NCBI GenBank assembly: GCA_023663725.1
Contig: JAMPGX010000016.1
Coordinates: 1-64,000, forward strand
From: a bacterium
GTDB lineage: Bacteria > Bacillota > Clostridia > Lachnospirales > Lachnospiraceae
Direction of reading: 5' to 3'
Length of the DNA: 64,000 bases
Of the stretch, positions 1 through 64,000 are shown in pieces (the first letter of the stretch is position 1; every line of letters begins with the position of its first letter). The translations under genes were made by a program, and so were the position numbers. The notes below the pieces were generated by a model. The model worked only from the letters and a program-made list of their open reading frames with translations. It was not told the DNA's origin and made no database searches.

Positions 1-205
1 CCAGTGCAAAATTTCTGGTTATTCATAAAAATTGGTTACAGCGAAATTGATTCAAAATATTGCCATATGGTAAAATATGTGGTAATATGCTCTTGAAAGC
101 AAAAGATTTCCAGGGCTATGACCCGTTTGGCGCAGATTGCGCATCTGACGAACTTCTATGTTCTCTCAAGAAATCCTGCTTTTATTTTCCTAATCAATTT
201 TATAA
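1..205. other. AT-rich region before the Rpn-type gene
   Basis: This stretch holds no gene I recognise. A 43-codon reading frame starts with ATG at 87 and ends with TAG at 216-218 (begins MLLKAKDFQGYDPF); it has no clear ribosome binding site and may be a remnant. The region ends where similarity to Rpn-type nucleases begins, at about 218. Confidence 0.3.
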
Positions 206-328
206 TCAGCAGGAGTAGAGCGTCAGATTTTTTGTGCGCAGTTTCTGCGGGATTACAGTGGCTGTAAGGCGCTTTCGCAGGTACAACCCGAGGATATCGA
301 AGATATTTCGGAGCGTTTTACCAGCATC

Positions 329-1126
329 ATGGGCACCAAGGTGGAAGGGGACACTGTCAAACGGATTCGGCTGAGGAATCCGGACGGTGAAGACAGAGTT
401 CTCTATGCTGTATCTCTGATTGAACACAAGAGCGATGTGGATTATGATGTGGCTATGCAGCTTTTGCATTACATCAGCAATATCTGGCGGGATTATGCTC
501 GAAGCCAACGCTATCAGACGGAGAAGGGGAACTGGGTGGAGGTCAACAGGACTAAGGCGTTTCGCTATCCGCCGATCCTGCCCATCGTATACTATGAGGG
601 AAATGACAGGTGGACGGCAGGGCTGAGGCTTCGGGACAGGGTGCTGACCGTGGAGGGCCTTGAGGCCTATGTTCCTGACTTTACCTATCATCTGGTGGGA
701 ATCCGGGACTATGACAGCGCGGAGCTCTTGAACAACGCGGATGAGATGTCGCTGATTATGCTGCTGAACAAGGCGCAGACGGCGGACGAACTGCACAGGA
801 TATTTGATGTGCCTGCGGAGGAGATTAACCGCATAGTGGGTGGTTCGCCGGAGCATGTGCTGGAGGTTATTCTGGATGTGGTATACATGCTGTGCCGCAA
901 AGTAAATCTGTCAGGGGAGGAGACACGGGGAGTGCTGTCTCAGTTGAAGGAGGGGAGAAATATGGGCTATCTGTTTGAAAACATGGAACATATGGACATC
1001 CAGGAGGAGAGGCGTAAGACGAAGGAGGCTAGGGAAGAGCTGGAGCGATATAAGGAGCAGACAGAAGCAGAGCTGGAGCGACTAAGAAGCGAACTTCAGG
1101 AGGCGATGTCCAGGCAGAAAGAATGA
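329..1126 (+). CDS. Rpn family recombination-promoting nuclease/putative transposase, 5' end degenerate
   Basis: The protein resembles the Rpn/Transposase_31 family, PD-(D/E)XK DNA endonucleases common in Clostridia and often lineage-expanded. Visible features are the DTVKRIRL stretch, the strand YAVSLIEHKS carrying the E-x-K part of the nuclease core, and a charged coiled-coil C-terminus (EELERYKEQTEAELERL). Family-like sequence continues upstream of the ATG used here: the same frame from about 218 encodes FCAQFLRDYSGC and VQPEDIEDISERF. No ATG, GTG or TTG precedes it before an in-frame stop at 203, so the true start has probably been lost or frameshifted. Whether the 265-residue product is active is doubtful. 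The family call is good; intactness is not. Confidence 0.7.
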   Translation: MGTKVEGDTVKRIRLRNPDGEDRVLYAVSLIEHKSDVDYDVAMQLLHYISNIWRDYARSQRYQTEKGNWVEVNRTKAFRYPPILPIVYYEGNDRWTAGLRLRDRVLTVEGLEAYVPDFTYHLVGIRDYDSAELLNNADEMSLIMLLNKAQTADELHRIFDVPAEEINRIVGGSPEHVLEVILDVVYMLCRKVNLSGEETRGVLSQLKEGRNMGYLFENMEHMDIQEERRKTKEAREELERYKEQTEAELERLRSELQEAMSRQKE

Positions 1127-1236
1127 GTGCATTCGCCAGGCCATTGCAACGGTGCTCCACAGAGTGAGACACCTTGGCACAGGAATGCCCGTCGGCAGTG
1201 AACAGCCGACTGTATCCTGTGCCAGAGAGTCTTGCA

Positions 1237-1887
1237 TTACGCTACATAGACATACATAAAGATAAAATGACAGATGCTTCCACCCATGACAAACAGATGA
1301 AAGATTTCATGGGAGCCAAAATACCTGTGATGAGCGTTGAAGAGTGGGAGCTTGAGCGCATAGATCACGCCGCCCACAGTGTAGATGATTCCTCCTGCTA
1401 ATAGCCACAGAAATGCGGCGGTAGGCAGAGTGTCCAACAATTGGCCGAACACCAGGACACAGACCCAGCCCATGGCGATATAGATCAGAGAGGAGAACCA
1501 TTTGGGACAGGTAATCCAGAACGCTTTGATCAACATGCCTGCGATGGCGATTCCCCATACCAGAGCAAGCAGAGTATAACCGGATGTGCCGCCCAGCACG
1601 ATCAGGCATACCGGTGTGTAGGAACCCGCTATCAGTACAAAAATCATCATATGGTCAAGCTTGCGGAACAATTTCAATTTCGTGCCGGTGAGATTCACAC
1701 TGTGATAGGTGGCGCTGGCTCCGTAGAGCAGGATCATGCTGGCCATGAATACGGTCATGGCTGTCAGCGTGATATGTCCTCCGGATACGGCGGCTTTTAT
1801 CAACAGCGGCATGGCAGCGAATACAGCCATCATCATGCCAATAAAATGGGTCAGCGCGCTGCCCGGTTCGCGAATGGTAATCTGCAT
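1237..1887 (-). CDS. trhA: Hemolysin III family / PAQR membrane homeostasis protein TrhA
   Basis: This is a 216-residue integral membrane protein with about seven hydrophobic segments, the normal size for the bacterial PAQR (hemolysin III, YplQ/TrhA) family. Family histidines are visible: ALTHFIG near the N-terminus, GASATYHS after the second segment, and HEIFHLFVMGG near the C-terminus, which together would form the metal site. The start was set at the ATG whose upstream sequence on the minus strand is an AGGAGGTG ribosome binding site; an upstream in-frame ATG lacks one. TrhA proteins have been linked to membrane lipid homeostasis; the hemolysin name is historical. A sigma-A-like promoter and a 19-bp palindrome lie upstream. 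Confidence 0.9.
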   Translation of the reverse strand: MQITIREPGSALTHFIGMMMAVFAAMPLLIKAAVSGGHITLTAMTVFMASMILLYGASATYHSVNLTGTKLKLFRKLDHMMIFVLIAGSYTPVCLIVLGGTSGYTLLALVWGIAIAGMLIKAFWITCPKWFSSLIYIAMGWVCVLVFGQLLDTLPTAAFLWLLAGGIIYTVGGVIYALKLPLFNAHHRYFGSHEIFHLFVMGGSICHFIFMYVYVA

Positions 1888-1958
1888 AGTAACACCTCCT
1901 GTTTTTGTGTCAGACCATGGTTTGCCACGATACACCATGTGATTTTAATTTTATTATA

Positions 1959-1977
1959 TGTAGTTTTTAAAACTACA
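1959..1977. promoter_or_regulatory. 19-bp palindrome in the trhA 5' leader (candidate operator)
   Basis: TGTAGTTTTTAAAACTACA is a near-perfect palindrome (arms TGTAGTTTT and AAAACTACA around one base). It lies between the predicted trhA transcription start and its ribosome binding site, a position suited to a repressor. No matching regulator is visible nearby. Confidence 0.4.
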
Positions 1978-1991
1978 TTCAGGATAGTTGA

Positions 1992-2020
1992 ATACTACAC
2001 CATATAAATGAGAATGTCAA
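1992..2020 (-). promoter_or_regulatory. Sigma-A promoter for trhA
   Basis: Read on the minus strand: TTGACA (2020-2015), a 17-bp spacer, then TAGTAT (1997-1992). It points toward trhA. Confidence 0.6.
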
Positions 2021-2052
2021 TACCTTTTTTTGAAATCAGGGACAGTAGGAGA

Positions 2053-2319
2053 TTAATCCTCCTCGATCACCTGGATTTCCAGATAGTCAAAGGGAATCTC
2101 CTCAATGAAATTATCCTGCCGGAATCTAACCTTGCTGTGGCGCTTGAACTCTGTCACTGTGGCATCGAGCCAGATGGGGTTTCCAAGGTCAAATTCATAG
2201 CAGATCTGTTCCAGCGCCCGAAAAATCTTGTGTGTTCTCGTATCCTCGCTGTCGTCTGCGACGACCATATCCCGCAGCATTCTATTGTTTTGAAACTCTC
2301 TGGCCCATAAGCGGAACAT
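2053..2319 (-). CDS. Small conserved hypothetical protein
   Basis: I do not recognise this 88-residue acidic protein (begins MFRLWAREFQNNRML, ends EIQVIEED). The start is set by a GGGGAGGA ribosome binding site 6-8 bases before the ATG; the longer frame upstream has no such signal. There is no signal peptide or membrane segment, so a cytoplasmic role is likely. It lies upstream of trhA in the same direction but is separated by 165 bp containing the trhA promoter, so the two are probably independent units. Confidence 0.6.
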   Translation of the reverse strand: MFRLWAREFQNNRMLRDMVVADDSEDTRTHKIFRALEQICYEFDLGNPIWLDATVTEFKRHSKVRFRQDNFIEEIPFDYLEIQVIEED

Positions 2320-2597
2320 ATCTATCCTCCCCATGTCGTATTTTAACCCGTTAATCATGCCGTAATCAGAGGCTATAGCAGAATTATTGTAACATACAAA
2401 AAGGAAATAGACAATTTTTTTCCATGAATATGAAACGCCGTTCACGCATAAATATATATAGTGGGCGCAAAACCCACAAAAAGTACCAACAAATCTTAAA
2501 AAAGGATTAATTTTTTGTGAAAAACATACATTTTTGGAGCGCTTTATGTTATACTGATCTCAGTAAATGTAGCTGTGTGGAGCTAGAAGGAGTACAT

Positions 2598-3251
2598 ATG
2601 GAATTGCGAGCAGACAACGGTGACGGGGTTGACAGCTGGAAAGAGGTCAATCTGGTTTATAATGCAGCGTTGAAACAGGTTGAGACCAAGATGGAGATCC
2701 TGAATGATGAATTTCAGCATGTGCATCAATACAATCCTATCGAACATATCAAGGCCAGGATCAAGACACCGGAAAGTATTGTCAAGAAGCTTAAGCGTCA
2801 TGGTTATGAGTCTACGATAGACAACATGGTGAGGCATATCAACGATATTGCGGGAATTCGCATTATCTGTTCTTTTACCTCCGACATCTACCGGATAGCG
2901 GAGATGATCGGGCAGCAGAAGGATATACAGGTTATTGCGGTGAAGGATTACATCACTTATCCCAAAGCCAGCGGATATAAGAGTTACCATATGATCGTGA
3001 CTGTGCCGGTATATCTGTCTGACCGTATTGTGGATACCAAGGTAGAGATTCAGATTCGAACTGTTGCCATGGATTTCTGGGCAAGTCTGGAGCATAAGAT
3101 ACACTATAAATTCGAGGGCGATGCGCCGGAGCATATTCGGAGTGAGCTGGTGGAATGCGCCAAGATGGTATCGGATCTGGACAACAGGATGTTATCGCTG
3201 AACGAAGAGATCCTCTCTATCAGTCATTCCCAGAAACGGAAAACCTCCTGA
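2598..3251 (+). CDS. relQ: GTP pyrophosphokinase family protein (RelQ-type small alarmone synthetase)
   Basis: This 217-residue protein has only the synthetase domain of the RelA/SpoT family, with no HD hydrolase or TGS/ACT domains, as in RelQ (YjbM) small alarmone synthetases. It would transfer pyrophosphate from ATP to GDP or GTP to make (p)ppGpp in the cytoplasm. Motifs seen are HIKARIKTPESIVKKLKR (residues ~50-67), NDIAGIRIIC, ASGYKSYH, and VEIQIRTVAMDFWASLEHK. The start was chosen because AGAAGGAG precedes the ATG at 2598; an in-frame ATG at 2517 has none. It stands alone and ends in a short hairpin. Related small synthetases respond to cell wall or stress cues; regulation here is unknown. 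Confidence 0.88.
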   Translation: MELRADNGDGVDSWKEVNLVYNAALKQVETKMEILNDEFQHVHQYNPIEHIKARIKTPESIVKKLKRHGYESTIDNMVRHINDIAGIRIICSFTSDIYRIAEMIGQQKDIQVIAVKDYITYPKASGYKSYHMIVTVPVYLSDRIVDTKVEIQIRTVAMDFWASLEHKIHYKFEGDAPEHIRSELVECAKMVSDLDNRMLSLNEEILSISHSQKRKTS

Positions 3252-3261
3252 AAAGAGGAGT

Positions 3262-3287
3262 GCCCAGACACCTTTCGGCGTCTGGGC
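3262..3287 (+). terminator. Weak terminator hairpin after relQ
   Basis: An 8-bp perfect stem (GCCCAGAC / GTCTGGGC) surrounds a 10-base loop just after the stop codon. No proper T-run follows, so termination may be inefficient. Confidence 0.45.
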
Positions 3288-3561
3288 TATTATGAAAAAA
3301 TTAGCAATTGTGCAATAGTGGTAAAACGTTTAATTTAAAAATAGTATAACTATTAAATATGAATAAAGTATGAACAATGTGTAAAACATTGGTGAATATT
3401 ACGAAAAAGAAAGGGGATAGCGGAAAATAATATACATTATGCATAAAGACACCCGTTGCTTTTTTTCTGTCAGACTGTGTAGTTTTTAGGTTGTAAAATG
3501 AAGAAAAAAATGATAAAATACAATAAATAGTTTGCGCTTTGGATTATTGGGAGGGAAATCA

Positions 3562-4335
3562 ATGGATACATTTATTGACAAGCTGGCACAACGTCTGACG
3601 GCGCAGGAGATGATCAAAGCAAATACTGCGGCGGACGCGGAGGAATTGCATAAGCTACAGGGGCAGGTTAAGCAGTATGAGGCCTGTCTTGATGAGATGA
3701 GGAATGTCAACTCGGCAACGATGGAGGCAGTGAACAGGCTACAGCAAACTGGCGAGGTATCTGCGGAAATGATAGATCGGCTGGAACATGCCAGTGTAGC
3801 GTCCGCGTCGGTAATTGAGCGTCTGGAGACGGCGATAGAGTCTGCGCTTCAGGCGATAAATCGTATGGAACATATGCAGGAGGTTTCCATGGGGCTGGTT
3901 GATAGACTGGAGCATGCCAGCGTAGCGTCCGCAGCAGCCTCAGAGAGTATAGATCAGCTTGTGAATGCAGGGATAGACAAGCTGCAGCACGCAGAGGTCA
4001 ATGTGGATGGCATCAATGAATTGGTACAGACCAGCATTGGCAAGATCAATGCTATGCAGCAGAATACCGATAACTTTCAGACGCTGCTCAGGGACAGTGC
4101 CGTCAGCCAGAACGAGGCAATCAATGATTTTGTTCACAAGGAGAGTGTAAAGGTGTACCGCAATGTGCAGGCGGTGGTTGTGGAAGAAGCGGCCAAGCAG
4201 ACTGAGGGACGGGAGAAGGTCAGTAAGTCCGGTTCCAACAAAATGTTGGTGCTTATGGGACTCTCAGGCGCGGCGCTATTGGCTTCGATTGGCTCCTTGG
4301 TTTTTCAGATTTTGACTTTATACCATATTATTTAA
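3562..4335 (+). CDS. Coiled-coil protein with C-terminal membrane anchor, unknown function
   Basis: This 257-residue protein is a long predicted coiled coil rich in Ala, Glu, Gln and Met, with one hydrophobic segment near the C-terminus (LVLMGLSGAALLASIGSLVFQIL). That suggests a cytoplasmic rod tethered to the membrane by its tail. The motif DRLEHASVASA occurs twice (residues ~70 and ~125), and NRMEHMQEVS between them is a degenerate version, so the rod grew by internal duplication. The start at 3562 follows GGGAGGG. The layout resembles chemoreceptor or partitioning rods, but no signalling hairpin or ligand domain is present, so I give no function. Confidence 0.65.
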   Translation: MDTFIDKLAQRLTAQEMIKANTAADAEELHKLQGQVKQYEACLDEMRNVNSATMEAVNRLQQTGEVSAEMIDRLEHASVASASVIERLETAIESALQAINRMEHMQEVSMGLVDRLEHASVASAAASESIDQLVNAGIDKLQHAEVNVDGINELVQTSIGKINAMQQNTDNFQTLLRDSAVSQNEAINDFVHKESVKVYRNVQAVVVEEAAKQTEGREKVSKSGSNKMLVLMGLSGAALLASIGSLVFQILTLYHII

Positions 4336-4419
4336 CAGAAGTGAATGAAATTAAGGCGGTCATGTCTTTTGCGGCATGGCCGTATTTCATGTTTGGATAT
4401 AGTGGAGGAGAGAACCGAT

Positions 4420-4989
4420 ATGGAAAAAGAGTTATGGAAGCCTGGGAATATGCTGTATCCTCTGCCAGTAGTGATGGTCACAGTGACGGATGGGGAGGGG
4501 AATGATAATATTATCACGGTAGCCTGGACGGGGACGGTCTGTAGCGATCCCCCTATGTTGTCTGTGTCCGTAAGACCTGAGAGACACTCGTATTCTATGC
4601 TGAAGCGCACAGGAGAATTCGTGGTCAATCTGGTGACAAGAGATCTGGTCTATGCCACTGATTACTGCGGCGTGAAAAGCGGAAGACAAGTGGACAAGTT
4701 TCGGGAGATGAAGCTGACAAAGCTGTCTGCGTCTCGGGTAAAGGCGCCTCTGATCGGTGAGAGCCCGGTGAATCTGGAATGCAGGGTGAGCCAGGTGATT
4801 TCGCTGGGCACTCATGATATGTTTCTGGCTGAGATTGTGGCGGTTCATGCGGACAGACAGTATATGGACGAAAAGGGCCGGTTTCATCTGGAACAGGCGC
4901 AGCCGGTGGTGTATTCTCATGGGGCTTATCTGGCCACCGGAGAAAAGCTGGGTACTTTTGGATACAGCGTTAGAAAGAAACGTCTTTAA
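4420..4989 (+). CDS. Flavin reductase family protein (FMN-binding split barrel)
   Basis: The 189-residue product matches the flavin reductase-like family. These proteins bind FMN in a split barrel and act as NAD(P)H:flavin oxidoreductases or as stand-alone flavoproteins of uncertain substrate. Visible pieces are the N-terminal YPLPVVMVTV, the NIITVAWTGTVCSDPPMLSVSVRPERHSY region typical of the flavin site (residues ~24-55), and the C-terminal PVVYSHGAYLATGEKLGTFGYS. The start follows GTGGAGGAG at 4402-4410. The gene converges on dinB and the two stop codons overlap by 4 bp. Confidence 0.85.
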   Translation: MEKELWKPGNMLYPLPVVMVTVTDGEGNDNIITVAWTGTVCSDPPMLSVSVRPERHSYSMLKRTGEFVVNLVTRDLVYATDYCGVKSGRQVDKFREMKLTKLSASRVKAPLIGESPVNLECRVSQVISLGTHDMFLAEIVAVHADRQYMDEKGRFHLEQAQPVVYSHGAYLATGEKLGTFGYSVRKKRL

Positions 4990-6230
4990 TGAGAGGAGTC
5001 CAGTAGACTGCCTCTCTTGACGATATCCTGGCCGTATTTTCCACGCAGGCCGTCCAGGGCTCGGTCCAGACGTTGCTGCTTCTCGCTTCGCAGGGAGCCC
5101 TCATCGGATGAGAGGCGGACGCTGTGGGAGACAGGGGGCTGATAATCGAACAGATTCAGCTGAATCGGCTCCGTCTCCGGCACGAGCTTGGATGTGCGGA
5201 CACCCAGCAGGCGTATAGGCTGACCGTTCCAAAGTTCATCGAACAGCTGGCAGGCAGTCCTGTAAATCTCCTGAGAGGTGGACGTGGGCATTGGCAATTG
5301 AGCTTGGTGTGAAACCGACTGAAAAGTGGCGTACTTGATCTCTGCGCTGACCATACCGGCCAACTCTCCATTGGCGCGAAGTCTTGCGGCGACGGATTCG
5401 GCCAGAGACAACAGTATGGGGCAGACGTCCTCGCGTGTCAGCGCATCCCGCTGCAGGGTGACAGAATTACCGATTCCTTTCGCTTTTACAGGCCTTGGCG
5501 TAAGGTCTGAATCATCGATCCCATTGGCATATTGCCACAGAGTGATACCATGACTCTTTAGATGGGCCTCCAGAATATCCGTCTGGGCGCACGCCAGATC
5601 GCCGATGGTCAGAATCCCAAGCTTATGCAGAACCTCTGCACTGGAGCGGCCACAGAGAAATAGAGAGGATACGGGAAGCGGCCACATTTTCTCAGGGATC
5701 TCCTGCACATACAGAGTGTGGACCAGATCCGGTTTTTGAAAGTCTGAAGCCATCTTAGCCAGTACCTTGCGGTCGGAGATGCCGATGTTGACCGTAAAGC
5801 CCAAAGTATCACGCACCTTGTCCTTGATCATTCGTGCGGCAGCTTCCGGAGAGGTATAATTTCGGGCGATAGGGGTATAATCCATATAGCACTCGTCAAT
5901 ACTCACCTGCTCTATGTCAGGGCAGATGTCGGACAATAACTCCATCAGTTCCTGACTGCGTTGGCGGTACATGGCGTGATCAGGGGGAACGATCATCAGA
6001 GAGGGGCATTTGCGCAGGGCGTTAACCACGGGCTCGCCCGTGGTAATACCGTAGGCTTTGGCAGGCAGGGACTTGGCCAGCACTACACCGTGGCGCTTGG
6101 CGATATCCCCGCCTACGATGGAGGGAATCAGGCGCAGATCCGTGTCGCAACCACCCTGCAGCCGAGAGAGCGCGGTCCAACTGAGAAATGCGGAATTGAC
6201 ATCAATATGAAAAAATATGCGCTTGTCCAT
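4986..6230 (-). CDS. dinB: DNA polymerase IV (Y-family translesion polymerase)
   Basis: This 414-residue protein is a Y-family polymerase. It has the N-terminal catalytic motif FFHIDVNSAF with the first metal-binding Asp, and the palm motif SIDECYMD (residues ~109-116) with the paired Asp-Glu. A C-terminal IQLNLFDY fits the QLxLF sliding-clamp binding peptide. It would copy past damaged template bases at stalled forks. The start chosen has a weak GAGG site; an ATG ten codons upstream is possible. Its promoter overlaps the divergent promoter of the M23 peptidase gene. No LexA-like box was identified. Confidence 0.93.
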   Translation of the reverse strand: MDKRIFFHIDVNSAFLSWTALSRLQGGCDTDLRLIPSIVGGDIAKRHGVVLAKSLPAKAYGITTGEPVVNALRKCPSLMIVPPDHAMYRQRSQELMELLSDICPDIEQVSIDECYMDYTPIARNYTSPEAAARMIKDKVRDTLGFTVNIGISDRKVLAKMASDFQKPDLVHTLYVQEIPEKMWPLPVSSLFLCGRSSAEVLHKLGILTIGDLACAQTDILEAHLKSHGITLWQYANGIDDSDLTPRPVKAKGIGNSVTLQRDALTREDVCPILLSLAESVAARLRANGELAGMVSAEIKYATFQSVSHQAQLPMPTSTSQEIYRTACQLFDELWNGQPIRLLGVRTSKLVPETEPIQLNLFDYQPPVSHSVRLSSDEGSLRSEKQQRLDRALDGLRGKYGQDIVKRGSLLDSSH

Positions 6231-6283
6231 GTTTGCCTCATTCCTGCCTGCCGGTGGCACGCGCTAATTTGTTTCTTAAGATT

Positions 6284-6313
6284 AGTATACAACAGGCAAT
6301 AAGCTCTTTACAA
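6284..6313 (-). promoter_or_regulatory. Sigma-A promoter for dinB
   Basis: On the minus strand: TTGTAA (6313-6308), an 18-bp spacer and TATACT (6289-6284). Its -35 box overlaps that of the plus-strand promoter at 6307. Confidence 0.55.
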
Positions 6314-6335
6314 CTAAAATTAAAGTTGGTATGAT
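6307..6335 (+). promoter_or_regulatory. Sigma-A promoter for the M23 peptidase gene
   Basis: TTTACA (6307-6312), a 17-bp spacer and TATGAT (6330-6335), about 45 bp before the start codon. The -35 is shared with the divergent dinB promoter. Confidence 0.65.
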
Positions 6336-6381
6336 GTATAAGGTTATTGGTCGAAAAATGTTTATATACAAGAGGCTTTAG

Positions 6382-7980
6382 ATGAAAATGACAAAATATG
6401 GGAAAACATTAAAATATACATATATTAGATGGAATATGCTGATCCTGTTAGCATGCCTGCTGTTTATGCATGGCTATGTGAAGTTTGAGAGTACGGGAGA
6501 TAATCTGTATCATATTTTTATCAATGGCACACAGGTGGGAAGCGTGGCGCATCTGCAGGATGCCGAGGATATGCTCTGGAGGGCGAGGCGGGAGATCGCC
6601 GCGTCGTCTGATAATCTGATGCTGATGGATGTGAATATGACCTATGTGGGCGAAGAGATGCTCTACGGCTATGTGGATGATGAGCAGGAGGTCTATGAGA
6701 ATATCCGACAGGTGCTGTCGGGCGGTGTCCAGGAGGCCTCAGTCCGCTCCTACACCTTGAAAATGGATGAATATATGGTTAGTCTCGCGTCGGTGGAGGA
6801 GATGGAGGAGCTGTTGCAGGCCGCCATCGACAAATATGACAGCGAGGGCAAGTTCCGTGTGGAAATCGTGCAGGACGAGAACCGGCTTTTTAATGTGTTG
6901 ACCACCAGTATAGTGGATGAAAGGAGCCAGCAGCAACAGATGGAGGAAATCCAGCAACGGGATACGCAGCTTTTTCCCGAGGCTGGGATCGAGGCGGAGC
7001 TGACCGAGCTCTTTTCGGCGGATGTAGAGAAAGAGGATAAGGATTTTGAGGACTTTGACCTGGGAATCATGTCCATGCATTTTACGGAGAAAGTGGAGAT
7101 CGTTGAGGCTTATTTGCCGCAGAGCCAGTTGATGCCTCTGGACCGTGCGATTGAGGAGCTGACCAAGGAGGAGGAGGCTCCCGGAATCTATACCGTAGTT
7201 TCAGGGGATACTCTGTCCGAGATATCGCTCAAGGTGAATATTCCCATGGATGATATTGTGGCGATGAACGATAGTCTGGAAACTATCAACACGACGATTC
7301 GTGCGGGACAGGAACTCGTCATCACGGTTCCCGAACCGGAAGTATCCGTGGAGCGCCGTGAGGTCAAATTTTATGACGAAATATATGACGCGGACGTGAT
7401 TTATTATGATAGGGATGACTGGTATACCTATCAGACCAATACGATTCAGGAGCCCTCGGCAGGGAGGCGGAAAATTGTGGCACAGGAGGATTATGTGAAT
7501 GATACGCTTACTTGTCGGGAGATACTAAAGGAAGAGGTAATCATGGAGGCCAGGGCGAAAATCGTGGAGCGCGGCACCAAGGTGCCTCCCACATATATCA
7601 GGCCCATCTCCGGCGGACGCGCGACATCGGGCTTTGGCAGGCGGAAAGCGCCTACCAAGGGGGCCAGCACCTACCACAAGGGCCAGGACTGGGCAATACC
7701 CGTGGGAACGACTGTTGTCGCCTCCTGTGGAGGACGTGTATCCAAGGCCGGATGGGGCAGCGGCTACGGCTATGTGGTGTATATTGACCACGAGGACGGA
7801 CGGCAGACCAGATACGCGCATCTGTCCAAGATACTGGTCAAGGTTGGGGATTATGTGAAACAGGGGCAGAAGATAGCCCTCAGCGGCAATACGGGAATCA
7901 CATCGGGACCTCATCTGCACTTTGAGATGCTGATCGGGGGCAAGCAGGTGAATCCGAATCCCTATCTCGATAAAAAGTAG
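6382..7980 (+). CDS. M23 family metallopeptidase with LysM and G5 domains
   Basis: This 532-residue cell wall enzyme has one N-terminal hydrophobic segment (residues ~18-32) acting as signal anchor. A LysM peptidoglycan-binding module follows at ~270-317 (begins YTVVSGDTLSEIS), then a G5-like beta region at ~326-405, and a C-terminal M23 zinc endopeptidase. The metal and catalytic residues are visible as HKGQD (His ~433) and HLHFE (~511-515), with TSGFGRR before them. It would cut peptide cross-links of peptidoglycan outside the membrane. The large N-terminal region up to residue 265 is not assigned. The start ATG follows AGAGGC; a second ATG two codons later is equally possible. Confidence 0.92.
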   Translation: MKMTKYGKTLKYTYIRWNMLILLACLLFMHGYVKFESTGDNLYHIFINGTQVGSVAHLQDAEDMLWRARREIAASSDNLMLMDVNMTYVGEEMLYGYVDDEQEVYENIRQVLSGGVQEASVRSYTLKMDEYMVSLASVEEMEELLQAAIDKYDSEGKFRVEIVQDENRLFNVLTTSIVDERSQQQQMEEIQQRDTQLFPEAGIEAELTELFSADVEKEDKDFEDFDLGIMSMHFTEKVEIVEAYLPQSQLMPLDRAIEELTKEEEAPGIYTVVSGDTLSEISLKVNIPMDDIVAMNDSLETINTTIRAGQELVITVPEPEVSVERREVKFYDEIYDADVIYYDRDDWYTYQTNTIQEPSAGRRKIVAQEDYVNDTLTCREILKEEVIMEARAKIVERGTKVPPTYIRPISGGRATSGFGRRKAPTKGASTYHKGQDWAIPVGTTVVASCGGRVSKAGWGSGYGYVVYIDHEDGRQTRYAHLSKILVKVGDYVKQGQKIALSGNTGITSGPHLHFEMLIGGKQVNPNPYLDKK

Positions 7981-8008
7981 AGTCCTGAATGCGGAACGAA
8001 CGTTCTGT

Positions 8009-8036
8009 TTTACAAATAGGAATTTTATGGTATAAT
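8009..8036 (+). promoter_or_regulatory. Strong sigma-A promoter before the structured RNA and murA
   Basis: TTTACA (8009-8014), a 16-bp spacer and a perfect TATAAT (8031-8036). Transcription would start near 8043, right at the beginning of the folded region that follows. Confidence 0.7.
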
Positions 8037-8042
8037 ATCCCC

Positions 8043-8165
8043 AAAGGGCAGAGTCAAGTGCCCGAAGAAACAGCTGCCGTGCTTGCACGGGCAGATGGTT
8101 ATTCGGGGATTTGACGAGTGAAAGCGAGCCCTGAAAACCGGAGGTTTTTAGGGCCTCTGCCCGTA
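8043..8165 (+). ncRNA. Structured RNA (leader or small RNA) upstream of murA, family not assigned
   Basis: The RNA predicted to start near 8043 folds into a closed three-way junction. P1 is an 8-bp perfect helix (GGGCAGAG 8046-8053 with CTCTGCCC 8155-8162). The second arm pairs TCAA and CCCGAA (8054-8066) with TTCGGG and TTGA (8102-8114), capped by the hairpin 8074-8094. The third arm pairs GCCCT and AAAACC (8128-8139) with GGTTTT and AGGGC (8143-8154). No T-run terminator follows, so it could be the murA 5' leader. I could not match it to the SAM, c-di-AMP, c-di-GMP, glycine, cobalamin or T-box consensus, nor convincingly to 6S or SRP RNA. Confidence 0.55.
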
Positions 8166-8245
8166 ACATGCGGTAATCCTGATAGAGTTAAACATTTTAA
8201 TGAAGAATATCATCTATTTATATAAATCCGTACGAGGTAAAATAA

Positions 8246-9538
8246 ATGGAACAATATGCGATCAAGGGCGGTAATCCCCTGGTGGGCGAGGTGGAGATTG
8301 GAGGAGCCAAAAATGCCGCGCTCCCGATTCTCGCTGCCTCTGTCATGACAGATGAGACCGTTCATATAGACAATCTTCCGGATGTAAGGGATATCAATGT
8401 GCTGCTGAAGGCGATGCAGAGCATCGGGGTGTTAGAGAAGCGCACCGGCAGGCACAGTATTATTCTCAATGCCGCGCAGATCAATAATCTGGTGGTGGAG
8501 GATGAAAACATCAAGAAAATCAGGGCTTCCTATTATCTGATTGGCGCTCTGCTTGGCAAATACAGGCATGCGGAGGTGGCGCTGCCAGGAGGCTGTGATA
8601 TCGGTTGTCGGGCAATTGATCAGCATATCAAGGGTTTTAAGGCGTTGGGGGCCGAGGTGTGGATCGAGCACGGCCTGATCAAGACCCGCGCGGAGAAGCT
8701 GGTGGGAAGCCATATCTATATGGACTGCGTCAGCGTGGGCGCAACGATCAATGTGATGATGGCAGCTTCCATGGCCGAGGGACAGACGATTATTGAAAAT
8801 GCCGCGAAGGAGCCTCATGTTGTTGATCTGGCCAATTTTTTGAACAGTATGGGTGCGAGAATCAAGGGGGCGGGTACGGATGTAATCCGCATCAGGGGTG
8901 TGAGCCGACTGCATGGCTCTGAGTATACGATTATTCCAGACCAGATTGAGGCGGGAACATTTATGTTTGCGGCGGCGCTGACCAAGGGGGATGTCACGGT
9001 GAAAAACGTGATTCCCAAGCATCTGGAGTCGATTACAGCCAAGCTCTTGGAGATTGGCTGTGAGATCGAAGAGTCCGATGACGCGATGAGAGTTGTGTGC
9101 TCCAAACCGCTGAGGCACACGCATGTGAAGACGCTGCCCTACCCTGGCTTTCCCACGGATATGCAGCCACAGATCACGGTGGCTCTGGGTCTGTCCGCGG
9201 GAACCAGCATCGTAACGGATACGATCTTTGAGAACCGCTTCAAATATGTAGATGAGCTGACGCGAATGGGAGCAGATATCAAGGTGGAGGGAACCACAGC
9301 CATTATCAATGGAGTGGGGCGATACACGGGCGCCAGCTTGTCCGCGCCGGATCTGCGGGCCGGTGCAGCGCTGGTAGTTGCTGGATTGGCAGCAGAGGGG
9401 ATCACGATGGTAGACGATATTCATTATATCGCACGGGGCTATGAAGATTTTCATTTGAAGCTCCAGGCTCTTGGGGCGCAGATTGAATTGGTAAGCTCTG
9501 ACAGGGAGTTAAGCAAATTCCGGTTAAAAGTGGGTTGA
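8246..9538 (+). CDS. murA: UDP-N-acetylglucosamine 1-carboxyvinyltransferase
   Basis: MurA performs the first committed step of peptidoglycan synthesis, adding enolpyruvate from PEP to UDP-GlcNAc in the cytoplasm. The 430-residue protein has the family's usual length and two-lobed repeats. Visible motifs are GGAKNAALPILAAS at the N-terminus (the Lys-Asn pair of the active site) and LPGGCDIGCRAIDQH near residue 113, which carries the Cys attacked by PEP and by fosfomycin. YPGFPTDMQPQ appears near residue 300. A GAGGT site precedes the ATG. It lies 80 bp behind a structured RNA and a strong promoter, and its stop codon overlaps the -35 box of the metK promoter. Confidence 0.96.
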   Translation: MEQYAIKGGNPLVGEVEIGGAKNAALPILAASVMTDETVHIDNLPDVRDINVLLKAMQSIGVLEKRTGRHSIILNAAQINNLVVEDENIKKIRASYYLIGALLGKYRHAEVALPGGCDIGCRAIDQHIKGFKALGAEVWIEHGLIKTRAEKLVGSHIYMDCVSVGATINVMMAASMAEGQTIIENAAKEPHVVDLANFLNSMGARIKGAGTDVIRIRGVSRLHGSEYTIIPDQIEAGTFMFAAALTKGDVTVKNVIPKHLESITAKLLEIGCEIEESDDAMRVVCSKPLRHTHVKTLPYPGFPTDMQPQITVALGLSAGTSIVTDTIFENRFKYVDELTRMGADIKVEGTTAIINGVGRYTGASLSAPDLRAGAALVVAGLAAEGITMVDDIHYIARGYEDFHLKLQALGAQIELVSSDRELSKFRLKVG

Positions 9539-9563
9539 CAAACGAGTCCACAGGGTGTATCGT
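9535..9563 (+). promoter_or_regulatory. Sigma-A promoter for the SAM riboswitch-metK unit
   Basis: TTGACA (9535-9540), a 17-bp spacer and TATCGT (9558-9563). The -35 box overlaps the murA stop codon. Confidence 0.65.
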
Positions 9564-9593
9564 ATCAATAGTAGACAATTGTATATCGATTTT

Positions 9594-9741
9594 CTCTTAT
9601 TCAGAGTGGTGGAGATACATAGGATCTGTGAAGCCACGGCAACCCCGATACTGGAAGGTGCCAACCTGAGCGAGTAGTACTTGAACAATAAGAGGATAAG
9701 AACCAGAGATTCGAGTCCGCTTCTTGTGAGCGGACTTTTTT
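9594..9741 (+). promoter_or_regulatory. SAM-I (S-box) riboswitch with intrinsic terminator
   Basis: The aptamer spans 9594-9694, closed by CTCTTATT (9594-9601) with AATAAGAG (9687-9694). It has S-box landmarks: AGAGTGGTGGAG, the GCCACGGCAACCCC segment, and AAGGTGCCAAC. The expression platform is a perfect 7-bp hairpin (GTCCGCT 9715-9721, AGCGGAC 9729-9735) followed by six T residues. High S-adenosylmethionine should stabilise the aptamer and let the terminator form, shutting off metK. Confidence 0.95.
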
Positions 9742-9814
9742 GATTCCTGCGGGGCAATGAGGTAATAGCCATGCAGCGCGGGAGCAAACAATATCATACA
9801 TTAAGGAGGTCAAT

Positions 9815-11014
9815 ATGGAAAAACGTTTATTTACTTCGGAATCTGTGACAGAGGGACATCCTGATAAGATCTGTGACGCGGTGTCCGATGCGGTATTGGA
9901 CGCGCTGATGGAGCAGGACCCCTACAGTCGGGTGGCCTGTGAGACCTGTACCAACACTGGATTTGTGCTGGTGATGGGCGAGATCACAACCAAGGCCAAT
10001 ATCGATATTGCGGGTATCGTACGCAAAACTGTGACAGAGATCGGCTACGACTCCTCAGAGAAGGGCTTTGACGGCAACACCTGTGCTGTGATGGTGGCAT
10101 TGGATAAGCAGTCCGCCGATATTGCCATGGGTGTGGACAAGGCGTTGGAGGCCAAGGCCGAGGGCGCTGAGAGCGGGATGGATGACGCGCAGTTGGGTGC
10201 AATCGGAGCAGGCGATCAGGGTATGATGTTTGGCTATGCCACCAATGAGACGCAGGAGTACATGCCCTATCCGATCTCTCTGGCACACAAGCTGGCTATG
10301 CAGTTGACGAAGGTGCGCAAGGATGGTACGCTCACCTATCTGCGTCCCGACGGCAAGAGCCAGGTGTCTGTGGAATATGATGAGAATGGCAAGCCCTTCC
10401 GTCTGGAGGCTGTCGTGCTGTCCACTCAGCATGATGAGAAGGTTACGCAGGAGCAGATTCATGAGGATATTAAAAAGTATGTGTTTGATCCGATCCTGCC
10501 CAAGGAGATGATTGACGGCGACACCAAATTCTTTATCAATCCCACCGGCCGTTTTGTCATCGGCGGACCCAACGGCGACAGCGGGCTTACAGGGCGCAAG
10601 ATTATCGTGGATACATATGGCGGCTATGCCCGTCACGGCGGCGGCGCTTTTTCTGGCAAGGACTGCACCAAGGTGGACAGGAGCGCGGCTTACGCGGCCA
10701 GATATGTTGCCAAGAATATCGTGGCGGCAGGGCTGGCTGACAAGTGTGAGATTCAGTTGTCCTACGCCATCGGTGTGGCGCATCCTACCTCTGTCATGGT
10801 GGACACCTTTGGCACCGGTAAGCTGACCGATGAGAAGCTGGTGGAGATCATTCGGGAGAATTTCGACCTGCGTCCCGCAGGCATCATCAAGATGCTGGAT
10901 CTGCGCAGACCGATCTACCGTCAGACTGCAGCCTACGGACATTTTGGCCGCGACGACTTAAAGCTTCCCTGGGAGCGGTTGGATAAGGTGGACGTGTTGA
11001 AGAAATATCTGTAG
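9815..11014 (+). CDS. metK: S-adenosylmethionine synthetase
   Basis: MetK makes S-adenosylmethionine from methionine and ATP in the cytoplasm. The 399-residue protein has the family's standard length. It shows [20 protein letters not shown] at the N-terminus, the [12 protein letters not shown] hexapeptide motif near residue 128, and the phosphate-binding loop [16 protein letters not shown] near residue 270. An ideal AGGAGGT precedes the ATG. Expression is governed by the SAM-I riboswitch directly upstream, a classic feedback arrangement, and a strong terminator follows. Confidence 0.97.
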
Positions 11015-11032
11015 TGACAGGTCAACTCATAA

Positions 11033-11069
11033 GGAGGGGGAGTCATGCCGGCTCCGCCCTCTGTTTTTT
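11033..11069 (+). terminator. Intrinsic terminator after metK
   Basis: GGAGGGGGAG pairs with CTCCGCCCTC around a short loop and is followed by a run of seven T residues (11063-11069). Confidence 0.8.
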
Positions 11070-11125
11070 TGTCCCTGTGAAATCGCGAGCGCAGGGAGGA
11101 TTCTTTTGCGGAAGCTGGGAAATGG

Positions 11126-11154
11126 TTGTGACTCCCCTGCTCTTGTGGTACAAT
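11126..11154 (+). promoter_or_regulatory. Sigma-A promoter for the membrane protein gene
   Basis: TTGTGA (11126-11131), a 17-bp spacer and TACAAT (11149-11154), about 100 bp before the likely start codon. Confidence 0.5.
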
Positions 11155-11251
11155 AAGTAAAACTTTATTGAACGGAATGTGCGGCGAAGGCGCACGAGAT
11201 CGCAGTATCATTTATGAGAATCATGTATTTGACGGATTTGGGAGGGGCCTG

Positions 11252-12889
11252 ATGGCTAAAGGTTGGCATAGGTTTTTTGGACAGACAGTCTTAAGCTGGT
11301 GCAGAGGGTTAATGCTGGTAATGTTTATTCCGGTTTTGTTTTGCGTGCTGGCGATAGGCAATAAAATGGGGTACTGGGATGCCATTAAGCTGAAACAGTT
11401 GCTGTATTCTACGCAGACATTGGGGATTTTGGCGATTCTGGGTGCGGCGGTTTGTCTGGGGGTATTGTACTTGTGCCGAAATATCTCTTTGGACCGGAGA
11501 GGCAATCAGATAACAAATATTGTTCTTGTGGGAGCATTTTTAGGAGTATTCTTTTTGAATCTGATGGTCACCAGGGAGATTGCCTATAAATTGCCCTCGG
11601 ATATGATGGTAGTTAGAGGGTGCGGATATTATGCTGGAACCGAAAAGCCGCTGGGCTATTATTCTTATCTGTCAATTTACCCCAACAATATTCCGATCTC
11701 TTATTTTTTGGGCAGGATCTACAGGACAGTGCTTCAACAGGGGGATTTCCCATATGTCATTGATTATGCATGGATGCAGGTGGGGTGCGCGTTGGTTTCC
11801 CTTGCTGGCTTTTTTTCCTGTCTGACTGTGAAAAAACTGACAAGGAGGCTTATGCCTGTCATCATATGCTTTCTGGCCGCTTTTCTCCTTGTGGAATGCT
11901 CCGCATGGAAAATGGTTCCTTATACAGACACATATGCTGTAGCATTTTCTATTATGTCTGTCTATTTTTATCTGCTCTCCAGAGACAGCGATAATAAAAA
12001 CATTGGAAAATTTTCAGAGGGAAGACGATACGCGCTTTTGATCGTCTCACTCGCGTGCGCAGGCATGGGGGGCTTGATGAAACCAAGTGTGTACATTGTG
12101 CTGGTCGCGGTGGTGGGAATAGAGTTTTGTCGTCTTCTGGGAGGGGACGGAAAAAGACTGTGGTTGTATTTGGCGCTGGATGTCCTGCTGCTTATTGCGA
12201 TGATGTACGGAATCGGTAAATACAGGGAGCATATGATTGCATACCTGGGACTGGAGTATAATAAGGAGGTTTCAGCAAGCTGGCAGCATTACTTTTTAAT
12301 GGGGCTGAATGATTCGACTACGGGCGGATACAATCCAGAGGATAGCGCTATTTTCGGGGAATTTCAATATGAAAAAAGGGCGGTAAGAAATCAGGCAGAG
12401 CTGGAGCGGGCCGTTAAACGTCTAAAGGAGAAAGGGGTCCTGGGGGTTTGGCATTTTTACTTAAAAAAGCTTACAATGTCTTTTAATGATGCCACATTTG
12501 GATGGGGAACGGAAGTGTGGGTAGACAGCTATTATGAGGGCGAAAACAATTTGGCAAGCGGAACTGACAGAACGGAAGCGCTGCGGAGTATTTATTGGAA
12601 TGGGAAATGGACCGGTGCATATTACACCGTATGTCAATTGGTCTGGTATGTGATTCTCGTTGGTATACCTGGAATCTGCCTGGTGAAAAGGAGAACTGAC
12701 GGTTTTGATATCTTGGTGGTCAGCTGTCTTGGCATTCTTTTTTACCAAATGCTTTTTGAAGCCAGAGCCAGATATCTGTTTGTATTTGCGCCGCTTCTGA
12801 TCGCCGCTTCCATATGCGGGTACATGCGCTATGCCAGTCTGTTGGAGAGCATTATTTTGAAAAGAAAAAGAGATGCTCTTACGGATTAG
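11252..12889 (+). CDS. Polytopic membrane protein, possible GT-C type glycosyltransferase
   Basis: This 545-residue protein has roughly eleven to twelve hydrophobic segments and one long soluble stretch (about residues 330-460, including SWQHYFLMGLNDSTTGGYNPED). The layout resembles GT-C glycosyltransferases of the dolichol-phosphate-mannose or PMT type, where acidic residues in the first external loop bind the metal and donor. Here NLMVTREIAYK lies in that area, but I cannot confirm a catalytic Asp. The start was moved to the ATG after GGGAGGGG at 11240s; the longer frame upstream has no site. Substrate unknown; wall glycopolymer or lipid-linked sugar modification would be typical. Confidence 0.6.
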   Translation: MAKGWHRFFGQTVLSWCRGLMLVMFIPVLFCVLAIGNKMGYWDAIKLKQLLYSTQTLGILAILGAAVCLGVLYLCRNISLDRRGNQITNIVLVGAFLGVFFLNLMVTREIAYKLPSDMMVVRGCGYYAGTEKPLGYYSYLSIYPNNIPISYFLGRIYRTVLQQGDFPYVIDYAWMQVGCALVSLAGFFSCLTVKKLTRRLMPVIICFLAAFLLVECSAWKMVPYTDTYAVAFSIMSVYFYLLSRDSDNKNIGKFSEGRRYALLIVSLACAGMGGLMKPSVYIVLVAVVGIEFCRLLGGDGKRLWLYLALDVLLLIAMMYGIGKYREHMIAYLGLEYNKEVSASWQHYFLMGLNDSTTGGYNPEDSAIFGEFQYEKRAVRNQAELERAVKRLKEKGVLGVWHFYLKKLTMSFNDATFGWGTEVWVDSYYEGENNLASGTDRTEALRSIYWNGKWTGAYYTVCQLVWYVILVGIPGICLVKRRTDGFDILVVSCLGILFYQMLFEARARYLFVFAPLLIAASICGYMRYASLLESIILKRKRDALTD

Positions 12890-12914
12890 GCTCGGCAAAC
12901 GAAAGCGGATATGC

Positions 12915-12943
12915 TTGTACAGGATATTTATTAATGATAAAAT
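12915..12943 (+). promoter_or_regulatory. Putative sigma-A promoter for dnaE
   Basis: TTGTAC (12915-12920), a 17-bp spacer and TAAAAT (12938-12943), 64 bp before the dnaE start. Confidence 0.45.
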
Positions 12944-13006
12944 GAGTAAGGTGAGTACCAGACAGGGCAGAAGAGTCGGTATACAGGATAAAGAGGAGCG
13001 CGCGAT

Positions 13007-16000
13007 ATGGCATTTGCACATCTGCATGTCCACACGGAATATTCTCTGTTGGACGGTTCTAATAAGATCAAGGAATATGTGAGGCGAGTCAGGGAGTTGG
13101 GTATGGACAGCGCCGCCATCACCGATCACGGAGTGATGTACGGAGTGCTGGAGTTCTATCGGGAGGCCAAGGCAGCGGGGATCAATCCTGTCATCGGCTG
13201 CGAGGTGTATGTGGCGCCGAACTCCCGCTTTGACAAGGAATTGACCGGCGGCGAGGACCGCTATTATCATCTGGTGCTGCTGGCGGAGAACAACACCGGC
13301 TATGCCAACCTGATGAAGATTGTCAGCAAGGGTTTTACGGAAGGGTATTATTACAAGCCCAGGGTGGATATGGAGGTGCTGGAAAAATACCATGAGGGCA
13401 TCATCGCCCTGTCCGCTTGTCTGGCCGGTGAGGTGCAGCGCAATATCTCCAAGGGCCTGCTTGACGAGGCCAGAAAGAGCGCCAGAAAATATGAGGCCTG
13501 TTTTGGAAAGGGCAACTATTTTCTGGAGCTGCAGGATCATGGCATTGCGGAGCAGAAACGGGTGAACATGGAGCTGATGAACATGAGTCGGGAGCTGGAC
13601 ATCCCCCTGGTGGTCACCAATGACGTACACTACACCTATGCCACCGACGTGGAGGCCCACGATATCCTGCTGTGCCTGCAGACGGGCAAGAAGCTGGCGG
13701 ACGAGGACCGGATGCGCTACGAGGGCGGCCAGTACTTCGTCAAGAGCGAGGAGGAGATGAAGGGCCTGTTTCCCTATGCTTGGGAGGCGGTGGAGAACAC
13801 GCAGCGGATCGCGGACAGATGCCATGTGGAGATCGAATTCGGCGTGCGCAAGCTCCCACACTATGAGGTGCCGGAGGGGTACGATTCCTGGACCTATCTG
13901 CAAAAGCTGTGTGCAGACGGTATGAAGGAGCGCTACGGGGACGGCTCCCAGCCTGCTGGGGACACAGGCATGACGCTGCAGGAGCGCATGGACTATGAGC
14001 TGGATGTGATTCATTCCATGGGCTTTGTCGATTACTACCTGATCGTGTGGGATTTTATTCATTATGCCAGGACAAACGGCATTCCGGTGGGCCCGGGGCG
14101 GGGCAGCGGTGCGGGCAGTATCGTGGCCTACTGCATCAGGATAACGGATATCGACCCCATCCGCTATAATCTGTTGTTTGAGCGATTCCTCAATCCTGAG
14201 CGCGTGTCCATGCCGGATTTTGACGTGGATTTCTGCCCGAACAGGAGGCAGGAGGTCATAGACTATGTGAGCGATAAGTACGGTCCGGAAAAAGTGGTGC
14301 AGATCGTGACCTTTGGCACGTTGGGAGCCAAGGGTGTGATTCGGGACGTGGGGCGAGTCATGGATCTGCCCTATGCCTATGTGGACGGCATCGCCAAGCT
14401 GGTGCCGGGGGAACTCAATATCACGCTGGATCTGGCGCTGGAGAAAAATCCGGAGCTGGGCAAGCTGTACCGCGAGGATGAACAGGTACACAAGCTAATC
14501 GATATGTCCAGACGTCTGGAGGGGCTGCCCCGCAACACCGGTATGCACGCCGCCGGAGTCGTGATCTGCCCCGAGGCGGCGGATGAGTTCGTCCCTCTCT
14601 CGCGGGGAGGCGACGGCTCGATCACGACCCAGTACACCAAGGACCCTCTTGAGGAGCTGGGGCTCCTGAAGATGGACTTTTTGGGACTGCGCAATCTGAC
14701 AGTGATTCAGGACGCGGTTAATTTTGTGGAGCAGACCCGTGGAATCCGCATAGACATCGACCATATCGACTACAATGATCCCAAGGTGCTCTCCTATATC
14801 GGCACGGGCCGGACAGAGGGCGTCTTCCAGCTTGAGAGCGGCGGAATGAAGAGCTTTATGAAAGAGCTGCGGCCTCAGAACTTCGAGGATATCGTGGCTG
14901 GCATCTCCCTGTACCGCCCTGGGCCGATGGATTTTATCCCCAAATATATCAAGGGAAAAAACAGTGGGGGAGAGATCAGCTATTCCTGTCCCCAGCTGGA
15001 GCCGATCCTGAAGAACACCTATGGCTGTATGGTCTATCAGGAGCAGGTCATGCAGATCGTGCGGGATTTGGGGGGCTACACAATGGGGCGCAGCGACCTG
15101 GTGCGCCGCGCCATGAGCAAGAAAAAGCACTCTGTCATGGAGAAGGAGAGGGCCAATTTTGTGTACGGCAACGCTGAGGAGGGCGTGCCGGGCTGTGTTT
15201 CCAAGGGGATTGACGAAAGGGTGGCCAATCAGATCTTTGACGAGATGATGGATTTTGCCAATTATGCGTTTAACAAATCCCACGCGGCCTGCTACGCGGT
15301 GGTGACGCTGCAGACGGCCTGGCTGAAATACTATTATCCTGTCGAATTCATGGCGGCGCTGCTGACCTCCGTGATCGACAATCCGGGGAAGGTGTCCGAG
15401 TATATTCAGGCCAGCCGCAGCATGGGAATTCAGATTCTTCCTCCGGATATCAATCAGGGGGAGGCGGGATTTTCTGTGGACAACGGAAATATCCGCTATG
15501 CGCTGACCGCCATCAAGAGCGTGGGACGTCCGGTGATAGAGGCTATCGTGGAGGAGAGACGGCTGCGTGGGCCGTACACCAATCTGAAGGATTTTATCAC
15601 CAGAGTGGCGGACCGAGACGTCAACAAGCGGGCCATTGAGAACTTTATCAAGGCGGGGGCCCTGGACAGTCTGGGAGGCACCCGCAAGCAGTGTATGAGC
15701 GTCTACGTGCAGATTCTGGACCATATTGTCAAGGATAAAAAGAACAATCTGGCGGGGCAGATGACCCTGTTTGACATTGCGGCCGAGGAGGATAAGGAGG
15801 AGTACGATATCCGCATGCCGGATGTGGGAGAGTATACAAAGGAGATGATGCTGGCCTTTGAAAAGGAGGTGCTGGGCATCTATGTCAGCGGTCATCCGCT
15901 GGAGGAATATCAGGAGCTTTTGCAGAGATATGTCACTTTGCAGAGCAGCGACTTTGTGCTGGACGAGGAGACCGGACAGGTATCCGCGGAGGATCAGACG

Positions 16001-16663
16001 ATGGCGGTGATCGGCGGCATGGTGGCGGAGAAGACCATTAAGTACACCAAACACAATCAGGTGATGGCCTTTATCACGCTCGAGGACCTGGTGGGTAGCG
16101 TGGAGGTGGTGGTCTTCCCGAGGGACTATGAACAGTATTCTTCCCTGCTGACAGAGGAGGCCAAGATATTTGTGCGGGGCAGAGTTGCCGTCGAGGAGGA
16201 GAAGAACGCCAAGCTGATATGCGGACAGATCGCAGGGTTTGAGGAGGCTTCCAGAGGCGGCGAACTGTTCCTCAGGCGGGGTGGACGCTCCTATGCTGGC
16301 AGCGGGCGGGAGCGTTCCCAGGGAGGAGGTGTCTGTCTGGAGACAGGAAGGCAGCGCGCGCAGAGTCAGCAGCGTCGGCAGGATACCGGCAGCGTCGGAC
16401 TGCCGGCGGGAATATGGGTGCAGTTTCCTACGATGGAGGTCTACAGGCAGGCGGAGAGGCAGCTTCTGGACGCCATAGCGGACTCGGACGGCTATGACAG
16501 CCTGGTCATATATATCAAGGACGCTAAGACTTGGAAGCCCTTGCCCGACAATCTCAGCGTGAGGGCGGATGAGGCTCTCAGACAGCGCCTTGCAGCTATT
16601 TTTGGGGAAGAAAATGTGAAAATACGCATGAAACCTATTGAAAACCATAGGGAAATGAATTAA
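13007..16663 (+). CDS. dnaE: DNA polymerase III subunit alpha
   Basis: This is a C-family replicative polymerase of 1218 residues. It opens with a PHP domain (AHLHVHTEYSLLDGSNK, residues 3-19). The palm carries the catalytic aspartates in PDFDVDFCP (about residues 402-410) and a GPGRGSGAGS loop just before. Helix-hairpin-helix and OB-fold regions follow, with TIKYTKHNQVMAFITLEDL near residue 1010. The C-terminal ~130 residues make it slightly longer than typical DnaE (about 1150-1180). In Firmicutes DnaE works beside PolC. The ribosome binding site is AAAGAGGAG. Long antisense frames over this gene are codon-bias shadows. Confidence 0.96.
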   Translation: MAFAHLHVHTEYSLLDGSNKIKEYVRRVRELGMDSAAITDHGVMYGVLEFYREAKAAGINPVIGCEVYVAPNSRFDKELTGGEDRYYHLVLLAENNTGYANLMKIVSKGFTEGYYYKPRVDMEVLEKYHEGIIALSACLAGEVQRNISKGLLDEARKSARKYEACFGKGNYFLELQDHGIAEQKRVNMELMNMSRELDIPLVVTNDVHYTYATDVEAHDILLCLQTGKKLADEDRMRYEGGQYFVKSEEEMKGLFPYAWEAVENTQRIADRCHVEIEFGVRKLPHYEVPEGYDSWTYLQKLCADGMKERYGDGSQPAGDTGMTLQERMDYELDVIHSMGFVDYYLIVWDFIHYARTNGIPVGPGRGSGAGSIVAYCIRITDIDPIRYNLLFERFLNPERVSMPDFDVDFCPNRRQEVIDYVSDKYGPEKVVQIVTFGTLGAKGVIRDVGRVMDLPYAYVDGIAKLVPGELNITLDLALEKNPELGKLYREDEQVHKLIDMSRRLEGLPRNTGMHAAGVVICPEAADEFVPLSRGGDGSITTQYTKDPLEELGLLKMDFLGLRNLTVIQDAVNFVEQTRGIRIDIDHIDYNDPKVLSYIGTGRTEGVFQLESGGMKSFMKELRPQNFEDIVAGISLYRPGPMDFIPKYIKGKNSGGEISYSCPQLEPILKNTYGCMVYQEQVMQIVRDLGGYTMGRSDLVRRAMSKKKHSVMEKERANFVYGNAEEGVPGCVSKGIDERVANQIFDEMMDFANYAFNKSHAACYAVVTLQTAWLKYYYPVEFMAALLTSVIDNPGKVSEYIQASRSMGIQILPPDINQGEAGFSVDNGNIRYALTAIKSVGRPVIEAIVEERRLRGPYTNLKDFITRVADRDVNKRAIENFIKAGALDSLGGTRKQCMSVYVQILDHIVKDKKNNLAGQMTLFDIAAEEDKEEYDIRMPDVGEYTKEMMLAFEKEVLGIYVSGHPLEEYQELLQRYVTLQSSDFVLDEETGQVSAEDQTMAVIGGMVAEKTIKYTKHNQVMAFITLEDLVGSVEVVVFPRDYEQYSSLLTEEAKIFVRGRVAVEEEKNAKLICGQIAGFEEASRGGELFLRRGGRSYAGSGRERSQGGGVCLETGRQRAQSQQRRQDTGSVGLPAGIWVQFPTMEVYRQAERQLLDAIADSDGYDSLVIYIKDAKTWKPLPDNLSVRADEALRQRLAAIFGEENVKIRMKPIENHREMN

Positions 16664-16721
16664 AATGAAGAAAAATCAATAGATGCGGGAATCTCAGGGA
16701 TTTGGACAGGAGGAAAGCATT

Positions 16722-17696
16722 ATGGAGAATCAATTGAAGACGATTGGTGTGCTGACCAGCGGCGGGGACGCTCCTGGGATGAATGCCGCCATCCGCGCGG
16801 TAGTGCGAACCGCGATTGCCAGAGGGCTCAAGGTCAAGGGAATCAAGAAGGGCTACAACGGCCTGTTGAATGAGGAGATCGTAGATATGCAGCCCAAGGA
16901 TGTATCCGACATCATCCAGAGGGGCGGCACCGTGCTGGGCACCGCCCGCTGCTCAGAGTTCAAGACGGCAGAGGGACAAGAGAAGGGGGCGGAGATCTGT
17001 AAAAAGCATGGCATCGACGGCATGGTGATCATCGGCGGAGACGGCTCCTACAGAGGCGCGCAGAAGCTGGCCCGTCTGGGAGTCAACACAGTGGGGTTGC
17101 CGGGAACCATTGACTTGGACATCGCCTGCACAGACTATACCATCGGCTTTGACACAGCCATCAACACCGCTATGCAGGCCATTGACAAGGTCAAGGATAC
17201 CTCCTCCTCCCATGAGCGATGCAGTATTATCGAGGTCATGGGCCGCAATGCGGGATATATCGCCCTGTGGTGCGGCGTGGCCAATGGCGCCGAGGATATC
17301 CTGCTTCCGGAGAACTATGACTATGATGAACAGGCCATTATCAACAATATTATCTACAGCCGTAAGAAGGGAAAGAAGCATCATCTGATCATCAATGCGG
17401 AGGGCATCGGCCATTCTACCTCCATGGCAAGACGAATCGAGGCTGCCACCGGCCTGGAGACTCGGGCGACGATCCTGGGATACATGCAGCGAGGCGGAAG
17501 CCCGACCTGTAAGGACCGCTACTATGCCTCGATCATGGGCGCCTATGCGGTGGATATCTTGTTGCAGGGCAAGACCAACAGAGTCGTCGGCTACCGCGGG
17601 GGAGCGTTTGTGGATTATGATATTGAGGAAGCCCTGAATATGGAGAAACAGATCGATCCGTATCAGTACGAGGTATCTAAGATCCTTTCGATATAA
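16722..17696 (+). CDS. pfkA: ATP-dependent 6-phosphofructokinase
   Basis: PfkA phosphorylates fructose 6-phosphate to fructose 1,6-bisphosphate, the committed step of glycolysis. The 324-residue length is standard. GGDAPGMNAAIRAVVR is at the N-terminus, GGDGSYRGA (residues ~103-111) has the Gly-Ser form of ATP-dependent enzymes rather than the Asp-Thr form of PPi enzymes, and VMGRNAGYIAL follows. The catalytic loop reads PGTIDLDIACTDYTIGFDT, where most relatives have TIDND: the catalytic Asp is kept but Asn is replaced by Leu. The start was moved to the ATG after AGGAGG. It sits 58 bp after dnaE and may be cotranscribed. Confidence 0.95.
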   Translation: MENQLKTIGVLTSGGDAPGMNAAIRAVVRTAIARGLKVKGIKKGYNGLLNEEIVDMQPKDVSDIIQRGGTVLGTARCSEFKTAEGQEKGAEICKKHGIDGMVIIGGDGSYRGAQKLARLGVNTVGLPGTIDLDIACTDYTIGFDTAINTAMQAIDKVKDTSSSHERCSIIEVMGRNAGYIALWCGVANGAEDILLPENYDYDEQAIINNIIYSRKKGKKHHLIINAEGIGHSTSMARRIEAATGLETRATILGYMQRGGSPTCKDRYYASIMGAYAVDILLQGKTNRVVGYRGGAFVDYDIEEALNMEKQIDPYQYEVSKILSI

Positions 17697-17713
17697 GACG
17701 CAAAGAGATAGCA

Positions 17714-17758
17714 GACAACTGTTATACCGCCGCAGAGGTCATGTATAACAGTTGTTTT
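17714..17758 (+). terminator. Intrinsic terminator after pfkA
   Basis: An 11-bp perfect stem (CAACTGTTATA 17716-17726, TATAACAGTTG 17744-17754) with a 17-base loop is followed by TTTT. Confidence 0.75.
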
Positions 17759-17786
17759 GCTTTGAAAAAGGACAGGTGAACAGCGC

Positions 17787-18584
17787 ATGATTACAAGTAT
17801 GTCCAACCCAAAAGTCAAGCAGATTGTGCAGTGGCAGACCAAGGCCAAGGCGCGCAGGCAGGACGGCGTCTTTCTCGCGGAGGGCCCTAAGATGTACGAG
17901 GAGGCCCCGCCGGAGCTGGTGCTGGAGGTCTATCTGACAGAGGCCATGCTGCAGCGCATGAGAGAGCGAAGTGACACCGCATATATATATGAAGAAAGAC
18001 TGCAACAAACCGGCTATGAGCTGGTCTCCGAGGAGGTCCTTGCCCGCATGAGTGATACCCAGACTCCGCAGGGTATCCTGACCGTGCTCAAGAGACCCGC
18101 ATACCGTCTGGAACAGCTTCTCTCCCGCGCGAATCCACTCCTCATCATACTGGAGGATCTACAGGACCCAGGCAATCTGGGAACGATCCTCAGAACAGGT
18201 GAAGGAGCAGGAATAACAGGTGTTATAATGTCGTCTGGCACAGTGGATATCTACAATCCTAAGACGATCCGCTCCACCATGGGCTCCATATACAGGGTCC
18301 CCTTTGTCTACAGCGAGAACCTGGAGGAGACCATAAAGATATTGCAGGAAAAAGACGTTCGAATTTACGCCGCCCATCTGCAGGGACAGGCTTGCTACAG
18401 CAGCTTTTCCTTTATCGGAGGAACCGCCTTTCTGATTGGCAATGAAGGAAACGGCCTGCGAACAGAGACGGCGCAGATGGCGGACCACTATCTCAAGATT
18501 CCAATGGAGGGGCAGGTGGAATCGCTGAATGCGGCTATTGCAGCTTCCCTGTTGCTATACGAAGTGCATAGGCAGCGACATTAG
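17787..18584 (+). CDS. TrmH/SpoU family RNA 2'-O-methyltransferase
   Basis: A 265-residue SPOUT-fold methyltransferase. It should transfer a methyl group from S-adenosylmethionine to a ribose 2'-OH in rRNA or tRNA; the exact nucleotide cannot be told from sequence alone. The N-terminal ~100 residues form the substrate-binding region (SMSNPKVKQI, VFLAEGPKM). The C-terminal domain has the three SpoU motifs: DPGNLGTILRTGEGAG, IGNEGNGL and IPMEGQVESLNAAIAASLLLYE, which form the knotted cofactor site. The gene follows the pfkA terminator by 28 bp and is followed by a repeat-rich intergenic region. Confidence 0.9.
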   Translation: MITSMSNPKVKQIVQWQTKAKARRQDGVFLAEGPKMYEEAPPELVLEVYLTEAMLQRMRERSDTAYIYEERLQQTGYELVSEEVLARMSDTQTPQGILTVLKRPAYRLEQLLSRANPLLIILEDLQDPGNLGTILRTGEGAGITGVIMSSGTVDIYNPKTIRSTMGSIYRVPFVYSENLEETIKILQEKDVRIYAAHLQGQACYSSFSFIGGTAFLIGNEGNGLRTETAQMADHYLKIPMEGQVESLNAAIAASLLLYEVHRQRH

Positions 18585-18610
18585 TATAGGCAATTGCGAA
18601 ACTTGGTTAC

Positions 18611-18776
18611 TGTGCCAGTGTCATGGTGTACATTGTATATTCCAACGCAGGCACGCTCTCGCTTCGTTCTCACCGTAGCGGTACATAAGATGCCAAAGAA
18701 CGGCATCTAAGTACCGACGGTTCGAAAGAGCCTGCTTTTGGAATATACAATATACACCATTCGGTACTGGCAAAAA
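18611..18776 (-). repeat. MITE-like repeat, copy A (inverted relative to B and C)
   Basis: This copy, read on the minus strand, begins TTTTGCCAGTACCGAAT, continues with ATTGTATATTCCA, has an internal hairpin (GTACTTAGATGCC / GGCATCTTATGTAC), and ends GAGCGTGCCTG with TGGAATATACAAT. The two ends are imperfect inverted repeats of about 40 bp. No coding frame is present. Confidence 0.7.
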
Positions 18777-18922
18777 GCTGTTTTACAAGCGCCTGTATGA
18801 GGACTATATGAGTTAGCATAGTCAGTTGTGTTATTTCCTTTAGAGAAACTGTGGTGGGGTAATATATACAAAACTGCTTTTTCGGAAAATGTATCCGGTG
18901 AAAATAAGCTAATAAATATGCA

Positions 18923-19589
18923 TTGCTTGTGATAGGCAAATATTCTATAATTCAAATATATAAATTGGCATTTTTGGGGGAAAATTTGAATTTGAAAAGA
19001 GAGATTGCCCCACGGGGTGTTGTGATTTCACTCGTGGGTTTTATCCTTTTGTGGACGGTTGTGACGGATGCGTGGGGATATTCCTCATACTTGTTTTTGT
19101 CAGATAACGGAACGTACTTCTACGGGTATATCAGCCGGTTTTTATGGGTTCTACCAGCGATTTTTTTGATTGTTACAAATGACGAGTGCCTGCTACTGCA
19201 TAGAAAAGAATTATTTTCTCGTCCACGGGTCAACTGTCAATTCGTTGCAGTCTTGTTGGCTATTCTCTTGTACTGCTTTATGTCTATGTTTGTAGTACAC
19301 AAGGGGCTGAGGATGGGGGTATAACACTCTTGCAAAAACTCTGCCAAACAGAAAAGCGGTGGCAATTTCAACCTTGTTGTTTGTCTTGCTCCACTGGTCT
19401 GCGTTCTTTATCAAATTATTTAGGTTTGGCACATTTGATTACACAGGGATTCTTGTACAGAGCTTCTCAACATCACTGTGGGGGATAATAACCTGTTGGC
19501 TACTGAAAAAGTCCAGAACTCTATGGAATCCTATTCTTGCACATTTTGTTTATGATTTTCTTCTCACAATTTTAATAGGCGGAAACTAA
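18923..19589 (+). pseudogene. CPBP family intramembrane protease, decayed
   Basis: Two frames together look like one CPBP (Abi) membrane protein. The first, about 18923-19324, has three hydrophobic segments. The second, about 19359-19589, holds FVLLHW and ILAHFVYDFLL, which correspond to the second and third CPBP active-site motifs. The first motif (EExxxR) should lie at the junction near 19300-19330, where the frame shifts and the sequence reads HKGLRMGV followed by a stop. The protein is therefore broken at its catalytic glutamates. The gene lies between inverted MITE-like copies A and B. Low GC compared with neighbours suggests an acquired gene. Confidence 0.6.
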
Positions 19590-19620
19590 CAGATAAATTC
19601 AGTATTTATAAGAAAATTAT

Positions 19621-19818
19621 TTTTTACCAGTACCGAATTGTGCGGTCGTATAGTCCATAAGCAGACTTCGTGCAACAAAGTTGCACCAGAAAACGTCAAT
19701 ATTAGGGTGGCAAGCAACCCTGGATGCCCTATTTATACATCTTATGTACCGCTACGTTTTTCACCAAGTGGGAGCGTGTCAACGTTGGAATACACAAGCT
19801 GTATAATGACATATGCAA
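19621..19818 (+). repeat. MITE-like repeat, copy B (diverged)
   Basis: It begins TTTTTACCAGTACCGAATTG and ends near ATAATGACATATGCAAG. It shares CTTATGTACCGCTACG with copy A and GCTACGTTTTTCAC with copy C, but its ends are more diverged and the centre is different. Confidence 0.6.
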
Positions 19819-19922
19819 GATAACTAAGGCTTGCAAGTGCCAAAATTAAACCAGCATAGGCGTTTGCGAAACCTTGTCTGTAAGTGATGGAATTGATTAA
19901 TATAGACAATTGTAAAGCCTTC

Positions 19923-20100
19923 TTTTGCCAGTACCGAATTGTGTATATTGTATATTCCATAAGCAGGCTCTTGAAAAACGTCAGTGCTTAGCGAGGTCTG
20001 CCGAATTTATTCGGCACGAGCTTAGCACTGCTACGTTTTTCACGAAGCGAGAGCGTGCCTGTGTTGGAATATACAATGTGCACAATGACACTCGCAAAGT
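19923..20100 (+). repeat. MITE-like repeat, copy C
   Basis: It begins TTTTGCCAGTACCGAATTG, has ATTGTATATTCCATAAGC at the left and TGGAATATACAATG at the right as inverted ends. The central hairpin is CAGTGCTTAGC / GCTTAGCACTG. It ends 59 bp before the proC start, so it may affect proC transcription. Confidence 0.7.
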
Positions 20101-20158
20101 AATGGGCTTTCATAAACGTTTAATTAAAGCCAGCAGAAAGAAAGGAGTAGTGACATAA

Positions 20159-20965
20159 ATGGAGACAGGAAGGAAAATTGGTTTTATCGGACTGGGCAAT
20201 ATGGCGACGGCCATGATTGCCGGCATACTGCAAAAGGGAGTCGTGCAGCCGGAGAATCTGATCGGCTCAGCCCGCAGCGAGGCCACCTGCGAGCGGGTGG
20301 CACAGAAATATGGCATTGCGGCATACCCCTCTAATCTGAGGGTGGCAGAGCAGGCAGATATTTTGTTCCTGGCGGTGAAGCCCCAGTTTTTCGCTCAGGT
20401 CATCGGGGAGATACGCGGCGTTGTGAGACCTGAGACCGTGATTGTCAGCATTGCGGCGGGCAAGACACTGGAGGAGATCGGACGGCTTTTTGGCGGCGAG
20501 AGGAAGCTGGTGCGCTGTATGCCCAATACGCCGGCCCTGGTGCTGGAGGGCTGTTGCGGCGTCTGCGCAGGCGACGGGGTGAGCGATAAGGAGCTGGAGG
20601 AGATACTGACACTGCTGCGCTCCTTCGGCGTGGCGGAGACAGTGCCGGAGAGCCTTATGGATGCGGTGGTGGGCGTCAGCGGCAGCTCTCCGGCTTACGT
20701 CTTTATGCTCCTGGAGGCGATGGCGGACGGGGCGGTGGCGGCGGGAATGCCCAGGGCGCAGGCCTATACCTTCGCGGCGCAGGCTGTGCTCGGCAGCGCG
20801 AAGCTGATGCTGGAGACCGGAAAACATCCCGGCGAGCTGAAGGATATAGTGTGTTCGCCAGGCGGCACCACGATACAGGCGGTCAAGGTCTTGGAGGAGA
20901 GGGGGCTGCGGGCCGCGGTGATGGATGCCATGGCTGCATGCATAGAAAAATCAAAAAATATATAG
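20159..20965 (+). CDS. proC: Pyrroline-5-carboxylate reductase
   Basis: ProC reduces 1-pyrroline-5-carboxylate to L-proline with NAD(P)H, the last step of proline synthesis. The 268-residue protein has the usual length. It shows the Rossmann start IGFIGLGNMATAMIAGI, the strand ADILFLAVKPQ, the motif CMPNTPALVLEG near residue 120, and the signature GSSPAYVFMLLEAMADGAVAAG near residue 176. PGGTTIQAVKVLEE lies near the C-terminus. AAAGGAG precedes the ATG, though the gap is somewhat long at about 11 bases. It stands as a single gene behind MITE-like copy C. Confidence 0.95.
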   Translation: METGRKIGFIGLGNMATAMIAGILQKGVVQPENLIGSARSEATCERVAQKYGIAAYPSNLRVAEQADILFLAVKPQFFAQVIGEIRGVVRPETVIVSIAAGKTLEEIGRLFGGERKLVRCMPNTPALVLEGCCGVCAGDGVSDKELEEILTLLRSFGVAETVPESLMDAVVGVSGSSPAYVFMLLEAMADGAVAAGMPRAQAYTFAAQAVLGSAKLMLETGKHPGELKDIVCSPGGTTIQAVKVLEERGLRAAVMDAMAACIEKSKNI

Positions 20966-20969
20966 GGGG

Positions 20970-20998
20970 TTGACAAGGAAGTCAGTTTCTGCTATCAT
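20970..20998 (+). promoter_or_regulatory. Sigma-A promoter for the SleB-like hydrolase gene
   Basis: TTGACA (20970-20975), a 17-bp spacer and TATCAT (20993-20998), immediately after the proC stop codon. Confidence 0.75.
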
Positions 20999-21084
20999 GT
21001 GCCTTGTAACAAAATTAACAATATTGTAATAATTTAGTTAATAACTGGCAAAAATTATTACGAAATTTGTTGGAGGGTAAAGAA

Positions 21085-22161
21085 ATGGCAAAAGGCAAAA
21101 GGCTGTCTGCCATGCTGGTCGGTGTGCTTCTGATGGGAGCTCTGGCAGGCAGTGCAGACATGACTGTGGAAGCTGGCGGCAATTCAGATTACCTGAATTT
21201 ATCGAGTGGAGGCATGGCGGCGCTGCTGAATTCCGATACGGAGAATGCAGATGAGCTGATCAGCACCACTCAGAAGAGCCTCGACCTGAAAGCGGCGCAG
21301 GAGGAGGCACAGTGTACATTGGTGATGGCCAATGTCAGAAACGCCCTGAATGTCAGGGCAGATGCCAGCGAAGATGCAGAAAAGGTAGGAATGATATACA
21401 AGGACTGCGGCGGCACGATATTGGAGCGGGCTAACGGCTGGACCAAGATTCAGTCAGGGGACCTGGTAGGCTGGGCCAGCGACAACTATCTGCTGTTCGA
21501 TGAGGAAGCCAGGGAACTGGCGGCGGATGTGGGTATCACGACAGCCACCGTCAATGCAGAGCTGTTGAAGGTTCGTATGGAGCCGGATACGAAAGCGGAT
21601 ATCTACGGTGTCTTGGCTAAGGACGAGATCGTAGAGGTGATGGACACGGACGAGGAAGGCTGGGTCCGCATCAACTTTGAGGGCGAGGACGGCTTCGTGT
21701 CCTCCGAATTTGTATCCATAGATTTCAAGATTGACTTTGGCGAGACGATGGAAGCCATTGAAGCGCGCAAGGAGGCCGAGCGCGAGGCAAAGCGCCACCA
21801 GAATTACGGAGAGTATACCACCGATGCCGATACCACGCTGTTGTTGGCGGCTTTAATTCAGTGCGAGGCTGGCGGAGAGAGCTACGAAGGTCAGTTGGCT
21901 GTTGGCGCAGTGGTCATGAACCGTGTCAGAAGCGGCGCGTATCCGGATACCATCCACGGCGTTATCTATGCTTCCGGTCAGTTTACGCCGGCGCAGAGCG
22001 GCAAGGTGAACAGGGTATATGAATCAGGCAAGATCAAGGAGAGCTGTATCCAGGCGGCGCAGGAGGCGTTGTCCGGCGTATCTAATGTCGGCGATCTGAC
22101 TCATTTCCGTCGCAATAACGGTCGTGAGGGCCTGGTGATTGGCAACCATGTATTCTACTAA
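21085..22161 (+). CDS. Secreted cell wall hydrolase with SH3 domains (SleB/CwlJ type)
   Basis: The 358-residue protein starts with a signal peptide (KGKRLSAMLVGVLLMGALAG). Two bacterial SH3-like modules follow: TLVMANVRNALNVRADAS near residue 75 and ATVNAELLKVRMEPDTK near 153. The C-terminal hydrolase_2 domain starts near residue 250 with LLLAALIQCEAGGES, where the Glu is the presumed catalytic residue, and runs through AVGAVVMNRVRSGAYPDTI. It would cleave peptidoglycan glycan strands outside the cell. SleB relatives act in spore germination, but SH3-bearing versions also serve vegetative cells, so I do not claim a spore role. The start follows GGAGGG. Confidence 0.9.
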   Translation: MAKGKRLSAMLVGVLLMGALAGSADMTVEAGGNSDYLNLSSGGMAALLNSDTENADELISTTQKSLDLKAAQEEAQCTLVMANVRNALNVRADASEDAEKVGMIYKDCGGTILERANGWTKIQSGDLVGWASDNYLLFDEEARELAADVGITTATVNAELLKVRMEPDTKADIYGVLAKDEIVEVMDTDEEGWVRINFEGEDGFVSSEFVSIDFKIDFGETMEAIEARKEAEREAKRHQNYGEYTTDADTTLLLAALIQCEAGGESYEGQLAVGAVVMNRVRSGAYPDTIHGVIYASGQFTPAQSGKVNRVYESGKIKESCIQAAQEALSGVSNVGDLTHFRRNNGREGLVIGNHVFY

Positions 22162-22174
22162 ACAGAGATGCTTG

Positions 22175-22209
22175 AAAGAGCGCGATGACTTTGGTTATCG
22201 TGCTCTTTT
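22175..22209 (+). terminator. Intrinsic terminator after the SleB-like gene
   Basis: AAAGAGCGCGAT pairs with ATCGTGCTCTTT around a 10-base loop, with T residues continuing after the stem. Confidence 0.75.
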
Positions 22210-22245
22210 TGCGTGATTTGCATCTTCTTTTTTGCAATAAAAGGA

Positions 22246-22274
22246 TTGCGAACCGAGTCTGAGTGTAGTATATT
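22246..22274 (+). promoter_or_regulatory. Sigma-A promoter for the NfeD-SPFH operon
   Basis: TTGCGA (22246-22251), a 17-bp spacer and TATATT (22269-22274), 40 bp before the first start codon. Confidence 0.6.
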
Positions 22275-22313
22275 ATTTTTATGGACCTAGAATAATCAAA
22301 AAGGAGGGCGCAT

Positions 22314-22781
22314 ATGAGTGAGATTGCTTTTTGGCTGATTCTGCTGATCGTCTGCATTGGTATAGAAGTGGCCACCATGGGCCTGACGACGATCTGGTTT
22401 GCCGGCGGTGCTCTTGTCGCCATCTTTGCGGCCGTGGTAGGCGCTCCGATATGGTTGCAGGCAGTGCTTTTTATTGTAGTGTCGCTGCTGTTGCTGTTCT
22501 TCACCAGGCCTATCGCCGTCAAGTATTTCAATAAGGACAGGGTGAAGACCAATGTGGAGAGCATGGTGGGGCGTCAGGCAATCGTGGTCAGTGAGATTGA
22601 TAATCTGCAGGGCATTGGTCGGGTGACGGTAGGCGGCCAGGAGTGGAGTGCCAGAAGCGCGGACGAGAAGGTGAGGATTGCCGTGGGTGCAGTGGTGGTC
22701 GTAGTGGCCATCAATGGCGTCAAACTAATTGTCAGAGAACAACAGCTGCAGCAGACAGCGCCTGCAGCGGGAGCCGAGTAG
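22314..22781 (+). CDS. NfeD family membrane protein (short form)
   Basis: This 155-residue protein has two or three N-terminal hydrophobic segments (residues ~5-65) and a C-terminal OB-fold-like beta domain of the NfeD family (MVGRQAIVVSEIDN, GRVTVGGQEWSARS, VGAVVVVVAINGVKLIV). It lacks the serine protease domain of long NfeD. Short NfeD proteins are nearly always encoded next to an SPFH protein, as here: the partner starts 16 bp downstream. The pair probably forms a membrane microdomain complex. AAGGAGGG precedes the ATG. Confidence 0.9.
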   Translation: MSEIAFWLILLIVCIGIEVATMGLTTIWFAGGALVAIFAAVVGAPIWLQAVLFIVVSLLLLFFTRPIAVKYFNKDRVKTNVESMVGRQAIVVSEIDNLQGIGRVTVGGQEWSARSADEKVRIAVGAVVVVVAINGVKLIVREQQLQQTAPAAGAE

Positions 22782-22797
22782 GCAGAAGGAGGAAGAA

Positions 22798-23739
22798 ATG
22801 CCAGTTTTATTTTATCTGTTAGTAGCACTTGTCATCTTGATTTTATGTATTTTTGTCTCTTGTATTAAGATCGTACCACAGGCACAGGCGTATGTTATGG
22901 AGCGTCTGGGTGCATATCAGGGAACATGGTCCGTTGGGTTTCATATCAAGATGCCTTTTCTGGACCGTGTGGCCAGGAAGGTGAATCTGAAGGAGCAGGT
23001 GGCTGATTTTCCGCCCCAGCCCGTGATTACCAAGGATAATGTAACGATGAGAATTGACACGGTGGTGTTTTATCAGATCACAGATCCCAAGCTGTTTACC
23101 TACGGTGTGGAGAATCCGATGATGGCGATAGAGAATCTGACGGCCACTACGCTGCGTAATATCATCGGTGATCTGGAGCTGGATCAGACGCTGACCAGCC
23201 GTGAGACCATCAATACCAAGATGCGCGCCGCTCTGGATATAGCGACTGACCCTTGGGGCATCAAGGTCAACCGCGTGGAGCTGAAGAACATCATTCCTCC
23301 CGCAGAGATACAGAACGCCATGGAGAGGCAGATGAAGGCGGAGCGTGAGAGGCGTGAGGCTGTGACCCGTGCGGAAGGTGAGAAGAAGGCCAATATTCTG
23401 GAGGCCGAGGGCGCCAAGGAGTCTGCGATCCTGCGTGCTGAGGCGGATAAGCAGTCCGCGATCCTGAGAGCGGAGGCGCAGAAGGAGAAGATGATCCGTG
23501 AGGCGGAAGGTGAGGCGGAGGCGATCCTGAAGGTACAGCAGGCCAATGCCGAGGGTATCCGTCTGTTGAAGGAGGCCGGAGCTGACGCCGCTGTGCTGAA
23601 GATCAAGAGTCTGGAGGCTTTCGAGAAGGTGGCGGACGGCAAGGCGACAACGATTCTGTTGCCTGCGGAGCTGCAGGGGATCGCAAGTATGGCTACGGCT
23701 TTTAAGACGGCCAGTCAGTCGCCTGTTCAGGGGCAGTGA
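22798..23739 (+). CDS. SPFH/Band 7 domain membrane protein (paraslipin/QmcA type)
   Basis: A 313-residue stomatin-like protein. One N-terminal membrane segment (residues ~3-23) precedes the SPFH domain (PQAQAYVMERLGAYQGTW through IIPPAEIQNAMERQMKAERE, ~30-190). A repetitive Ala/Glu-rich coiled coil follows (~190-265) built of units like AILRAEADKQS and AILRAEAQKEK, then a short hydrophobic-rich tail. Such proteins oligomerise into ring-like membrane scaffolds. AGAAGGAGGAAG sets the start at 22798. It is the second gene of a two-gene operon with NfeD and ends at a strong terminator. Confidence 0.92.
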   Translation: MPVLFYLLVALVILILCIFVSCIKIVPQAQAYVMERLGAYQGTWSVGFHIKMPFLDRVARKVNLKEQVADFPPQPVITKDNVTMRIDTVVFYQITDPKLFTYGVENPMMAIENLTATTLRNIIGDLELDQTLTSRETINTKMRAALDIATDPWGIKVNRVELKNIIPPAEIQNAMERQMKAERERREAVTRAEGEKKANILEAEGAKESAILRAEADKQSAILRAEAQKEKMIREAEGEAEAILKVQQANAEGIRLLKEAGADAAVLKIKSLEAFEKVADGKATTILLPAELQGIASMATAFKTASQSPVQGQ

Positions 23740-23769
23740 TTGTCGCTGTGGAATTTGATAGAGAATGTT

Positions 23770-23806
23770 GGGGAGCGGGTCCGAAAGGGTCTGCTCCCCT
23801 TTTTTT
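23770..23806 (+). terminator. Intrinsic terminator after the NfeD-SPFH operon
   Basis: GGGGAGC (23770-23776) pairs with GCTCCCC (23793-23799) and is followed by seven T residues. The intervening sequence also holds a small GGTCC/GGGTC pairing. Confidence 0.85.
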
Positions 23807-23818
23807 GGAAGAGAGGGA

Positions 23819-24058
23819 CGGGCGGGGGGCTGGGACATATGGGGGCTACGCGACGCGGCTCGTTCGGGGGGATTTTACTAAGGGAGCAGGGGGAGGTTGC
23901 GGCGGGGGTCGGGTCGGCGATAACGCGCATCCGTGCGCGGTATCGCCTAAAATGGCCATCCGTGGCCATTTTTCCCTGGAGAGTGGTCTGCTCCCTAAGT
24001 AAAATCATCCCTCACTCACAGCGCCGCGCAGCCCCCATATGTCCCAGCCCCCCGCCCT
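23819..24058. repeat. Long imperfect palindromic element with nested hairpins
   Basis: The left arm (about 23819-23888) and right arm (about 23988-24058) are inverted copies. Both carry GGGCGGGGGGCTGGGACATA-type sequence at the outside and GATTTTACT-AGGGAGCA-type sequence inside. Between the arms are two hairpins: GGCGATA/GCGC with GCGC/TATCGCC (23916-23947), and ATGGCCAT with GGCCAT followed by TTTTT (23952-23973). A long open frame runs through the element into argF, but it is an artefact of high GC. The element lies between the SPFH terminator and the argF promoter. Confidence 0.65.
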
Positions 24059-24261
24059 GTCACCTGCAGGATTGCCTTTGTTTTGCCTTGCTCTGTAGCC
24101 GTCAAGTAGGTCTGCGACTTGATGAGAGGCTGGCTAAGGCGTATCGGGGGCGGGAACATTTGCCGATTGGGGTGACAGAGCTCTTGAAAAAATGCGGGAA
24201 ATGCAGTATAGTAGTTCATATCTTAGAAAAATGTGGCATGGAAATGCGGAAAGAGGATGAG
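24059..24261 (+). promoter_or_regulatory. argF upstream region with sigma-A promoter
   Basis: A promoter is visible at 24184-24212: TTGAAA, a 17-bp spacer and TATAGT. The rest of this stretch shows no gene. No clear ArgR box was identified. Confidence 0.55.
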
Positions 24262-25272
24262 ATGGATTTAAAGGGACGGGATTTTCTGAAGCTTTTGGAT
24301 TATAGCGCGGAGGAGATTGTGTATCTGCTGGATCTGGCGGCGGAGCTTAAGGATAGGAAGAAGAAAGGGATACCTGTGGATACGCTGCGGGGCAGAAATG
24401 TGGCGCTGATATTTGAGAAGACCAGCACCAGAACGCGGTGCGCCTTCGAGGTGGCGGCGCATGATCTGGGGATGGGGACCACTTATCTGGACCCCAGCGG
24501 TTCTCAGATCGGCAAGAAGGAGAGCATTGCGGATACGGCCAAGGTGCTGGCTGGGATGTTTGACGGCATCGAATACAGGGGTTATGGGCAGGAGATTGTG
24601 GAGGAGTTGGCGAAGTATTCCAAGGTGCCGGTGTGGAACGGTCTGACCAATGAGTTTCATCCCACGCAGATGTTGGCGGATGCGCTGACGGTGCGGGAGC
24701 ATTTTGGACGTTTGAAGGGGATAAAATTCACTTATCTGGGGGACGCCCGGTACAATACCGGCAACTCGCTGATGGTGCTGTGTGCGAAGCTGGGGATGCA
24801 TTTTACGGCCTGTACCAGCGCGAAGTATTTTCCCGATGGGGAGTTGGTGAAGCAGTGTGAGGAGCTGGCGGCAGTAAGCGGCGGCAGCATTACGCTCACC
24901 GAGGATGTGGAGGTGGGAACCAGGGGCGCGGATGTGATCAGCACTGATGTGTGGGTGTCCATGGGCGAGCCGGATGAGATCTGGGCGGAGCGCATTGCGG
25001 ATCTGCGGGATTATCAGGTCAATCAGAAGGTGATGGACAACGCGGGCCCCCAGGCTGTATTCATGCATTGTCTTCCCGCTTTCCACGATCTGAAGACCAA
25101 GATTGGCGCTCAGGTGGGAGAGAAGTTTGGCATCACGGAGATGGAGGTGACGGACGAGGTGTTTTCCTCCGCACAGTCTCTGGTGTTTGAGGAGGCCGAG
25201 AACCGGATGCATACGATCAAGGCAGTGATGGCGGCCACGCTGGGCTGGGACGGTGAGAAAGGCATCAGATGA
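24262..25272 (+). CDS. argF: Ornithine carbamoyltransferase
   Basis: The enzyme condenses ornithine and carbamoyl phosphate to citrulline (arginine synthesis), or works in reverse in the arginine deiminase route. The 336-residue protein shows the carbamoyl phosphate motif [16 protein letters not shown] (residues ~56-71), [12 protein letters not shown] near 135, and HCLPAFHD with the active-site Cys near 275. The start at 24262 follows GAGGATGAG and matches the family's [13 protein letters not shown] beginning; the frame is open far upstream but that part is the palindromic repeat. The stop overlaps the birA start (ATGA). No arcA or arcC is adjacent, so the direction in vivo is undecided. Confidence 0.94.
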
Positions 25273-26246
25273 AGGCGGAGATACTTACCCTGCTGCGGGA
25301 GAGCGGAGATTATGTCTCCGGACAAGAACTGTGTAATCGCTTTGGCGTGACCCGCGCCGCGGTCTGGAAAGCGATCGGGCAACTGAAAAAAGAGGGCTAT
25401 GAGATCGAGGCCGTGCAGAATCGGGGCTACAAGCTGGTGGCGTCGGAGGTCTATGGGGAGAACGAGTTGCGCAGCCGGATTCACACCGCATGGGCGGGGG
25501 CGGAGCTGCATTTTCACCAGATAACCGGCTCCACCAATCTGCTGGCGAAGCAGGCGGGGGAGGAGGGCGCTTCCCACGGCGCGTTGTTTGTGGCGAACGA
25601 ACAGACAGCCGGACGGGGCAGACGGGGCAGGAGTTGGCAGTCGCCTCCAGGCGCGAATATCTATTTTACGATATTGCTGCGGCCCGATCTGGAGCCGGAC
25701 CAGGCGTCTATGCTGACACTGGTGATGGCGCACAGCGTGGCGGAGGCCATAGAGCGGATCACTGGACTGGAGCCGGCGATCAAGTGGCCCAATGACGTGC
25801 TGCTCAACAATAAAAAGATATGCGGTATCCTGACGGAGATGAGTCTGGAGCGGGAGTATATCCACTATGTGGTCTGCGGTGTGGGAATCAACGTGACTGA
25901 TCAGGATTTTCCGGAGGGAGTTCGGGAGCATGCCACCGCTATAGAGACAGTCTGGGGCAGGAAGGTTTCCAGGGGAGCGCTGCTGCAGGCTGTGATGGAG
26001 GTATTTGAGCGGGATTATGACGCTTTTGTGGCGGCGGGAGATTTGACGCCGTTACTGAAGAGTTATAACCGACGGTTGGTGAACCGTGACCGGAAGGTGC
26101 GTGTGCTGGACCCCAAAGGAGAATGGGAGGGTACGGCCAGAGGCATCAATGCTCGGGGAGAACTGCTGGTGGAGAACGCGGAGGGCGCTGCGGTGGCGGT
26201 GTACGCGGGAGAGGTGTCTGTGCGGGGAATCTACGGATATGTGTAA
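25269..26246 (+). CDS. birA: Bifunctional biotin-[acetyl-CoA-carboxylase] ligase / biotin operon repressor
   Basis: BirA activates biotin with ATP and attaches it to biotin carboxyl carrier proteins. The 325-residue form has an N-terminal winged helix ([30 protein letters not shown], residues ~17-46), so it may also repress biotin genes. The ligase core follows with the ATP/biotinyl-AMP loop [10 protein letters not shown] (~115-124), [17 protein letters not shown] near 175, and a C-terminal SH3-like domain. It overlaps argF by 4 bp (ATGA), indicating translational coupling in one operon. No biotin synthesis genes are in the window. Confidence 0.94.
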
Positions 26247-26314
26247 ACCCAAAATACGAGCATTTTCATCCCGATTTGAGTGTCCGCTGAAGCAGATAGA
26301 TGGGAGTTAGCGCG

Positions 26315-26653
26315 ATGGAACAGGAGAGAGTGGTGCTCTGCGGCGCCAATGCCTATGAGCAAAAATATTATTTTAATCAGACCTTTAAGGATATCCCTCA
26401 GTCAATCCAGGAGGAGCTGCACATTATCTGCGTGCTGTTTACCGAGGAGGTGGGGGGCGTATTTACAATTGTGTTTGAGCCGGACGGTTCCGTGTCGCTG
26501 GAGACTGACGCGGAGGAGGACGATATCTATTACGACGAGATCGGCAGCGGGCTGCTGGTGTCAGAGATACGCAGACGGCGGCAGGAGCTGCTGGAGTCTC
26601 TGAGCCTGTATTACAGGGTATTCGTGCTGAAGGAACCTCTGTGTGAGGAGTAG
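26315..26653 (+). CDS. Small acidic conserved protein, DUF6145-like
   Basis: This 112-residue cytoplasmic protein begins [21 protein letters not shown] and contains [25 protein letters not shown] and an acidic stretch [17 protein letters not shown] believe it belongs to a Lachnospiraceae family of unknown function (DUF6145; name recalled, not searched). The start follows GGGAGT. It lies between birA and coaX in the same direction with short gaps, so it probably shares their transcript. No catalytic motif is evident. Confidence 0.65.
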
Positions 26654-26664
26654 GGAGAGCGGAT

Positions 26665-27432
26665 ATGATCTTAGTGGTCGATGTGGGCAATACCAATATA
26701 ACCTGTGGAGTGTACGAGGAGCGGGAGATGAAAGCCACCTTTCGGATGACGACCAAGACTCCCCGTACCTCCGATGAGTACGGTGTGATGATGAATCAAC
26801 TGCTGGCGGCCAGAGGCATCAAGGCGCAGTCTATCGAGGGCGCGGCGGTGGCCAGCGTGGTCCCAGACGTCATGCATTCTCTGATGGGCGGCATCACCCG
26901 CTATGTGAGCCGACGGGTGCTGACGGTGGGGCCGGGGACGAAGACGGGCATCAAGATCACCACGGAGGACCCCAGAGCCATCGGCGCGGACCGAATCGTG
27001 GATGCAGTGGCGGCATATGAAAAATACGGCGGACCGGTGCTGGTCATTGACTTTAATACGGCTACCACTTATGACTATGTGACGCAGCAGGGGCATTTTG
27101 CGGCTGGCATTACCGCTCCGGGCATTCGGATCAGCTCGGAGGCCCTGTGGAGGGAGACGGCTAAGCTTCCCAATATCGAGATCAAAAAGCCCAAGACCAT
27201 CTTAGCGCAGGAGACGATCAGCAGCATGCAGGCGGGACTGGTGTACGGGCAGATCGGTCAGACCGAATATATCATCGGCAAGGTGAAGGAAGAGACAGGC
27301 ATCGCGGATATGAAGGTGGTCGCAACTGGCGGACTGGGGAGGCTGATTGCCCAGGAGACAGACGCCATCGATTTTTATGATCCGTATCTGACACTGGACG
27401 GCCTGCGAATTATATATGACAAAAACAGATAG
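26665..27432 (+). CDS. coaX: Type III pantothenate kinase
   Basis: CoaX phosphorylates pantothenate, the first step of coenzyme A synthesis; the type III enzyme is not feedback-inhibited by CoA. The 255-residue protein has the ASKHA-fold signature [14 protein letters not shown] at the N-terminus, [11 protein letters not shown] (residues ~108-118), [11 protein letters not shown] near 131 (most relatives have DFGTATT), and [25 protein letters not shown] near the C-terminus is the second phosphate motif. It follows the small DUF6145-like gene by 11 bp and precedes dusB by 16 bp. Confidence 0.95.
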
Positions 27433-27448
27433 TTGAGGTTTGATATAA

Positions 27449-28432
27449 ATGGGCGCGTTGCGGATAGGAAATGTGACTTTGAAGAACAATGTAATATTGG
27501 CTCCCATGGCAGGTGTGACAGACCTGCCATTTCGTATCTTGTGCAGGGAGCAGGGAGCGGGGCTGATCTGCATGGAGATGGTCAGCGCCAAGGCAATCTA
27601 TTATCAGAACAAAAATACGGAGCAGCTGCTTCGCATCCATTCGGCGGAAATGCCGGTGTCTCTGCAGCTCTTTGGCTCAGACCCGGACATCATCAGCGAG
27701 ATGGCCAGGCGTATCGAGGAGAGGCCCTTTGCCGTGCTGGATCTGAATATGGGCTGTCCTGTTCCCAAGGTGGTAAACAATGGCGAGGGTTCGGCGCTGA
27801 TGAAGAATCCGAAGCTGGTGGCAGAAATTCTGGATAAGCTGGTGAAGGCGATCCGCAAGCCGGTGACGGTCAAGATACGCAAAGGGTTTGACGAGGAGCA
27901 TGTGAATGCGGTGGAGATCGCGCGGATAGCCGAGGCCTGCGGCGTGGCGGCGGTGGCGGTCCATGGCCGCACGCGGCAGCAGTATTACAGCGGTCGCGCG
28001 GACTGGGATGTGATCGCCGCGGTGAAGGACGCGGTGAATATTCCTGTGATTGGCAACGGGGATATCACAGACCCGCTGTCAGCGGAGGCCATGCTCCGGC
28101 ACACGGGCTGCGACGGTGTCATGATCGGTCGGGCTGCTCAGGGGAATCCCTGGATTTTTCGGGAGGTGACAGAGTATCTGGAGACAGGTACTATCCCGCC
28201 AAGGCCGTCACCGGAGGAGGTGAGGGAGCTGGTGCGGCGTCACGCGGGGCTGCAGCTGGAATACAAGGGCGAGTACACGGCGGTGCGGGAGATGCGCAAG
28301 CACCTGGCCTGGTACACGGCGGGATATCCCTGTTCCGCCCGTTTTCGCCGGAGGATCAATGCTCTGGAGACGATGGATGAGCTGCTGGCAGCCGTTGAGG
28401 AGATATTTGCCGGCGATGGGCAGACTGGGTGA
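27449..28432 (+). CDS. dusB: tRNA-dihydrouridine synthase (DusB type)
   Basis: This FMN enzyme reduces uridines in the tRNA D-loop. The 327-residue protein is a TIM barrel with the N-terminal LAPMAGVTDLPFRILC, the active-site loop LNMGCPVPKVVNNGEGSAL with catalytic Cys (about residue 104), RKGFDEEHVNAVEIA, VHGRTRQQYYSGRADW and the FMN-binding IGNGDI and GVMIGRAAQGNPW. The C-terminal helical part contacts tRNA. It is the last recognisable enzyme of the argF-birA-coaX-dusB run. GAGG precedes the ATG. Confidence 0.95.
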   Translation: MGALRIGNVTLKNNVILAPMAGVTDLPFRILCREQGAGLICMEMVSAKAIYYQNKNTEQLLRIHSAEMPVSLQLFGSDPDIISEMARRIEERPFAVLDLNMGCPVPKVVNNGEGSALMKNPKLVAEILDKLVKAIRKPVTVKIRKGFDEEHVNAVEIARIAEACGVAAVAVHGRTRQQYYSGRADWDVIAAVKDAVNIPVIGNGDITDPLSAEAMLRHTGCDGVMIGRAAQGNPWIFREVTEYLETGTIPPRPSPEEVRELVRRHAGLQLEYKGEYTAVREMRKHLAWYTAGYPCSARFRRRINALETMDELLAAVEEIFAGDGQTG

Positions 28433-28515
28433 ACGGAGAGAAGAGCCGCATAATTTTACGGATAACCACATAGATTAGTGATTGAAAATGGCGTATTGAC
28501 AGATGTGGGAGCAAT

Positions 28516-29385
28516 ATGGAGCATGTGGTATATCTGATGATGAAAAAGGGAGGCAGGGGAAGGCGGGAGCCGGTGGCGGTGGAGCAGCTTCAGCTGGAGC
28601 AGACAACGCTGAGCAGGGTGACGCTGCTGGAGCCCTATCTGGAGGCATGGCAGCAGCCTTCCCATGTGTGCGGAGTAATATGGGACAAGATCAAGGAGAG
28701 CTACCTGCAAAAACGCGCCGGAGAGCTGGCGGGAGCAGGGGAAGATAGGCGCGTGCCTGGCATGAGGGAGCTGCACCGATATTTTCCTGATTATCAGGTA
28801 TGGGACGGGAGCTTTCGGGGATATCTGCACAGGCGGAAGCTAACGGGAGAGTGGATGCGAGTGTGGCGCGTTCCCGTTTTTGATCAATATGGGAGCGGAT
28901 GTCTACAGACATTGATGAAGAATGTAGAGGGCTGGCAGAAATTGTCTCAGATTGTGATACTGGGGTTCTCACCGGACATTCTGGACTGTATGCCCAGGCT
29001 TGCGCGACGGGCCAGAGAGATCCATTTTTACCTGGATTATGAACCACGGGACATGGAGGAGCTTCAGGAGAAGGTTGACGACGAATACGGGTTCGTGACT
29101 CAGTGGCGGATTCTGGAGGACAGGGCGGCGGATGATGGGCAGCAGGAGCATTCGGATAGAAAAGTGGCGGCTTACCCGGGACTTGGCCGCTATCTGCATC
29201 GCTATGAGGTACCCTGCCTGGTAATTGATTTTACAGATACCGCGGGTATTCCGATGACGGGTCTTAAGCCAGGCAGCATGTGGTGGGATATGGGAGCGAT
29301 GGAGGAGAAACGACATCTGTTGGAGGACCGTCCGCTGGGCGTGCAGTATGTCTCTCTGAAAACTCTGTGGAGGGACATGAAGTAG
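28516..29385 (+). CDS. Conserved hypothetical protein
   Basis: I do not recognise this 289-residue protein (begins MEHVVYLMMKKGGRGRREPVA). It is soluble, with no signal peptide. The central part, residues ~140-200, reads like alpha/beta sequence (SQIVILGFSPDILDCMPRLARRAREIHFYL), and the C-terminal third contains CLVIDFTDTAGIPMTGLKPGSMWWDMG. The start follows GGGAGCA. It lies 83 bp after dusB in the same direction and before the greA promoter, so it may end that operon. Confidence 0.6.
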   Translation: MEHVVYLMMKKGGRGRREPVAVEQLQLEQTTLSRVTLLEPYLEAWQQPSHVCGVIWDKIKESYLQKRAGELAGAGEDRRVPGMRELHRYFPDYQVWDGSFRGYLHRRKLTGEWMRVWRVPVFDQYGSGCLQTLMKNVEGWQKLSQIVILGFSPDILDCMPRLARRAREIHFYLDYEPRDMEELQEKVDDEYGFVTQWRILEDRAADDGQQEHSDRKVAAYPGLGRYLHRYEVPCLVIDFTDTAGIPMTGLKPGSMWWDMGAMEEKRHLLEDRPLGVQYVSLKTLWRDMK

Positions 29386-29454
29386 GGGAAGCGCTGACAG
29401 GTAGTCCGTCCTCTCCTGTGCCGGATGAGGTGCGCGGATTACCGCAAGTAACAC

Positions 29455-29483
29455 TTGACACCATCAGGAAAATTCAGTATAAT
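29455..29483 (+). promoter_or_regulatory. Consensus sigma-A promoter for greA
   Basis: TTGACA (29455-29460), a 17-bp spacer and TATAAT (29478-29483): both boxes match consensus exactly. Confidence 0.85.
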
Positions 29484-29558
29484 ACGGTGTATTGTCTGGG
29501 AAAATTGGGTGTTTACGATAAATACTATAAATAGGAAAAGAAGGAAGGGTATCGCAAA

Positions 29559-30041
29559 ATGCAGGAAAAGAAAAATATTTTGACCTACGAAGGCCTCAAA
29601 AGGTACGAGGAAGAGCTCCACGAGCTGAAGGTGGTGAAGCGTCAGGAGGTGGCGCAGAAGATCAAGGAAGCCAGAGAACAGGGCGATCTGTCGGAGAACG
29701 CCGAGTACGATGCCGCCAAGGACGAGCAGCGGGATATCGAGGCCCGCATCGAGGAATTGGAGAAAATCCTGAAAAACGCGGAGGTTGTGGTTGAGGAAGA
29801 GGTAGATCTGGACAAGATCAGCATCGGCTGCCGCGTCAGACTGTTGGATATTGAATATAGTGAGGAGCTGGAGTACAAGATTGTAGGTTCTACGGAGGCG
29901 AACAGCTTAAAGGGAAAGATTTCTAATGAGAGTCCTGTCGGCAAGGCGTTGCTGGGGAAAAAGATTGGCGACACCGTGGACGTGGAGACTCAGGCGGGTG
30001 TTTTTTCCTATAAGGTACTGGAGATTCAGAGGAGCAACTAA
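29559..30041 (+). CDS. greA: Transcription elongation factor GreA
   Basis: GreA enters the RNA polymerase secondary channel and stimulates cleavage of backtracked RNA. The 160-residue protein has the standard length: an N-terminal coiled coil with the tip motif [20 protein letters not shown] (residues ~41-60) carrying the conserved acidic pair, and a C-terminal FKBP-like domain ([31 protein letters not shown]). AAGGAAGG lies upstream of the ATG. A consensus promoter precedes it; lysS follows 75 bp later and may be cotranscribed. Confidence 0.95.
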
Positions 30042-30116
30042 TACATTGTCAATGGAAGGCGCGAACTGCATGCTGCCGATATGCCAGGGATAAGAGAATC
30101 AGAAGGAGATAAAGAG

Positions 30117-32135
30117 ATGCATTGGTCCGATAGAATAGCAGAAGAGATCATACGGAGAAAGCCCGATAAGGAAGAATATGTCTGCGCCGCGGGCATCAGC
30201 CCGTCCGGTTCAATTCATATTGGTAACTTCCGCGACGTCGCCACCAGCCTCTTCGTCGTCAAGGCGCTTGAGAGAAAGGGCAGGAAGGCGAAGCTTTTGT
30301 TTTCCTGGGACGAATATGACAGGATCAGGAAGATTCCGGTGAATGTCTCCAAGGTTAACGAGGGAATGGAAAAATATATTGGCGTATCATATGTGGATGC
30401 GCCGAACCCTTTTGGTACAAAAGAGAGCTCTTTTGCCGAGTATTTTGAGAAGGAATTTGAGAAATCCATAGACAGATTCGGGATCAAGATGGACTATCGG
30501 TATCAGGGTGAGATGAATAAGTCCGGCAAATATCAGGATTATGTCATCGAAGCCCTGAGAAAGAGAAAGCAAATCTTTGATATACTGGACAGCTTCAGAA
30601 CCCAGGACGCCCAGGAGGGAGAGCGGGACGCTTACTATCCGGTAAGCATCTATTGCCCCAAGTGTATGAAGGATACAACCAGGATCGTCTCGCTGTCAGA
30701 CGACTGCACCAGGGCAAAATACGTGTGCGAGTGCGGACATGAGGGTGAGTTTGATTTCACGAAGGATCACAACTGCAAGCTTGCGTGGAAGGTTGACTGG
30801 CCCATGAGATGGAAGTATGAGCAGGTTGACTTTGAGCCGGGCGGAAAAGATCATGCGAGCCCTGGCGGAAGCTTCGACACGAGCAGAGTGATCGCCAGAG
30901 AGATATTCGACTATGAGGCCCCTGTCTTCCAGGGCTATGAGTTTATTGGCATCAAGGGGACAACGGGGAAGATGTCAGGCTCTACCGGACTCAATCTGAC
31001 CCCAGACACGCTGCTGCGCATCTATCAGCCGGAGGTCATTCTGTGGCTCTATTCCCGCTGCGAGCCCAACAAGGCGTTTGATTTCTGCTTTGACGACGGG
31101 ATATTGAGGCAGTATTTTGAATTTGACAAGCAGTATAACAGCCTGATGGACGGGACGGCTGATGAGCGCACCAGAGAGATCATGGCGAACTGTCTGATGC
31201 CGGGCAGCTCCATACACACGGTTCCGATGTCACATCTGGTACAGTTGGGCTCCGTTGTGGATTTCAACACGGAGATGCTGGAGACTGTGTTTGAAAAGAT
31301 CGGTACGCCATATAAAGAGCCGGAGTTTCGGGAACGGCTTCTCCTGGCAAAATACTGGCTGGAAAACTGCTCGCCGGAGAATGTCAATCAGCTGAGGAAG
31401 GTAAGAAATTGGGATTACTACAATGGTTTCGATCAACAGGCCAGAGACAGTATCGCGATGTTGTACAGCTACCTGGCTTCCAGCGAGTACACGCTGAGCG
31501 AGTTGAACACCGAGCTGTATGAGATCACCAAGAGGATCTATGGATACGACTGTGAGAATCTCAAGGCGGTACAGGGAACATTCTTTAAGAATGTCTATAT
31601 GCTCCTGTTAAATAAGGAAAAGGGGCCGAGGCTGTATCTGTTCCTGTACGCGATCAACAAGGAAGACTTCCTGGCGCTGCTGGACTTCTCCACCCCGATG
31701 ACGGAGGAAGAGGCACGGGAGCTGGAGCGGGAAAGGAATCCGGAGAGCGCGGCGGACGAGGCCGAGTGCGCCGAGTACGGCGAGCCGGATGAGGTTCTTC
31801 CTCTAAGGGAGCCCATCGAGCTTGAAGATTTTAACAGATGCGATTTCCGAGTGTGCAGGGTGCTCAAGTGTACGGAGATCAGAAAAGCTCAGAATAACTA
31901 CAAGCTTGTGCTCTTTGACGGAGTCGGAGAGCGTGTCATCGTATCGAGCCTGAAAAAATACTACAAGCCGGAGGAGCTGGTTGGCCGCAAGATCATTGTC
32001 ATCGCCAATCTGAAGCCGAAGAGACTGACAGGGGTCACCAGTGAGGGAATGCTCATAGCCGCCACAAACAATGCGTGCGGCTGTCAGGTCATCTTTGTCG
32101 ACGACAGTGTTCCAGAGGGGACCAGGCTTGGCTGA
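30117..32135 (+). CDS. lysS: Class I lysyl-tRNA synthetase with C-terminal tRNA-binding domain
   Basis: This 672-residue enzyme charges tRNA-Lys. It is of the class I type, with Rossmann motifs SPSGSIHIGN (HIGH-like, residues ~26-35) and KMSGS (KMSKS-like, near 285). It also has a zinc-type region (CPKCMKDT and CECGHEG). Class I LysRS is usual in archaea, spirochaetes and alphaproteobacteria and scattered in Clostridia; most bacteria use the unrelated class II enzyme. From about residue 565 an EMAPII/Trbp111-like OB fold is attached (DFNRCDFRVCRVLKCTEI, GRKIIVIANLKPKRLTGV, SEGMLIAA), as found at the end of bacterial MetRS. The start follows AGAAGGAG. A terminator follows. Confidence 0.93.
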   Translation: MHWSDRIAEEIIRRKPDKEEYVCAAGISPSGSIHIGNFRDVATSLFVVKALERKGRKAKLLFSWDEYDRIRKIPVNVSKVNEGMEKYIGVSYVDAPNPFGTKESSFAEYFEKEFEKSIDRFGIKMDYRYQGEMNKSGKYQDYVIEALRKRKQIFDILDSFRTQDAQEGERDAYYPVSIYCPKCMKDTTRIVSLSDDCTRAKYVCECGHEGEFDFTKDHNCKLAWKVDWPMRWKYEQVDFEPGGKDHASPGGSFDTSRVIAREIFDYEAPVFQGYEFIGIKGTTGKMSGSTGLNLTPDTLLRIYQPEVILWLYSRCEPNKAFDFCFDDGILRQYFEFDKQYNSLMDGTADERTREIMANCLMPGSSIHTVPMSHLVQLGSVVDFNTEMLETVFEKIGTPYKEPEFRERLLLAKYWLENCSPENVNQLRKVRNWDYYNGFDQQARDSIAMLYSYLASSEYTLSELNTELYEITKRIYGYDCENLKAVQGTFFKNVYMLLLNKEKGPRLYLFLYAINKEDFLALLDFSTPMTEEEARELERERNPESAADEAECAEYGEPDEVLPLREPIELEDFNRCDFRVCRVLKCTEIRKAQNNYKLVLFDGVGERVIVSSLKKYYKPEELVGRKIIVIANLKPKRLTGVTSEGMLIAATNNACGCQVIFVDDSVPEGTRLG

Positions 32136-32147
32136 TGTTTAGGGCAG

Positions 32148-32181
32148 GGTCCGAAAGTGGAGAGCTTTCGGACCTGTTTTT
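32148..32181 (+). terminator. Intrinsic terminator after lysS
   Basis: GGTCCGAAAG (32148-32157) pairs with CTTTCGGACC (32165-32174), followed by TGTTTTT. Confidence 0.85.
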
Positions 32182-32206
32182 ATCTGCCAAATGATAAAAG
32201 TAAGAT

Positions 32207-32235
32207 TTGACGATCCCTGTGAATGATGTTATGAT
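32207..32235 (+). promoter_or_regulatory. Sigma-A promoter for fapA
   Basis: TTGACG (32207-32212), a 17-bp spacer and TATGAT (32230-32235), 61 bp before the start codon. Confidence 0.7.
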
Positions 32236-32295
32236 AAAATCAGAAGTAGCAGGGAATATGGGCATGTTAGAAGCGGAAGGGACTAATGGGAAGCT

Positions 32296-34158
32296 ATGGC
32301 CGGTGAGACATTTTTCCAGGAAAGTAAAACAATGATTGATGAGTTGCTTCACTCGGTCAATGAGCTGCTTGAAATGGCTGGCGGTGGGATGGTGACTCAG
32401 GAAGAAAAGCCCGAGGAGACGAAAAAGCCGGCCGTCGAATTCGATATGACAGAGCTGGAGGCCATGGGCCTGTACGACGCGCAGCTGCAGGAGGTGGAGT
32501 TGGGCCTCAGGCAGAATCTGCCGGTGCAGCTCTATGCACAGAGCTGCTACAACTGGATGCAGATGAAAGAGATCCGTCTGGGGCTGCAGGCTCAGGTAGA
32601 CGTGAAGTGGTACACGAATCCCCTGTACAATGCGGAGCAGATGCACCAGATTCGTCTGGGACTGGAATATGGCCTGAATGTGTCGGGCTATGCCCGATTG
32701 ATTTATACGGTGTCTGATATGTATAAAAAGCGCCATGCCCTGATGGAGGAGAAATACAGAGGAGGCGGAGAAGGGCAGGAGCGGTATATTCTGGATGAAT
32801 TTACCCGTATTCAGCTTCATTTGAGCGCGGACCTGATGGAAGCGTGGATTCTGTTGCCCGCGGATGAGAAGCGCTCATATACCATAGCGGAGCTGAGACG
32901 CCTGCTCAAAAAATACGAGGTGCGTCATGGCATCCAGGCGGATGGACTGCAAGAGGCCACTATACAGAGCGCGAAGGGCAAAGAGATTCTGATTGCTCAG
33001 GGGACACCGGCAATGCCGGGCAGGGACGGCTATTACGAGCTGTTCTTCAACAGGGAGCTTCCAGACGGTCCGGAGGTTTTGGCGGATGGCAGCGTGGATT
33101 ACACCCATGTGATTGTGGCGGATATTGTTCAGCCCGGCCAGAAACTGGCGCAATATCGCCCCGCCAGTAAGGGAAAGTCTGGCATGACGGTGACGTGCCT
33201 GGCAGTTGACGGCCCCATGGGTCGGGAATTGCCGCCTCTGACAGGCGGAGGCATCGTGTCTGATCATGAGCGACGCATATATACGGCGGCCATTAAAGGC
33301 TACGCGGTTTATGACGCGGAGAGCAATAAGCTGAACGTCATGCAGACATATGTGGTCAACGGGGATGTGAACAGTTACAGTGGCAGCGTGGTTTACGACG
33401 GAACCATACATATCACCGGCTCGGTGAGCGGCAGGGCAATGCTCAAGGCTACAGGCGATGTCATTGTGGATGGATTTGTCAGCGGAGGCATGATTGAAGC
33501 GGGCCGTAACGTGATTCTGAGAAGCGGCGTCAATGCGGCAGACCAGGGCAGTATACAGGCAGGCGGCCAGATTATGGGCAAATTCTTCGAACATGTGAAG
33601 CTGATTGCCGGAGGCAATATTGAGGGGAATTATTTTCTGGACTGCAACGTATATTCAGAGGGGAAGGTGCTCGCCAAGGGCGGCAAGAGCCGCATTATGG
33701 GGGGCGAAACGGTTGCCAGCGCAGGCGTGGAAGCCGGAATCATCGGCAATTATGGCAGCGTCAAGACGGTGGTCACGGTGGCCAATCTGTATGATCTGAC
33801 AGAGCAGCTGGAGGGGATTAAGGAACAACAGGCCAGGGTAAGCTCGGAGAGAGAGAGACTTGAGGAAGGCAGAGATAAGCTTCAGAAGCTTGCGGAGAAT
33901 GGGGAAGCCTATGATAACAGGATCTATCAGAGAATCCTGCAGGCTCTTGCAACCAAACAGAATGAGTGGGATGCTCTGGAACAGAGGAAGGAGCATCTAA
34001 AGACAGTCAAGAGGGACGCTATGCAGGCGTGCGTGAAGGCGCTCAAGGAGCTGCGGCCTGGAACGGTGATCGTGATAAACGGCCTTACCAAAGTCATCGT
34101 GGATACCAGACCGGGTATTACGCTGAACGAACAGACTTTGTTGGAAAAGGATGTATGA
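32296..34158 (+). CDS. fapA: FapA family protein (DUF342), beta-helical polymer-like protein
   Basis: The 620-residue protein has a divergent N-terminal ~200 residues with repeats of the form MKEIRLGLQAQVDVKWY, MHQIRLGLEYGLNVSGY and LQEVELGLRQNLPVQLY. The FapA/DUF342 region follows: YELFFNR, VVNGDVNSYSGSVVYDGTIHI, and a right-handed beta-helix-like stretch of GD/GG-rich turns (residues ~350-480). A coiled coil (~510-580) and VIVINGLTK close the protein. DUF342 proteins are widespread near flagellar and chemotaxis genes but their function is poorly known. Here it precedes an HD-GYP regulator and flgM. The ATG follows GGGAAG. Confidence 0.85.
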   Translation: MAGETFFQESKTMIDELLHSVNELLEMAGGGMVTQEEKPEETKKPAVEFDMTELEAMGLYDAQLQEVELGLRQNLPVQLYAQSCYNWMQMKEIRLGLQAQVDVKWYTNPLYNAEQMHQIRLGLEYGLNVSGYARLIYTVSDMYKKRHALMEEKYRGGGEGQERYILDEFTRIQLHLSADLMEAWILLPADEKRSYTIAELRRLLKKYEVRHGIQADGLQEATIQSAKGKEILIAQGTPAMPGRDGYYELFFNRELPDGPEVLADGSVDYTHVIVADIVQPGQKLAQYRPASKGKSGMTVTCLAVDGPMGRELPPLTGGGIVSDHERRIYTAAIKGYAVYDAESNKLNVMQTYVVNGDVNSYSGSVVYDGTIHITGSVSGRAMLKATGDVIVDGFVSGGMIEAGRNVILRSGVNAADQGSIQAGGQIMGKFFEHVKLIAGGNIEGNYFLDCNVYSEGKVLAKGGKSRIMGGETVASAGVEAGIIGNYGSVKTVVTVANLYDLTEQLEGIKEQQARVSSERERLEEGRDKLQKLAENGEAYDNRIYQRILQALATKQNEWDALEQRKEHLKTVKRDAMQACVKALKELRPGTVIVINGLTKVIVDTRPGITLNEQTLLEKDV

Positions 34159-34214
34159 GTGAATATTTGTGGAAGCGACATGCGTAGTTTGTATGGGAGC
34201 GATGAGGTGATTTT

Positions 34215-35285
34215 ATGGTGGAGAGAGGGAGCATTTTAATTGTAGAGAGGGACGGGGAGGAACGGAAAGCGCTCGAAGAGCTGTTGGTGAAAGAATATGA
34301 TATAGTGACGGCCGACGATGGCAAGCAGGCGCTCAGCGAGATGCAGCGGAGGCGGAACGAGCTTGCGGCAGTGATATTGGATTGGGAAACATCCGCGGTC
34401 AGCGCGTTCCAACTGCTTCAGGTGATGCAGGCCAGAGGACTGATGGAGGACATCCAGGTATTTGTCACTACTTCGCAGGTCGACCCTGAGATTGACAAAA
34501 AGGTGTACGCTCTGGAGGTGAAGGCGGTCGTGCGCAAGCCCTATGAGGACATGGCGGTGCGCCGACAGATATTGGACCGTCTGAGAGAAGCGGCGGAGCG
34601 GAGAGTTCTGCGCCAGGAGGTCAAAGAGAACAAGCAGTTGTTGGAGGAGAGTCAAAAGAAGCTGGAGGGCTTTTATGGCAGCCTGTTGGATGCGATTGGG
34701 ACTATAATGGAATACCGTGTTTCCGAGTCAGACCAGCATGTGAGGCGCATTAAGGGATTTGCCCGTATCATGGCGGTGGCCTACCGCAATCAGTTCCCGA
34801 CAAGCGGTCTGAACGAGGAGGAAATCAACCGGATCGTCAGGGGATCGGTAATCCATGATATCGGGAAAATAGCGGTTCCGGACACCATACTGTTGAATCC
34901 TGCAAAGCTTACGGAGGATGAGACGCAGATTCTGAGAAGCCACACGACCAAGGGCGAGGAGATCGTGCGGCTCCTTAAGGATGTGCAGGATGAAGAACAG
35001 CTCAGAGTGTCCTGTGAGATATGTCGTTGGCATCACGAACGCTATGACGGAGGCGGTTATCCGGACGGGCTGGAGGGTGATGAAATTCCAATTTCCGCTC
35101 AGATTGTAGCCATTGTGGATGTGTATGATGAGCTGGTTTCAGAGCGAATCTCCAAAAAGCCCTATGACAAGGCGACGGCGTACAGCATGATCATGAAGGG
35201 CGAGTGCGGAGCATTCGCGCCAAAGCTTTTGCAGTGCTTTGAGTCCTCCAAGAAATTATTGGAATTATATTCCGACAACAATTGA
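34215..35285 (+). CDS. Response regulator with HD-GYP phosphodiesterase-type output domain
   Basis: The 356-residue protein has an N-terminal receiver domain (residues ~5-125; likely phosphoacceptor Asp in VILDWETSA, partner Lys in VVRKPYED), a linker coiled coil, and a C-terminal HD domain. The HD part shows QHVRRIKGFARIMA, VIHDIGKIAVPD and HHERYDGGGYPDGL, matching the HD-GYP subfamily that hydrolyses cyclic di-GMP. It would couple a phosphorelay to c-di-GMP turnover and thus motility. No histidine kinase is adjacent. It starts 57 bp after fapA, and its 3' end precedes the sigma-28-like promoter of flgM. Confidence 0.9.
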   Translation: MVERGSILIVERDGEERKALEELLVKEYDIVTADDGKQALSEMQRRRNELAAVILDWETSAVSAFQLLQVMQARGLMEDIQVFVTTSQVDPEIDKKVYALEVKAVVRKPYEDMAVRRQILDRLREAAERRVLRQEVKENKQLLEESQKKLEGFYGSLLDAIGTIMEYRVSESDQHVRRIKGFARIMAVAYRNQFPTSGLNEEEINRIVRGSVIHDIGKIAVPDTILLNPAKLTEDETQILRSHTTKGEEIVRLLKDVQDEEQLRVSCEICRWHHERYDGGGYPDGLEGDEIPISAQIVAIVDVYDELVSERISKKPYDKATAYSMIMKGECGAFAPKLLQCFESSKKLLELYSDNN

Positions 35286-35357
35286 TGCAATGCCGTATAT
35301 GGGCGGACGCCTGTATGCGGCATTTGTGTCCCGCTGGGATAAATATGCCGAAGCCTC

Positions 35358-35384
35358 TAAAGTATTTTGCCTTTTGTCCGATAA
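35358..35384 (+). promoter_or_regulatory. Sigma-28 (SigD/FliA) type promoter before flgM
   Basis: TAAA (35358-35361), a 15-bp spacer, then TCCGATAA (35377-35384), one base from the canonical GCCGATAA. It would drive the late flagellar operon and be silenced by its first product, FlgM. Confidence 0.8.
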
Positions 35385-35431
35385 CAATAATAACAAGAAT
35401 GATGGAGCATTCTGGAAAGGAGGAGTCGGAT

Positions 35432-35710
35432 ATGAGAATAGAGGCTTACAATCAAGTACAGCAGTTATATCAGGCCAAGCATGTGAATAAGGCTCAGAAG
35501 TCTGCGGCGGTAGCCAAGGCGGACAGGATGCTGCAGATCAGCAGTTTGGGCAAGGACATTCAGACTGCCAAGGCAGCAGTTGCCTCTGCTCCTGATATTC
35601 GTGAGGAGTTAACGGCTCCGATCAAGGCGAGGATACAGGACGGAACCTATGGAGTCAGCAACGAGAGCTTTGCCGAGAAGCTGATGCAGAAGTACACGGA
35701 AATGAGGTAA
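35432..35710 (+). CDS. flgM: Anti-sigma-28 factor FlgM
   Basis: FlgM binds and inhibits the flagellar sigma factor until the hook-basal body is complete, then is exported. The 92-residue protein begins MRIEAYNQVQQLYQA, a common FlgM opening in Clostridia, and has the C-terminal sigma-binding part PDIREELTAPIKARIQDGTYGVSNESFAEKLMQKY. The start at 35432 follows AAAGGAGGAG; the longer frame upstream is not coding. A sigma-28-like promoter lies 48 bp upstream, giving a feedback loop. flgN follows after 6 bp. Confidence 0.92.
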   Translation: MRIEAYNQVQQLYQAKHVNKAQKSAAVAKADRMLQISSLGKDIQTAKAAVASAPDIREELTAPIKARIQDGTYGVSNESFAEKLMQKYTEMR

Positions 35711-35716
35711 TTGCCA

Positions 35717-36235
35717 GTGGCTAGTTTGATGGAGAACCTGATTGCAGTGTTGCAGCGGGAATGCGTGGAATATAACGGGCTACTGGAATTATCGAATCGC
35801 AAGACGCCCATCATCGTTGCGGGCGATCTTGAACAATTACAGCAAATCACGGATGAGGAACAGGAATGGGTGGGCAGGATCGTAAACCTTGAGAAAAAGA
35901 GGACGGAGGTTACTGCCGACATTGCCAATGTGCTTAACAAGGATGTTGCAACGATGAAGCTGAGAGATCTGATACAGATTCTTTCAGCTCGCCCGGCAGA
36001 GCAGAAGCAACTGTCGGATGCCTGCGAGGAGCTGCGGGAGGTTGTCATTCAGGTCAGGACTGTCAATGAGCAGAATCACGAGTTGATTCAGCACAGTCTG
36101 GAACTGGTGGAGTTTGATATGAATCTCCTGCAGTCCATGAGGACTGCACCGCAGACGGCCAATTACAATCGTGAGGCCTATACCGCAGGGGGAACCATGG
36201 GGGTTGCAAGCCATGGATTTGACGCAAAACAATAA
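35717..36235 (+). CDS. flgN: Flagellar export chaperone FlgN
   Basis: FlgN is the cytoplasmic chaperone that delivers FlgK and FlgL to the export gate protein FlhA. The 172-residue protein is mostly helical, with MASLMENLIAVLQRECVEYNGLLELSNRKTPII at its start and the typical EEQEWVGRIVNLEKKR coiled region. I chose the GTG at 35717 because GAGG lies 9 bases upstream; a TTG two codons earlier and an ATG four codons later are alternatives. It directly precedes the two flgK genes whose products it should carry. Confidence 0.88.
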   Translation: MASLMENLIAVLQRECVEYNGLLELSNRKTPIIVAGDLEQLQQITDEEQEWVGRIVNLEKKRTEVTADIANVLNKDVATMKLRDLIQILSARPAEQKQLSDACEELREVVIQVRTVNEQNHELIQHSLELVEFDMNLLQSMRTAPQTANYNREAYTAGGTMGVASHGFDAKQ

Positions 36236-36257
36236 GCATACACAGAGGTGATGTCAT

Positions 36258-37994
36258 ATGTCATTAATGTCGAGTCTATATATCGGAGCATCCGGATTAC
36301 AAACCAGTCAAAATGCGCTGAATACCACAGCGCATAATCTTTCTAACGAGGGCACTACAGGCTACACGCGCCAGCAGGTGCAACAGGCGGCCAGGCACTA
36401 TGTGACCCTGTCGGTGAACCCGCATTCTGTCGCGAACAAGCAGACAGGTCTGGGAACCGTTTATTCCAGTGTAAAACAAGTTAGAGATTATTTCCTGGAT
36501 AAGACATACCGCAAGGAATCCGGTCGGAGTATGTTTTACCAGGTGTCTACGGAGACCATGGAGGAGGTGGAGAGTCTGCTTGGCGAGATGAACCGAGAGG
36601 CTTTCCAGACTACCATGGGCGAGTTCTGGTACTCTGTACAGGAGCTGGCCAAGACGCCGTCGAGTTCTGTGAATCAGGGGCTCTTTGTGCAGCGTGCGGA
36701 GGAGTTCCTGGAGCGCGCCGTTCATATTTATGACGGGTTGTGCTCCTACCAGGACAATATGAATCAGAAGATCAAGCAGCATGTGAATCTGATCAATAAT
36801 TATGGCAAGCAAATTCTGGAGCTGAACAATCAGATCAGGAATATAGAGGTTGGCGGCATAGAGCATGCTAACGACCTGCGGGATGTCCGCAACCAGATTC
36901 TGGATGAGTTGGGAAAGATGGCGGATATCTCCTTCACGGAGAACATGTACGGCGATGTGTCCGTGCAGATTGAGGGTGTGGATTTTGTCAAGGGATCCAT
37001 GTGCTATGAGATCGCGCTGGACACGGACGAGGTGACCGGCTTCTACACACCGTTCTGGCCGCTGAACGCCACATTTACTGAGCGGGAGGACGGCACCAGA
37101 GACTATGATATTCGGGGCGCCGAGGTATTCGATATGTCTCTGGAGATTTCCACGGATCTGGATACGGATATCGGCGGACTGAAGGCTATGATGCACGCCA
37201 GAGGAGATCACAGGGCAGATTACACAGACATTGTAAAAGACTATGATGCTGTATCCCAGTCTGTGATTATGAATATGCAGGCGGAGTTTAACCAGCTGAT
37301 CCACAATGTGGCAGACAAGATCAACGGCATCTTGGCGGAGGCGGCAGGGGTGACGGAGATAACGCTGGCGGACGGCACGAAGGCGAAGGGCTGTCTGGAT
37401 GATCCGAACGGATATATGCGCCATGAGGATGGCAGCCCGATTCAGCTCTTTGCCAAGATTACCACGCCGGGTTATGAGAAAAAGACAGGGGCCGACGGCA
37501 AGACCTATTGGGTATATCAGGAGGAGCATCTGGGCAATCCGGACCCGAGCAAGGGAGATCCCACGCGCCCTGAGACGGTTTACAGCCTGAAGAATATACA
37601 GATTGATCCCGAGCTGAAGAAGTCCCCCTCAATATTGGGCTTTATGAAGGGAGAGGTCGAGGACAGGGCCACGGCGGAGGCGATCAGCAACGCCTTCACG
37701 GAGGAGATATACACGCTCAACCCCAATGTCAAGAAACCCCTGTCATTCATGGGGTACTATGATGATCTGGTAGCACAGATCGCGAACAGCGGCTCTGCGT
37801 TCCGTTGCATCTATGAGAATCAGCAGAACACATTGGAGGCCACATACAATGCCAGGGAGCAGATCGTGGGCGTGTCCTCGGATGAGGAGTTGTCCAACAT
37901 GATCAAGTTCCAGAATGCCTATAACGCCTCCAGCCGCTATATCAATGCCATCAGCGAGATGCTGGAGCATATCATCAACACGCTGGGCGTGTAA
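36258..37994 (+). CDS. flgK: Flagellar hook-associated protein 1 (FlgK), first copy
   Basis: FlgK forms the first junction ring between hook and filament. The 578-residue protein has the conserved N-terminus SLYIGASGLQTSQNALNTTAHNLSNEGTTGYTRQ (given in part: SLYIGASGLQTSQNALNTTA then NLSNEGTTGYTRQ) and the C-terminal coiled coil MIKFQNAYNASSRYINAISE that pack into the rod-like core. The middle is the variable outer domain. AGAGGTGATG precedes the start. It is followed 56 bp later by a second flgK, an arrangement I associate with motile Lachnospiraceae. Confidence 0.93.
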   Translation: MSLMSSLYIGASGLQTSQNALNTTAHNLSNEGTTGYTRQQVQQAARHYVTLSVNPHSVANKQTGLGTVYSSVKQVRDYFLDKTYRKESGRSMFYQVSTETMEEVESLLGEMNREAFQTTMGEFWYSVQELAKTPSSSVNQGLFVQRAEEFLERAVHIYDGLCSYQDNMNQKIKQHVNLINNYGKQILELNNQIRNIEVGGIEHANDLRDVRNQILDELGKMADISFTENMYGDVSVQIEGVDFVKGSMCYEIALDTDEVTGFYTPFWPLNATFTEREDGTRDYDIRGAEVFDMSLEISTDLDTDIGGLKAMMHARGDHRADYTDIVKDYDAVSQSVIMNMQAEFNQLIHNVADKINGILAEAAGVTEITLADGTKAKGCLDDPNGYMRHEDGSPIQLFAKITTPGYEKKTGADGKTYWVYQEEHLGNPDPSKGDPTRPETVYSLKNIQIDPELKKSPSILGFMKGEVEDRATAEAISNAFTEEIYTLNPNVKKPLSFMGYYDDLVAQIANSGSAFRCIYENQQNTLEATYNAREQIVGVSSDEELSNMIKFQNAYNASSRYINAISEMLEHIINTLGV

Positions 37995-38050
37995 AGCATA
38001 CATGGCTTTGAATTGAAAGTCTGAAGAGTCCCTGAAAAGGAGAAAAAGAA

Positions 38051-40027
38051 ATGCCTTCACAATTTTTTGGATTAAATATCGCGTATAAAGGGCTGTTGGC
38101 CAGCAATGCGGCCATGAACACCACGGCCAACAACATTGCCAATGTACAGACGGAGGGCTATAGCCGCCAGCGGGTCGTACAGCAGGCCAGTCAAGCTATT
38201 CGGGTGTTTCAGACCTACGGCTGCGCCGGCGCCGGCGTGGACACGCTTGCCATCGAGCGGGTGCGGGATGAGTTCTATGACGTCAAGTACTGGAACAACA
38301 ATGCCAAAGCAGGCGAGTACGACGTCAAGCAGTACTATATGAAACAGATCGAGGCCTATTTTGACGACGACGGAATCAGTTCGGGCTTTAAGTCTATCTT
38401 TGATAAGATGATGATCGGCGGCATACAGGAGTGGATGAAGGTCGCCGAGAGCACTAACGGCAAGAAGCAGTTTATCGGTACGGCGGGAGATCTGACAGAG
38501 TATTTCAATGGATTGGCCGGCAATCTGCAGAAGCTCCAGAAGGATGTGAATCAGGAGATCAAGCTGAAGGTGGATGAGATCAATTCCATAGCCGGCGAGA
38601 TCGCCACTCTGAATAAGCAGATCAATGTGGTGGAGCTCTCCGGCAGCAAGGCCAATGAGCTGCGGGACCGCAGAAGTCTGCTGCTGGATCAATTGTCGCA
38701 GATCGTGGATGTCGAGGTGAGGGAGACACCCATCATGGATCTGAATCAGCCGGACCGAGAGACGGGAGCGCATCGCTTCATCGTGAAGATTGCCGGAGGC
38801 CAGATGCTGGTGGACGGCAATGAGTACAACGGACTGGAGTGCAGGGCACGTTCCAGCTATGAGAAGGTCAATCAGACGGACGTAGACGGACTGTATGATG
38901 TCTACTGGAAGGACGGACAGCAGTTCAATCTGTACAATTCCGCCATGGGGGGCAATCTGCAGGGTTTGATCCAGATGCGGGATGGCAACAACGGGGAATA
39001 TTTTAATGGTAAGATCGAGTCAATCGGCAGGACTCCAGATGATAAGAATGATACGGTGACCATCAGTGTGAGTCAGAATTACCTCAAGGATCTCAATTTT
39101 TGTAATCTGTCCGATCAGGGTGGCATCATCACGCTGGGAAACAGGGACTACTACTATGATTCCTGGACGTATCAGCGCAGCTACGACGCCAACGGCGAAC
39201 CGGTGTGCAGCTATACCTTTACCCTGTCGAACGACAGCGAGCGCAATGCCCAGCGCCTGACCAACGACCGCGTGGGCAAGACGGCCAGCGTGGGGCCGGA
39301 GCTGAAGTATCAGGGCGTGCCCTACTATATGAATCAGATGAATACCTGGATTCGTACCTTTGCCCAGAAATTTAATGATACTCTGAAGAGTGGATACAAT
39401 ACTTACAATGAGAAGGGCTGTAATTTATTTACAGGCGACATGCCTGCCTCGGAGGAGCAGTTCCAGTTTGGGGATGATTGCAGGTATGATATCTATACCT
39501 ACGAGGCATACCAGAAGAGAGTGCAGGAGCTGGTGGCGGCGGGAAAGAGTCAGGCGGATGCGGAAAAGGAGGCTGTTCTGAAGGTGACGGCCAGCGATGA
39601 CAGCTATTACCGGCTCACGGCCATGAACTTCAGTGTGTCAACTGCCGTGGAGGAAGATCCGGATCTGCTCGCCCACCGCAAGAACAAGGGCGACGGTGTG
39701 GCTCAGGATGATCTGTTGGAGGAGGAGCTGAAATCGATCGCGACGGACAAGGAGAAGATGAGCTTCCGGGGCGGCACGGCCAATGAATTTCTGCAGTGTA
39801 TCCTTGAGGATGTGACGCTCAATGCCAGCCGCGCCTACACGTTCCAGAAGAATTTCAGCGATATCAGCGATATCATCAATACGCAGCGCATGTCTATCTC
39901 CGGTGTGGATGAGGACGAGGAGGCGGTCAATATGGTGAAGTTCCAGCACGCCTACAATCTCTCCTCCAAGATGATCCAGACTCTGACGGAGATATATGAC
40001 CGGTTGATTCTGGAGACCGGTGTGTAA
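38051..40027 (+). CDS. flgK: Flagellar hook-associated protein 1 (FlgK), second copy
   Basis: This 658-residue paralogue shares the FlgK end motifs: GLNIAYKGLLASNAAMNTTA with NIANVQTEGYSRQR at the N-terminus, and VNMVKFQHAYNLSSKMIQTL at the C-terminus. Its middle is longer and unlike that of copy 1, with inserted segments around residues 320-400 and 470-560. Two junction proteins could form alternative or mixed junction rings, or one could act at a different site. AAAAGGAG precedes the ATG. Confidence 0.92.
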   Translation: MPSQFFGLNIAYKGLLASNAAMNTTANNIANVQTEGYSRQRVVQQASQAIRVFQTYGCAGAGVDTLAIERVRDEFYDVKYWNNNAKAGEYDVKQYYMKQIEAYFDDDGISSGFKSIFDKMMIGGIQEWMKVAESTNGKKQFIGTAGDLTEYFNGLAGNLQKLQKDVNQEIKLKVDEINSIAGEIATLNKQINVVELSGSKANELRDRRSLLLDQLSQIVDVEVRETPIMDLNQPDRETGAHRFIVKIAGGQMLVDGNEYNGLECRARSSYEKVNQTDVDGLYDVYWKDGQQFNLYNSAMGGNLQGLIQMRDGNNGEYFNGKIESIGRTPDDKNDTVTISVSQNYLKDLNFCNLSDQGGIITLGNRDYYYDSWTYQRSYDANGEPVCSYTFTLSNDSERNAQRLTNDRVGKTASVGPELKYQGVPYYMNQMNTWIRTFAQKFNDTLKSGYNTYNEKGCNLFTGDMPASEEQFQFGDDCRYDIYTYEAYQKRVQELVAAGKSQADAEKEAVLKVTASDDSYYRLTAMNFSVSTAVEEDPDLLAHRKNKGDGVAQDDLLEEELKSIATDKEKMSFRGGTANEFLQCILEDVTLNASRAYTFQKNFSDISDIINTQRMSISGVDEDEEAVNMVKFQHAYNLSSKMIQTLTEIYDRLILETGV

Positions 40028-40096
40028 TGTGATGGCATCCGGCCGCTGGGCTGAAGGTATGGTCACGGTTCACAGACAGGGAAAGGAATTGAGAAG

Positions 40097-41686
40097 ATGA
40101 GAATAACCAACAAGATCATGCAGAATAACAATCTGATGAATATCAACACCAACAAGGTGCTGCAGGACAGACTCAGTACGCAGATGTCCACGGAGAAGAA
40201 GATCAACCGTCCCTCCGACGATCCTGTGGTGGCGATTCGCGCGCTGCGCCTTAGGAGCAACGTGACGGAGATCACGCAGTACTACAGCAGGAATATTCCT
40301 GACGCGGAGAGCTGGCTGAACGTGACGGAGGAGGCGCTGAAGAACCTGTCCGATATCGTGACCGCCATGCAGACCCAGTGTACCAAGGGCTCCAAGGATT
40401 ATCTGACAACCGCCAACAGGGAGACGATTATCGAGCAGCTCAAGGCGCTAGCGGACGAGGTGTACAGCACCGGCGATGCGGATTACGCAGGTCGTTATGT
40501 ATTCACCGGCTACCGCACGGATACTTCCCTGAGCTTTCCGGATGCGGTGGATAAAAAATATGAGATTACAGAGCAGTTGGATAAGAACGCCATTGGCGAG
40601 GTGACAGTCATTACCACCAAGGGAACTGACGGCAGCGATGTCATGGATATGACCACCGAGAATTATCAGACCGTCAATGTGGAGGAAAAGGATATCCAGC
40701 AGGTGGAGACCTACCGTATACAGTTGGCCTATGGCACCTGCGACAATGTGGAGCCCGTCCTGCAGTACGGCGGTGTGAAGCAGGCGGATGGCACCATCGC
40801 CTTTACAGACGTCAAGGCGGAGATCAAGCACGATTATGAATCCCCCTATGAGTACGCGGCGGCAGCTACCGGCGACAAGGCGGTCTTTGTGCCGGAGACA
40901 GGTGAACTGCTGTTATCCAAGGATCTCTACAACAAGCTGATGAATACCAAGGATAATGCGGCCACAGCCGATTATAACGAGGGGGAGATTCGCGTCACCT
41001 ACGATAAATCGAAGTGGAATAAGGGCGATCTGCGGCCGGAGCACTATTTCTACTGCGTGTCCGATCCGGGCGATACAGAGAAAGAGATGGTTCATAACGA
41101 GAGCTATGCGCCTAAAAATGCTGACGGGAAACCTCTGGTTCCGGATAAGGCGCATCAGGAGATTGAGTATGATGTGGGCTTCAACCAGACGATTCGTATC
41201 AATTCTACCGCTGACGAATGCTTTAAGCACAGCATAGGCAGAGAGGTGGAGGACCTGGTGAACGCCATGCAGGACGTGGTGGACACGGAGAAGATCGTCA
41301 CGAAGATGGAGAATTTGCTGAAGGAAGTCTGCGGCACGCCGGATGAGGCGGGCGTCAAGCAGAAGCTGGATGTGGCCAAGAAGGTGTTGGAACTCAAGAA
41401 GGCCAAGACGGAGCGGATGTTTGAGCACGGCATCACGCTGATGCAGGGACATCTGGATGACACGAATCTGAGCCTGACCAACAACGGCACGCGCAGCAAG
41501 AAGCTGGAGCTGATCGAGAACCGGATGCAGTCGCAGAAGACAACTTTTGAGACGCTCAAGAGCGAGAATGAGGACATAGATATCGCCGAAGTGATCATCA
41601 ACCTGACCAGCGCCAAGCTGACCTATGAGGCGGCGCTGATGGCTACCGGCAAGGTGGCACAGACCAGTCTGCTACAGTATATCTAA
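40097..41686 (+). CDS. flgL: Flagellar hook-associated protein 3 (FlgL)
   Basis: FlgL forms the second hook-filament junction ring. The N-terminus (MRITNKIMQNNNLMNINTNK, then KKINRPSDDPVVAIRALRLRS) and C-terminus (AEVIINLTSAKLTYEAALMA) are the flagellin-like core helices. At 529 residues it is far longer than the usual ~300. The extra length lies in the middle (roughly residues 150-380) and would be surface-exposed. GGAATTGAGAAG precedes the ATG. It sits in the expected order after flgK and before fliW. Confidence 0.92.
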   Translation: MRITNKIMQNNNLMNINTNKVLQDRLSTQMSTEKKINRPSDDPVVAIRALRLRSNVTEITQYYSRNIPDAESWLNVTEEALKNLSDIVTAMQTQCTKGSKDYLTTANRETIIEQLKALADEVYSTGDADYAGRYVFTGYRTDTSLSFPDAVDKKYEITEQLDKNAIGEVTVITTKGTDGSDVMDMTTENYQTVNVEEKDIQQVETYRIQLAYGTCDNVEPVLQYGGVKQADGTIAFTDVKAEIKHDYESPYEYAAAATGDKAVFVPETGELLLSKDLYNKLMNTKDNAATADYNEGEIRVTYDKSKWNKGDLRPEHYFYCVSDPGDTEKEMVHNESYAPKNADGKPLVPDKAHQEIEYDVGFNQTIRINSTADECFKHSIGREVEDLVNAMQDVVDTEKIVTKMENLLKEVCGTPDEAGVKQKLDVAKKVLELKKAKTERMFEHGITLMQGHLDDTNLSLTNNGTRSKKLELIENRMQSQKTTFETLKSENEDIDIAEVIINLTSAKLTYEAALMATGKVAQTSLLQYI

Positions 41687-41707
41687 TAAGAAGAGGAGAA
41701 AGCGAAT

Positions 41708-42166
41708 ATGTTAATCAATACCAAAGTGTTTGGCGAAGTGGAAATCACAGATGACAAGATTATCACCTTTCCGGGCGGTATCATCGGTTTTCCTGAATTG
41801 AGAAGATTCACCTTACTCCATGACGAGGAGAAGGGGGTGAATGCCGGTATCCGTTGGCTTCAATCTCTGGAGGAGCCGGGATTTGCTATGCCGGTGATGG
41901 ACCCGCTGGTGGTAAAGGAAGACTATAATCCTGAGATTGATGATGAACTGTTGACTGGCATTGGCGAAGTCACAGTCGACAACCTATTGGTGTTGGTTAC
42001 TGTGAGAGTGCCCTCCGATCTAACCCAGATGAGTGTCAATCTTCAGGGGCCGATTATCATCAATGTAGATAATCGCAAAGCCTGTCAGATTATAGTGGAT
42101 ACGGATATCTATCCTGTGCGGTTCCCGATCTATGAGCTCCTGCAGTCCAGAAAGGCGGGTGAATGA
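41708..42166 (+). CDS. fliW: Flagellar assembly factor FliW
   Basis: FliW binds flagellin and, when free, binds CsrA allosterically and relieves CsrA repression of flagellin translation. The 152-residue beta-barrel protein shows [17 protein letters not shown] near residue 22, [11 protein letters not shown] near 60, and [10 protein letters not shown]-type sequence ([20 protein letters not shown]) near 115. AGAGGAG precedes the ATG. Only 1 bp separates its stop from the csrA start, consistent with its role as CsrA antagonist. Confidence 0.95.
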
Positions 42167-42167
42167 G

Positions 42168-42386
42168 ATGCTGGCATTATCCAGAAAAAAGAATGAGGCT
42201 ATTATTATTAACAATAATATAGAGATTACAATCCTTGAAGTGAAGGGAGATCAGGTCAAGATCGGTGTCACCGCTCCCAGAGAGGTGCCTGTCTACCGTA
42301 AGGAGGTATATGCGCAGATTCAGGAGGCTAACAAGGAGGCGGCAAGCGCTGACGGCATGGCTGCGCTGAAGGATCTGCTGGGGTAG
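42168..42386 (+). CDS. csrA: Carbon storage regulator CsrA
   Basis: CsrA is a small dimeric RNA-binding protein that blocks translation by binding GGA motifs in hairpin loops; in Firmicutes its main target is flagellin mRNA. The 72-residue protein starts [19 protein letters not shown] and has [19 protein letters not shown], with the conserved Leu4, Arg6 and Arg44-region residues. The start at 42168 abuts the fliW stop and the frame is short but complete. A terminator-like hairpin follows. Confidence 0.95.
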
Positions 42387-42397
42387 CTTTCAGACAG

Positions 42398-42424
42398 TAA
42401 AGGCCGGCAGAGTCGGCCTTTATC
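42398..42424 (+). terminator. Terminator hairpin after csrA
   Basis: TAAAGGCCG pairs with CGGCCTTTA around a 7-base loop; only a weak T-rich tail follows. Confidence 0.6.
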
Positions 42425-42471
42425 TATTATAGTCGATTCATGCATTATCAAGCTTTTTTTTATGAAAAACC

Positions 42472-42499
42472 TAAATTTTTGCCTTTCCTCATCCGATAA
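42472..42499 (+). promoter_or_regulatory. Sigma-28-like promoter before flaG
   Basis: TAAA (42472-42475), a 16-bp spacer and TCCGATAA (42492-42499). The -10 is identical to that before flgM; the spacer is one base longer than optimal. Confidence 0.65.
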
Positions 42500-42566
42500 T
42501 AGCTATAAGAAACCAATAAGTGTCGTTTACGGATGACGGCATATAGTGACACATGGAGGTGTAATT

Positions 42567-43004
42567 ATGGCAATCGAACCTTTAGGAAGCATTATGAGCG
42601 TACAGGCTCAGACTATGACGGCGCCCAAGCCCGTGGCGCAAACGAAGCCCCAGAACTCGGAGCCGCAGAGCAACACTGCTCAGGAAGCCGCTCAGGTTGA
42701 CAATACGGTCAATGTGGTGGCAGAGGGACAGAGCAAGGGCAACGCTGGTGGCAACAGCGGCGAACAGCAACAGCAGCAGTTATCCAACGAGCAGCTGAGA
42801 CGTGCCGTGGAGCAGCTGAATAAGAACATGGTTGCTCATTCGGAGGCTGTATTCGGTATACATGAGGGAACCAACCGCGTGACCATCAAGATTGTAGACA
42901 AGGATACCAAGGAAGTGCTGAAGGAGCTTCCCCCTGAGAAGACTTTGGATATGATAGCCAAGGTGTGGGAGATGGCTGGCATTCTGGTAGATGAGAGAAG
43001 ATAG
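42567..43004 (+). CDS. flaG: FlaG family flagellar protein
   Basis: FlaG is a small protein that often accompanies fliD and influences filament length in some species. The 145-residue product has a low-complexity Gln/Asn/Ala-rich N-terminal half (residues ~15-75) and the conserved FlaG C-terminal half: LRRAVEQLNKNMVAHSEAVFGIHEG, VTIKIVDKDTKEVLKELPPEKTLDM. GGAGGTG precedes the ATG at 42567. It begins a second transcriptional unit behind a sigma-28-like promoter, 18 bp before fliD. Confidence 0.9.
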   Translation: MAIEPLGSIMSVQAQTMTAPKPVAQTKPQNSEPQSNTAQEAAQVDNTVNVVAEGQSKGNAGGNSGEQQQQQLSNEQLRRAVEQLNKNMVAHSEAVFGIHEGTNRVTIKIVDKDTKEVLKELPPEKTLDMIAKVWEMAGILVDERR

Positions 43005-43021
43005 GACAGGAGGACAGAGTA

Positions 43022-45154
43022 ATGGCAATGAGACTTTCCGGATTGATGTCCGGCATGGATACTGAGAGCATCATCTCACAGCTCGTGGAGGCCAGGAAGA
43101 CCAAGGTTGACAAGACCAAGAAGGCGCAGACCAAGCTGCAGTGGAAGCAGGATGCCTGGAAGGACCTGAACACCAAGCTGAAGAATCTGCAGAGCAAATA
43201 TCTGAGCAGCATGCGTTTCACCTCTGCATACAGCAAGAAGGTGACTAAGGTGTCTGATCCCAACGCAGTCAGTGTGATCACCGGTGAGGACGCTGTGAAT
43301 GGCGTGCAGTCGTTAAAGATCGATAAGCTGGCTAAGACGGGTTATCTGACCGGCGGCTCCATCGAGAAGGAGGATGGCACCAGATTTAACGCGATGTCTA
43401 AGTTGAGCGATCTGGGTGTGACTGGCTCAGGTAAGATCAATATAAACACTGGAAGCACTTCTGTGGATATTCAGGTAGATGGCAATACTACGATCTCCGA
43501 TGTGCTGACCCAGTTGAAGAACGCCGGACTCAACGCGAACTTTGACGAGAACAATCAGAGATTCTTTATCAGCTCCAAGGAATCGGGAGCAAAGAGTGAT
43601 TTCAGTCTCACCGCTCTGGATCAGGGAGGATTGGATGCGCTCAAGGCGTTGGGTGTACAGGAGTCATTTGAGGCTGATCCGGACAAAAAGGGTGCTGTCC
43701 AGAAGGAATATGAGAAGTATGCTGGCTATTATGTCGTCGGCGACAGAGATGCGACTCTTGCTAACATGAGTTCTCTGATCGCTAAGGATGTACAGTCCAA
43801 GACGGACAGTTATCTGGCAAAGTACAAGAGCCTGGTGGAGTCCAGGGAGGCAGACCAGAAGACGATAGATAAACTCGAAGCGCAATATAAGGGCGCCGAC
43901 GGCAGTAGCACATTGAAGTCCAAGAAGGAATATGAGGATGCTCTCAAGGCCAAGAATGAGGAGATTGAGGCCAAGGAGAAGGCTCTGAAGGAGGAGTCTG
44001 ATCCGGATCAGAAGAGAAAGCTTGAGAAAGAGCTGGTAGATCTGAAGAAAGAGGCTGACGAGCTCACGACCCAGAAGAACGACAGGGAGACTCTGGACAG
44101 CAAGAAGGCAGCTGTTGCCCAGGCGGATAAGGATATCGCCAATATAGAGAGCTATGTGAATATCACCGAGACCGAGAAGGATGGACAGAAGGTCTATTCC
44201 GCGGAGGCGAAGGATAAGCTGAAGGAAGAGGTGGCGGATCGCTTCTATCAGAAGGCGGAGTTTGCTGACAGCGTAGTCAAGAATCCCAGTATGATATCCG
44301 GCAACGCGACTAAGGTCAATGGCCAGGATGCGGAGATTGAACTGAATGGAGCAAAGTTTACCAGTAAAGATAACACCTTTAAGATCAATGGGCTTACCTT
44401 TACCGCTCTGAATGAGACCAACGGCAATCAGGTCACTGTGACGACTCAGCAGGATACCGACGGTATCTATGATATGGTCAAGAATTTCCTGAAGGAGTAC
44501 AATGCCATCATCAATGAGATGGATAAGCTGTATAACGCGGATTCGGCCAAGGGCTACGAGCCTCTGACCTCCGAGGAGAAGGAAGCTCTGTCCGACAGCG
44601 AGGTGGAGGAGTACGAGAAGAAGATCAAGAATGCTCTGCTGAGAAGGGATGAGAATCTGAGCAGTGTCAGTTCGACTTTGCGGGCCGCAATGTCAGGTGG
44701 TATTGAGATTGGCGGCAAGACTATGTATCTGCATGATTTCGGTATTGAGAATCTGGGATATTTCGAGGCGCCTGACAACGAGAAGAATGCTTATCATATT
44801 TTTGGCGATCCTGATGATCCAGATACTGCAGGTAAATCAGATGTGCTCAAGGGCATGATTGCCAACGATCCGGACACCGTGATTAGCTTCTTTACCAAGT
44901 TGTCTCAGAACATGTATGATGAAATGACCAACATGTCCAAGTCTGTCAACGGATATCGCAGCTTCGGCAGCTTCTATGATGATAAGAAGATGAAGTCCGA
45001 TTATGACAACTACACGGTCAAGATCAAGGAACAAGAGAAAAAGCTGAACGAATATGAGGATAAGTGGTACAAGAAGTTTGCCGCAATGGAGACTGCTCTG
45101 TCCAAGATGCAGAACAGTGCCAATGCTGTTACTTCCCTGTTAGGAGGCTCATAA
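43022..45154 (+). CDS. fliD: Flagellar filament capping protein FliD (HAP2)
   Basis: FliD caps the growing filament and folds incoming flagellin. The 710-residue protein has the conserved N-terminus MRLSGLMSGMDTESIISQLV, the FliD_N and FliD_C regions (TIEL-type strands, GIYDMVKNFLKEYNAIINEM near residue 480), and a C-terminal coiled coil. Between about residues 250 and 390 lies a long charged coiled-coil insertion (ESREADQKTIDKLEAQY, LKSKKEYEDALKAKNEEI, LKKEADELTTQKNDRE) not found in short FliDs. AGGAGG precedes the ATG. fliS follows after 1 bp. Confidence 0.93.
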   Translation: MAMRLSGLMSGMDTESIISQLVEARKTKVDKTKKAQTKLQWKQDAWKDLNTKLKNLQSKYLSSMRFTSAYSKKVTKVSDPNAVSVITGEDAVNGVQSLKIDKLAKTGYLTGGSIEKEDGTRFNAMSKLSDLGVTGSGKININTGSTSVDIQVDGNTTISDVLTQLKNAGLNANFDENNQRFFISSKESGAKSDFSLTALDQGGLDALKALGVQESFEADPDKKGAVQKEYEKYAGYYVVGDRDATLANMSSLIAKDVQSKTDSYLAKYKSLVESREADQKTIDKLEAQYKGADGSSTLKSKKEYEDALKAKNEEIEAKEKALKEESDPDQKRKLEKELVDLKKEADELTTQKNDRETLDSKKAAVAQADKDIANIESYVNITETEKDGQKVYSAEAKDKLKEEVADRFYQKAEFADSVVKNPSMISGNATKVNGQDAEIELNGAKFTSKDNTFKINGLTFTALNETNGNQVTVTTQQDTDGIYDMVKNFLKEYNAIINEMDKLYNADSAKGYEPLTSEEKEALSDSEVEEYEKKIKNALLRRDENLSSVSSTLRAAMSGGIEIGGKTMYLHDFGIENLGYFEAPDNEKNAYHIFGDPDDPDTAGKSDVLKGMIANDPDTVISFFTKLSQNMYDEMTNMSKSVNGYRSFGSFYDDKKMKSDYDNYTVKIKEQEKKLNEYEDKWYKKFAAMETALSKMQNSANAVTSLLGGS

Positions 45155-45155
45155 C

Positions 45156-45545
45156 ATGGCAATGCCCGATGCATATGCACAGTATAATAACAGCAAGATA
45201 CTCACAGCATCCCCAGCGGAACTGACCCTGATGCTCTATGAGGGGGCGATCAAGTTCTGTAACATAGCCATTGTAGCGGTGGAGCAGAAGGATATTCCCA
45301 AAGCGCATACGCATATTGTCAAGACCCAGAAAATTATTGATTATCTGCGGCAGACCCTTGATATGAAGTATCCGGTGGCTCAAGATTTTGAGAACATCTA
45401 TGTGTACTTGTCACAGCGTCTGGTGGAGGCTAACTTCAAAAAGGATAAGGATATCCTGGAGGAGGTCAATGGGCACCTGCGTTCAGTGAGAGATACCTGG
45501 AAAGAGGTTATGCGGATCAATCAGGTGAAAGGGGCTAATGGATGA
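45156..45545 (+). CDS. fliS: Flagellin export chaperone FliS
   Basis: FliS binds the C-terminus of flagellin in the cytoplasm, prevents premature polymerisation and docks on FlhA. The 129-residue four-helix protein shows DAYAQYNNSKILTASPAELTLMLYEG (residues ~4-29) and the VEANFKKDKDILEEV and LRSVRDTWKEV helices. It follows fliD by 1 bp, and its stop overlaps the next start (ATGA), indicating translational coupling along the operon. Confidence 0.95.
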   Translation: MAMPDAYAQYNNSKILTASPAELTLMLYEGAIKFCNIAIVAVEQKDIPKAHTHIVKTQKIIDYLRQTLDMKYPVAQDFENIYVYLSQRLVEANFKKDKDILEEVNGHLRSVRDTWKEVMRINQVKGANG

Positions 45546-46018
45546 AGAGCCAGCTAAGTATATTGCAGGAGAGTCTGACAGCAAAGCGCCAGGTGCTTTT
45601 GGAGATACAGGAGTATAATCGAAAGCAGGAGGAGGTCTTCAGCTCAGAAGAAGTAGATATGTCTCTCTTTGATGAGGCGATTGAGGAGAAAGGCCGATTG
45701 ATTGAGCGGTTGACCCAGTTAGATGACGGCTTTGAGGCCATGTATCAGAAGTTGGCCCGTGAGTTAGAGAATAATCGGGAAAAGTATGCGGAGCAGATTC
45801 GGATGCTACAGCAGCAGATCAAGGAGATTACCGATCTGGGGGTATCCATTCAGGCTCAGGAGGCGAGAAATAAAGCCCTGATTGAGAGCTATTTTTCAAG
45901 GGAACGCAAGAATATGCACAAGAGTCTCCAGAATTCTACCAAGGCATATAATTTTTATAAAAATATGTCAGGCTTGAATGCAGCGAGCAATCAGTCCTCT
46001 TATGACAGTAAGCAATAA
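45542..46018 (+). CDS. FliT-like flagellar chaperone (coiled-coil)
   Basis: A 158-residue mostly helical protein with QLSILQESLTAKRQVLLEIQEYNRKQEEV at its N-terminus and a long coiled coil through residue ~110; an S/N/Y-rich tail follows. Position directly after fliS with a 4-bp overlap, size and helical content fit the FliT/FlgN class of export chaperones, FliT being the FliD chaperone. Sequence similarity to FliT is too weak for me to assign the symbol. A terminator follows. Confidence 0.65.
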   Translation: MKSQLSILQESLTAKRQVLLEIQEYNRKQEEVFSSEEVDMSLFDEAIEEKGRLIERLTQLDDGFEAMYQKLARELENNREKYAEQIRMLQQQIKEITDLGVSIQAQEARNKALIESYFSRERKNMHKSLQNSTKAYNFYKNMSGLNAASNQSSYDSKQ

Positions 46019-46040
46019 CCGATAAAACAGGAATGATAAG

Positions 46041-46075
46041 AACCCTGCCATATCATAGGAAATGGCAGGGTTTCT
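46041..46075. terminator. Terminator between the flagellar operon and the divergent-end regulator gene
   Basis: AACCCTGCCAT (46041-46051) pairs with ATGGCAGGGTT (46062-46072). T residues flank the right arm; it could serve both convergent genes. Confidence 0.75.
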
Positions 46076-46105
46076 TGCGCGCTTTGTGTTGTACCCAGCG
46101 AGAGA

Positions 46106-47026
46106 TTAACGAAGCTCTTCTGACAGGGTGGCAATGGCCGTTTGGAGCTCTCCAGCTTCAGATATGGGATGCTCCTCCAGATAGCCGATGATGTAGTCCA
46201 ACCGGTTGATCGGTGTTCCGGCGGAGACAAGACCGGCCAATACATGCTGTAGCATCGCCAGACTGACCTTCTGTGGAACGATATTGTCTACGGCTGCCGG
46301 ATAGCGGCGCCACACCAGATTGACCAGATCAGCAGTGATCTGGCGGTTCAGAATCTGGTCATAATTGTGCAGAATAGTCTCTGCCAGATGTGTTATGATG
46401 CAGTCCATGGCGGAGAATTCGATACAGCCCTCCGGCGGCACAGCCTGTTTTTCCATCCATTTTCCCTCCGGCCAGACTGCACGCCACTCAGCCGCGGGAA
46501 GCAGCTCCTCCCGCACATAGAAATATTTGGGATATTCGGATTCGCTCTGGGCGGCAATCGTTCTTCCGTTCAGCAGTATTCGGTATTCCTGATCTCCCAG
46601 GTTCAGACAGTCCCGCAGTCGTATGATGGGGACCATGATTCCCATCGTGTCCGCCAATCTCACTCGCATCTGATGAATCTTCTCGTAATGGTCGGCATTT
46701 TCTTCGATCAGCATCTCAACCAGATTCTTGCCGACCTCCAGTGTCAGAACATCCTTTTGCAGCGCATTCTCTACTTCCGTCTGTCTCTGAACAGACTCCT
46801 GGTCGCACTGGGAGATGGAAGAAGCCTGGTGACTCAGCAGATAGTCCGTAGTGCAGTCCATCAGTTGAGCGATAGAGCGGATCATCTCCGCATCGGGCAG
46901 ACTGGCGCCAGTCTCCCACTTTGACACTGCCTGGGATGTAACCCCCAGTTTTTCAGCAATTTTCTGCTGTGTGTAGCCACGGTCCTGACGAAGTCGTTCA
47001 AATCGTTCCGCAAATTCTGAAAGCAT
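46106..47026 (-). CDS. XRE-type HTH regulator fused to an FlhA C-terminal (FHIPEP)-like domain
   Basis: The 306-residue protein has an HTH_3 domain (residues ~8-63: GYTQQKIAEKLGVTSQAVSK, WETGASLPDAEMIRSIAQLM). From about 95 to 290 it closely resembles the cytoplasmic domain of the flagellar export protein FlhA. Stretches supporting this are LTLEVGKNLVEMLIEE, HYEKIHQMRVRLADTMGIMV, PIIRLRDCLNLGDQEYRI, LLNG, ITHLAETILHNYDQILNRQI, RYPAAVDNIVPQKVSLAMLQ, HVLAGLVSAGTPINRLDYII. In FlhA the equivalents are the VVPPIRIRDN, EYxIKIKG, ATHLxEVIKKHAHELLGRQ and LVP-LS-QKVLQNLL-VPIRDL motifs. No transmembrane part is present, so it is a soluble DNA-binding protein. AGGAGG fixes the start at 47026; the longer frame is non-coding. 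It converges on the flagellar late operon. Confidence 0.85.
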   Translation of the reverse strand: MLSEFAERFERLRQDRGYTQQKIAEKLGVTSQAVSKWETGASLPDAEMIRSIAQLMDCTTDYLLSHQASSISQCDQESVQRQTEVENALQKDVLTLEVGKNLVEMLIEENADHYEKIHQMRVRLADTMGIMVPIIRLRDCLNLGDQEYRILLNGRTIAAQSESEYPKYFYVREELLPAAEWRAVWPEGKWMEKQAVPPEGCIEFSAMDCIITHLAETILHNYDQILNRQITADLVNLVWRRYPAAVDNIVPQKVSLAMLQHVLAGLVSAGTPINRLDYIIGYLEEHPISEAGELQTAIATLSEELR

Positions 47027-47112
47027 ATGATTTTCCTCCTGTGATAAGATGTAGTGAATTAGTCTGTTCCCCTTTACACAGATAGAATAACACAAAAACG
47101 GCGCAAATGCCA

Positions 47113-47165
47113 CCAACTGTTGAGATGATATCAACACAACTGATAGTTGTGACAAATATAGTTGG
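47113..47165. promoter_or_regulatory. Nested palindromes between the HTH-FlhA_C gene and the GH25 gene
   Basis: CACAACTgatAGTTGTG (47135-47151) is a perfect 7-bp dyad. Outside it, CCAACT (47113-47118) mirrors AGTTGG (47160-47165), and GTTGAGATGATATCAAC forms a third partial dyad. These are candidate operators for the adjacent HTH protein, just upstream of both genes. Confidence 0.5.
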
Positions 47166-47186
47166 AAAACACTAAACCAGCAGTTC

Positions 47187-47215
47187 TTGACAGTGAAGGG
47201 ACTTTTGCGTATAGT
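47187..47215 (+). promoter_or_regulatory. Sigma-A promoter for the GH25 gene
   Basis: TTGACA (47187-47192), a 17-bp spacer and TATAGT (47210-47215), 81 bp before the start codon. Confidence 0.7.
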
Positions 47216-47295
47216 AAATGTGACAGGAAAAGCTTGCATAATTTGGGAATACTATTGACAATAGGCGACAGGCAGTGGAATAGGAGTATAAAGAG

Positions 47296-48822
47296 ATGGA
47301 TTTTGATGAAAATCGGGATGAAACAGGTAGGGAGCCGTACAGATGGATCAAGCTGATTCCGTTTGCAGTGGCGGTCGTCTTTATTGTGATCATACTGGTG
47401 GTGATGGTTCTGCGGAACCGGATGGACAGAGAGCACAATGGGATAGGCGAGGATAACGTAAATAGTTCGACAGAGGGGACGCAGCAGAATGTCTTGGGAA
47501 CAGAGGGAGATGAGACGATAGAAGTCCGAGATCCTCAGGAAACAATGTCGCAGGAACAGGGCAGTCAGGTGGATGTGAGGCAATTGCTGACTTCCGATCG
47601 GGTGCGGGAAGAGGAACGAACAACTGTGGGAATTGATGTTTCACGGTATCAGGGGACGATAGACTGGAGCCAGGTGGCGGATTCCGGGGTTGATTTTGCG
47701 ATGATCAGAGTCGGATACCGAAGTGCAGACGAAGACAGGGGCATCTACGCCGACAGTAACGCCCGTTATAATATGCAGGAGGCTCAGGCTGCGGGGATAC
47801 AGGTGGGTGTGTACTTTTTTTCCACGGCGGCCAGCGAGGAGGAGGCGCGGGAGGAGGCTCTGTGGGTGGCGGAGTACATCGCGCAGTATCAGATCACATA
47901 CCCTGTGGCCTTTGACTGTGAAGGGTATGAGCAGGAGGGCAGTCTGCTGTATGAGTTGGGAAATGAAAAGAGGACAGATATCGCCATTGCCTTTATGCAG
48001 GAGATATATGACAAAGGGTATACGCCGATGTTCTATGGCTCCAGCTATGCCATGACGGGCAGCAGGCATTGGAATATGGACAGGATCGAGCAGAGCTACA
48101 AGGTCTGGGTGTCCCAGTATCCGGCATTGCCTTATCCACAGACGGAGCAGTCCTCCTATGAAGGTTTTCATGCTATGTGGCAGTATACCAATCAGGGAAG
48201 TGTGCCTGGAATCTCACAGCCTGTGGATGTAAATGTGGCTTATTTTGGATATGAGGGTGCGGCGGAGGCTCTGGATGGGCAGGCTCCGGATCAGGCCCAG
48301 GCTGATGTGGAAGCCCTGATGAATTTTCAGGAGGTGGATGAGATGGTGACGGCCAAGGAGTCCACCAATCTGCGGGACATTCCCAGCCAGGGGGAGGACA
48401 GTACAGTGCTGTGGACGCTGCAAAACGGGGACAGTGCGCGGCGCACCGGCGTCAGTGACAGCGGCTGGTCTCGGCTGGTCTATCAGGACCGCGTATGTTA
48501 TGCAGTGACGAACTTGTTGACTACAGACCTGTCTCCCAATGTGCCACAGCCAACGCCGACACCGGAGGAGGACGGCATCAAGACCCAATTTACGTCCTGC
48601 AACGAGTTGATGACTGCCAAGATTGAGACAAATCTGCGGGCGCTGCCGAGCGTGACCAATCCGGAGGCGGTGGTGGTGGCGACGATCCGCTATGGGGATG
48701 TAGTGGTGCGCACGGGAATCAATACAGACCTTGGGTGGTCTCGGGTGGAGTATGAGGGACAGGTGCTCTATTGTGTGAGCAGTTATCTGACGTCGGAGGT
48801 GGAGTCAGAGCAGGCGCAGTGA
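47296..48822 (+). CDS. Membrane-anchored GH25 lysozyme with two SH3-like domains
   Basis: The 508-residue protein has a short cytoplasmic tail, one membrane segment (residues ~18-39, IPFAVAVVFIVIILVVMV), and a Ser/Glu/Gln-rich spacer. The glycoside hydrolase family 25 muramidase domain (~110-300) has GIDVSRYQGTIDWSQV with the first catalytic Asp, VGVYFFSTAA, and PVAFDCEGYE with the Asp/Glu pair. Two SH3b modules follow (near 350-410 and 440-505: TAKESTNLRDIP, TAKIETNLRALPS). It would cut peptidoglycan beta-1,4 bonds outside the membrane. AGGAGT precedes the ATG. Confidence 0.92.
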   Translation: MDFDENRDETGREPYRWIKLIPFAVAVVFIVIILVVMVLRNRMDREHNGIGEDNVNSSTEGTQQNVLGTEGDETIEVRDPQETMSQEQGSQVDVRQLLTSDRVREEERTTVGIDVSRYQGTIDWSQVADSGVDFAMIRVGYRSADEDRGIYADSNARYNMQEAQAAGIQVGVYFFSTAASEEEAREEALWVAEYIAQYQITYPVAFDCEGYEQEGSLLYELGNEKRTDIAIAFMQEIYDKGYTPMFYGSSYAMTGSRHWNMDRIEQSYKVWVSQYPALPYPQTEQSSYEGFHAMWQYTNQGSVPGISQPVDVNVAYFGYEGAAEALDGQAPDQAQADVEALMNFQEVDEMVTAKESTNLRDIPSQGEDSTVLWTLQNGDSARRTGVSDSGWSRLVYQDRVCYAVTNLLTTDLSPNVPQPTPTPEEDGIKTQFTSCNELMTAKIETNLRALPSVTNPEAVVVATIRYGDVVVRTGINTDLGWSRVEYEGQVLYCVSSYLTSEVESEQAQ

Positions 48823-48868
48823 TAGGTTTTGCAATCGCCTATGACTGAGACAGAATGTGAGGAGACAG

Positions 48869-49351
48869 ATGAAGAGGAATCTGACTACACTGTGCTATAT
48901 CGAGCGGGACGGAGCTTATCTGATGCTGCACAGGGTGAAAAAGGAGCGGGATATCAATAAGGATAAATGGATTGGCGTGGGCGGCCATTTTGAGGAGGAC
49001 GAATCGCCGGAGGAATGTCTGCTGCGGGAAGTGGAGGAGGAGACGGGGCTTGTCCTGACGGACTATCGGCTGCGGGGAGTCATCACCTTCACGACCGACA
49101 GTTACCCGACGGAGTATATGTTTCTGTATACGGCGGAAGGATATACAGGGACAATGCACGCTTGCGAAGAGGGAGAGCTGGAGTGGGTGCCTAAGGCAGA
49201 GGTAGAGAGGCTGCCCATCTGGGAGGGCGATAAGATATTTTTCCGGCTTCTGGAGGAACGGCGGGAATTTTTCTCCCTAAAGCTTCGATACGAGGGGGAG
49301 ACTTTGGCGGAGGCCGTGCTGGACGGAAGAAAAATAATAAAAAGTGCTTGA
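48869..49351 (+). CDS. Nudix hydrolase (MutT/8-oxo-dGTP diphosphatase type)
   Basis: The 160-residue protein carries a full Nudix box: GGHFEEDESPEECLLREVEEETGL (split: GGHFEEDESPEECLL, REVEEETGL), which binds Mg2+ and hydrolyses nucleoside diphosphate derivatives. The opening LTTLCYIERDGAYLMLHRVKKERDINKDKW is typical of the MTH1/8-oxo-dGTP group, but substrate cannot be fixed. The start at 48869 follows GTGAGGAG. Its last bases overlap the -35 of the MerR-type promoter. Confidence 0.9.
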   Translation: MKRNLTTLCYIERDGAYLMLHRVKKERDINKDKWIGVGGHFEEDESPEECLLREVEEETGLVLTDYRLRGVITFTTDSYPTEYMFLYTAEGYTGTMHACEEGELEWVPKAEVERLPIWEGDKIFFRLLEERREFFSLKLRYEGETLAEAVLDGRKIIKSA

Positions 49352-49378
49352 CCTTCCACCTGGTGGAAGCTGTATAAA
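49348..49378 (+). promoter_or_regulatory. MerR-type promoter/operator with 19-bp spacer
   Basis: TTGACC (49348-49353) and TATAAA (49373-49378) are separated by 19 bp, the elongated spacer typical of MerR-activated promoters. The perfect dyad CTTCCACctgGTGGAAG (49353-49369) lies within the spacer, where a MerR dimer would bind and twist the DNA. Confidence 0.8.
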
Positions 49379-49417
49379 GGAGTCATCAGACAGAACGGAA
49401 AGGAAAATCCACGGGCC

Positions 49418-50059
49418 ATGAAGATCAAACAAGTGGAGGAGCTGGTGGATATCACCCGCAAAAATATTCGTTTTTATGAGGAGCAGGGCCTGCTCAGTGT
49501 GGGACGCTCGGAAAACGGTTATCGGGAATACGGGACGGAGGATGTGCGACGGTTAAAGCAGATTCGTCTGCTGCGCAGGTTATCAGTTCCCATTGAGGAT
49601 ATCAAGCGACTTTTTGATGGAAGACGTACGCTGGAGGATGTTCTGGAGCGTCAACAGGCACGCCTGGAGCGTCAGCGGGAGAGTCTCCACAGGACACAGC
49701 TGTTCTGTAAGCTGTTATTGGAGGATAGTGTTTGCCTGGAGACGTTGGACGTGGATGGCTTGCTGGAACAGATGGATAAGCTGGAGCGGGAAGGGGTGAT
49801 GTTTATGGATGAGACGCACAGAGATATCCATAGAAAAAAGCAGAGAGGAGCCATACTGGGCGCAGGAGTGATGCTGATCCTGACGCTGGCGCCGCTGGGT
49901 ATCATCTTCGGCGTCACGAGGTTAGCCCGCATTCCTCTGTGGGCTTTGCTACTTTTTCTGGGAGTTACAACTGTGGTTTGTATCGGGATAGTGGTTGCAT
50001 TGATGATTAGGATTAAGGAGATTAGAGGAGGAGAAGAGGATGAAGCTTCTAAGTATTGA
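49418..50059 (+). CDS. MerR family regulator with C-terminal membrane segments
   Basis: The 213-residue protein has an N-terminal MerR winged helix (IKQVEELVDITRKNIRFYEE, QGLLSVGRSENGYREY) and a dimerisation coiled coil (~75-120). Unusually, it carries two hydrophobic segments at ~143-170 and ~175-198. It is therefore probably tethered to the membrane, with DNA binding in the cytoplasm, and may sense membrane or envelope stress rather than a soluble ligand. The upstream promoter has the MerR-type spacer, suggesting autoregulation. It overlaps the YbjQ-like gene by 20 bp. Confidence 0.88.
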   Translation: MKIKQVEELVDITRKNIRFYEEQGLLSVGRSENGYREYGTEDVRRLKQIRLLRRLSVPIEDIKRLFDGRRTLEDVLERQQARLERQRESLHRTQLFCKLLLEDSVCLETLDVDGLLEQMDKLEREGVMFMDETHRDIHRKKQRGAILGAGVMLILTLAPLGIIFGVTRLARIPLWALLLFLGVTTVVCIGIVVALMIRIKEIRGGEEDEASKY

Positions 50060-50354
50060 ATATATTCCAGGGCAGGAGATCGAGGCGCTGGGAATGGTGA
50101 AGGGAACGGTCGTGCAGACTAAAAATATCGGGCGAGATTTTATGGCGGGCATGAAAACACTGGTCGGCGGTGAGATCGTGGGCTATACGGAGATGTTGAA
50201 CGAGGCCAGGCAGATCGCCGTGAAGCGCATGGTGGATGAGGCCAGGGAGCTGGAGGCTGACGCGATAATCGGCATTAAATATGGGGCGTCCCAGGTCATG
50301 AGCGGAGCTGCCGAGGTTATCGCCTATGGCACTGCCGTGAAATATAAAGCGTAA
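50040..50354 (+). CDS. YbjQ/UPF0145 family protein (putative heavy-metal-binding domain)
   Basis: The 104-residue protein matches the YbjQ (DUF74) family, which forms pentamers; the heavy-metal-binding name is a database label without firm proof. Visible features are VKGTVVQTKNIGRDFMAGMKTLVGGEIVGYTEM, with the family's NIGRD and KTLVGGE motifs, then EARQIAVKRMVDEARELEADAIIGIKY. GAGGAGGAG precedes the ATG. Overlap with the MerR gene implies cotranscription and control by it. Confidence 0.88.
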   Translation: MKLLSIEYIPGQEIEALGMVKGTVVQTKNIGRDFMAGMKTLVGGEIVGYTEMLNEARQIAVKRMVDEARELEADAIIGIKYGASQVMSGAAEVIAYGTAVKYKA

Positions 50355-50396
50355 ACCATAGTGTAAACAGTTCTGTCTGAGGAAGGAAAAGAGGAT

Positions 50397-51233
50397 ATGA
50401 TGGATAATATTACAATTCCCAATGTCGCGGTTGCCAGCATGATTGGCATGGCCGTATCTCTGATTGTGTCTATGGGCTTACCCATAGCATTGTGTATCAT
50501 TGTCTGTAAGAAGACCAGGGCCAGGATATCCAGCTTTTTTATCGGCGCCGCGACCTTTGTCCTGTTCGCAATGATTCTGGAGAGTCTTTTGCATCAGGTG
50601 GTATTGGGCTCCACTGGTAAGGCGATCAGCGGCAATATCTGGCTCTATGCGCTGTATGGCGGGCTGGCAGCCGGTATATTTGAGGAGACGGGGCGTTATC
50701 TGGCCATGAAGCTATGTATGAAGAAGACGCTGGATAAACCCAACGCTATCCTGTATGGCGTGGGACATGGCGGAATTGAAGCGATCCTGCTCATCGGGCT
50801 GACCTATGTGAACAATCTGGTCATTGCCGTGATGATCAACAGCGGCCAGGCGCCGATGCTGTTAGCCGCATACGGCTCGAATGACACGCTCTACCAGCAG
50901 GCGCAGGCGCAGCTCATGGCTATCGCCACCGCACCGTCCTGGCAGTTCTACATGGCCGGTCTGGAGCGCGTGTCCGCGATAGTGTTTCATATCTGTGCCT
51001 CCTACATGGTGTATCTCGCAGTCAAAGAGAAGAAGCTGCCGTACTATCTGCTGGCCATTCTGTTGCATTTTCTGATGGATGCTCTGGTGGTAGTGGCGGC
51101 GAATTATCTGCCTATTATATATGTAGAGATATTCCTGCTGCTGTTTTCCGGCGTATTTGGCTATATCGTCTGGCGTATGTACCACCGCAGTAGCACTACT
51201 GTGACGGAGGCGGAATCCGCTCGTGAAGCGTAA
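50397..51233 (+). CDS. YhfC family intramembrane metalloprotease
   Basis: The 278-residue protein has about seven hydrophobic segments. It contains the family motifs FEETGRYLAMK (EExxRY, residues ~98-108), YGVGHGGIEAIL (~120-131) and LLHFLMDALVV (~221-231), which together form a CPBP/YhfC-type metal site in the membrane. Substrate unknown. GAAGGAAAAGAGG precedes the two adjacent ATGs, and I used the first. It may belong to the MerR-YbjQ unit. Its last ~25 bp reappear at 53166-53195 as the junction of the downstream tandem duplication. Confidence 0.88.
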   Translation: MMDNITIPNVAVASMIGMAVSLIVSMGLPIALCIIVCKKTRARISSFFIGAATFVLFAMILESLLHQVVLGSTGKAISGNIWLYALYGGLAAGIFEETGRYLAMKLCMKKTLDKPNAILYGVGHGGIEAILLIGLTYVNNLVIAVMINSGQAPMLLAAYGSNDTLYQQAQAQLMAIATAPSWQFYMAGLERVSAIVFHICASYMVYLAVKEKKLPYYLLAILLHFLMDALVVVAANYLPIIYVEIFLLLFSGVFGYIVWRMYHRSSTTVTEAESAREA

Positions 51234-51273
51234 TATACGAAAATCCGTTTTCAATCTGTTGCAAAAATAAGCA

Positions 51274-51302
51274 TTGACAATATCACGAAGACGAGGTATT
51301 AT
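51274..51302 (+). promoter_or_regulatory. Sigma-A promoter of duplication unit 1
   Basis: TTGACA (51274-51279), a 17-bp spacer and TATTAT (51297-51302). Confidence 0.75.
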
Positions 51303-51340
51303 GCAATTAGAATAAATACATCTCAAAGAGGGATAATTGT

Positions 51341-51637
51341 ATGAAGCACAAGGTGCTAGGAGTGATTTCCTGTGTAATGTTGTCAGCGATGCTGATGGCT
51401 GAGGTGGCGCTTCCTACACAGGCGGCGGTGAACGCATGCGAGACACATGTCGTTAATAATGGAACAAAGAAAGTGTTAGGTTATCCGAATGCGGATTATA
51501 CATGCCATCAGGTAAAGGCAAGTATTGCGGGGATATGTAGTGAATGCAAGAATCCTGTTACTGTGATAATTACATATACCGAGCCGCATACTCTTCAGCA
51601 AAATGGAGTATGTGTGTGCGGGTATAAACCGCACTGA
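51341..51637 (+). CDS. Small secreted six-cysteine protein, copy 1
   Basis: The 98-residue precursor has a clear signal peptide (KVLGVISCVMLSAMLMAEVA, cleavage likely after PTQAA), leaving a mature domain of about 70 residues. The mature part has six cysteines: NAC, TCHQV, GICSEC and VCVCGYKPH. Spacing (C-x-CGY and C-x2-C) could bind zinc or form disulfides. I know no family function. A 97-residue paralogue at 53299 keeps all six Cys and the ends CHQV and CGYxPH. A ribosome site GAGGGA precedes the ATG. A terminator hairpin separates it from the lipoprotein gene. Confidence 0.7.
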   Translation: MKHKVLGVISCVMLSAMLMAEVALPTQAAVNACETHVVNNGTKKVLGYPNADYTCHQVKASIAGICSECKNPVTVIITYTEPHTLQQNGVCVCGYKPH

Positions 51638-51672
51638 TAATGGATGTTACAGTAGTGGATGACAGTTTATGA

Positions 51673-51700
51673 GTCGGAGGGGGAGCCCTCCGACATTTTT
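51673..51700 (+). terminator. Terminator/attenuator hairpin in unit 1
   Basis: GTCGGAGGG (51673-51681) pairs with CCCTCCGAC (51686-51694), followed by ATTTTT. It lies between the small protein gene and the lipoprotein gene. Confidence 0.8.
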
Positions 51701-51740
51701 AGTATTGTAGTAGAAGCAGGAGAGAAGGGGAATAGATAGT

Positions 51741-53108
51741 ATGAATCAAAGGAGTCGGATAGTTATAATAGTGTTTCTTGTTGGCATGCTGCTTCTTGTG
51801 GGATGCGGTAGGGAGATAGAAGAAGGCAGAGAGCCATCGGAAGAAATAACGGTATCTGCGGACGAAGCGGTGGAAGAGCCGGAGAAGCATTTTCAGTATG
51901 ATGACCGCAAGCTGTACGGTTATATGTATGAGGGGATAGATGTGCCTGAGAAGGTCGTAAGCGAGGAGCAAGCCAGAGCGGAGGGGAGGGTTATCTTGAC
52001 CCTGCAGGAGTCCTTCGCAAGCAGTTGGTTGGCTGAATCGGTTAAAGGCTTTAACAGGCAGAGCACAGATTACTTCGTTAGTCTCCAGGAGAGCGGCTTT
52101 GCGGGACAATCAGGTGTTAAGGACCGGATGGCAGTGGAAATCATGGCGGGAAGAGGTCCGGATATGTTCACAGGAGATATGTTTGAAGTCAATGAAAGCA
52201 TTCTCAAGAAGGGGGTATTGGTGGACCTGGCGGCAGGGCTGGACGCTATGGGGATCACGGAGGAGGAGTACTTCCCTTCTGTCTGGGCGCTGCGGATGGG
52301 GGATGCAGTTTACGGGGTATGTCCTACAGCGTGGGTGGAGAGATACTGGATACTGGAATCCGTGTTGGGGAGCCGAGAGACACCGGATATAGAGACGCTG
52401 GTGGAGAAGCTCTATACCTATCCGGACCAGAAGGCGGTGTGGAGGCCTCATATAAAAGCTGGAAGAATATTGCAATATTATCTGTTGGGAGGTTCGGAGG
52501 ATCTGTGGGGGATGATCAACTGGGAGGAAGGGAAGTGCGATTTTTCAGGGGAGCTTTTTGCCAAGATGCTTGAGATAGCCAAACGCTATGCCGATCCGGA
52601 GGGAAAGAGTGAGGAGGGGATAATGGATTATTATTGTCCCACGAGCGATTTATATTCTATGGGGAGTGAGAAAGTGATCATTGATTTTCCCTTTGACGAT
52701 GGAAATTATCCTTATTACAGGCCATCTCATTCACTGATGTTGAACGCGAATTCTGATTCCGAGCATCAAAAGGGAGCCTGGGAGTTCTTGAAATATATTT
52801 TGGGAGAGGAGGGGCAGGGGTATTGCTCATCCTTCTCCCCAGCCAACAAGGAAATGTATAGAAGCTACTATCAGTGGCGACTGGATCAGATAGAAGCGGG
52901 AGTATCGGATTCTATACTGACCAAGGAGAGGGTGGAGGAAGGCTTCGCCAGCGCGGAACAGGCTCGTTACTTCCCAGTGCGCACCACCACAATACTGGAA
53001 ATCATCTGTGAGGAAGCCCAGTCCTTCACGGAGGGGGATAAGCCGCGGGAGGAGGTGTGCAAGCTGATCCAGAACAGGGTGCAGCTCTACCTGGATGAGA
53101 CAAGATAA
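51741..53108 (+). CDS. Extracellular solute-binding-like lipoprotein, copy 1
   Basis: The 455-residue protein has a lipoprotein signal (IVIIVFLVGMLLLVGC, lipobox LVGC). The mature part resembles family 1 extracellular solute-binding proteins: ESVKGFNRQSTDYFVSLQES (F-x-x-x-x-x-Y region), EIMAGRGPDMFTGDMFEVNE, and the C-terminal LMLNANSDSEHQKGAWEFLKYIL, like sugar-binding proteins. It should be anchored to the outside of the membrane. No permease or ATPase of an import type lies next to it, so it may work with a transporter elsewhere or in sensing. The start follows GAGAAGGGGA. Confidence 0.82.
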   Translation: MNQRSRIVIIVFLVGMLLLVGCGREIEEGREPSEEITVSADEAVEEPEKHFQYDDRKLYGYMYEGIDVPEKVVSEEQARAEGRVILTLQESFASSWLAESVKGFNRQSTDYFVSLQESGFAGQSGVKDRMAVEIMAGRGPDMFTGDMFEVNESILKKGVLVDLAAGLDAMGITEEEYFPSVWALRMGDAVYGVCPTAWVERYWILESVLGSRETPDIETLVEKLYTYPDQKAVWRPHIKAGRILQYYLLGGSEDLWGMINWEEGKCDFSGELFAKMLEIAKRYADPEGKSEEGIMDYYCPTSDLYSMGSEKVIIDFPFDDGNYPYYRPSHSLMLNANSDSEHQKGAWEFLKYILGEEGQGYCSSFSPANKEMYRSYYQWRLDQIEAGVSDSILTKERVEEGFASAEQARYFPVRTTTILEIICEEAQSFTEGDKPREEVCKLIQNRVQLYLDETR

Positions 53109-53233
53109 TAATTACCTTTAAATTACCAAAACAGGCGCTTGCATATTGACAGTCAAAAGCGTATAAAGGCGAAATCCGCTCGCAAAGCGTAATATGCGGC
53201 GAACCGTTTTTCCGCATACCGCAAAAATAAATA

Positions 53234-53262
53234 TTGACATTAACAAACGAGAGAGATATCAT
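53234..53262 (+). promoter_or_regulatory. Sigma-A promoter of duplication unit 2
   Basis: TTGACA (53234-53239), a 17-bp spacer and TATCAT (53257-53262), matching the unit 1 promoter position. Confidence 0.75.
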
Positions 53263-53298
53263 ATAATTAAAACAAAGATCCGAGAGGAGGGATAATAT

Positions 53299-53592
53299 AT
53301 GAAAAACAAGGTCTTAAGAGCGATTTCCTGTGTGATGTTGTCAGCGATGCTGGCGGTCGAGGTGGCGCTTCCTACGCAGGCGGCTGTGAACGCATGTCAG
53401 CATGTCATTAAAAATGGAACGACGCATATATTACGATATTTGAATGCGGATTATATATGTCATCAGGTTGAGGCGAGAGTTGAAGGGCCGTGTATTAAAT
53501 GTGGCCAATACGGTGCAGTGGTGAGTATATATACTGAGCCGCACAGCCCTGGGGCGAATGGAGTATGTCCTTGTGGGTACGAACCGCACTGA
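53299..53592 (+). CDS. Small secreted six-cysteine protein, copy 2
   Basis: The 97-residue precursor has the signal peptide KVLRAISCVMLSAMLAVEVA and a mature domain with six cysteines in the same places as copy 1: NACQHV, ICHQVEARV, PCIKCGQ and VCPCGYEPH. The signal peptide and Cys framework are strongly conserved while the loops differ, which suggests selection on fold and secretion. GAGGAGGG precedes the ATG. A terminator hairpin follows, as in unit 1. Confidence 0.7.
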   Translation: MKNKVLRAISCVMLSAMLAVEVALPTQAAVNACQHVIKNGTTHILRYLNADYICHQVEARVEGPCIKCGQYGAVVSIYTEPHSPGANGVCPCGYEPH

Positions 53593-53678
53593 CAACGGAT
53601 GTTAGTGAGTATACCATATAGAGAAGCAGGTTATAGGGCTCAGAACGAAGCAACGCCCTAGTGGATGACAGTTTGCGA

Positions 53679-53706
53679 GTCGGAGGGGGTTCCCTCCGAC
53701 ATTTTA
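53679..53706 (+). terminator. Terminator/attenuator hairpin in unit 2
   Basis: GTCGGAGGG (53679-53687) pairs with CCCTCCGAC (53692-53700), followed by ATTTTAT, in the same place as in unit 1. Confidence 0.75.
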
Positions 53707-53733
53707 TATTGTATTAGAAGGGGAGTGAATAGC

Positions 53734-55092
53734 ATGAATCGTAAGGGCCGGATGGCTGTAACGGCGTTTCTTTTGGGCTTGCTGCTTTTTGCCGGGTGCG
53801 GCAGGAGGGCAGAGGGAAACGGAGAACTGTCAACTGAGGGAATAGAGCAAGTGGAGGAGTCAGAGAAGCACTTCGAGTATGATGACCGCAAGCTATATCC
53901 CCATTTCTATGAGGGGATAAATGTGCCTGAGAGGGTTGTTAGTGAAGAGCAGGCCAGGGCGGAGGGAAGGATGATCTTGACTCTGCAGGAGTCTCGTGCA
54001 AGCTCCTGGCTGATTGAGTCGGTCAAAGGCTTTAACAGACAGAGTACAGATTATTTTGTCATTCTCCAGCAGAGCGGTTGGGGACCTGAGAAAATCGATT
54101 GCATGGACCGAATGGCGGTGGAGATCATGGCGGGGAGAGGTCCGGATATGTTCACAGGCGATATGTTTGAGGTCAATGAAAGCATTCTCAAGAAGGGAAT
54201 TGTGGTAGACCTGTCTGCAGGGCTGGACGCCATGGGGATCACGGAGGAGGAGTACTTCCCTTCTGTAAGGGCATTGCAGATGGGGGATGCGGTTTATGGG
54301 GTGTGTCCTACTGCTCTCGTGGAGGGATACTGGATATTGGAATCGGTGTTGGGGAGCAGGGAAATGCCGGATATCGAAACACTGGTGGAGAAGCTCCTTG
54401 CCTATCCTGACCAGGATGCGGTTTGGAGGCCTTATGCAACTACTACGACAATTCTCTATTATCTGCTGGGTGGCTCGGAGGATATGTGGGGGATGATCGA
54501 CTGGGAGCAAGGGAAATGCGATTTCTCAGGGGATCTATTTGTCAAGATGCTTGAGATAGCCAAACGCTATGACGATCCAGAGGGGAAGAGCGAGGAGGGG
54601 ATAATGGGATTTTACAGGCCTTTAAACCTGGTGGGGGAATCGCTTGAGGAGGGGAAGGTGGAAATTGACTTTCTCTTTGATGACGGAAATTATCTTTTTT
54701 TCAGGCCGAGTTATTCGCTGATGTTGAACGCAAATTCGGACTCCAAGCATCTGGAGGGAGCCTGGGAATTTGTGAAATATATTTTGGGAGAAGAGGGGCA
54801 GGGATATTGTACATCCTTTCCCCCCGCCAACAAGGAAATGTGTAGGAGCTTCTATCAGTGGGTGTTGGACCTGATAGAAGAGGGGCAATCAGAAGTTGTG
54901 CTGACGGAGGAAATATTGGAGGAGGGAATGCATAGCACAGAACGAGGCCGCTACTTCCCTGTGCGCACCACCAAAATACTGGAAATCATCTGTGAGGAAG
55001 CCCAGTCCTTCACGGAGGGGGATAAGCCGCGGGAGGAGGTGTGCAGGCTGATTCAAAACAGGGTGCAGCTCTATCTGGATGAGACAAGATAA
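53734..55092 (+). CDS. Extracellular solute-binding-like lipoprotein, copy 2
   Basis: The 452-residue paralogue of the 51741 protein has the lipobox region LLGLLLFAGC and the same landmarks: SVKGFNRQSTDYFVILQQSG, EIMAGRGPDMFTGDMFEVNE, LMLNANSDSKHLEGAWEFVK and the C-terminal EAQSFTEGDKPREEVCRLI. The start was set at 53734 after GGGGAGTG, because the longer frame would run through the terminator hairpin. Divergence in the ligand-facing middle suggests the two copies bind different ligands or are drifting apart. Confidence 0.82.
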   Translation: MNRKGRMAVTAFLLGLLLFAGCGRRAEGNGELSTEGIEQVEESEKHFEYDDRKLYPHFYEGINVPERVVSEEQARAEGRMILTLQESRASSWLIESVKGFNRQSTDYFVILQQSGWGPEKIDCMDRMAVEIMAGRGPDMFTGDMFEVNESILKKGIVVDLSAGLDAMGITEEEYFPSVRALQMGDAVYGVCPTALVEGYWILESVLGSREMPDIETLVEKLLAYPDQDAVWRPYATTTTILYYLLGGSEDMWGMIDWEQGKCDFSGDLFVKMLEIAKRYDDPEGKSEEGIMGFYRPLNLVGESLEEGKVEIDFLFDDGNYLFFRPSYSLMLNANSDSKHLEGAWEFVKYILGEEGQGYCTSFPPANKEMCRSFYQWVLDLIEEGQSEVVLTEEILEEGMHSTERGRYFPVRTTKILEIICEEAQSFTEGDKPREEVCRLIQNRVQLYLDETR

Positions 55093-55103
55093 AAATTACC
55101 AAA

Positions 55104-55404
55104 ACAGGCGCTTGCATTTTGACAGTCAAACGCGTATAATAAGATCAATATCTGTAACAGGATAAAAAAATAACGGAGGAGATTTTGCATGTCGATTGTG
55201 TTTGTAACGGAGGAAAGCTGCAAGTAAATATTGCAGAGGGTTGTGTGTCCGCAGGCTTTGTGCGGCGTTGACACACTGGGAGTCTGCCCTCATTTCTGCC
55301 TTACAATGTGCCGACGTATATTTCCGAATGTGATAGAATGAGAGATTCAGGAGCATGGCTGTATGGTCATGCTCCTGTTGCAGTTCAGGGCGCTCTATGC
55401 CTTG
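55104..55404 (+). promoter_or_regulatory. Leader-like region with micro-ORF and hairpins
   Basis: TTGCAT, a 17-bp spacer and TATAAT (55112-55140) form a promoter at the end of duplication unit 2. A 12-codon frame, MSIVFVTEESCK, starts at 55189 behind a strong GGAGGAG site. Hairpins follow: GTGTGTCCGCA / TGCG-GACACAC (about 55240-55274) and GGAGCATG / CATGCTCC (about 55350-55377). A terminator closes the unit at 55405. This looks like an attenuator leader or a tiny transcript, but I cannot assign it. Confidence 0.45.
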
Positions 55405-55451
55405 AGACCATGGAACATGTCTGTAAGACGGGGATTCCATGGTCTTTTTTT
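55405..55451 (+). terminator. Strong intrinsic terminator upstream of the ABC operon
   Basis: An 11-bp perfect stem (AGACCATGGAA 55405-55415, TTCCATGGTCT 55435-55445) is followed by an unbroken T-run. Confidence 0.8.
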
Positions 55452-55602
55452 GCGCATAGGTTTGCCGCTGTCACACGCAATAACGCGGAAAAGTATTGAA
55501 CGGTTCCGCAAGAGTTGACTGCAGGCGGATTATTGTCATGGGCAGGGATAGATAAAAAGAGGAAAAATTGCAAGCGCACTTGCAATATGCGGAGGAATAG
55601 CA

Positions 55603-56526
55603 ATGAATCAATACGGTACAGGAACTATCATTATGGAGGCCAGAGATCTGTGCAAGACCTACCGGCGCTTCAAAAAGAAAGAGGGACTTCGGGGCAGCAT
55701 TACCGGGCTGTTCCACAGAGAGTATGAGGAGAAGGCGGCGGTGAGCCATATGGACCTGCAAGTGCAGGAGGGAGAATTCATCGGTCTGATCGGCCCCAAT
55801 GGAGCGGGCAAGACCACATTGATCAAGCTGCTGACTGGGATCATTGCGCCCACATCGGGGGAACTGACGGTGTTAGGCCACACGCCAAGCCAGCGAAAGG
55901 ACGCTTTTAAAAAGCAGTATGCCGTAGTCATGGGACAGAAAAGTCAATTGTTTTTTGAACTGACGGTAAACGATATTCTGCGTCTGTTTCAGGCGATCTA
56001 TGAGATTCCTCAACGGGAATATGAAGAAAACAAGCGTTACTTTATGGAACTGTTTCAGGTGGAGGAGCTGATGGATGTGCAGGTGCGCACTTTATCGCTG
56101 GGAGAGCGCATGAAGATGGAGTTGATGGTGGCACTGCTGCATAATCCCAGAGTACTCTTTCTGGATGAGCCAACCATAGGGTTGGACGCTATCGCGTCCC
56201 ATCAGATTCGCAGTTTTTTGCGGGAGATCAACAGGGAGAAGCGCACTACGATCCTGTTGACCAGCCACTATGTGGAGGATATTCAGATGCTGTGCGACCG
56301 TGCGGTGGTGGTGAGCCATGGAAGAAAGTTCTACGACGGTGGTGCAGCGGAGCTTTTTGAGCGATACCGGCTACAGCAGGATGAGGATATGGGGGTTGTG
56401 ATGGAGCGGATCTATCGGCATGGAGATGCGGCGTGGCAAAAGGAACTGTCTCAAGACGGAGGGCGACAGTCGGGGGATGGGATTTTGTCCGAAAGAGAGG
56501 GGGATGACGATGGGAATCCTATTTAG
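55603..56526 (+). CDS. ABC-2 type transporter ATP-binding protein
   Basis: The 307-residue ATPase has Walker A GPNGAGKTT (near residue 64), Q-loop region AVVMGQKSQL, signature LSLGERMKMEL (near 166), Walker B RVLFLDEPTIGLD and the switch His in LLTSHYVED. The N-terminal extension KTYRRFKKKEGLRGSITGLF and the motif IGLDAIASHQIR are typical of the COG4586 type, which pairs with two dissimilar permeases of the COG3694/COG4587 type. These are exporters of uncertain substrate, linked in some bacteria to drug or dye resistance. The start follows GGAGGAATAGCA. It overlaps the next gene by 17 bp. Confidence 0.9.
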   Translation: MNQYGTGTIIMEARDLCKTYRRFKKKEGLRGSITGLFHREYEEKAAVSHMDLQVQEGEFIGLIGPNGAGKTTLIKLLTGIIAPTSGELTVLGHTPSQRKDAFKKQYAVVMGQKSQLFFELTVNDILRLFQAIYEIPQREYEENKRYFMELFQVEELMDVQVRTLSLGERMKMELMVALLHNPRVLFLDEPTIGLDAIASHQIRSFLREINREKRTTILLTSHYVEDIQMLCDRAVVVSHGRKFYDGGAAELFERYRLQQDEDMGVVMERIYRHGDAAWQKELSQDGGRQSGDGILSEREGDDDGNPI

Positions 56527-57316
56527 AAAGTACCGCGAGGTGGCAAAGGTACATCTGAAAAGTCAGCTTGCCTGGCGGATGGACGTATTTTTTCAGATGT
56601 TTTTTACCGTTGGACGCATTCTGTTTGCCTATCTGCTCTGGAAGGTGATCTTGGGGGAGGGCAAGACGGTGGCTGGATTTGGTTTTGACGATATGTTGTC
56701 CTATTCCCTTTTCAGCTCCTTCCTCACTCAGCTTGATCTGTCTCAGGGGATCAGCGAGGAAATCCACAGCAGGATTCGAGGTGGCACGTTCTCGAAATAT
56801 ATGGTGTTGCCTGTGAATACAGAAGGGTATTTTCTGGCCATGGAGGTTGGAGTAGTATTGTTCTATCTGTTTTTTGACTTTGTGGCGGCCTTTGTATGGG
56901 CGCTGGTCTTTGGCATCCGGCTGCAGGTGGTTGGAGACGCGAGGATACTACTGTGCACAGCTCTGATGGTGATACTGGGGCTCGTCTTCATGGTACAACT
57001 CAATTACTATCTGGGTGTGCTGACACTAAAATATCAGGGAATAGGCACTTTTTTGATGATAAAAAACAATTTGATGGCTCTGGTGACCGGCAGCATTGTA
57101 CCTTTGGCGTTGCTGCCAGAGACGGTGGTGGAGGTGATGCGTCTGTTGCCCTTCTATTATGTGACGTATCTGCCATCCATGCTGCTGCTGGGCAGATGTC
57201 AGGAGGAGGCCGCAACCGGACTTATAGCGCTGACACTGTGGTGTGTGGCGCTACAGGTTCTGATCCATGTGACATGGGAGAGCTACAGTAGAAGGTATGA
57301 CGGAGTGGGAATATAG
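56510..57316 (+). CDS. ABC-2 type transporter permease, first subunit
   Basis: The 268-residue protein has six hydrophobic segments and the N-terminal ILFRKYREVAKVHLKSQLAW typical of ABC-2 family permeases of this operon type. Internal landmarks are ISEEIHSRIRGGTFSKYMVL, resembling the G-x-ls-x-yLl motif of the family, and LLPFYYVTYLPSMLLLG near the C-terminus. The start at 56510 was preferred because AGAGGGGG lies 6-7 bases upstream; an ATG two codons earlier is too close to it. It would form the membrane pore together with the next gene. Confidence 0.85.
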   Translation: MGILFRKYREVAKVHLKSQLAWRMDVFFQMFFTVGRILFAYLLWKVILGEGKTVAGFGFDDMLSYSLFSSFLTQLDLSQGISEEIHSRIRGGTFSKYMVLPVNTEGYFLAMEVGVVLFYLFFDFVAAFVWALVFGIRLQVVGDARILLCTALMVILGLVFMVQLNYYLGVLTLKYQGIGTFLMIKNNLMALVTGSIVPLALLPETVVEVMRLLPFYYVTYLPSMLLLGRCQEEAATGLIALTLWCVALQVLIHVTWESYSRRYDGVGI

Positions 57317-57369
57317 GGGGAGAAGGAATTGTTCGCTGAAGCGGGCAGGCGATATGCGGAGGTATAAAC

Positions 57370-58209
57370 ATGAAAAATAGAGACAATACAGTTACAAATA
57401 CGGGCGTTATATTTATGGGCGCCAGGAGGTGTGGCAGGTTTGGCAGATACCTGCGTATTCTTAGGGAACTGGTGCGGCTTCGGATGCAGCGGCTTATGGT
57501 ATTCAGGTTGGATTTTCTGGCCCCTTTCTTCGTGGACGGAAGCCTGTTTGTTGTACAGCTCCTTGTATTTGAAGCAATCTATGGCAATGTGGAGCTCGTC
57601 GGAACCTGGGACAGAGGAGCTATGCTGGTATATATCGGAAGCTTTTCCCTGTTAAACGGGTTGAGCATGTGCCTGTGCTTTTTTGGGGTAGCCAGTATTC
57701 CGGAGAAGATCAGGAGCGGAGAGCTGGACTTATATCTGACCAAACCGGTGAGTCCGCTCTTTCGTTTGACCTTTGAGCAGGTCAATCCGGGTTCCGTACC
57801 GCTGATCGCCATGAGTCTGTGCATTATCGGTTACGGCATATGGACTGGCGGAATGCGGCCCGCGGGCGGACAGGTGGGAGTCTATCTGCTGTGGATGCTG
57901 CTGATGGCAATCCTGTACTATGACATGGAGGTGCTGATGCGCAGCCTGTCCTTCTTTGTGATGTCTACTGCCCGAGTGGACCAACTGGAGGAGGTCTGCC
58001 TGGAGCTGTGCATGAAATTGCCGGGGACTGCGCTTTACGGTGTATATAAGCTGCTTTTCTACTGTCTGCTGCCCTACGGAATCATGGCTACGGTGCCGGT
58101 GCAGAGTCTGATCGGTGAGTTGACTTGGGCGGGAGGATTGTGGGCGATAGGAATTGTGGCGGCGTTCAGTCTGCTGACGGCGCTGACTGTAGGTTCCCGG
58201 AATAAATGA
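57370..58209 (+). CDS. ABC-2 type transporter permease, second subunit
   Basis: The 279-residue protein has about six hydrophobic segments and the family motif ASIPEKIRSGELDLYLTKPVSPLF (given in parts: SIPEKIRSGELDLYL, TKPVSPLF). The presence of two different permeases with one ATPase matches the three-gene export operon type. GGAGGTA precedes the ATG. The 53-bp gap to the first permease gene suggests one transcript. A terminator follows at 58312. Confidence 0.85.
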   Translation: MKNRDNTVTNTGVIFMGARRCGRFGRYLRILRELVRLRMQRLMVFRLDFLAPFFVDGSLFVVQLLVFEAIYGNVELVGTWDRGAMLVYIGSFSLLNGLSMCLCFFGVASIPEKIRSGELDLYLTKPVSPLFRLTFEQVNPGSVPLIAMSLCIIGYGIWTGGMRPAGGQVGVYLLWMLLMAILYYDMEVLMRSLSFFVMSTARVDQLEEVCLELCMKLPGTALYGVYKLLFYCLLPYGIMATVPVQSLIGELTWAGGLWAIGIVAAFSLLTALTVGSRNK

Positions 58210-58496
58210 CAAAAAGGCAGTTTGAGGCGGGACGCGGTGTGACAAGGTGGGAAATGGCGGGAAACGCCGGAAAAACAAGGGATATAGCGAATCTTCTAGG
58301 GATAAAGTAAAGCATCATTGACAGCTATTCTGAGAATAAGCGGTCAAGATGCTTTTTTGTGTCTTAGGAAGGGAGGGAAGTAGAGAAAATGCCTGGAAAC
58401 ATTGAAATTACAGCATTTTTGTTCTCTACTCCCCTCAAAGGTTGGTTGTGAGGTTATTATATACCAAGGATAGATTTTTGAAAAGAGCCTAAACGT
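58210..58496 (+). terminator. Intergenic region with terminator after the ABC operon
   Basis: GCATCATTGAC (58312-58322) pairs imperfectly with GTCAAGATGC (58343-58352), followed by six T residues. A second inverted repeat, AGTAGAGAA-ATGC with GCAT-TTCTCTACT (about 58380-58431), follows and could be a phage-independent repeat or a second hairpin. No gene is visible. Confidence 0.65.
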
Positions 58497-58764
58497 TGTA
58501 ACGCGGCGTTATTGCGTTACTAATGCGCAGATGTCCAAGTATGTATAATATGGGAAGATGCCCATAAAATCAAGGTTTAACGCAAGTAACGCTTTAAAAG
58601 AGGAGCGTTATTTTTGCGTTTGAAAGAAACGATGTATAGCCTATTTACCCTCCAAAGCAAAGTGACAAAATGACATCATTCATAATGGGTTGTCACTTTG
58701 GCGTATTTATGGGGAAAACAGCTATTTTTAGGGAAGTGTTTTCCTCCAAAGCAAAGTGACAAAA
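58497..58764. repeat. Candidate transposase-binding repeats at the left end
   Basis: Motifs of the type GCGTTATTGCGTTA occur at about 58508-58522, in inverted form (AACGCAAGTAACGC) at about 58580-58593, and loosely at about 58606-58620. A second pair, CCTCCAAAGCAAAGTGACAA, is repeated directly at 58649-58668 and 58743-58762. Its inverse TGTCACTTTGG lies at 58691-58701. Multiple end-proximal sites are expected for MuA-like transposases. Confidence 0.5.
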
Positions 58765-58798
58765 ACAGGGTTACAAGTAACCCAAAAGAACAGAAAAA

Positions 58799-59200
58799 TC
58801 AACCCGCCATTGTATTATTATCTGTGCTTGTTGAATGGGATGATGTTGCAGTGGTCTTTCTTGCCTCATGTATTTTTTGAAGCTTAAGCTCTAGTATTTT
58901 TATAAGTTCGTTCTGTTCATCTTCTGGCAACATGCGAAATCCATTTACGAGGGTTTCCTCTTTGTTTTCTAAGATTATTGCGGTATCAGAAATCGAAGAT
59001 TCGCCGGTAAGAATCCAGTCTATCGAACAGTTTAATATCTTTGAAAGTTCAAGTAAAGCTATTGCAGAAGGAAGATATTTTCCATTTTCGATACAACTCA
59101 AATTTCCGGAAGAAATGCTTGTTTCTTCCTGGATCCGTGTTTGAGTTATCTTTAGCTCCTTTCGTCGCTCTTTTATTCGTTGGCCAATCATATTTTCCAT
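58799..59200 (-). CDS. XRE family transcriptional regulator (prophage repressor)
   Basis: The 133-residue protein has an N-terminal HTH (IGQRIKERRKELKITQTRIQ, SSGNLSCIENGKYLPSAIAL, residues ~5-62), and a C-terminal part ending in a Ser/Thr-rich tail (ATSSHSTSTDNNTMAG). It is transcribed leftward, opposite to the early genes. With an operator pair just upstream of its own start it fits the lysogeny repressor of the Mu-like element. CGGAGG precedes the ATG. It has no peptidase domain, so induction would not be by RecA-type self-cleavage. Confidence 0.85.
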   Translation of the reverse strand: MENMIGQRIKERRKELKITQTRIQEETSISSGNLSCIENGKYLPSAIALLELSKILNCSIDWILTGESSISDTAIILENKEETLVNGFRMLPEDEQNELIKILELKLQKIHEARKTTATSSHSTSTDNNTMAG

Positions 59201-59224
59201 TTATGCCTCCGTTTCCCAAAGAAT

Positions 59225-59297
59225 TCTCATATATCTAAAATTAATCACAGAAATCTAAGAAAACAGGGTTGAAATTCTTAGATATATGAGATATACT
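59225..59297 (+). promoter_or_regulatory. Early promoter and inverted repressor operators
   Basis: TCTCATATATCTAA (59225-59238) and its exact reverse complement TTAGATATATGAGA (59278-59291) are 39 bp apart. The right one lies inside the spacer of a rightward promoter: TTGAAA (59269-59274), 17 bp, TATACT (59292-59297). A weaker copy, AAATCTAAGAA, lies between. Repressor binding would block early transcription. Confidence 0.75.
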
Positions 59298-59330
59298 ATT
59301 CTTCGCAAGGGGTTATTTATAACCCACTAA

Positions 59331-59675
59331 TCATATCAAAGAATCCAGAAAATCACAATAGCCGGAGTTCTCCAGCAAGAGGTTGTCGCCCGTGTCAGGG
59401 CACAGGATGAAAATACAGTCAGGGTTAAACTTCGGGTTACAGGTTGGGTGTGCTTTTCGGTTGCCGCCAAAAAAGTACAAGTATTAACGCATGGTCATGT
59501 GTTGGAATTCTCCCGTCTGGTTGACAGTGGCGTTCAAGTGGTATTTACGATCCGTATATTGTGAGGGTGCGCAATACTCGTATGTATCCGCGTCGTCAGC
59601 CTGGACGTGGGAGACCAGCTCCCATTTAATGGGTTAATGGTTTATCCCAGTATTTGCGAAAGGTTTCAGTTTCAT
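59331..59675 (-). pseudogene. 115-codon frame interrupted by two in-frame UAA codons
   Basis: On the minus strand an ATG at 59675 lies behind a near-complete Shine-Dalgarno (AAGGAGGTGATC). The frame reads MKLKPFANTGINH, UAA, then PIKWELVSHVQADDADTYEY and on to FQHMTMR, UAA, YLYFFGGNRKAHPTCNPKFN, and ends FILCPDTGDNLLLENSGYCD with FLDSLI and UGA at 59331. The UAA codons are at codons 14 and 65. The rest looks like ordinary protein. It is most simply a pseudogene; CAA to TAA changes would explain both stops. The complementary plus frame (59331-59564) lacks a start codon. Confidence 0.45.
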
Positions 59676-59854
59676 GGAGATCACCTCCTTCCGGGGTGAA
59701 ATCCCTGACTGGTTTTCTTTTTTAACTAATTGTACCACACAAATATCAAAAGGTCTAAGGATTTTCAAGAACCGGCAATCGCTGGAAAGGATAAGTCGCC
59801 CGAATCAGGGCATTTAAGGGGATACTCAGATATGAGGAAAGGGAGAAAAAAGGT
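59676..59854. other. Spacer before the early prophage genes
   Basis: It contains a minus-strand promoter-like TACAAT near 59735-59740, and at about 59775-59805 a second short copy of the end of the interrupted minus-strand frame (CPDSGD versus CPDTGD; shared TCGCCCG and CAGGGCA). No gene is evident. Confidence 0.35.
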
Positions 59855-60184
59855 ATGGCAGGGATCAGAGAGATTGCAAGGGATTATAAGGATGAGATCA
59901 TGGACGGCATCGCATGGGTAGCGATCTGGAAGACGGGCAGAGCCTGGAACGCGAGATCCTTCTGGCTGGATGGAGAGGACAAAATTGGAGCCGATGAGAT
60001 TGGCGACGCCCAGAGGATCGTTGCAGAAGACCCCAATGCAGTATTCATTAATGAATATGAGTGCGCACATATGGGAGACGGAACCCAGGAGGATATCGTG
60101 GCGGGAATCAGGTTTCATTATGGGAATGGATACAACATGTTGGCGTTCTGGCTAGAAGAAGAAACAGAAAAGGTGGTGGCATAA
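59855..60184 (+). CDS. Hypothetical prophage early protein
   Basis: A 109-residue soluble acidic protein of unknown function (begins MAGIREIARDYKDEIMDGIA). Aromatic-rich stretches WVAIWKTGRAWNARSFWLDG and NMLAFWLEEE suggest a compact fold. AAAAAAGGT before the ATG is a modest ribosome site. It is the first of a series of small rightward genes preceding the transposase in the Mu-like element. Confidence 0.6.
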   Translation: MAGIREIARDYKDEIMDGIAWVAIWKTGRAWNARSFWLDGEDKIGADEIGDAQRIVAEDPNAVFINEYECAHMGDGTQEDIVAGIRFHYGNGYNMLAFWLEEETEKVVA

Positions 60185-60225
60185 TAACTGGTATGACACA
60201 GGATCAGTGCATAAGGAGGTGTGAA

Positions 60226-60453
60226 ATGGACTGTAGAAACTGTGGACAGATGAAGTTATTCCGGCGAATGGGCGGTGGCAAAGCAGAATGCTATTGCTGC
60301 CATGAAAAAGCGGAAATGTATGGTTCCAAGCCTGGCCTTATCTGTCTGGCGGATAATAAGGGAGCCCCAAGGATCAAATCTCATCCCAGGTGGTGCCCGC
60401 TACGCACAGCCAAGGCGAAGAAAAATAAGGAGGGCAAGAACAGCTATGGGTGA
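60226..60453 (+). CDS. Small cysteine-rich zinc-ribbon-like prophage protein
   Basis: This 75-residue protein has paired cysteines MDCRNCGQMK and ECYCCHEKAE and further Cys near 40 and 54, so it may bind zinc through a C-x2-C / C-x-C-C set. It is very basic at its C-terminus (RTAKAKKNKEGKN). AAGGAGGTG precedes the ATG at 60226 exactly at the expected spacing. Its stop lies inside the next gene. Function unknown. Confidence 0.65.
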   Translation: MDCRNCGQMKLFRRMGGGKAECYCCHEKAEMYGSKPGLICLADNKGAPRIKSHPRWCPLRTAKAKKNKEGKNSYG

Positions 60454-60577
60454 GACAGATATGAAGGAACGCCTGCTGTCGGAGATCACGGCCATGTTCG
60501 CGCAGCAGATGGAACCGGAGCGGGTGAGGGAAATAAAGGTATTGAGGACACCCGCCTACATGGGATTATTGGTATAA
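60446..60577 (+). CDS. Small hypothetical prophage protein
   Basis: A 43-residue frame starting at 60446 (begins MGETDMKERLLSEITAMFAQ), overlapping the end of the Cys-rich gene by 8 bp with AAGGAGGG upstream. It appears helical and acidic. Small size makes the call tentative, but ribosome site and tight packing support translation. Confidence 0.5.
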   Translation: MGETDMKERLLSEITAMFAQQMEPERVREIKVLRTPAYMGLLV

Positions 60578-60593
60578 ACAGGAAGGAGACAAC

Positions 60594-61058
60594 ATGGTAA
60601 AGGAAGAGTTTCAAGATATGATTGGACAGATCATATCCGATCAGGACTATGAGATCATTAATACGGTTTATAATTTTCATCCGTCAGTAAATGAGGTATC
60701 CGGCAAGGAGGAGGTGGCGGAGCTGTATAAGAGCTTTGGCCTAGCCATATTTTATGACTTGCTCCCGCGGGCGGAAAGGAACTGTGAACTGGAAAGACAG
60801 TTACATCGTGCTCAGGAAAAGGTAGAACACATAAAGCAGGTGATGATGGAACTGGCTCATGGCAGCATCCCAGTTGGGGAAGATGCTGTCATGGAAGTAC
60901 AGGAGGAGCAAGGAGTTAAGGAGATGCTTAAGGTAATAGATGATATGCTAACCCAATATTTAGGTGACCCGCATACAACAGAAGCATGTAAAAAGCGCAG
61001 GAAACTTGGTATGGTAAGGCGTATTGAGGAAATCTATAAGAATGCCAATCAGGACTAA
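60594..61058 (+). CDS. Hypothetical prophage protein
   Basis: A 154-residue, mostly helical protein (begins MVKEEFQDMIGQIISDQDYE) with a coiled-coil-like middle (NCELERQLHRAQEKVEHIKQ) and a basic C-terminus. AAGGAGA precedes the ATG. It converges on the next, minus-strand gene; the two overlap by 4 bp at their ends. Function unknown. Confidence 0.65.
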   Translation: MVKEEFQDMIGQIISDQDYEIINTVYNFHPSVNEVSGKEEVAELYKSFGLAIFYDLLPRAERNCELERQLHRAQEKVEHIKQVMMELAHGSIPVGEDAVMEVQEEQGVKEMLKVIDDMLTQYLGDPHTTEACKKRRKLGMVRRIEEIYKNANQD

Positions 61059-61354
61059 GGTTTATTTATAAGACTCTGGACTTGGATATCAGTATGTTGT
61101 TCAAGCCAAGGAACCAGTTCTATCAGAAACCGGTACAGAGTGTCACAAGTCATTTCGGCGCAATGCTCATAAGTTTCCAAGCAGCATTCTACCACGGCAC
61201 GCTGGCTGTCCATACCGAGTTCGTTGACATCAATAACATAGAGTGCCTCCAGTTTCTCACGCAGGTCTTCCAGATCCTGTCGGTTGGCCTCATAGATTTT
61301 TTTACGTGCAGAGTTTATAAGCGTTTCAAAATTTATTTCAGTTATTTTTTCCAT
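61055..61354 (-). CDS. Hypothetical prophage protein on the opposite strand
   Basis: A 99-residue helical protein (begins MEKITEINFETLINSARKKI) encoded against the early genes, with AAAGGAGGGA upstream of its ATG. It contains a DLREKLEALYVIDVNELGMD stretch and two cysteine-containing helices. A single reversed gene in an early block is often a moron or accessory gene; that reading is inference. Confidence 0.6.
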   Translation of the reverse strand: MEKITEINFETLINSARKKIYEANRQDLEDLREKLEALYVIDVNELGMDSQRAVVECCLETYEHCAEMTCDTLYRFLIELVPWLEQHTDIQVQSLINKP

Positions 61355-61480
61355 AGGGCAGTCCCTCCTTTTATGTCCATCATATCATAAAGGGAAAAGA
61401 TATGCCAGATAAGGAATCATGTGAATTATATGGGATGCCGCTATAGATATATTGGTGGCATAGAAAGGTGGAAGTTAGGA

Positions 61481-61705
61481 ATGGAGAAGTACAAAGATAG
61501 TGACAGGGATCTGTTAATACTGCTTCTGAAGATGCAGGAGCAGACAAGCCCTATTAAGATCAGCATTGGATACATAACGGACAGCAATCATGTCTGTCAG
61601 GGTATTGTCTTACACGAGGCACCCCCGAAGGTGATCGCGACTCTTATCGAGGAGGGCTATGTGTGTGAACTGACAGGGCGAGGAATGAAGGTATACAAGT
61701 TTTAG
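61481..61705 (+). CDS. Hypothetical small prophage protein
   Basis: A 74-residue protein (begins MEKYKDSDRDLLILLLKMQE) with a hydrophobic helix and a C-terminal GYVCELTGRGMKVYKF that reads like a wing of a winged-helix fold. The start at 61481 follows GGTGGAAGTTAGGA; an in-frame ATG at 61421 is less well supported. Function unknown. Confidence 0.5.
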   Translation: MEKYKDSDRDLLILLLKMQEQTSPIKISIGYITDSNHVCQGIVLHEAPPKVIATLIEEGYVCELTGRGMKVYKF

Positions 61706-61723
61706 GGTAAGCGAGGTGATTGG

Positions 61724-61927
61724 ATGGCGGCAAGGCGGACGGAGCTGACGCCCTGGGGACGGAAGGTCAAGAAAAAGCTGATTGACAAGGGCATGACCCA
61801 GGTGGAGCTTGCTCTCCTGGTAGGCTGTGGAAAGCAGTATCTCCATAAGATTCTGACAGGGGAGCGCAGCGGCAGGAAGTATATGGGGGAGATCGCCAGG
61901 ATACTGGGGATTGACGAGGCGGCATGA
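61724..61927 (+). CDS. Small HTH protein (Ner/Cro-like)
   Basis: The 67-residue protein is essentially one helix-turn-helix domain: KVKKKLIDKGMTQVELALLV, GCGKQYLHKILTGERSG, then GEIARILGIDEAA. Its place directly before the transposase gene (16 bp) fits the Ner-type early regulator of Mu-like phages. GAGGTGATTGG precedes the ATG. Confidence 0.75.
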   Translation: MAARRTELTPWGRKVKKKLIDKGMTQVELALLVGCGKQYLHKILTGERSGRKYMGEIARILGIDEAA

Positions 61928-61942
61928 AGGGAGGTGTGACGG

Positions 61943-64000
61943 TTGGCCGAAGTTTATATCTCATTGGGGGAGGCTGCAGAGCTGGAGAACGTGAAGTATA
62001 ATACCATGGTTCAGCGGCTGTCCCGTAAACCGGGGGAGTATGACACCAGGACGGAGAAGTCCGGGATCGGAGGAAAGGATGCGGTGCTGGTGGCGGTATC
62101 CTCCCTGTCTAAACAGGCCAGGAACGCATGGCGGGAGAGGGAAAAGCTGAAAGCTCTGGCGGAAGTAGATGACGCGGAGAGCGGCAGCGCCGGATCGGAG
62201 CCGACAGCCCCCTGGTATGTGGATGTTGACATTGATTGGTACATTGAAAACTACAAGGAAAGCTACTACAGGGCTATGGAACTTGGCAACGTGATCCGGC
62301 GTTTTCTCCAGTATGATGAGGGAGACCGGACGAAATACGCTGAAGAGTTCGCACAGGAGTACCTTGGCAAAGGGCAGAGGACTTTATACCGATATGCCAA
62401 GGCTTACCTGGAGGCGTCTGCCTGGGCGGACAAGCTACAGAAAGAGGACGGAGCCAGCTATGACTTTTTCAAGATCCTCTGCCTGTGCCGGAAACCGAAG
62501 GAGACAGGGACATTTCCAAGCTTTACGCCGGAAGTCAGGCAGTGCATCCATAACATCTGGTTTAACCGGGATTTCGCCGCGAATCTAGGTACCCGTGAAA
62601 TGCTCTACCAGAAACTGCAGGAAGTGGCGAAGGTAAACGGGTGGGAGAAGATCCCCAGCTATCAGTCCGTGACCCGGTATATAGCTTATCTGATGGAGGA
62701 TGAGGGGCTGCGGAATGCCTGGTATCTTGCCTCCAGAGGGGAGCGGGAGTACCGAAACAAGGTGATGGTGAAAGGGAGCCGGGACACCACAGGGCTCCAG
62801 GTCATGCAGATCGTCATGGGCGACGAGCATACTTTTGACTGCTGGGTAAGCTACAGGCAGCCCAATGGCAAGGTGATAGCGATCAGACCCAAGCTAGTGG
62901 CCTGGGTGGACATGAGGAGCCGGGCCATCCTGGGGGACGTCATGTGCAAGGATGCGGACAGCGACACGCTGAAACACAGCCTGCTCAAACTGATCTACCA
63001 TGACGCGGGCTGTGTGCCGGGATATCTTTACATTGACAACGGCAAGGACTACACTTCGGAGGCCCTGACCGGGTACAGCAGGAAGAGCCGCAGGAAAGAC
63101 AAGCAGGCGGACAAGATGGCCGGGTACTTTGACGACATGGCCAGAGGGTTCTACAAGGGTATGGGGATCATTGACGACCATGAGGCTCTGCCGTACCAGC
63201 CATGGAGCAAGGGGCAGATCGAACGGTTCTTCGGGGGAGTGTGCAGCAGATTCACCAAATGGTTTACCTCCTATACGGGCACACTTACAGGATCCAGCAC
63301 TGACGCTAAGGTAAATAAGGATATACAGCATATGCTGGAGGCTGGAAAACTGTTGAGTATGGAGGAGTTCTTCGCTAAGTGGACGGAGTGGCTGCATGGC
63401 GAGTACATGAAGACGGTACACCGGGGGCTGAAACGAGCAGGAGAGCCCTGGCAGACGCCGGAGGAGGTCTTTGAAAATGCCGACCGTTACTTCAAAGCGC
63501 CGCCGCCGATATCCTACGCCACAGTGCTGATGATGAAGAGCGATAAGGTGTATGTCTACAATACGGGCATCAACCGGTTTGGGTACCAATACCGGTCCGA
63601 AGAACTTTGCGACTACATAGGGCGGACCGTGGATATAAAGTATGACCCTGAAGACATGGCAACGGTCTATGTGTTTGACCAGTCGGGCCGCAAGCTCTGT
63701 GAGGCGTATGCCCAGGAGCTGTTACAGGTTACTGGCACTGTATCCGAAAAGACCCTGAAACATATCAAGATGCAGAAGAGCCAGGAGAAACGTGACCGGG
63801 AGCGGCTGGAAGAGGCAAGGAGGCCCTTTGAGGAACTTAATGAAGAGTATGTAGGATTCTCCACCGTGACAGGCGGCATTGACCTGATGGTGGGCAAAAA
63901 ACCGGAGAAGGGCAAGGTGGTCTCCCTGCCGCAGGATCGGACTTACCAGCAGGGATTCAGGCCGAGAAAACGTGATCAGCAACAGGAAGAGGAGAGCGGA
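61943..64000 (+). CDS. MuA-like DDE transposase, 3' end beyond the window
   Basis: The frame is open from a TTG start at 61943 (behind AGGGAGGTG) to the end of the window, 686 codons with no stop. It begins LAEVYISLGEAAELENVKYN, an N-terminal winged-helix DNA-binding type. The DDE core is visible: VAWVDMRSRAIL (first Asp), YLYIDNGKDYTS (second Asp) and PWSKGQIERFFGG (Glu). A Mu-C-like beta part follows (KVYVYNTGINRFGYQYRSEE). The charged end region RDQQQEEESG suggests it is near completion. It would insert and replicate the element by transposition, normally with an AAA+ MuB partner expected next. Confidence 0.93.
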   Translation, partial: MAEVYISLGEAAELENVKYNTMVQRLSRKPGEYDTRTEKSGIGGKDAVLVAVSSLSKQARNAWREREKLKALAEVDDAESGSAGSEPTAPWYVDVDIDWYIENYKESYYRAMELGNVIRRFLQYDEGDRTKYAEEFAQEYLGKGQRTLYRYAKAYLEASAWADKLQKEDGASYDFFKILCLCRKPKETGTFPSFTPEVRQCIHNIWFNRDFAANLGTREMLYQKLQEVAKVNGWEKIPSYQSVTRYIAYLMEDEGLRNAWYLASRGEREYRNKVMVKGSRDTTGLQVMQIVMGDEHTFDCWVSYRQPNGKVIAIRPKLVAWVDMRSRAILGDVMCKDADSDTLKHSLLKLIYHDAGCVPGYLYIDNGKDYTSEALTGYSRKSRRKDKQADKMAGYFDDMARGFYKGMGIIDDHEALPYQPWSKGQIERFFGGVCSRFTKWFTSYTGTLTGSSTDAKVNKDIQHMLEAGKLLSMEEFFAKWTEWLHGEYMKTVHRGLKRAGEPWQTPEEVFENADRYFKAPPPISYATVLMMKSDKVYVYNTGINRFGYQYRSEELCDYIGRTVDIKYDPEDMATVYVFDQSGRKLCEAYAQELLQVTGTVSEKTLKHIKMQKSQEKRDRERLEEARRPFEELNEEYVGFSTVTGGIDLMVGKKPEKGKVVSLPQDRTYQQGFRPRKRDQQQEEESG

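Follow-up and report, generated by a model that had tools for sequence, protein, structure and literature searches.

The DNA analysed here, a 64,000-nt Lachnospiraceae stretch called the window, carries at 46106–47026 an XRE regulator with a soluble domain derived from FlhA_C, the cytoplasmic portion of the export-gate protein FlhA of the flagellum, as sequence comparisons confirm. Our working model, to which we give a probability of about 40%, is that the FlhA-derived D1–D3 of this regulator docks to the export apparatus, that finished gates titrate it, and that it controls its own gene. The gene and its parts are located as follows.

46106–47026, minus strand: XRE–FlhA_C fusion gene, 306 amino acids plus stop
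46838–46996, minus strand: HTH_3 (XRE) DNA-binding domain, residues 11–63 (PF01381, 52.2 bits)
46154–46816, minus strand: FlhA_C-derived domain, residues 71–291, with D1, a degenerate D2, D3 and no D4 (PF00771, PDB, hhalign)
46412–46558, limits approximate, minus strand: degenerate D2 segment, about residues 157–205, lacking the chaperone-cleft motif of FlhA (alignments)

The HTH_3 match exceeds its Pfam cut-off of 23 bits, in agreement with the XRE-type HTH predicted originally at about residues 8–63, and this part matches 7t8i, 1adr and 1b0n in the PDB. The Pfam FHIPEP profile (PF00771) aligns its positions 310–534 to residues 71–291 with 102.4 bits (cut-off 29.1, E 3.1e-29). The NCBIfam FlhA model TIGR01398 covers residues 72–304 at E 1.3e-29, with a score of 103 bits that is far under the full-length equivalog cut-off of 772. 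The SctV model, homologous to FlhA, covers residues 67–289 at E 5e-9.

Among PDB chains, those of FlhA match the C-terminal half, with 6ai2 the best of them at E 7.4e-15, and a six-sequence profile of the fusion adds the injectisome relative LcrD. By hhalign, the fusions match FlhA with probabilities of 98.7% (clade A) and 99.2% (clade B). Clade A comprises the window, five members of its genus and G173. None of these matches covers the FlhA membrane part; nothing before profile position 310 is matched and the HTH is there instead.

No unrelated family scores comparably over residues 95–290, so the FlhA match proposed for them stands. A complete ordinary flhA lies on another contig of the window genome. 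Given the HTH_3, FHIPEP and PDB matches and this separate normal flhA, the architecture first noticed from the sequence alone is upheld.

Passages of PMC5932034, PMC8166844 and PMC9431611 divide FlhA_C into the subdomains D1 to D4 and place its chaperone cleft, including Asp456, Phe459 and Thr490, between D1 and D2. We aligned the fusions to the FlhA of the window genome and seven other Lachnospiraceae FlhA sequences, with six clade A rows (window and five others) in the cleft comparison. The first D1 segment and D3 have about 25% identity to that own FlhA in both clades. D2 is shortened in clade A (18% identity, 46–47 of 49 residues) and lost in clade B (3–16 of 49 residues in 49 rows), and by alignment and hhalign the protein ends after D3, before D4. 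The motif order of FlhA_C claimed earlier is thus present for D1 and D3 but not for the degenerate D2 or the missing D4.

The motif E-P-S-F-x-L-P-A-x-W is kept in all eight FlhA sequences but replaced in each of the six clade A rows aligned, its P-S-F-x-L-P-A part being gone there. Phe459 is gone from the six rows whichever alignment is taken, the acidic stand-in for Asp456 is alignment-dependent (L176 or E180), and Thr490 is kept in three rows. The glycine of the FlhA GYXLI switch is kept in all six.

According to the original prediction, FlgN, FliS or FliT-type chaperones, whether free or carrying cargo, would be bound by the FlhA_C domain, which would link expression to export status. It drew on the following neighbourhood.

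45156–45545, plus strand: fliS (PF02561, 139.6 bits)
45542–46018, plus strand: ‘FliT-like’ or FlgN-like small protein, convergent with the fusion gene (PF05130, 25.9 bits, cut-off 30.5)
46041–46072, either strand: likely two-way terminator, a perfect 11-bp inverted repeat with a 10-nt loop between the convergent genes (by eye)
47296–48822, plus strand: divergent GH25 lysozyme-like gene (PF01183, 98 bits; sub-threshold SH3 match)

Besides fliS, the neighbours include fliD, a flgL-like flagellin-family gene, two flgK, flgN and flgM, and the window also holds fliW. The predicted chaperone and cargo neighbours are therefore real as to fliS, fliD, the flgL-like gene, flgK and flgN, but the ‘FliT-like’ one has only a sub-threshold FlgN match. 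In six of six close relatives (L033–L038), the fusion gene converges on the FliT-like and fliS genes, and fliD follows in five of them, the sixth contig ending at fliS. The neighbours in G173 differ from those in the window. There the next upstream gene (L039:8562–9338) encodes a 258-residue protein that matches only the FliD C-terminal domain (FliD_C 37.8 bits, cut-off 25.4).

These neighbours, together with the D2 remnant in clade A and in a fusion from another family (G609), speak for chaperone binding. On the other hand, Phe459 is lost with its motif, D4 is absent, D2 is degenerate in clade A, and clade B and the MerR type described below do without D2. In FlhA itself, F459A weakens the chaperone complexes according to a passage of PMC5932034. 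Chaperone sensing through the FlhA cleft is not supported in view of these losses, and we regard chaperone binding by this domain as unlikely.

In the export-gate ring, D1 and D3 of FlhA contact the linker of the next subunit, as passages of PMC8166844 describe. Docking of the regulator to the export apparatus is favoured because the cleft is gone, D1 and D3 remain, and D1 appears captured again by a MerR domain. However, the counterpart of the FlhA linker has 8% identity, only about a third of the FlhA-invariant positions in D1 and D3 are kept, and in the second D1 segment of clade B this falls to 11%. The ring interface may therefore be gone too.

Another reading places the action on the gate, where D1–D3 would enter or cap the FlhA ring to dampen export and DNA binding would only hold the protein's own level. 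Keeping D1 and D3 while losing D2 and D4 is what a poisoned subunit might look like, and the operator found only at its own promoter (see below) would fit as well. Yet the HTH of the family is strongly conserved, and the linker and FlhA-invariant residues are poorly kept, so we consider it very unlikely.

The MerR type is found in G491 (L232:5360–6094) and G505 (L233:9108–9857), both from the same other family as G609. In each, a MerR domain is followed by a D1-like FlhA_C piece in a protein of about 245 residues. The FHIPEP matches are to D1 only and sub-threshold (23.3 bits in G491 and 20.4 in G505, cut-off 29.1), and the best FlhA chain in the PDB matches the G491 protein at E 4.6e-4. Both genomes have a full FlhA too.

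This type is apparently a second, separate capture of FlhA_C by a regulator, and it suggests that D1 may serve as a sensor. As MerR regulators carry varied C-terminal sensors, those of G491 and G505 likewise join MerR to an FlhA D1 match. They differ from the window gene in their DNA-binding domain and in having D1 only, and they are not closely related to it.

A D1-like FHIPEP match of 21.1 bits in a 204-residue frame was also seen in G502, of a third family (L228/L234). An apparent MerR start lies upstream in another frame, and the gene is probably broken. The FHIPEP search gave no match for FlhA in this genome (86% complete). G609, G491, G505 and G502 stand outside the co-occurrence tests given below.

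The XRE fusion is spread over many Lachnospiraceae. An FHIPEP search of 397 genomes of the family and a closer look at 24 flagged ones gave short HTH–FlhA_C proteins in at least 15 genomes of 15 genera, the window genome included, with two candidates scored per genome. Of 121 genomes in the window genus, 46 contain a short-frame match of the fusion kind. We examined 43 loci from 42 of the 45 other genomes with a match, and 39 have HTH and FlhA_C in one frame. The wide recurrence foreseen for the HTH–FHIPEP architecture is thus borne out by both surveys.

Genus loci without the full frame include L118 and L148 near contig ends, L123 without the N-terminal part (a whole copy, L124, is in the same genome) and L142 5661–6560, a broken copy in G815. 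Elsewhere in the family, fusion remains are found in G174 (L158) and G349 (L157) as broken or truncated copies. In G174 (76% complete), FlhA and FliP are missing too, which would be consistent with decay of the gene alongside the flagella.

Among the matches listed for the order (392 genomes) and the phylum (299 genomes), the clear fusions belong to Lachnospiraceae. Such fusions are nevertheless not confined to this family, as a closer look at eight genomes with two or odd matches showed both the MerR type and an XRE fusion outside it. The latter is a 327-residue XRE–FlhA_C protein of G609, from another family of the order, with an FHIPEP score of 88.5 bits.

In a tree of 69 rows, which includes 13 FlhA sequences and leaves out G609, all 13 FlhA fall on one side of a 100/100 branch, which is most simply read as the XRE fusion having arisen once. 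Because three of the clade B rows cluster with clade A, D2 would have been lost at least twice or partly regained. The end branches reach 1.3.

We rejected a mobile-element gene. Among 336 matched plasmid records, the best 10 are FlhA or unannotated with 25–31% identity, and 80% query coverage is reached in only two of the 336 plasmid and none of the 75 phage records matched. A short unverified faecal phage scaffold matches fusion residues 6–132.

A flhA fragment that became attached to an XRE gene by accident, or that is decaying, could explain the missing D4 and the broken or truncated copies in some genomes. However, dN/dS is 0.06–0.18 in clade A (14 of 21 pairs with computable dS, many of them near saturation, the other seven being saturated), and dN reaches 0.46. 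The two parts share one frame in most genus loci as counted above, and the operator described next is kept in seven of seven clade A loci. With dN/dS and the recurrence across genomes against it, a pseudogene or chance fusion has next to no probability.

Upstream of the gene, we read the following elements from the sequence.

47137–47149, minus strand: putative operator O1, CAACTATCAGTTG, dyad upstream of the fusion gene
47110–47122, minus strand: putative operator O2, CAACAGTTGGTGG, dyad upstream of the fusion gene
47084–47089, minus strand: putative extended −10 (TGT-TATTCT) of the fusion gene
47187–47215, plus strand: promoter-like TTGACA-17-TATAGT (11 of 12 consensus positions), pointing at the GH25 gene and not at the fusion gene

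The tandem dyads at 47110–47149 read CAACNNNNNGTTG, 14 bp and YAACAGTTNGTKG, with CAAC-N5-GTTG twice. Each of the seven clade A loci with upstream sequence, among them G173 with its unrelated neighbours, has the O1–O2 pair before the gene at the same 14-bp spacing, and the pair is seen nowhere else in 1.4 Mb of locus sequence. O2 varies to CAACAGTTGGTTG in five genus relatives and to TAACAGTTAGTTG in G173.

We scanned 11 whole genomes for the tandem pair with up to two mismatches. A perfect pair occurs exactly once per genome in seven of seven clade A genomes. The other matches are one two-mismatch site in G818 and the G733 site again on the other strand. In the four genus genomes without the fusion, no pair lies within two mismatches, and the reversed-control pair has two matches over the 11 genomes.

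A wider regulon was not borne out by the single sites, as relaxed O1 and O2 matches are mostly inside ORFs and the O1 count is near that of the reversed control. Relaxed O1 has 13 matches in the own genome versus 9 for the control. Two of the 13 are the window site, and the remaining 11 (10 places) are inside longest ORFs of unchecked coding status, that of L223 being maybe spurious. G733 has one more perfect O1, within a RecD-like ORF.

One-mismatch O2 has 25 matches in seven genomes, and six of the eight inspected are inside ORFs. The other two belong to the own genome, L200 at a gene end and L206 outside ORFs, about 230 bp upstream of a gene and with no O1 partner. The O1 and O2 patterns searched were not seen at flagellar operons. 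Since the operator is perfect only at the own promoter in the own genome, direct control of the flagellar operons finds no support in the sequence.

The operator is placed differently in two genus loci. In L112 2522–2686 (G814), the pair is about 160 bp upstream of the gene with extra O1/O2 copies about 120 bp beyond. In L110 1810–2190 (G818), repeat-rich DNA shifts it to about 390 bp upstream.

The T-n-n-TAT columns of the putative −10 are conserved in six aligned loci. The fusion promoter has no good −35, and O2 is near the −35 place. Sites near −38 (O2) and −65 (O1) would suit activation as well as repression. With tandem dyads at the gene's own promoter, the sequence supports autoregulation by the fusion at the predicted operator and possibly control of the GH25 muramidase gene.

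The promoter-like stretch toward the GH25 gene has similar counterparts by eye in L110, L108, L109 and L111. A GH25 homologue is upstream of the fusion in five of five genus relatives, adjacent in three and with at least one gene between in two. In the clade B locus L139 (G732), a GH25-like homologue is the next upstream gene, in the same direction as the fusion.

Carriers of the fusion mostly have flagellar export genes, as the following counts show, all with kinship ignored in their p values. Among the good genus genomes (completeness of 90% or more, contamination of 5% or less), FlhA is present in 21 of 21 carriers versus 25 of 36 non-carriers (p 0.004); the fusion of G715, counted among the 21, is cut at a contig end with its HTH not seen. 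Among all genus genomes, it is present in 42 of 46 versus 55 of 75 (p 0.02).

In the good family genomes, 12 of 12 carriers have FlhA or FliP versus 153 of 308 non-carriers with FHIPEP (p 4e-4). By FlhA alone it is 11 of 12 (p 0.006), because G272 has FliP without FlhA. FliP was sought in 12 chosen genomes, where the two non-carriers without FlhA are also without FliP. When genomes are matched by size (at least 3.4 Mb, from 299 genomes, tallied by hand), the ratio is 7 of 7 versus 35 of 61 (p 0.04), and FlhA alone gives 6 of 7 (p 0.23). G730 (87% complete, intact gene), G732 and G790 have the fusion without FlhA or FliP.

Core flagellar structural and chaperone genes are found around none of 56 other fusion loci (0/56, in the stretch around each locus). 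Three of these loci have HD-GYP or CheY-like matches, and a single FlhA match is the fusion itself. The stretches surrounding the G609 and MerR-type loci likewise show no flagellar neighbours. In clade B, the commonest cluster of shared neighbours is ABC ATPases (by eye), and the rest is mostly within-lineage synteny. Hence the association with flagellar genes that was predicted holds for the neighbourhood in close relatives and for the genome co-occurrence, but not for the other 56 loci.

The domain may now be only a dimerisation or small-ligand module, with the flagellar link arising indirectly from ancestry, genome size or a target useful to motile cells. We take this as possible though doubtful. 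The non-flagellar neighbourhoods, the perfect operator only at its own promoter, the weaker flagellar link in size-matched genomes and the high divergence (the dN and end branches given above) are all in its favour. Against it, flagellar export genes are present in every carrier of the family sample (12 genera) versus half of the non-carriers.

Returning to docking, the fusion would be a cytosolic one-component XRE-class regulator whose sensor half is a reduced FlhA cytoplasmic domain. Its dimer would bind O1 and O2 to control the fusion gene itself, with the divergent GH25 muramidase gene as a possible further target. The D1–D3 module would dock to FlhA itself or to a different component of the export apparatus, and assembled gates would change the amount of regulator free for DNA. 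Such a mechanism would be titration by a membrane machine and not chaperone sensing.

Titration of a transcription regulator by a membrane machine occurs in Mlc-PtsG and MalT-MalK, which the working model resembles by analogy. Flagellar gene control reads export through exported or chaperone-bound proteins, and FlgM-sigma28 and FliW-CsrA-FliS are checkpoints of flagellar export. The fusion, as proposed, would share with these checkpoints a tie to the export, but its candidate sensor is a derivative of the export gate, not an export substrate. A regulator built of a gate protein would take a different route from reading exported or chaperone-bound proteins, and there are hints here that flagellum assembly may be connected directly with the control of genes.

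A broader proposal, which we make tentatively and would not bet on, is a new one-component class. In it, FlhA_C would have been captured at least twice (D1–D3 by XRE, D1 by MerR), would have lost the cleft and D4, and would read gate assembly. If true, the gate itself would be the signal, rather than an exported anti-sigma factor.

With the XRE or Cro/C1 repressors such as P22 c2, the ICEBs1 XRE regulator and SinR, the fusion shares HTH_3 and has tandem dyads, a putative operator, at its own promoter, but its sensor domain derives from a type III export gate. With FlhA (FHIPEP, SctV superfamily), it shares homologous D1 and D3 and a remnant D2. Unlike FlhA, it is joined to a DNA-binding domain and is without the membrane domain, D4 and the chaperone-cleft motif. 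With D1 and D3 retained over evolution but D2 and D4 dropped, the fusion is a natural dissection of FlhA_C.

We found no described XRE–FlhA_C fusion in the open PubMed Central literature. To our knowledge, an XRE regulator with this sensor domain is previously undescribed, although automatic annotation may already name both domains. Flagellar control in Lachnospiraceae is, as far as we know, little studied. The fusion raises the testable question of whether a soluble FlhA_C relative binds the gate and thereby changes transcription.

Several other features of the window were observed. Two different flgK genes are back to back at 36258–37994 and 38051–40027, and their cross-matches in relatives have about 30% identity over the N-terminal 225 residues. 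FliD (43022–45154) is 710 residues long and contains an extended charged coil in its central part, and its relatives in L035 and L038 align at both ends only.

Directly upstream of flgM, a response regulator with an HD domain (HD-GYP-like) is encoded at 34215–35710. The flgM product itself has a long N-terminal extension, its FlgM domain being at 84–136 of 142 residues. Tandem close paralogues at 51741–53108 and 53665–55092 resemble, by eye, extracellular solute-binding lipoproteins.
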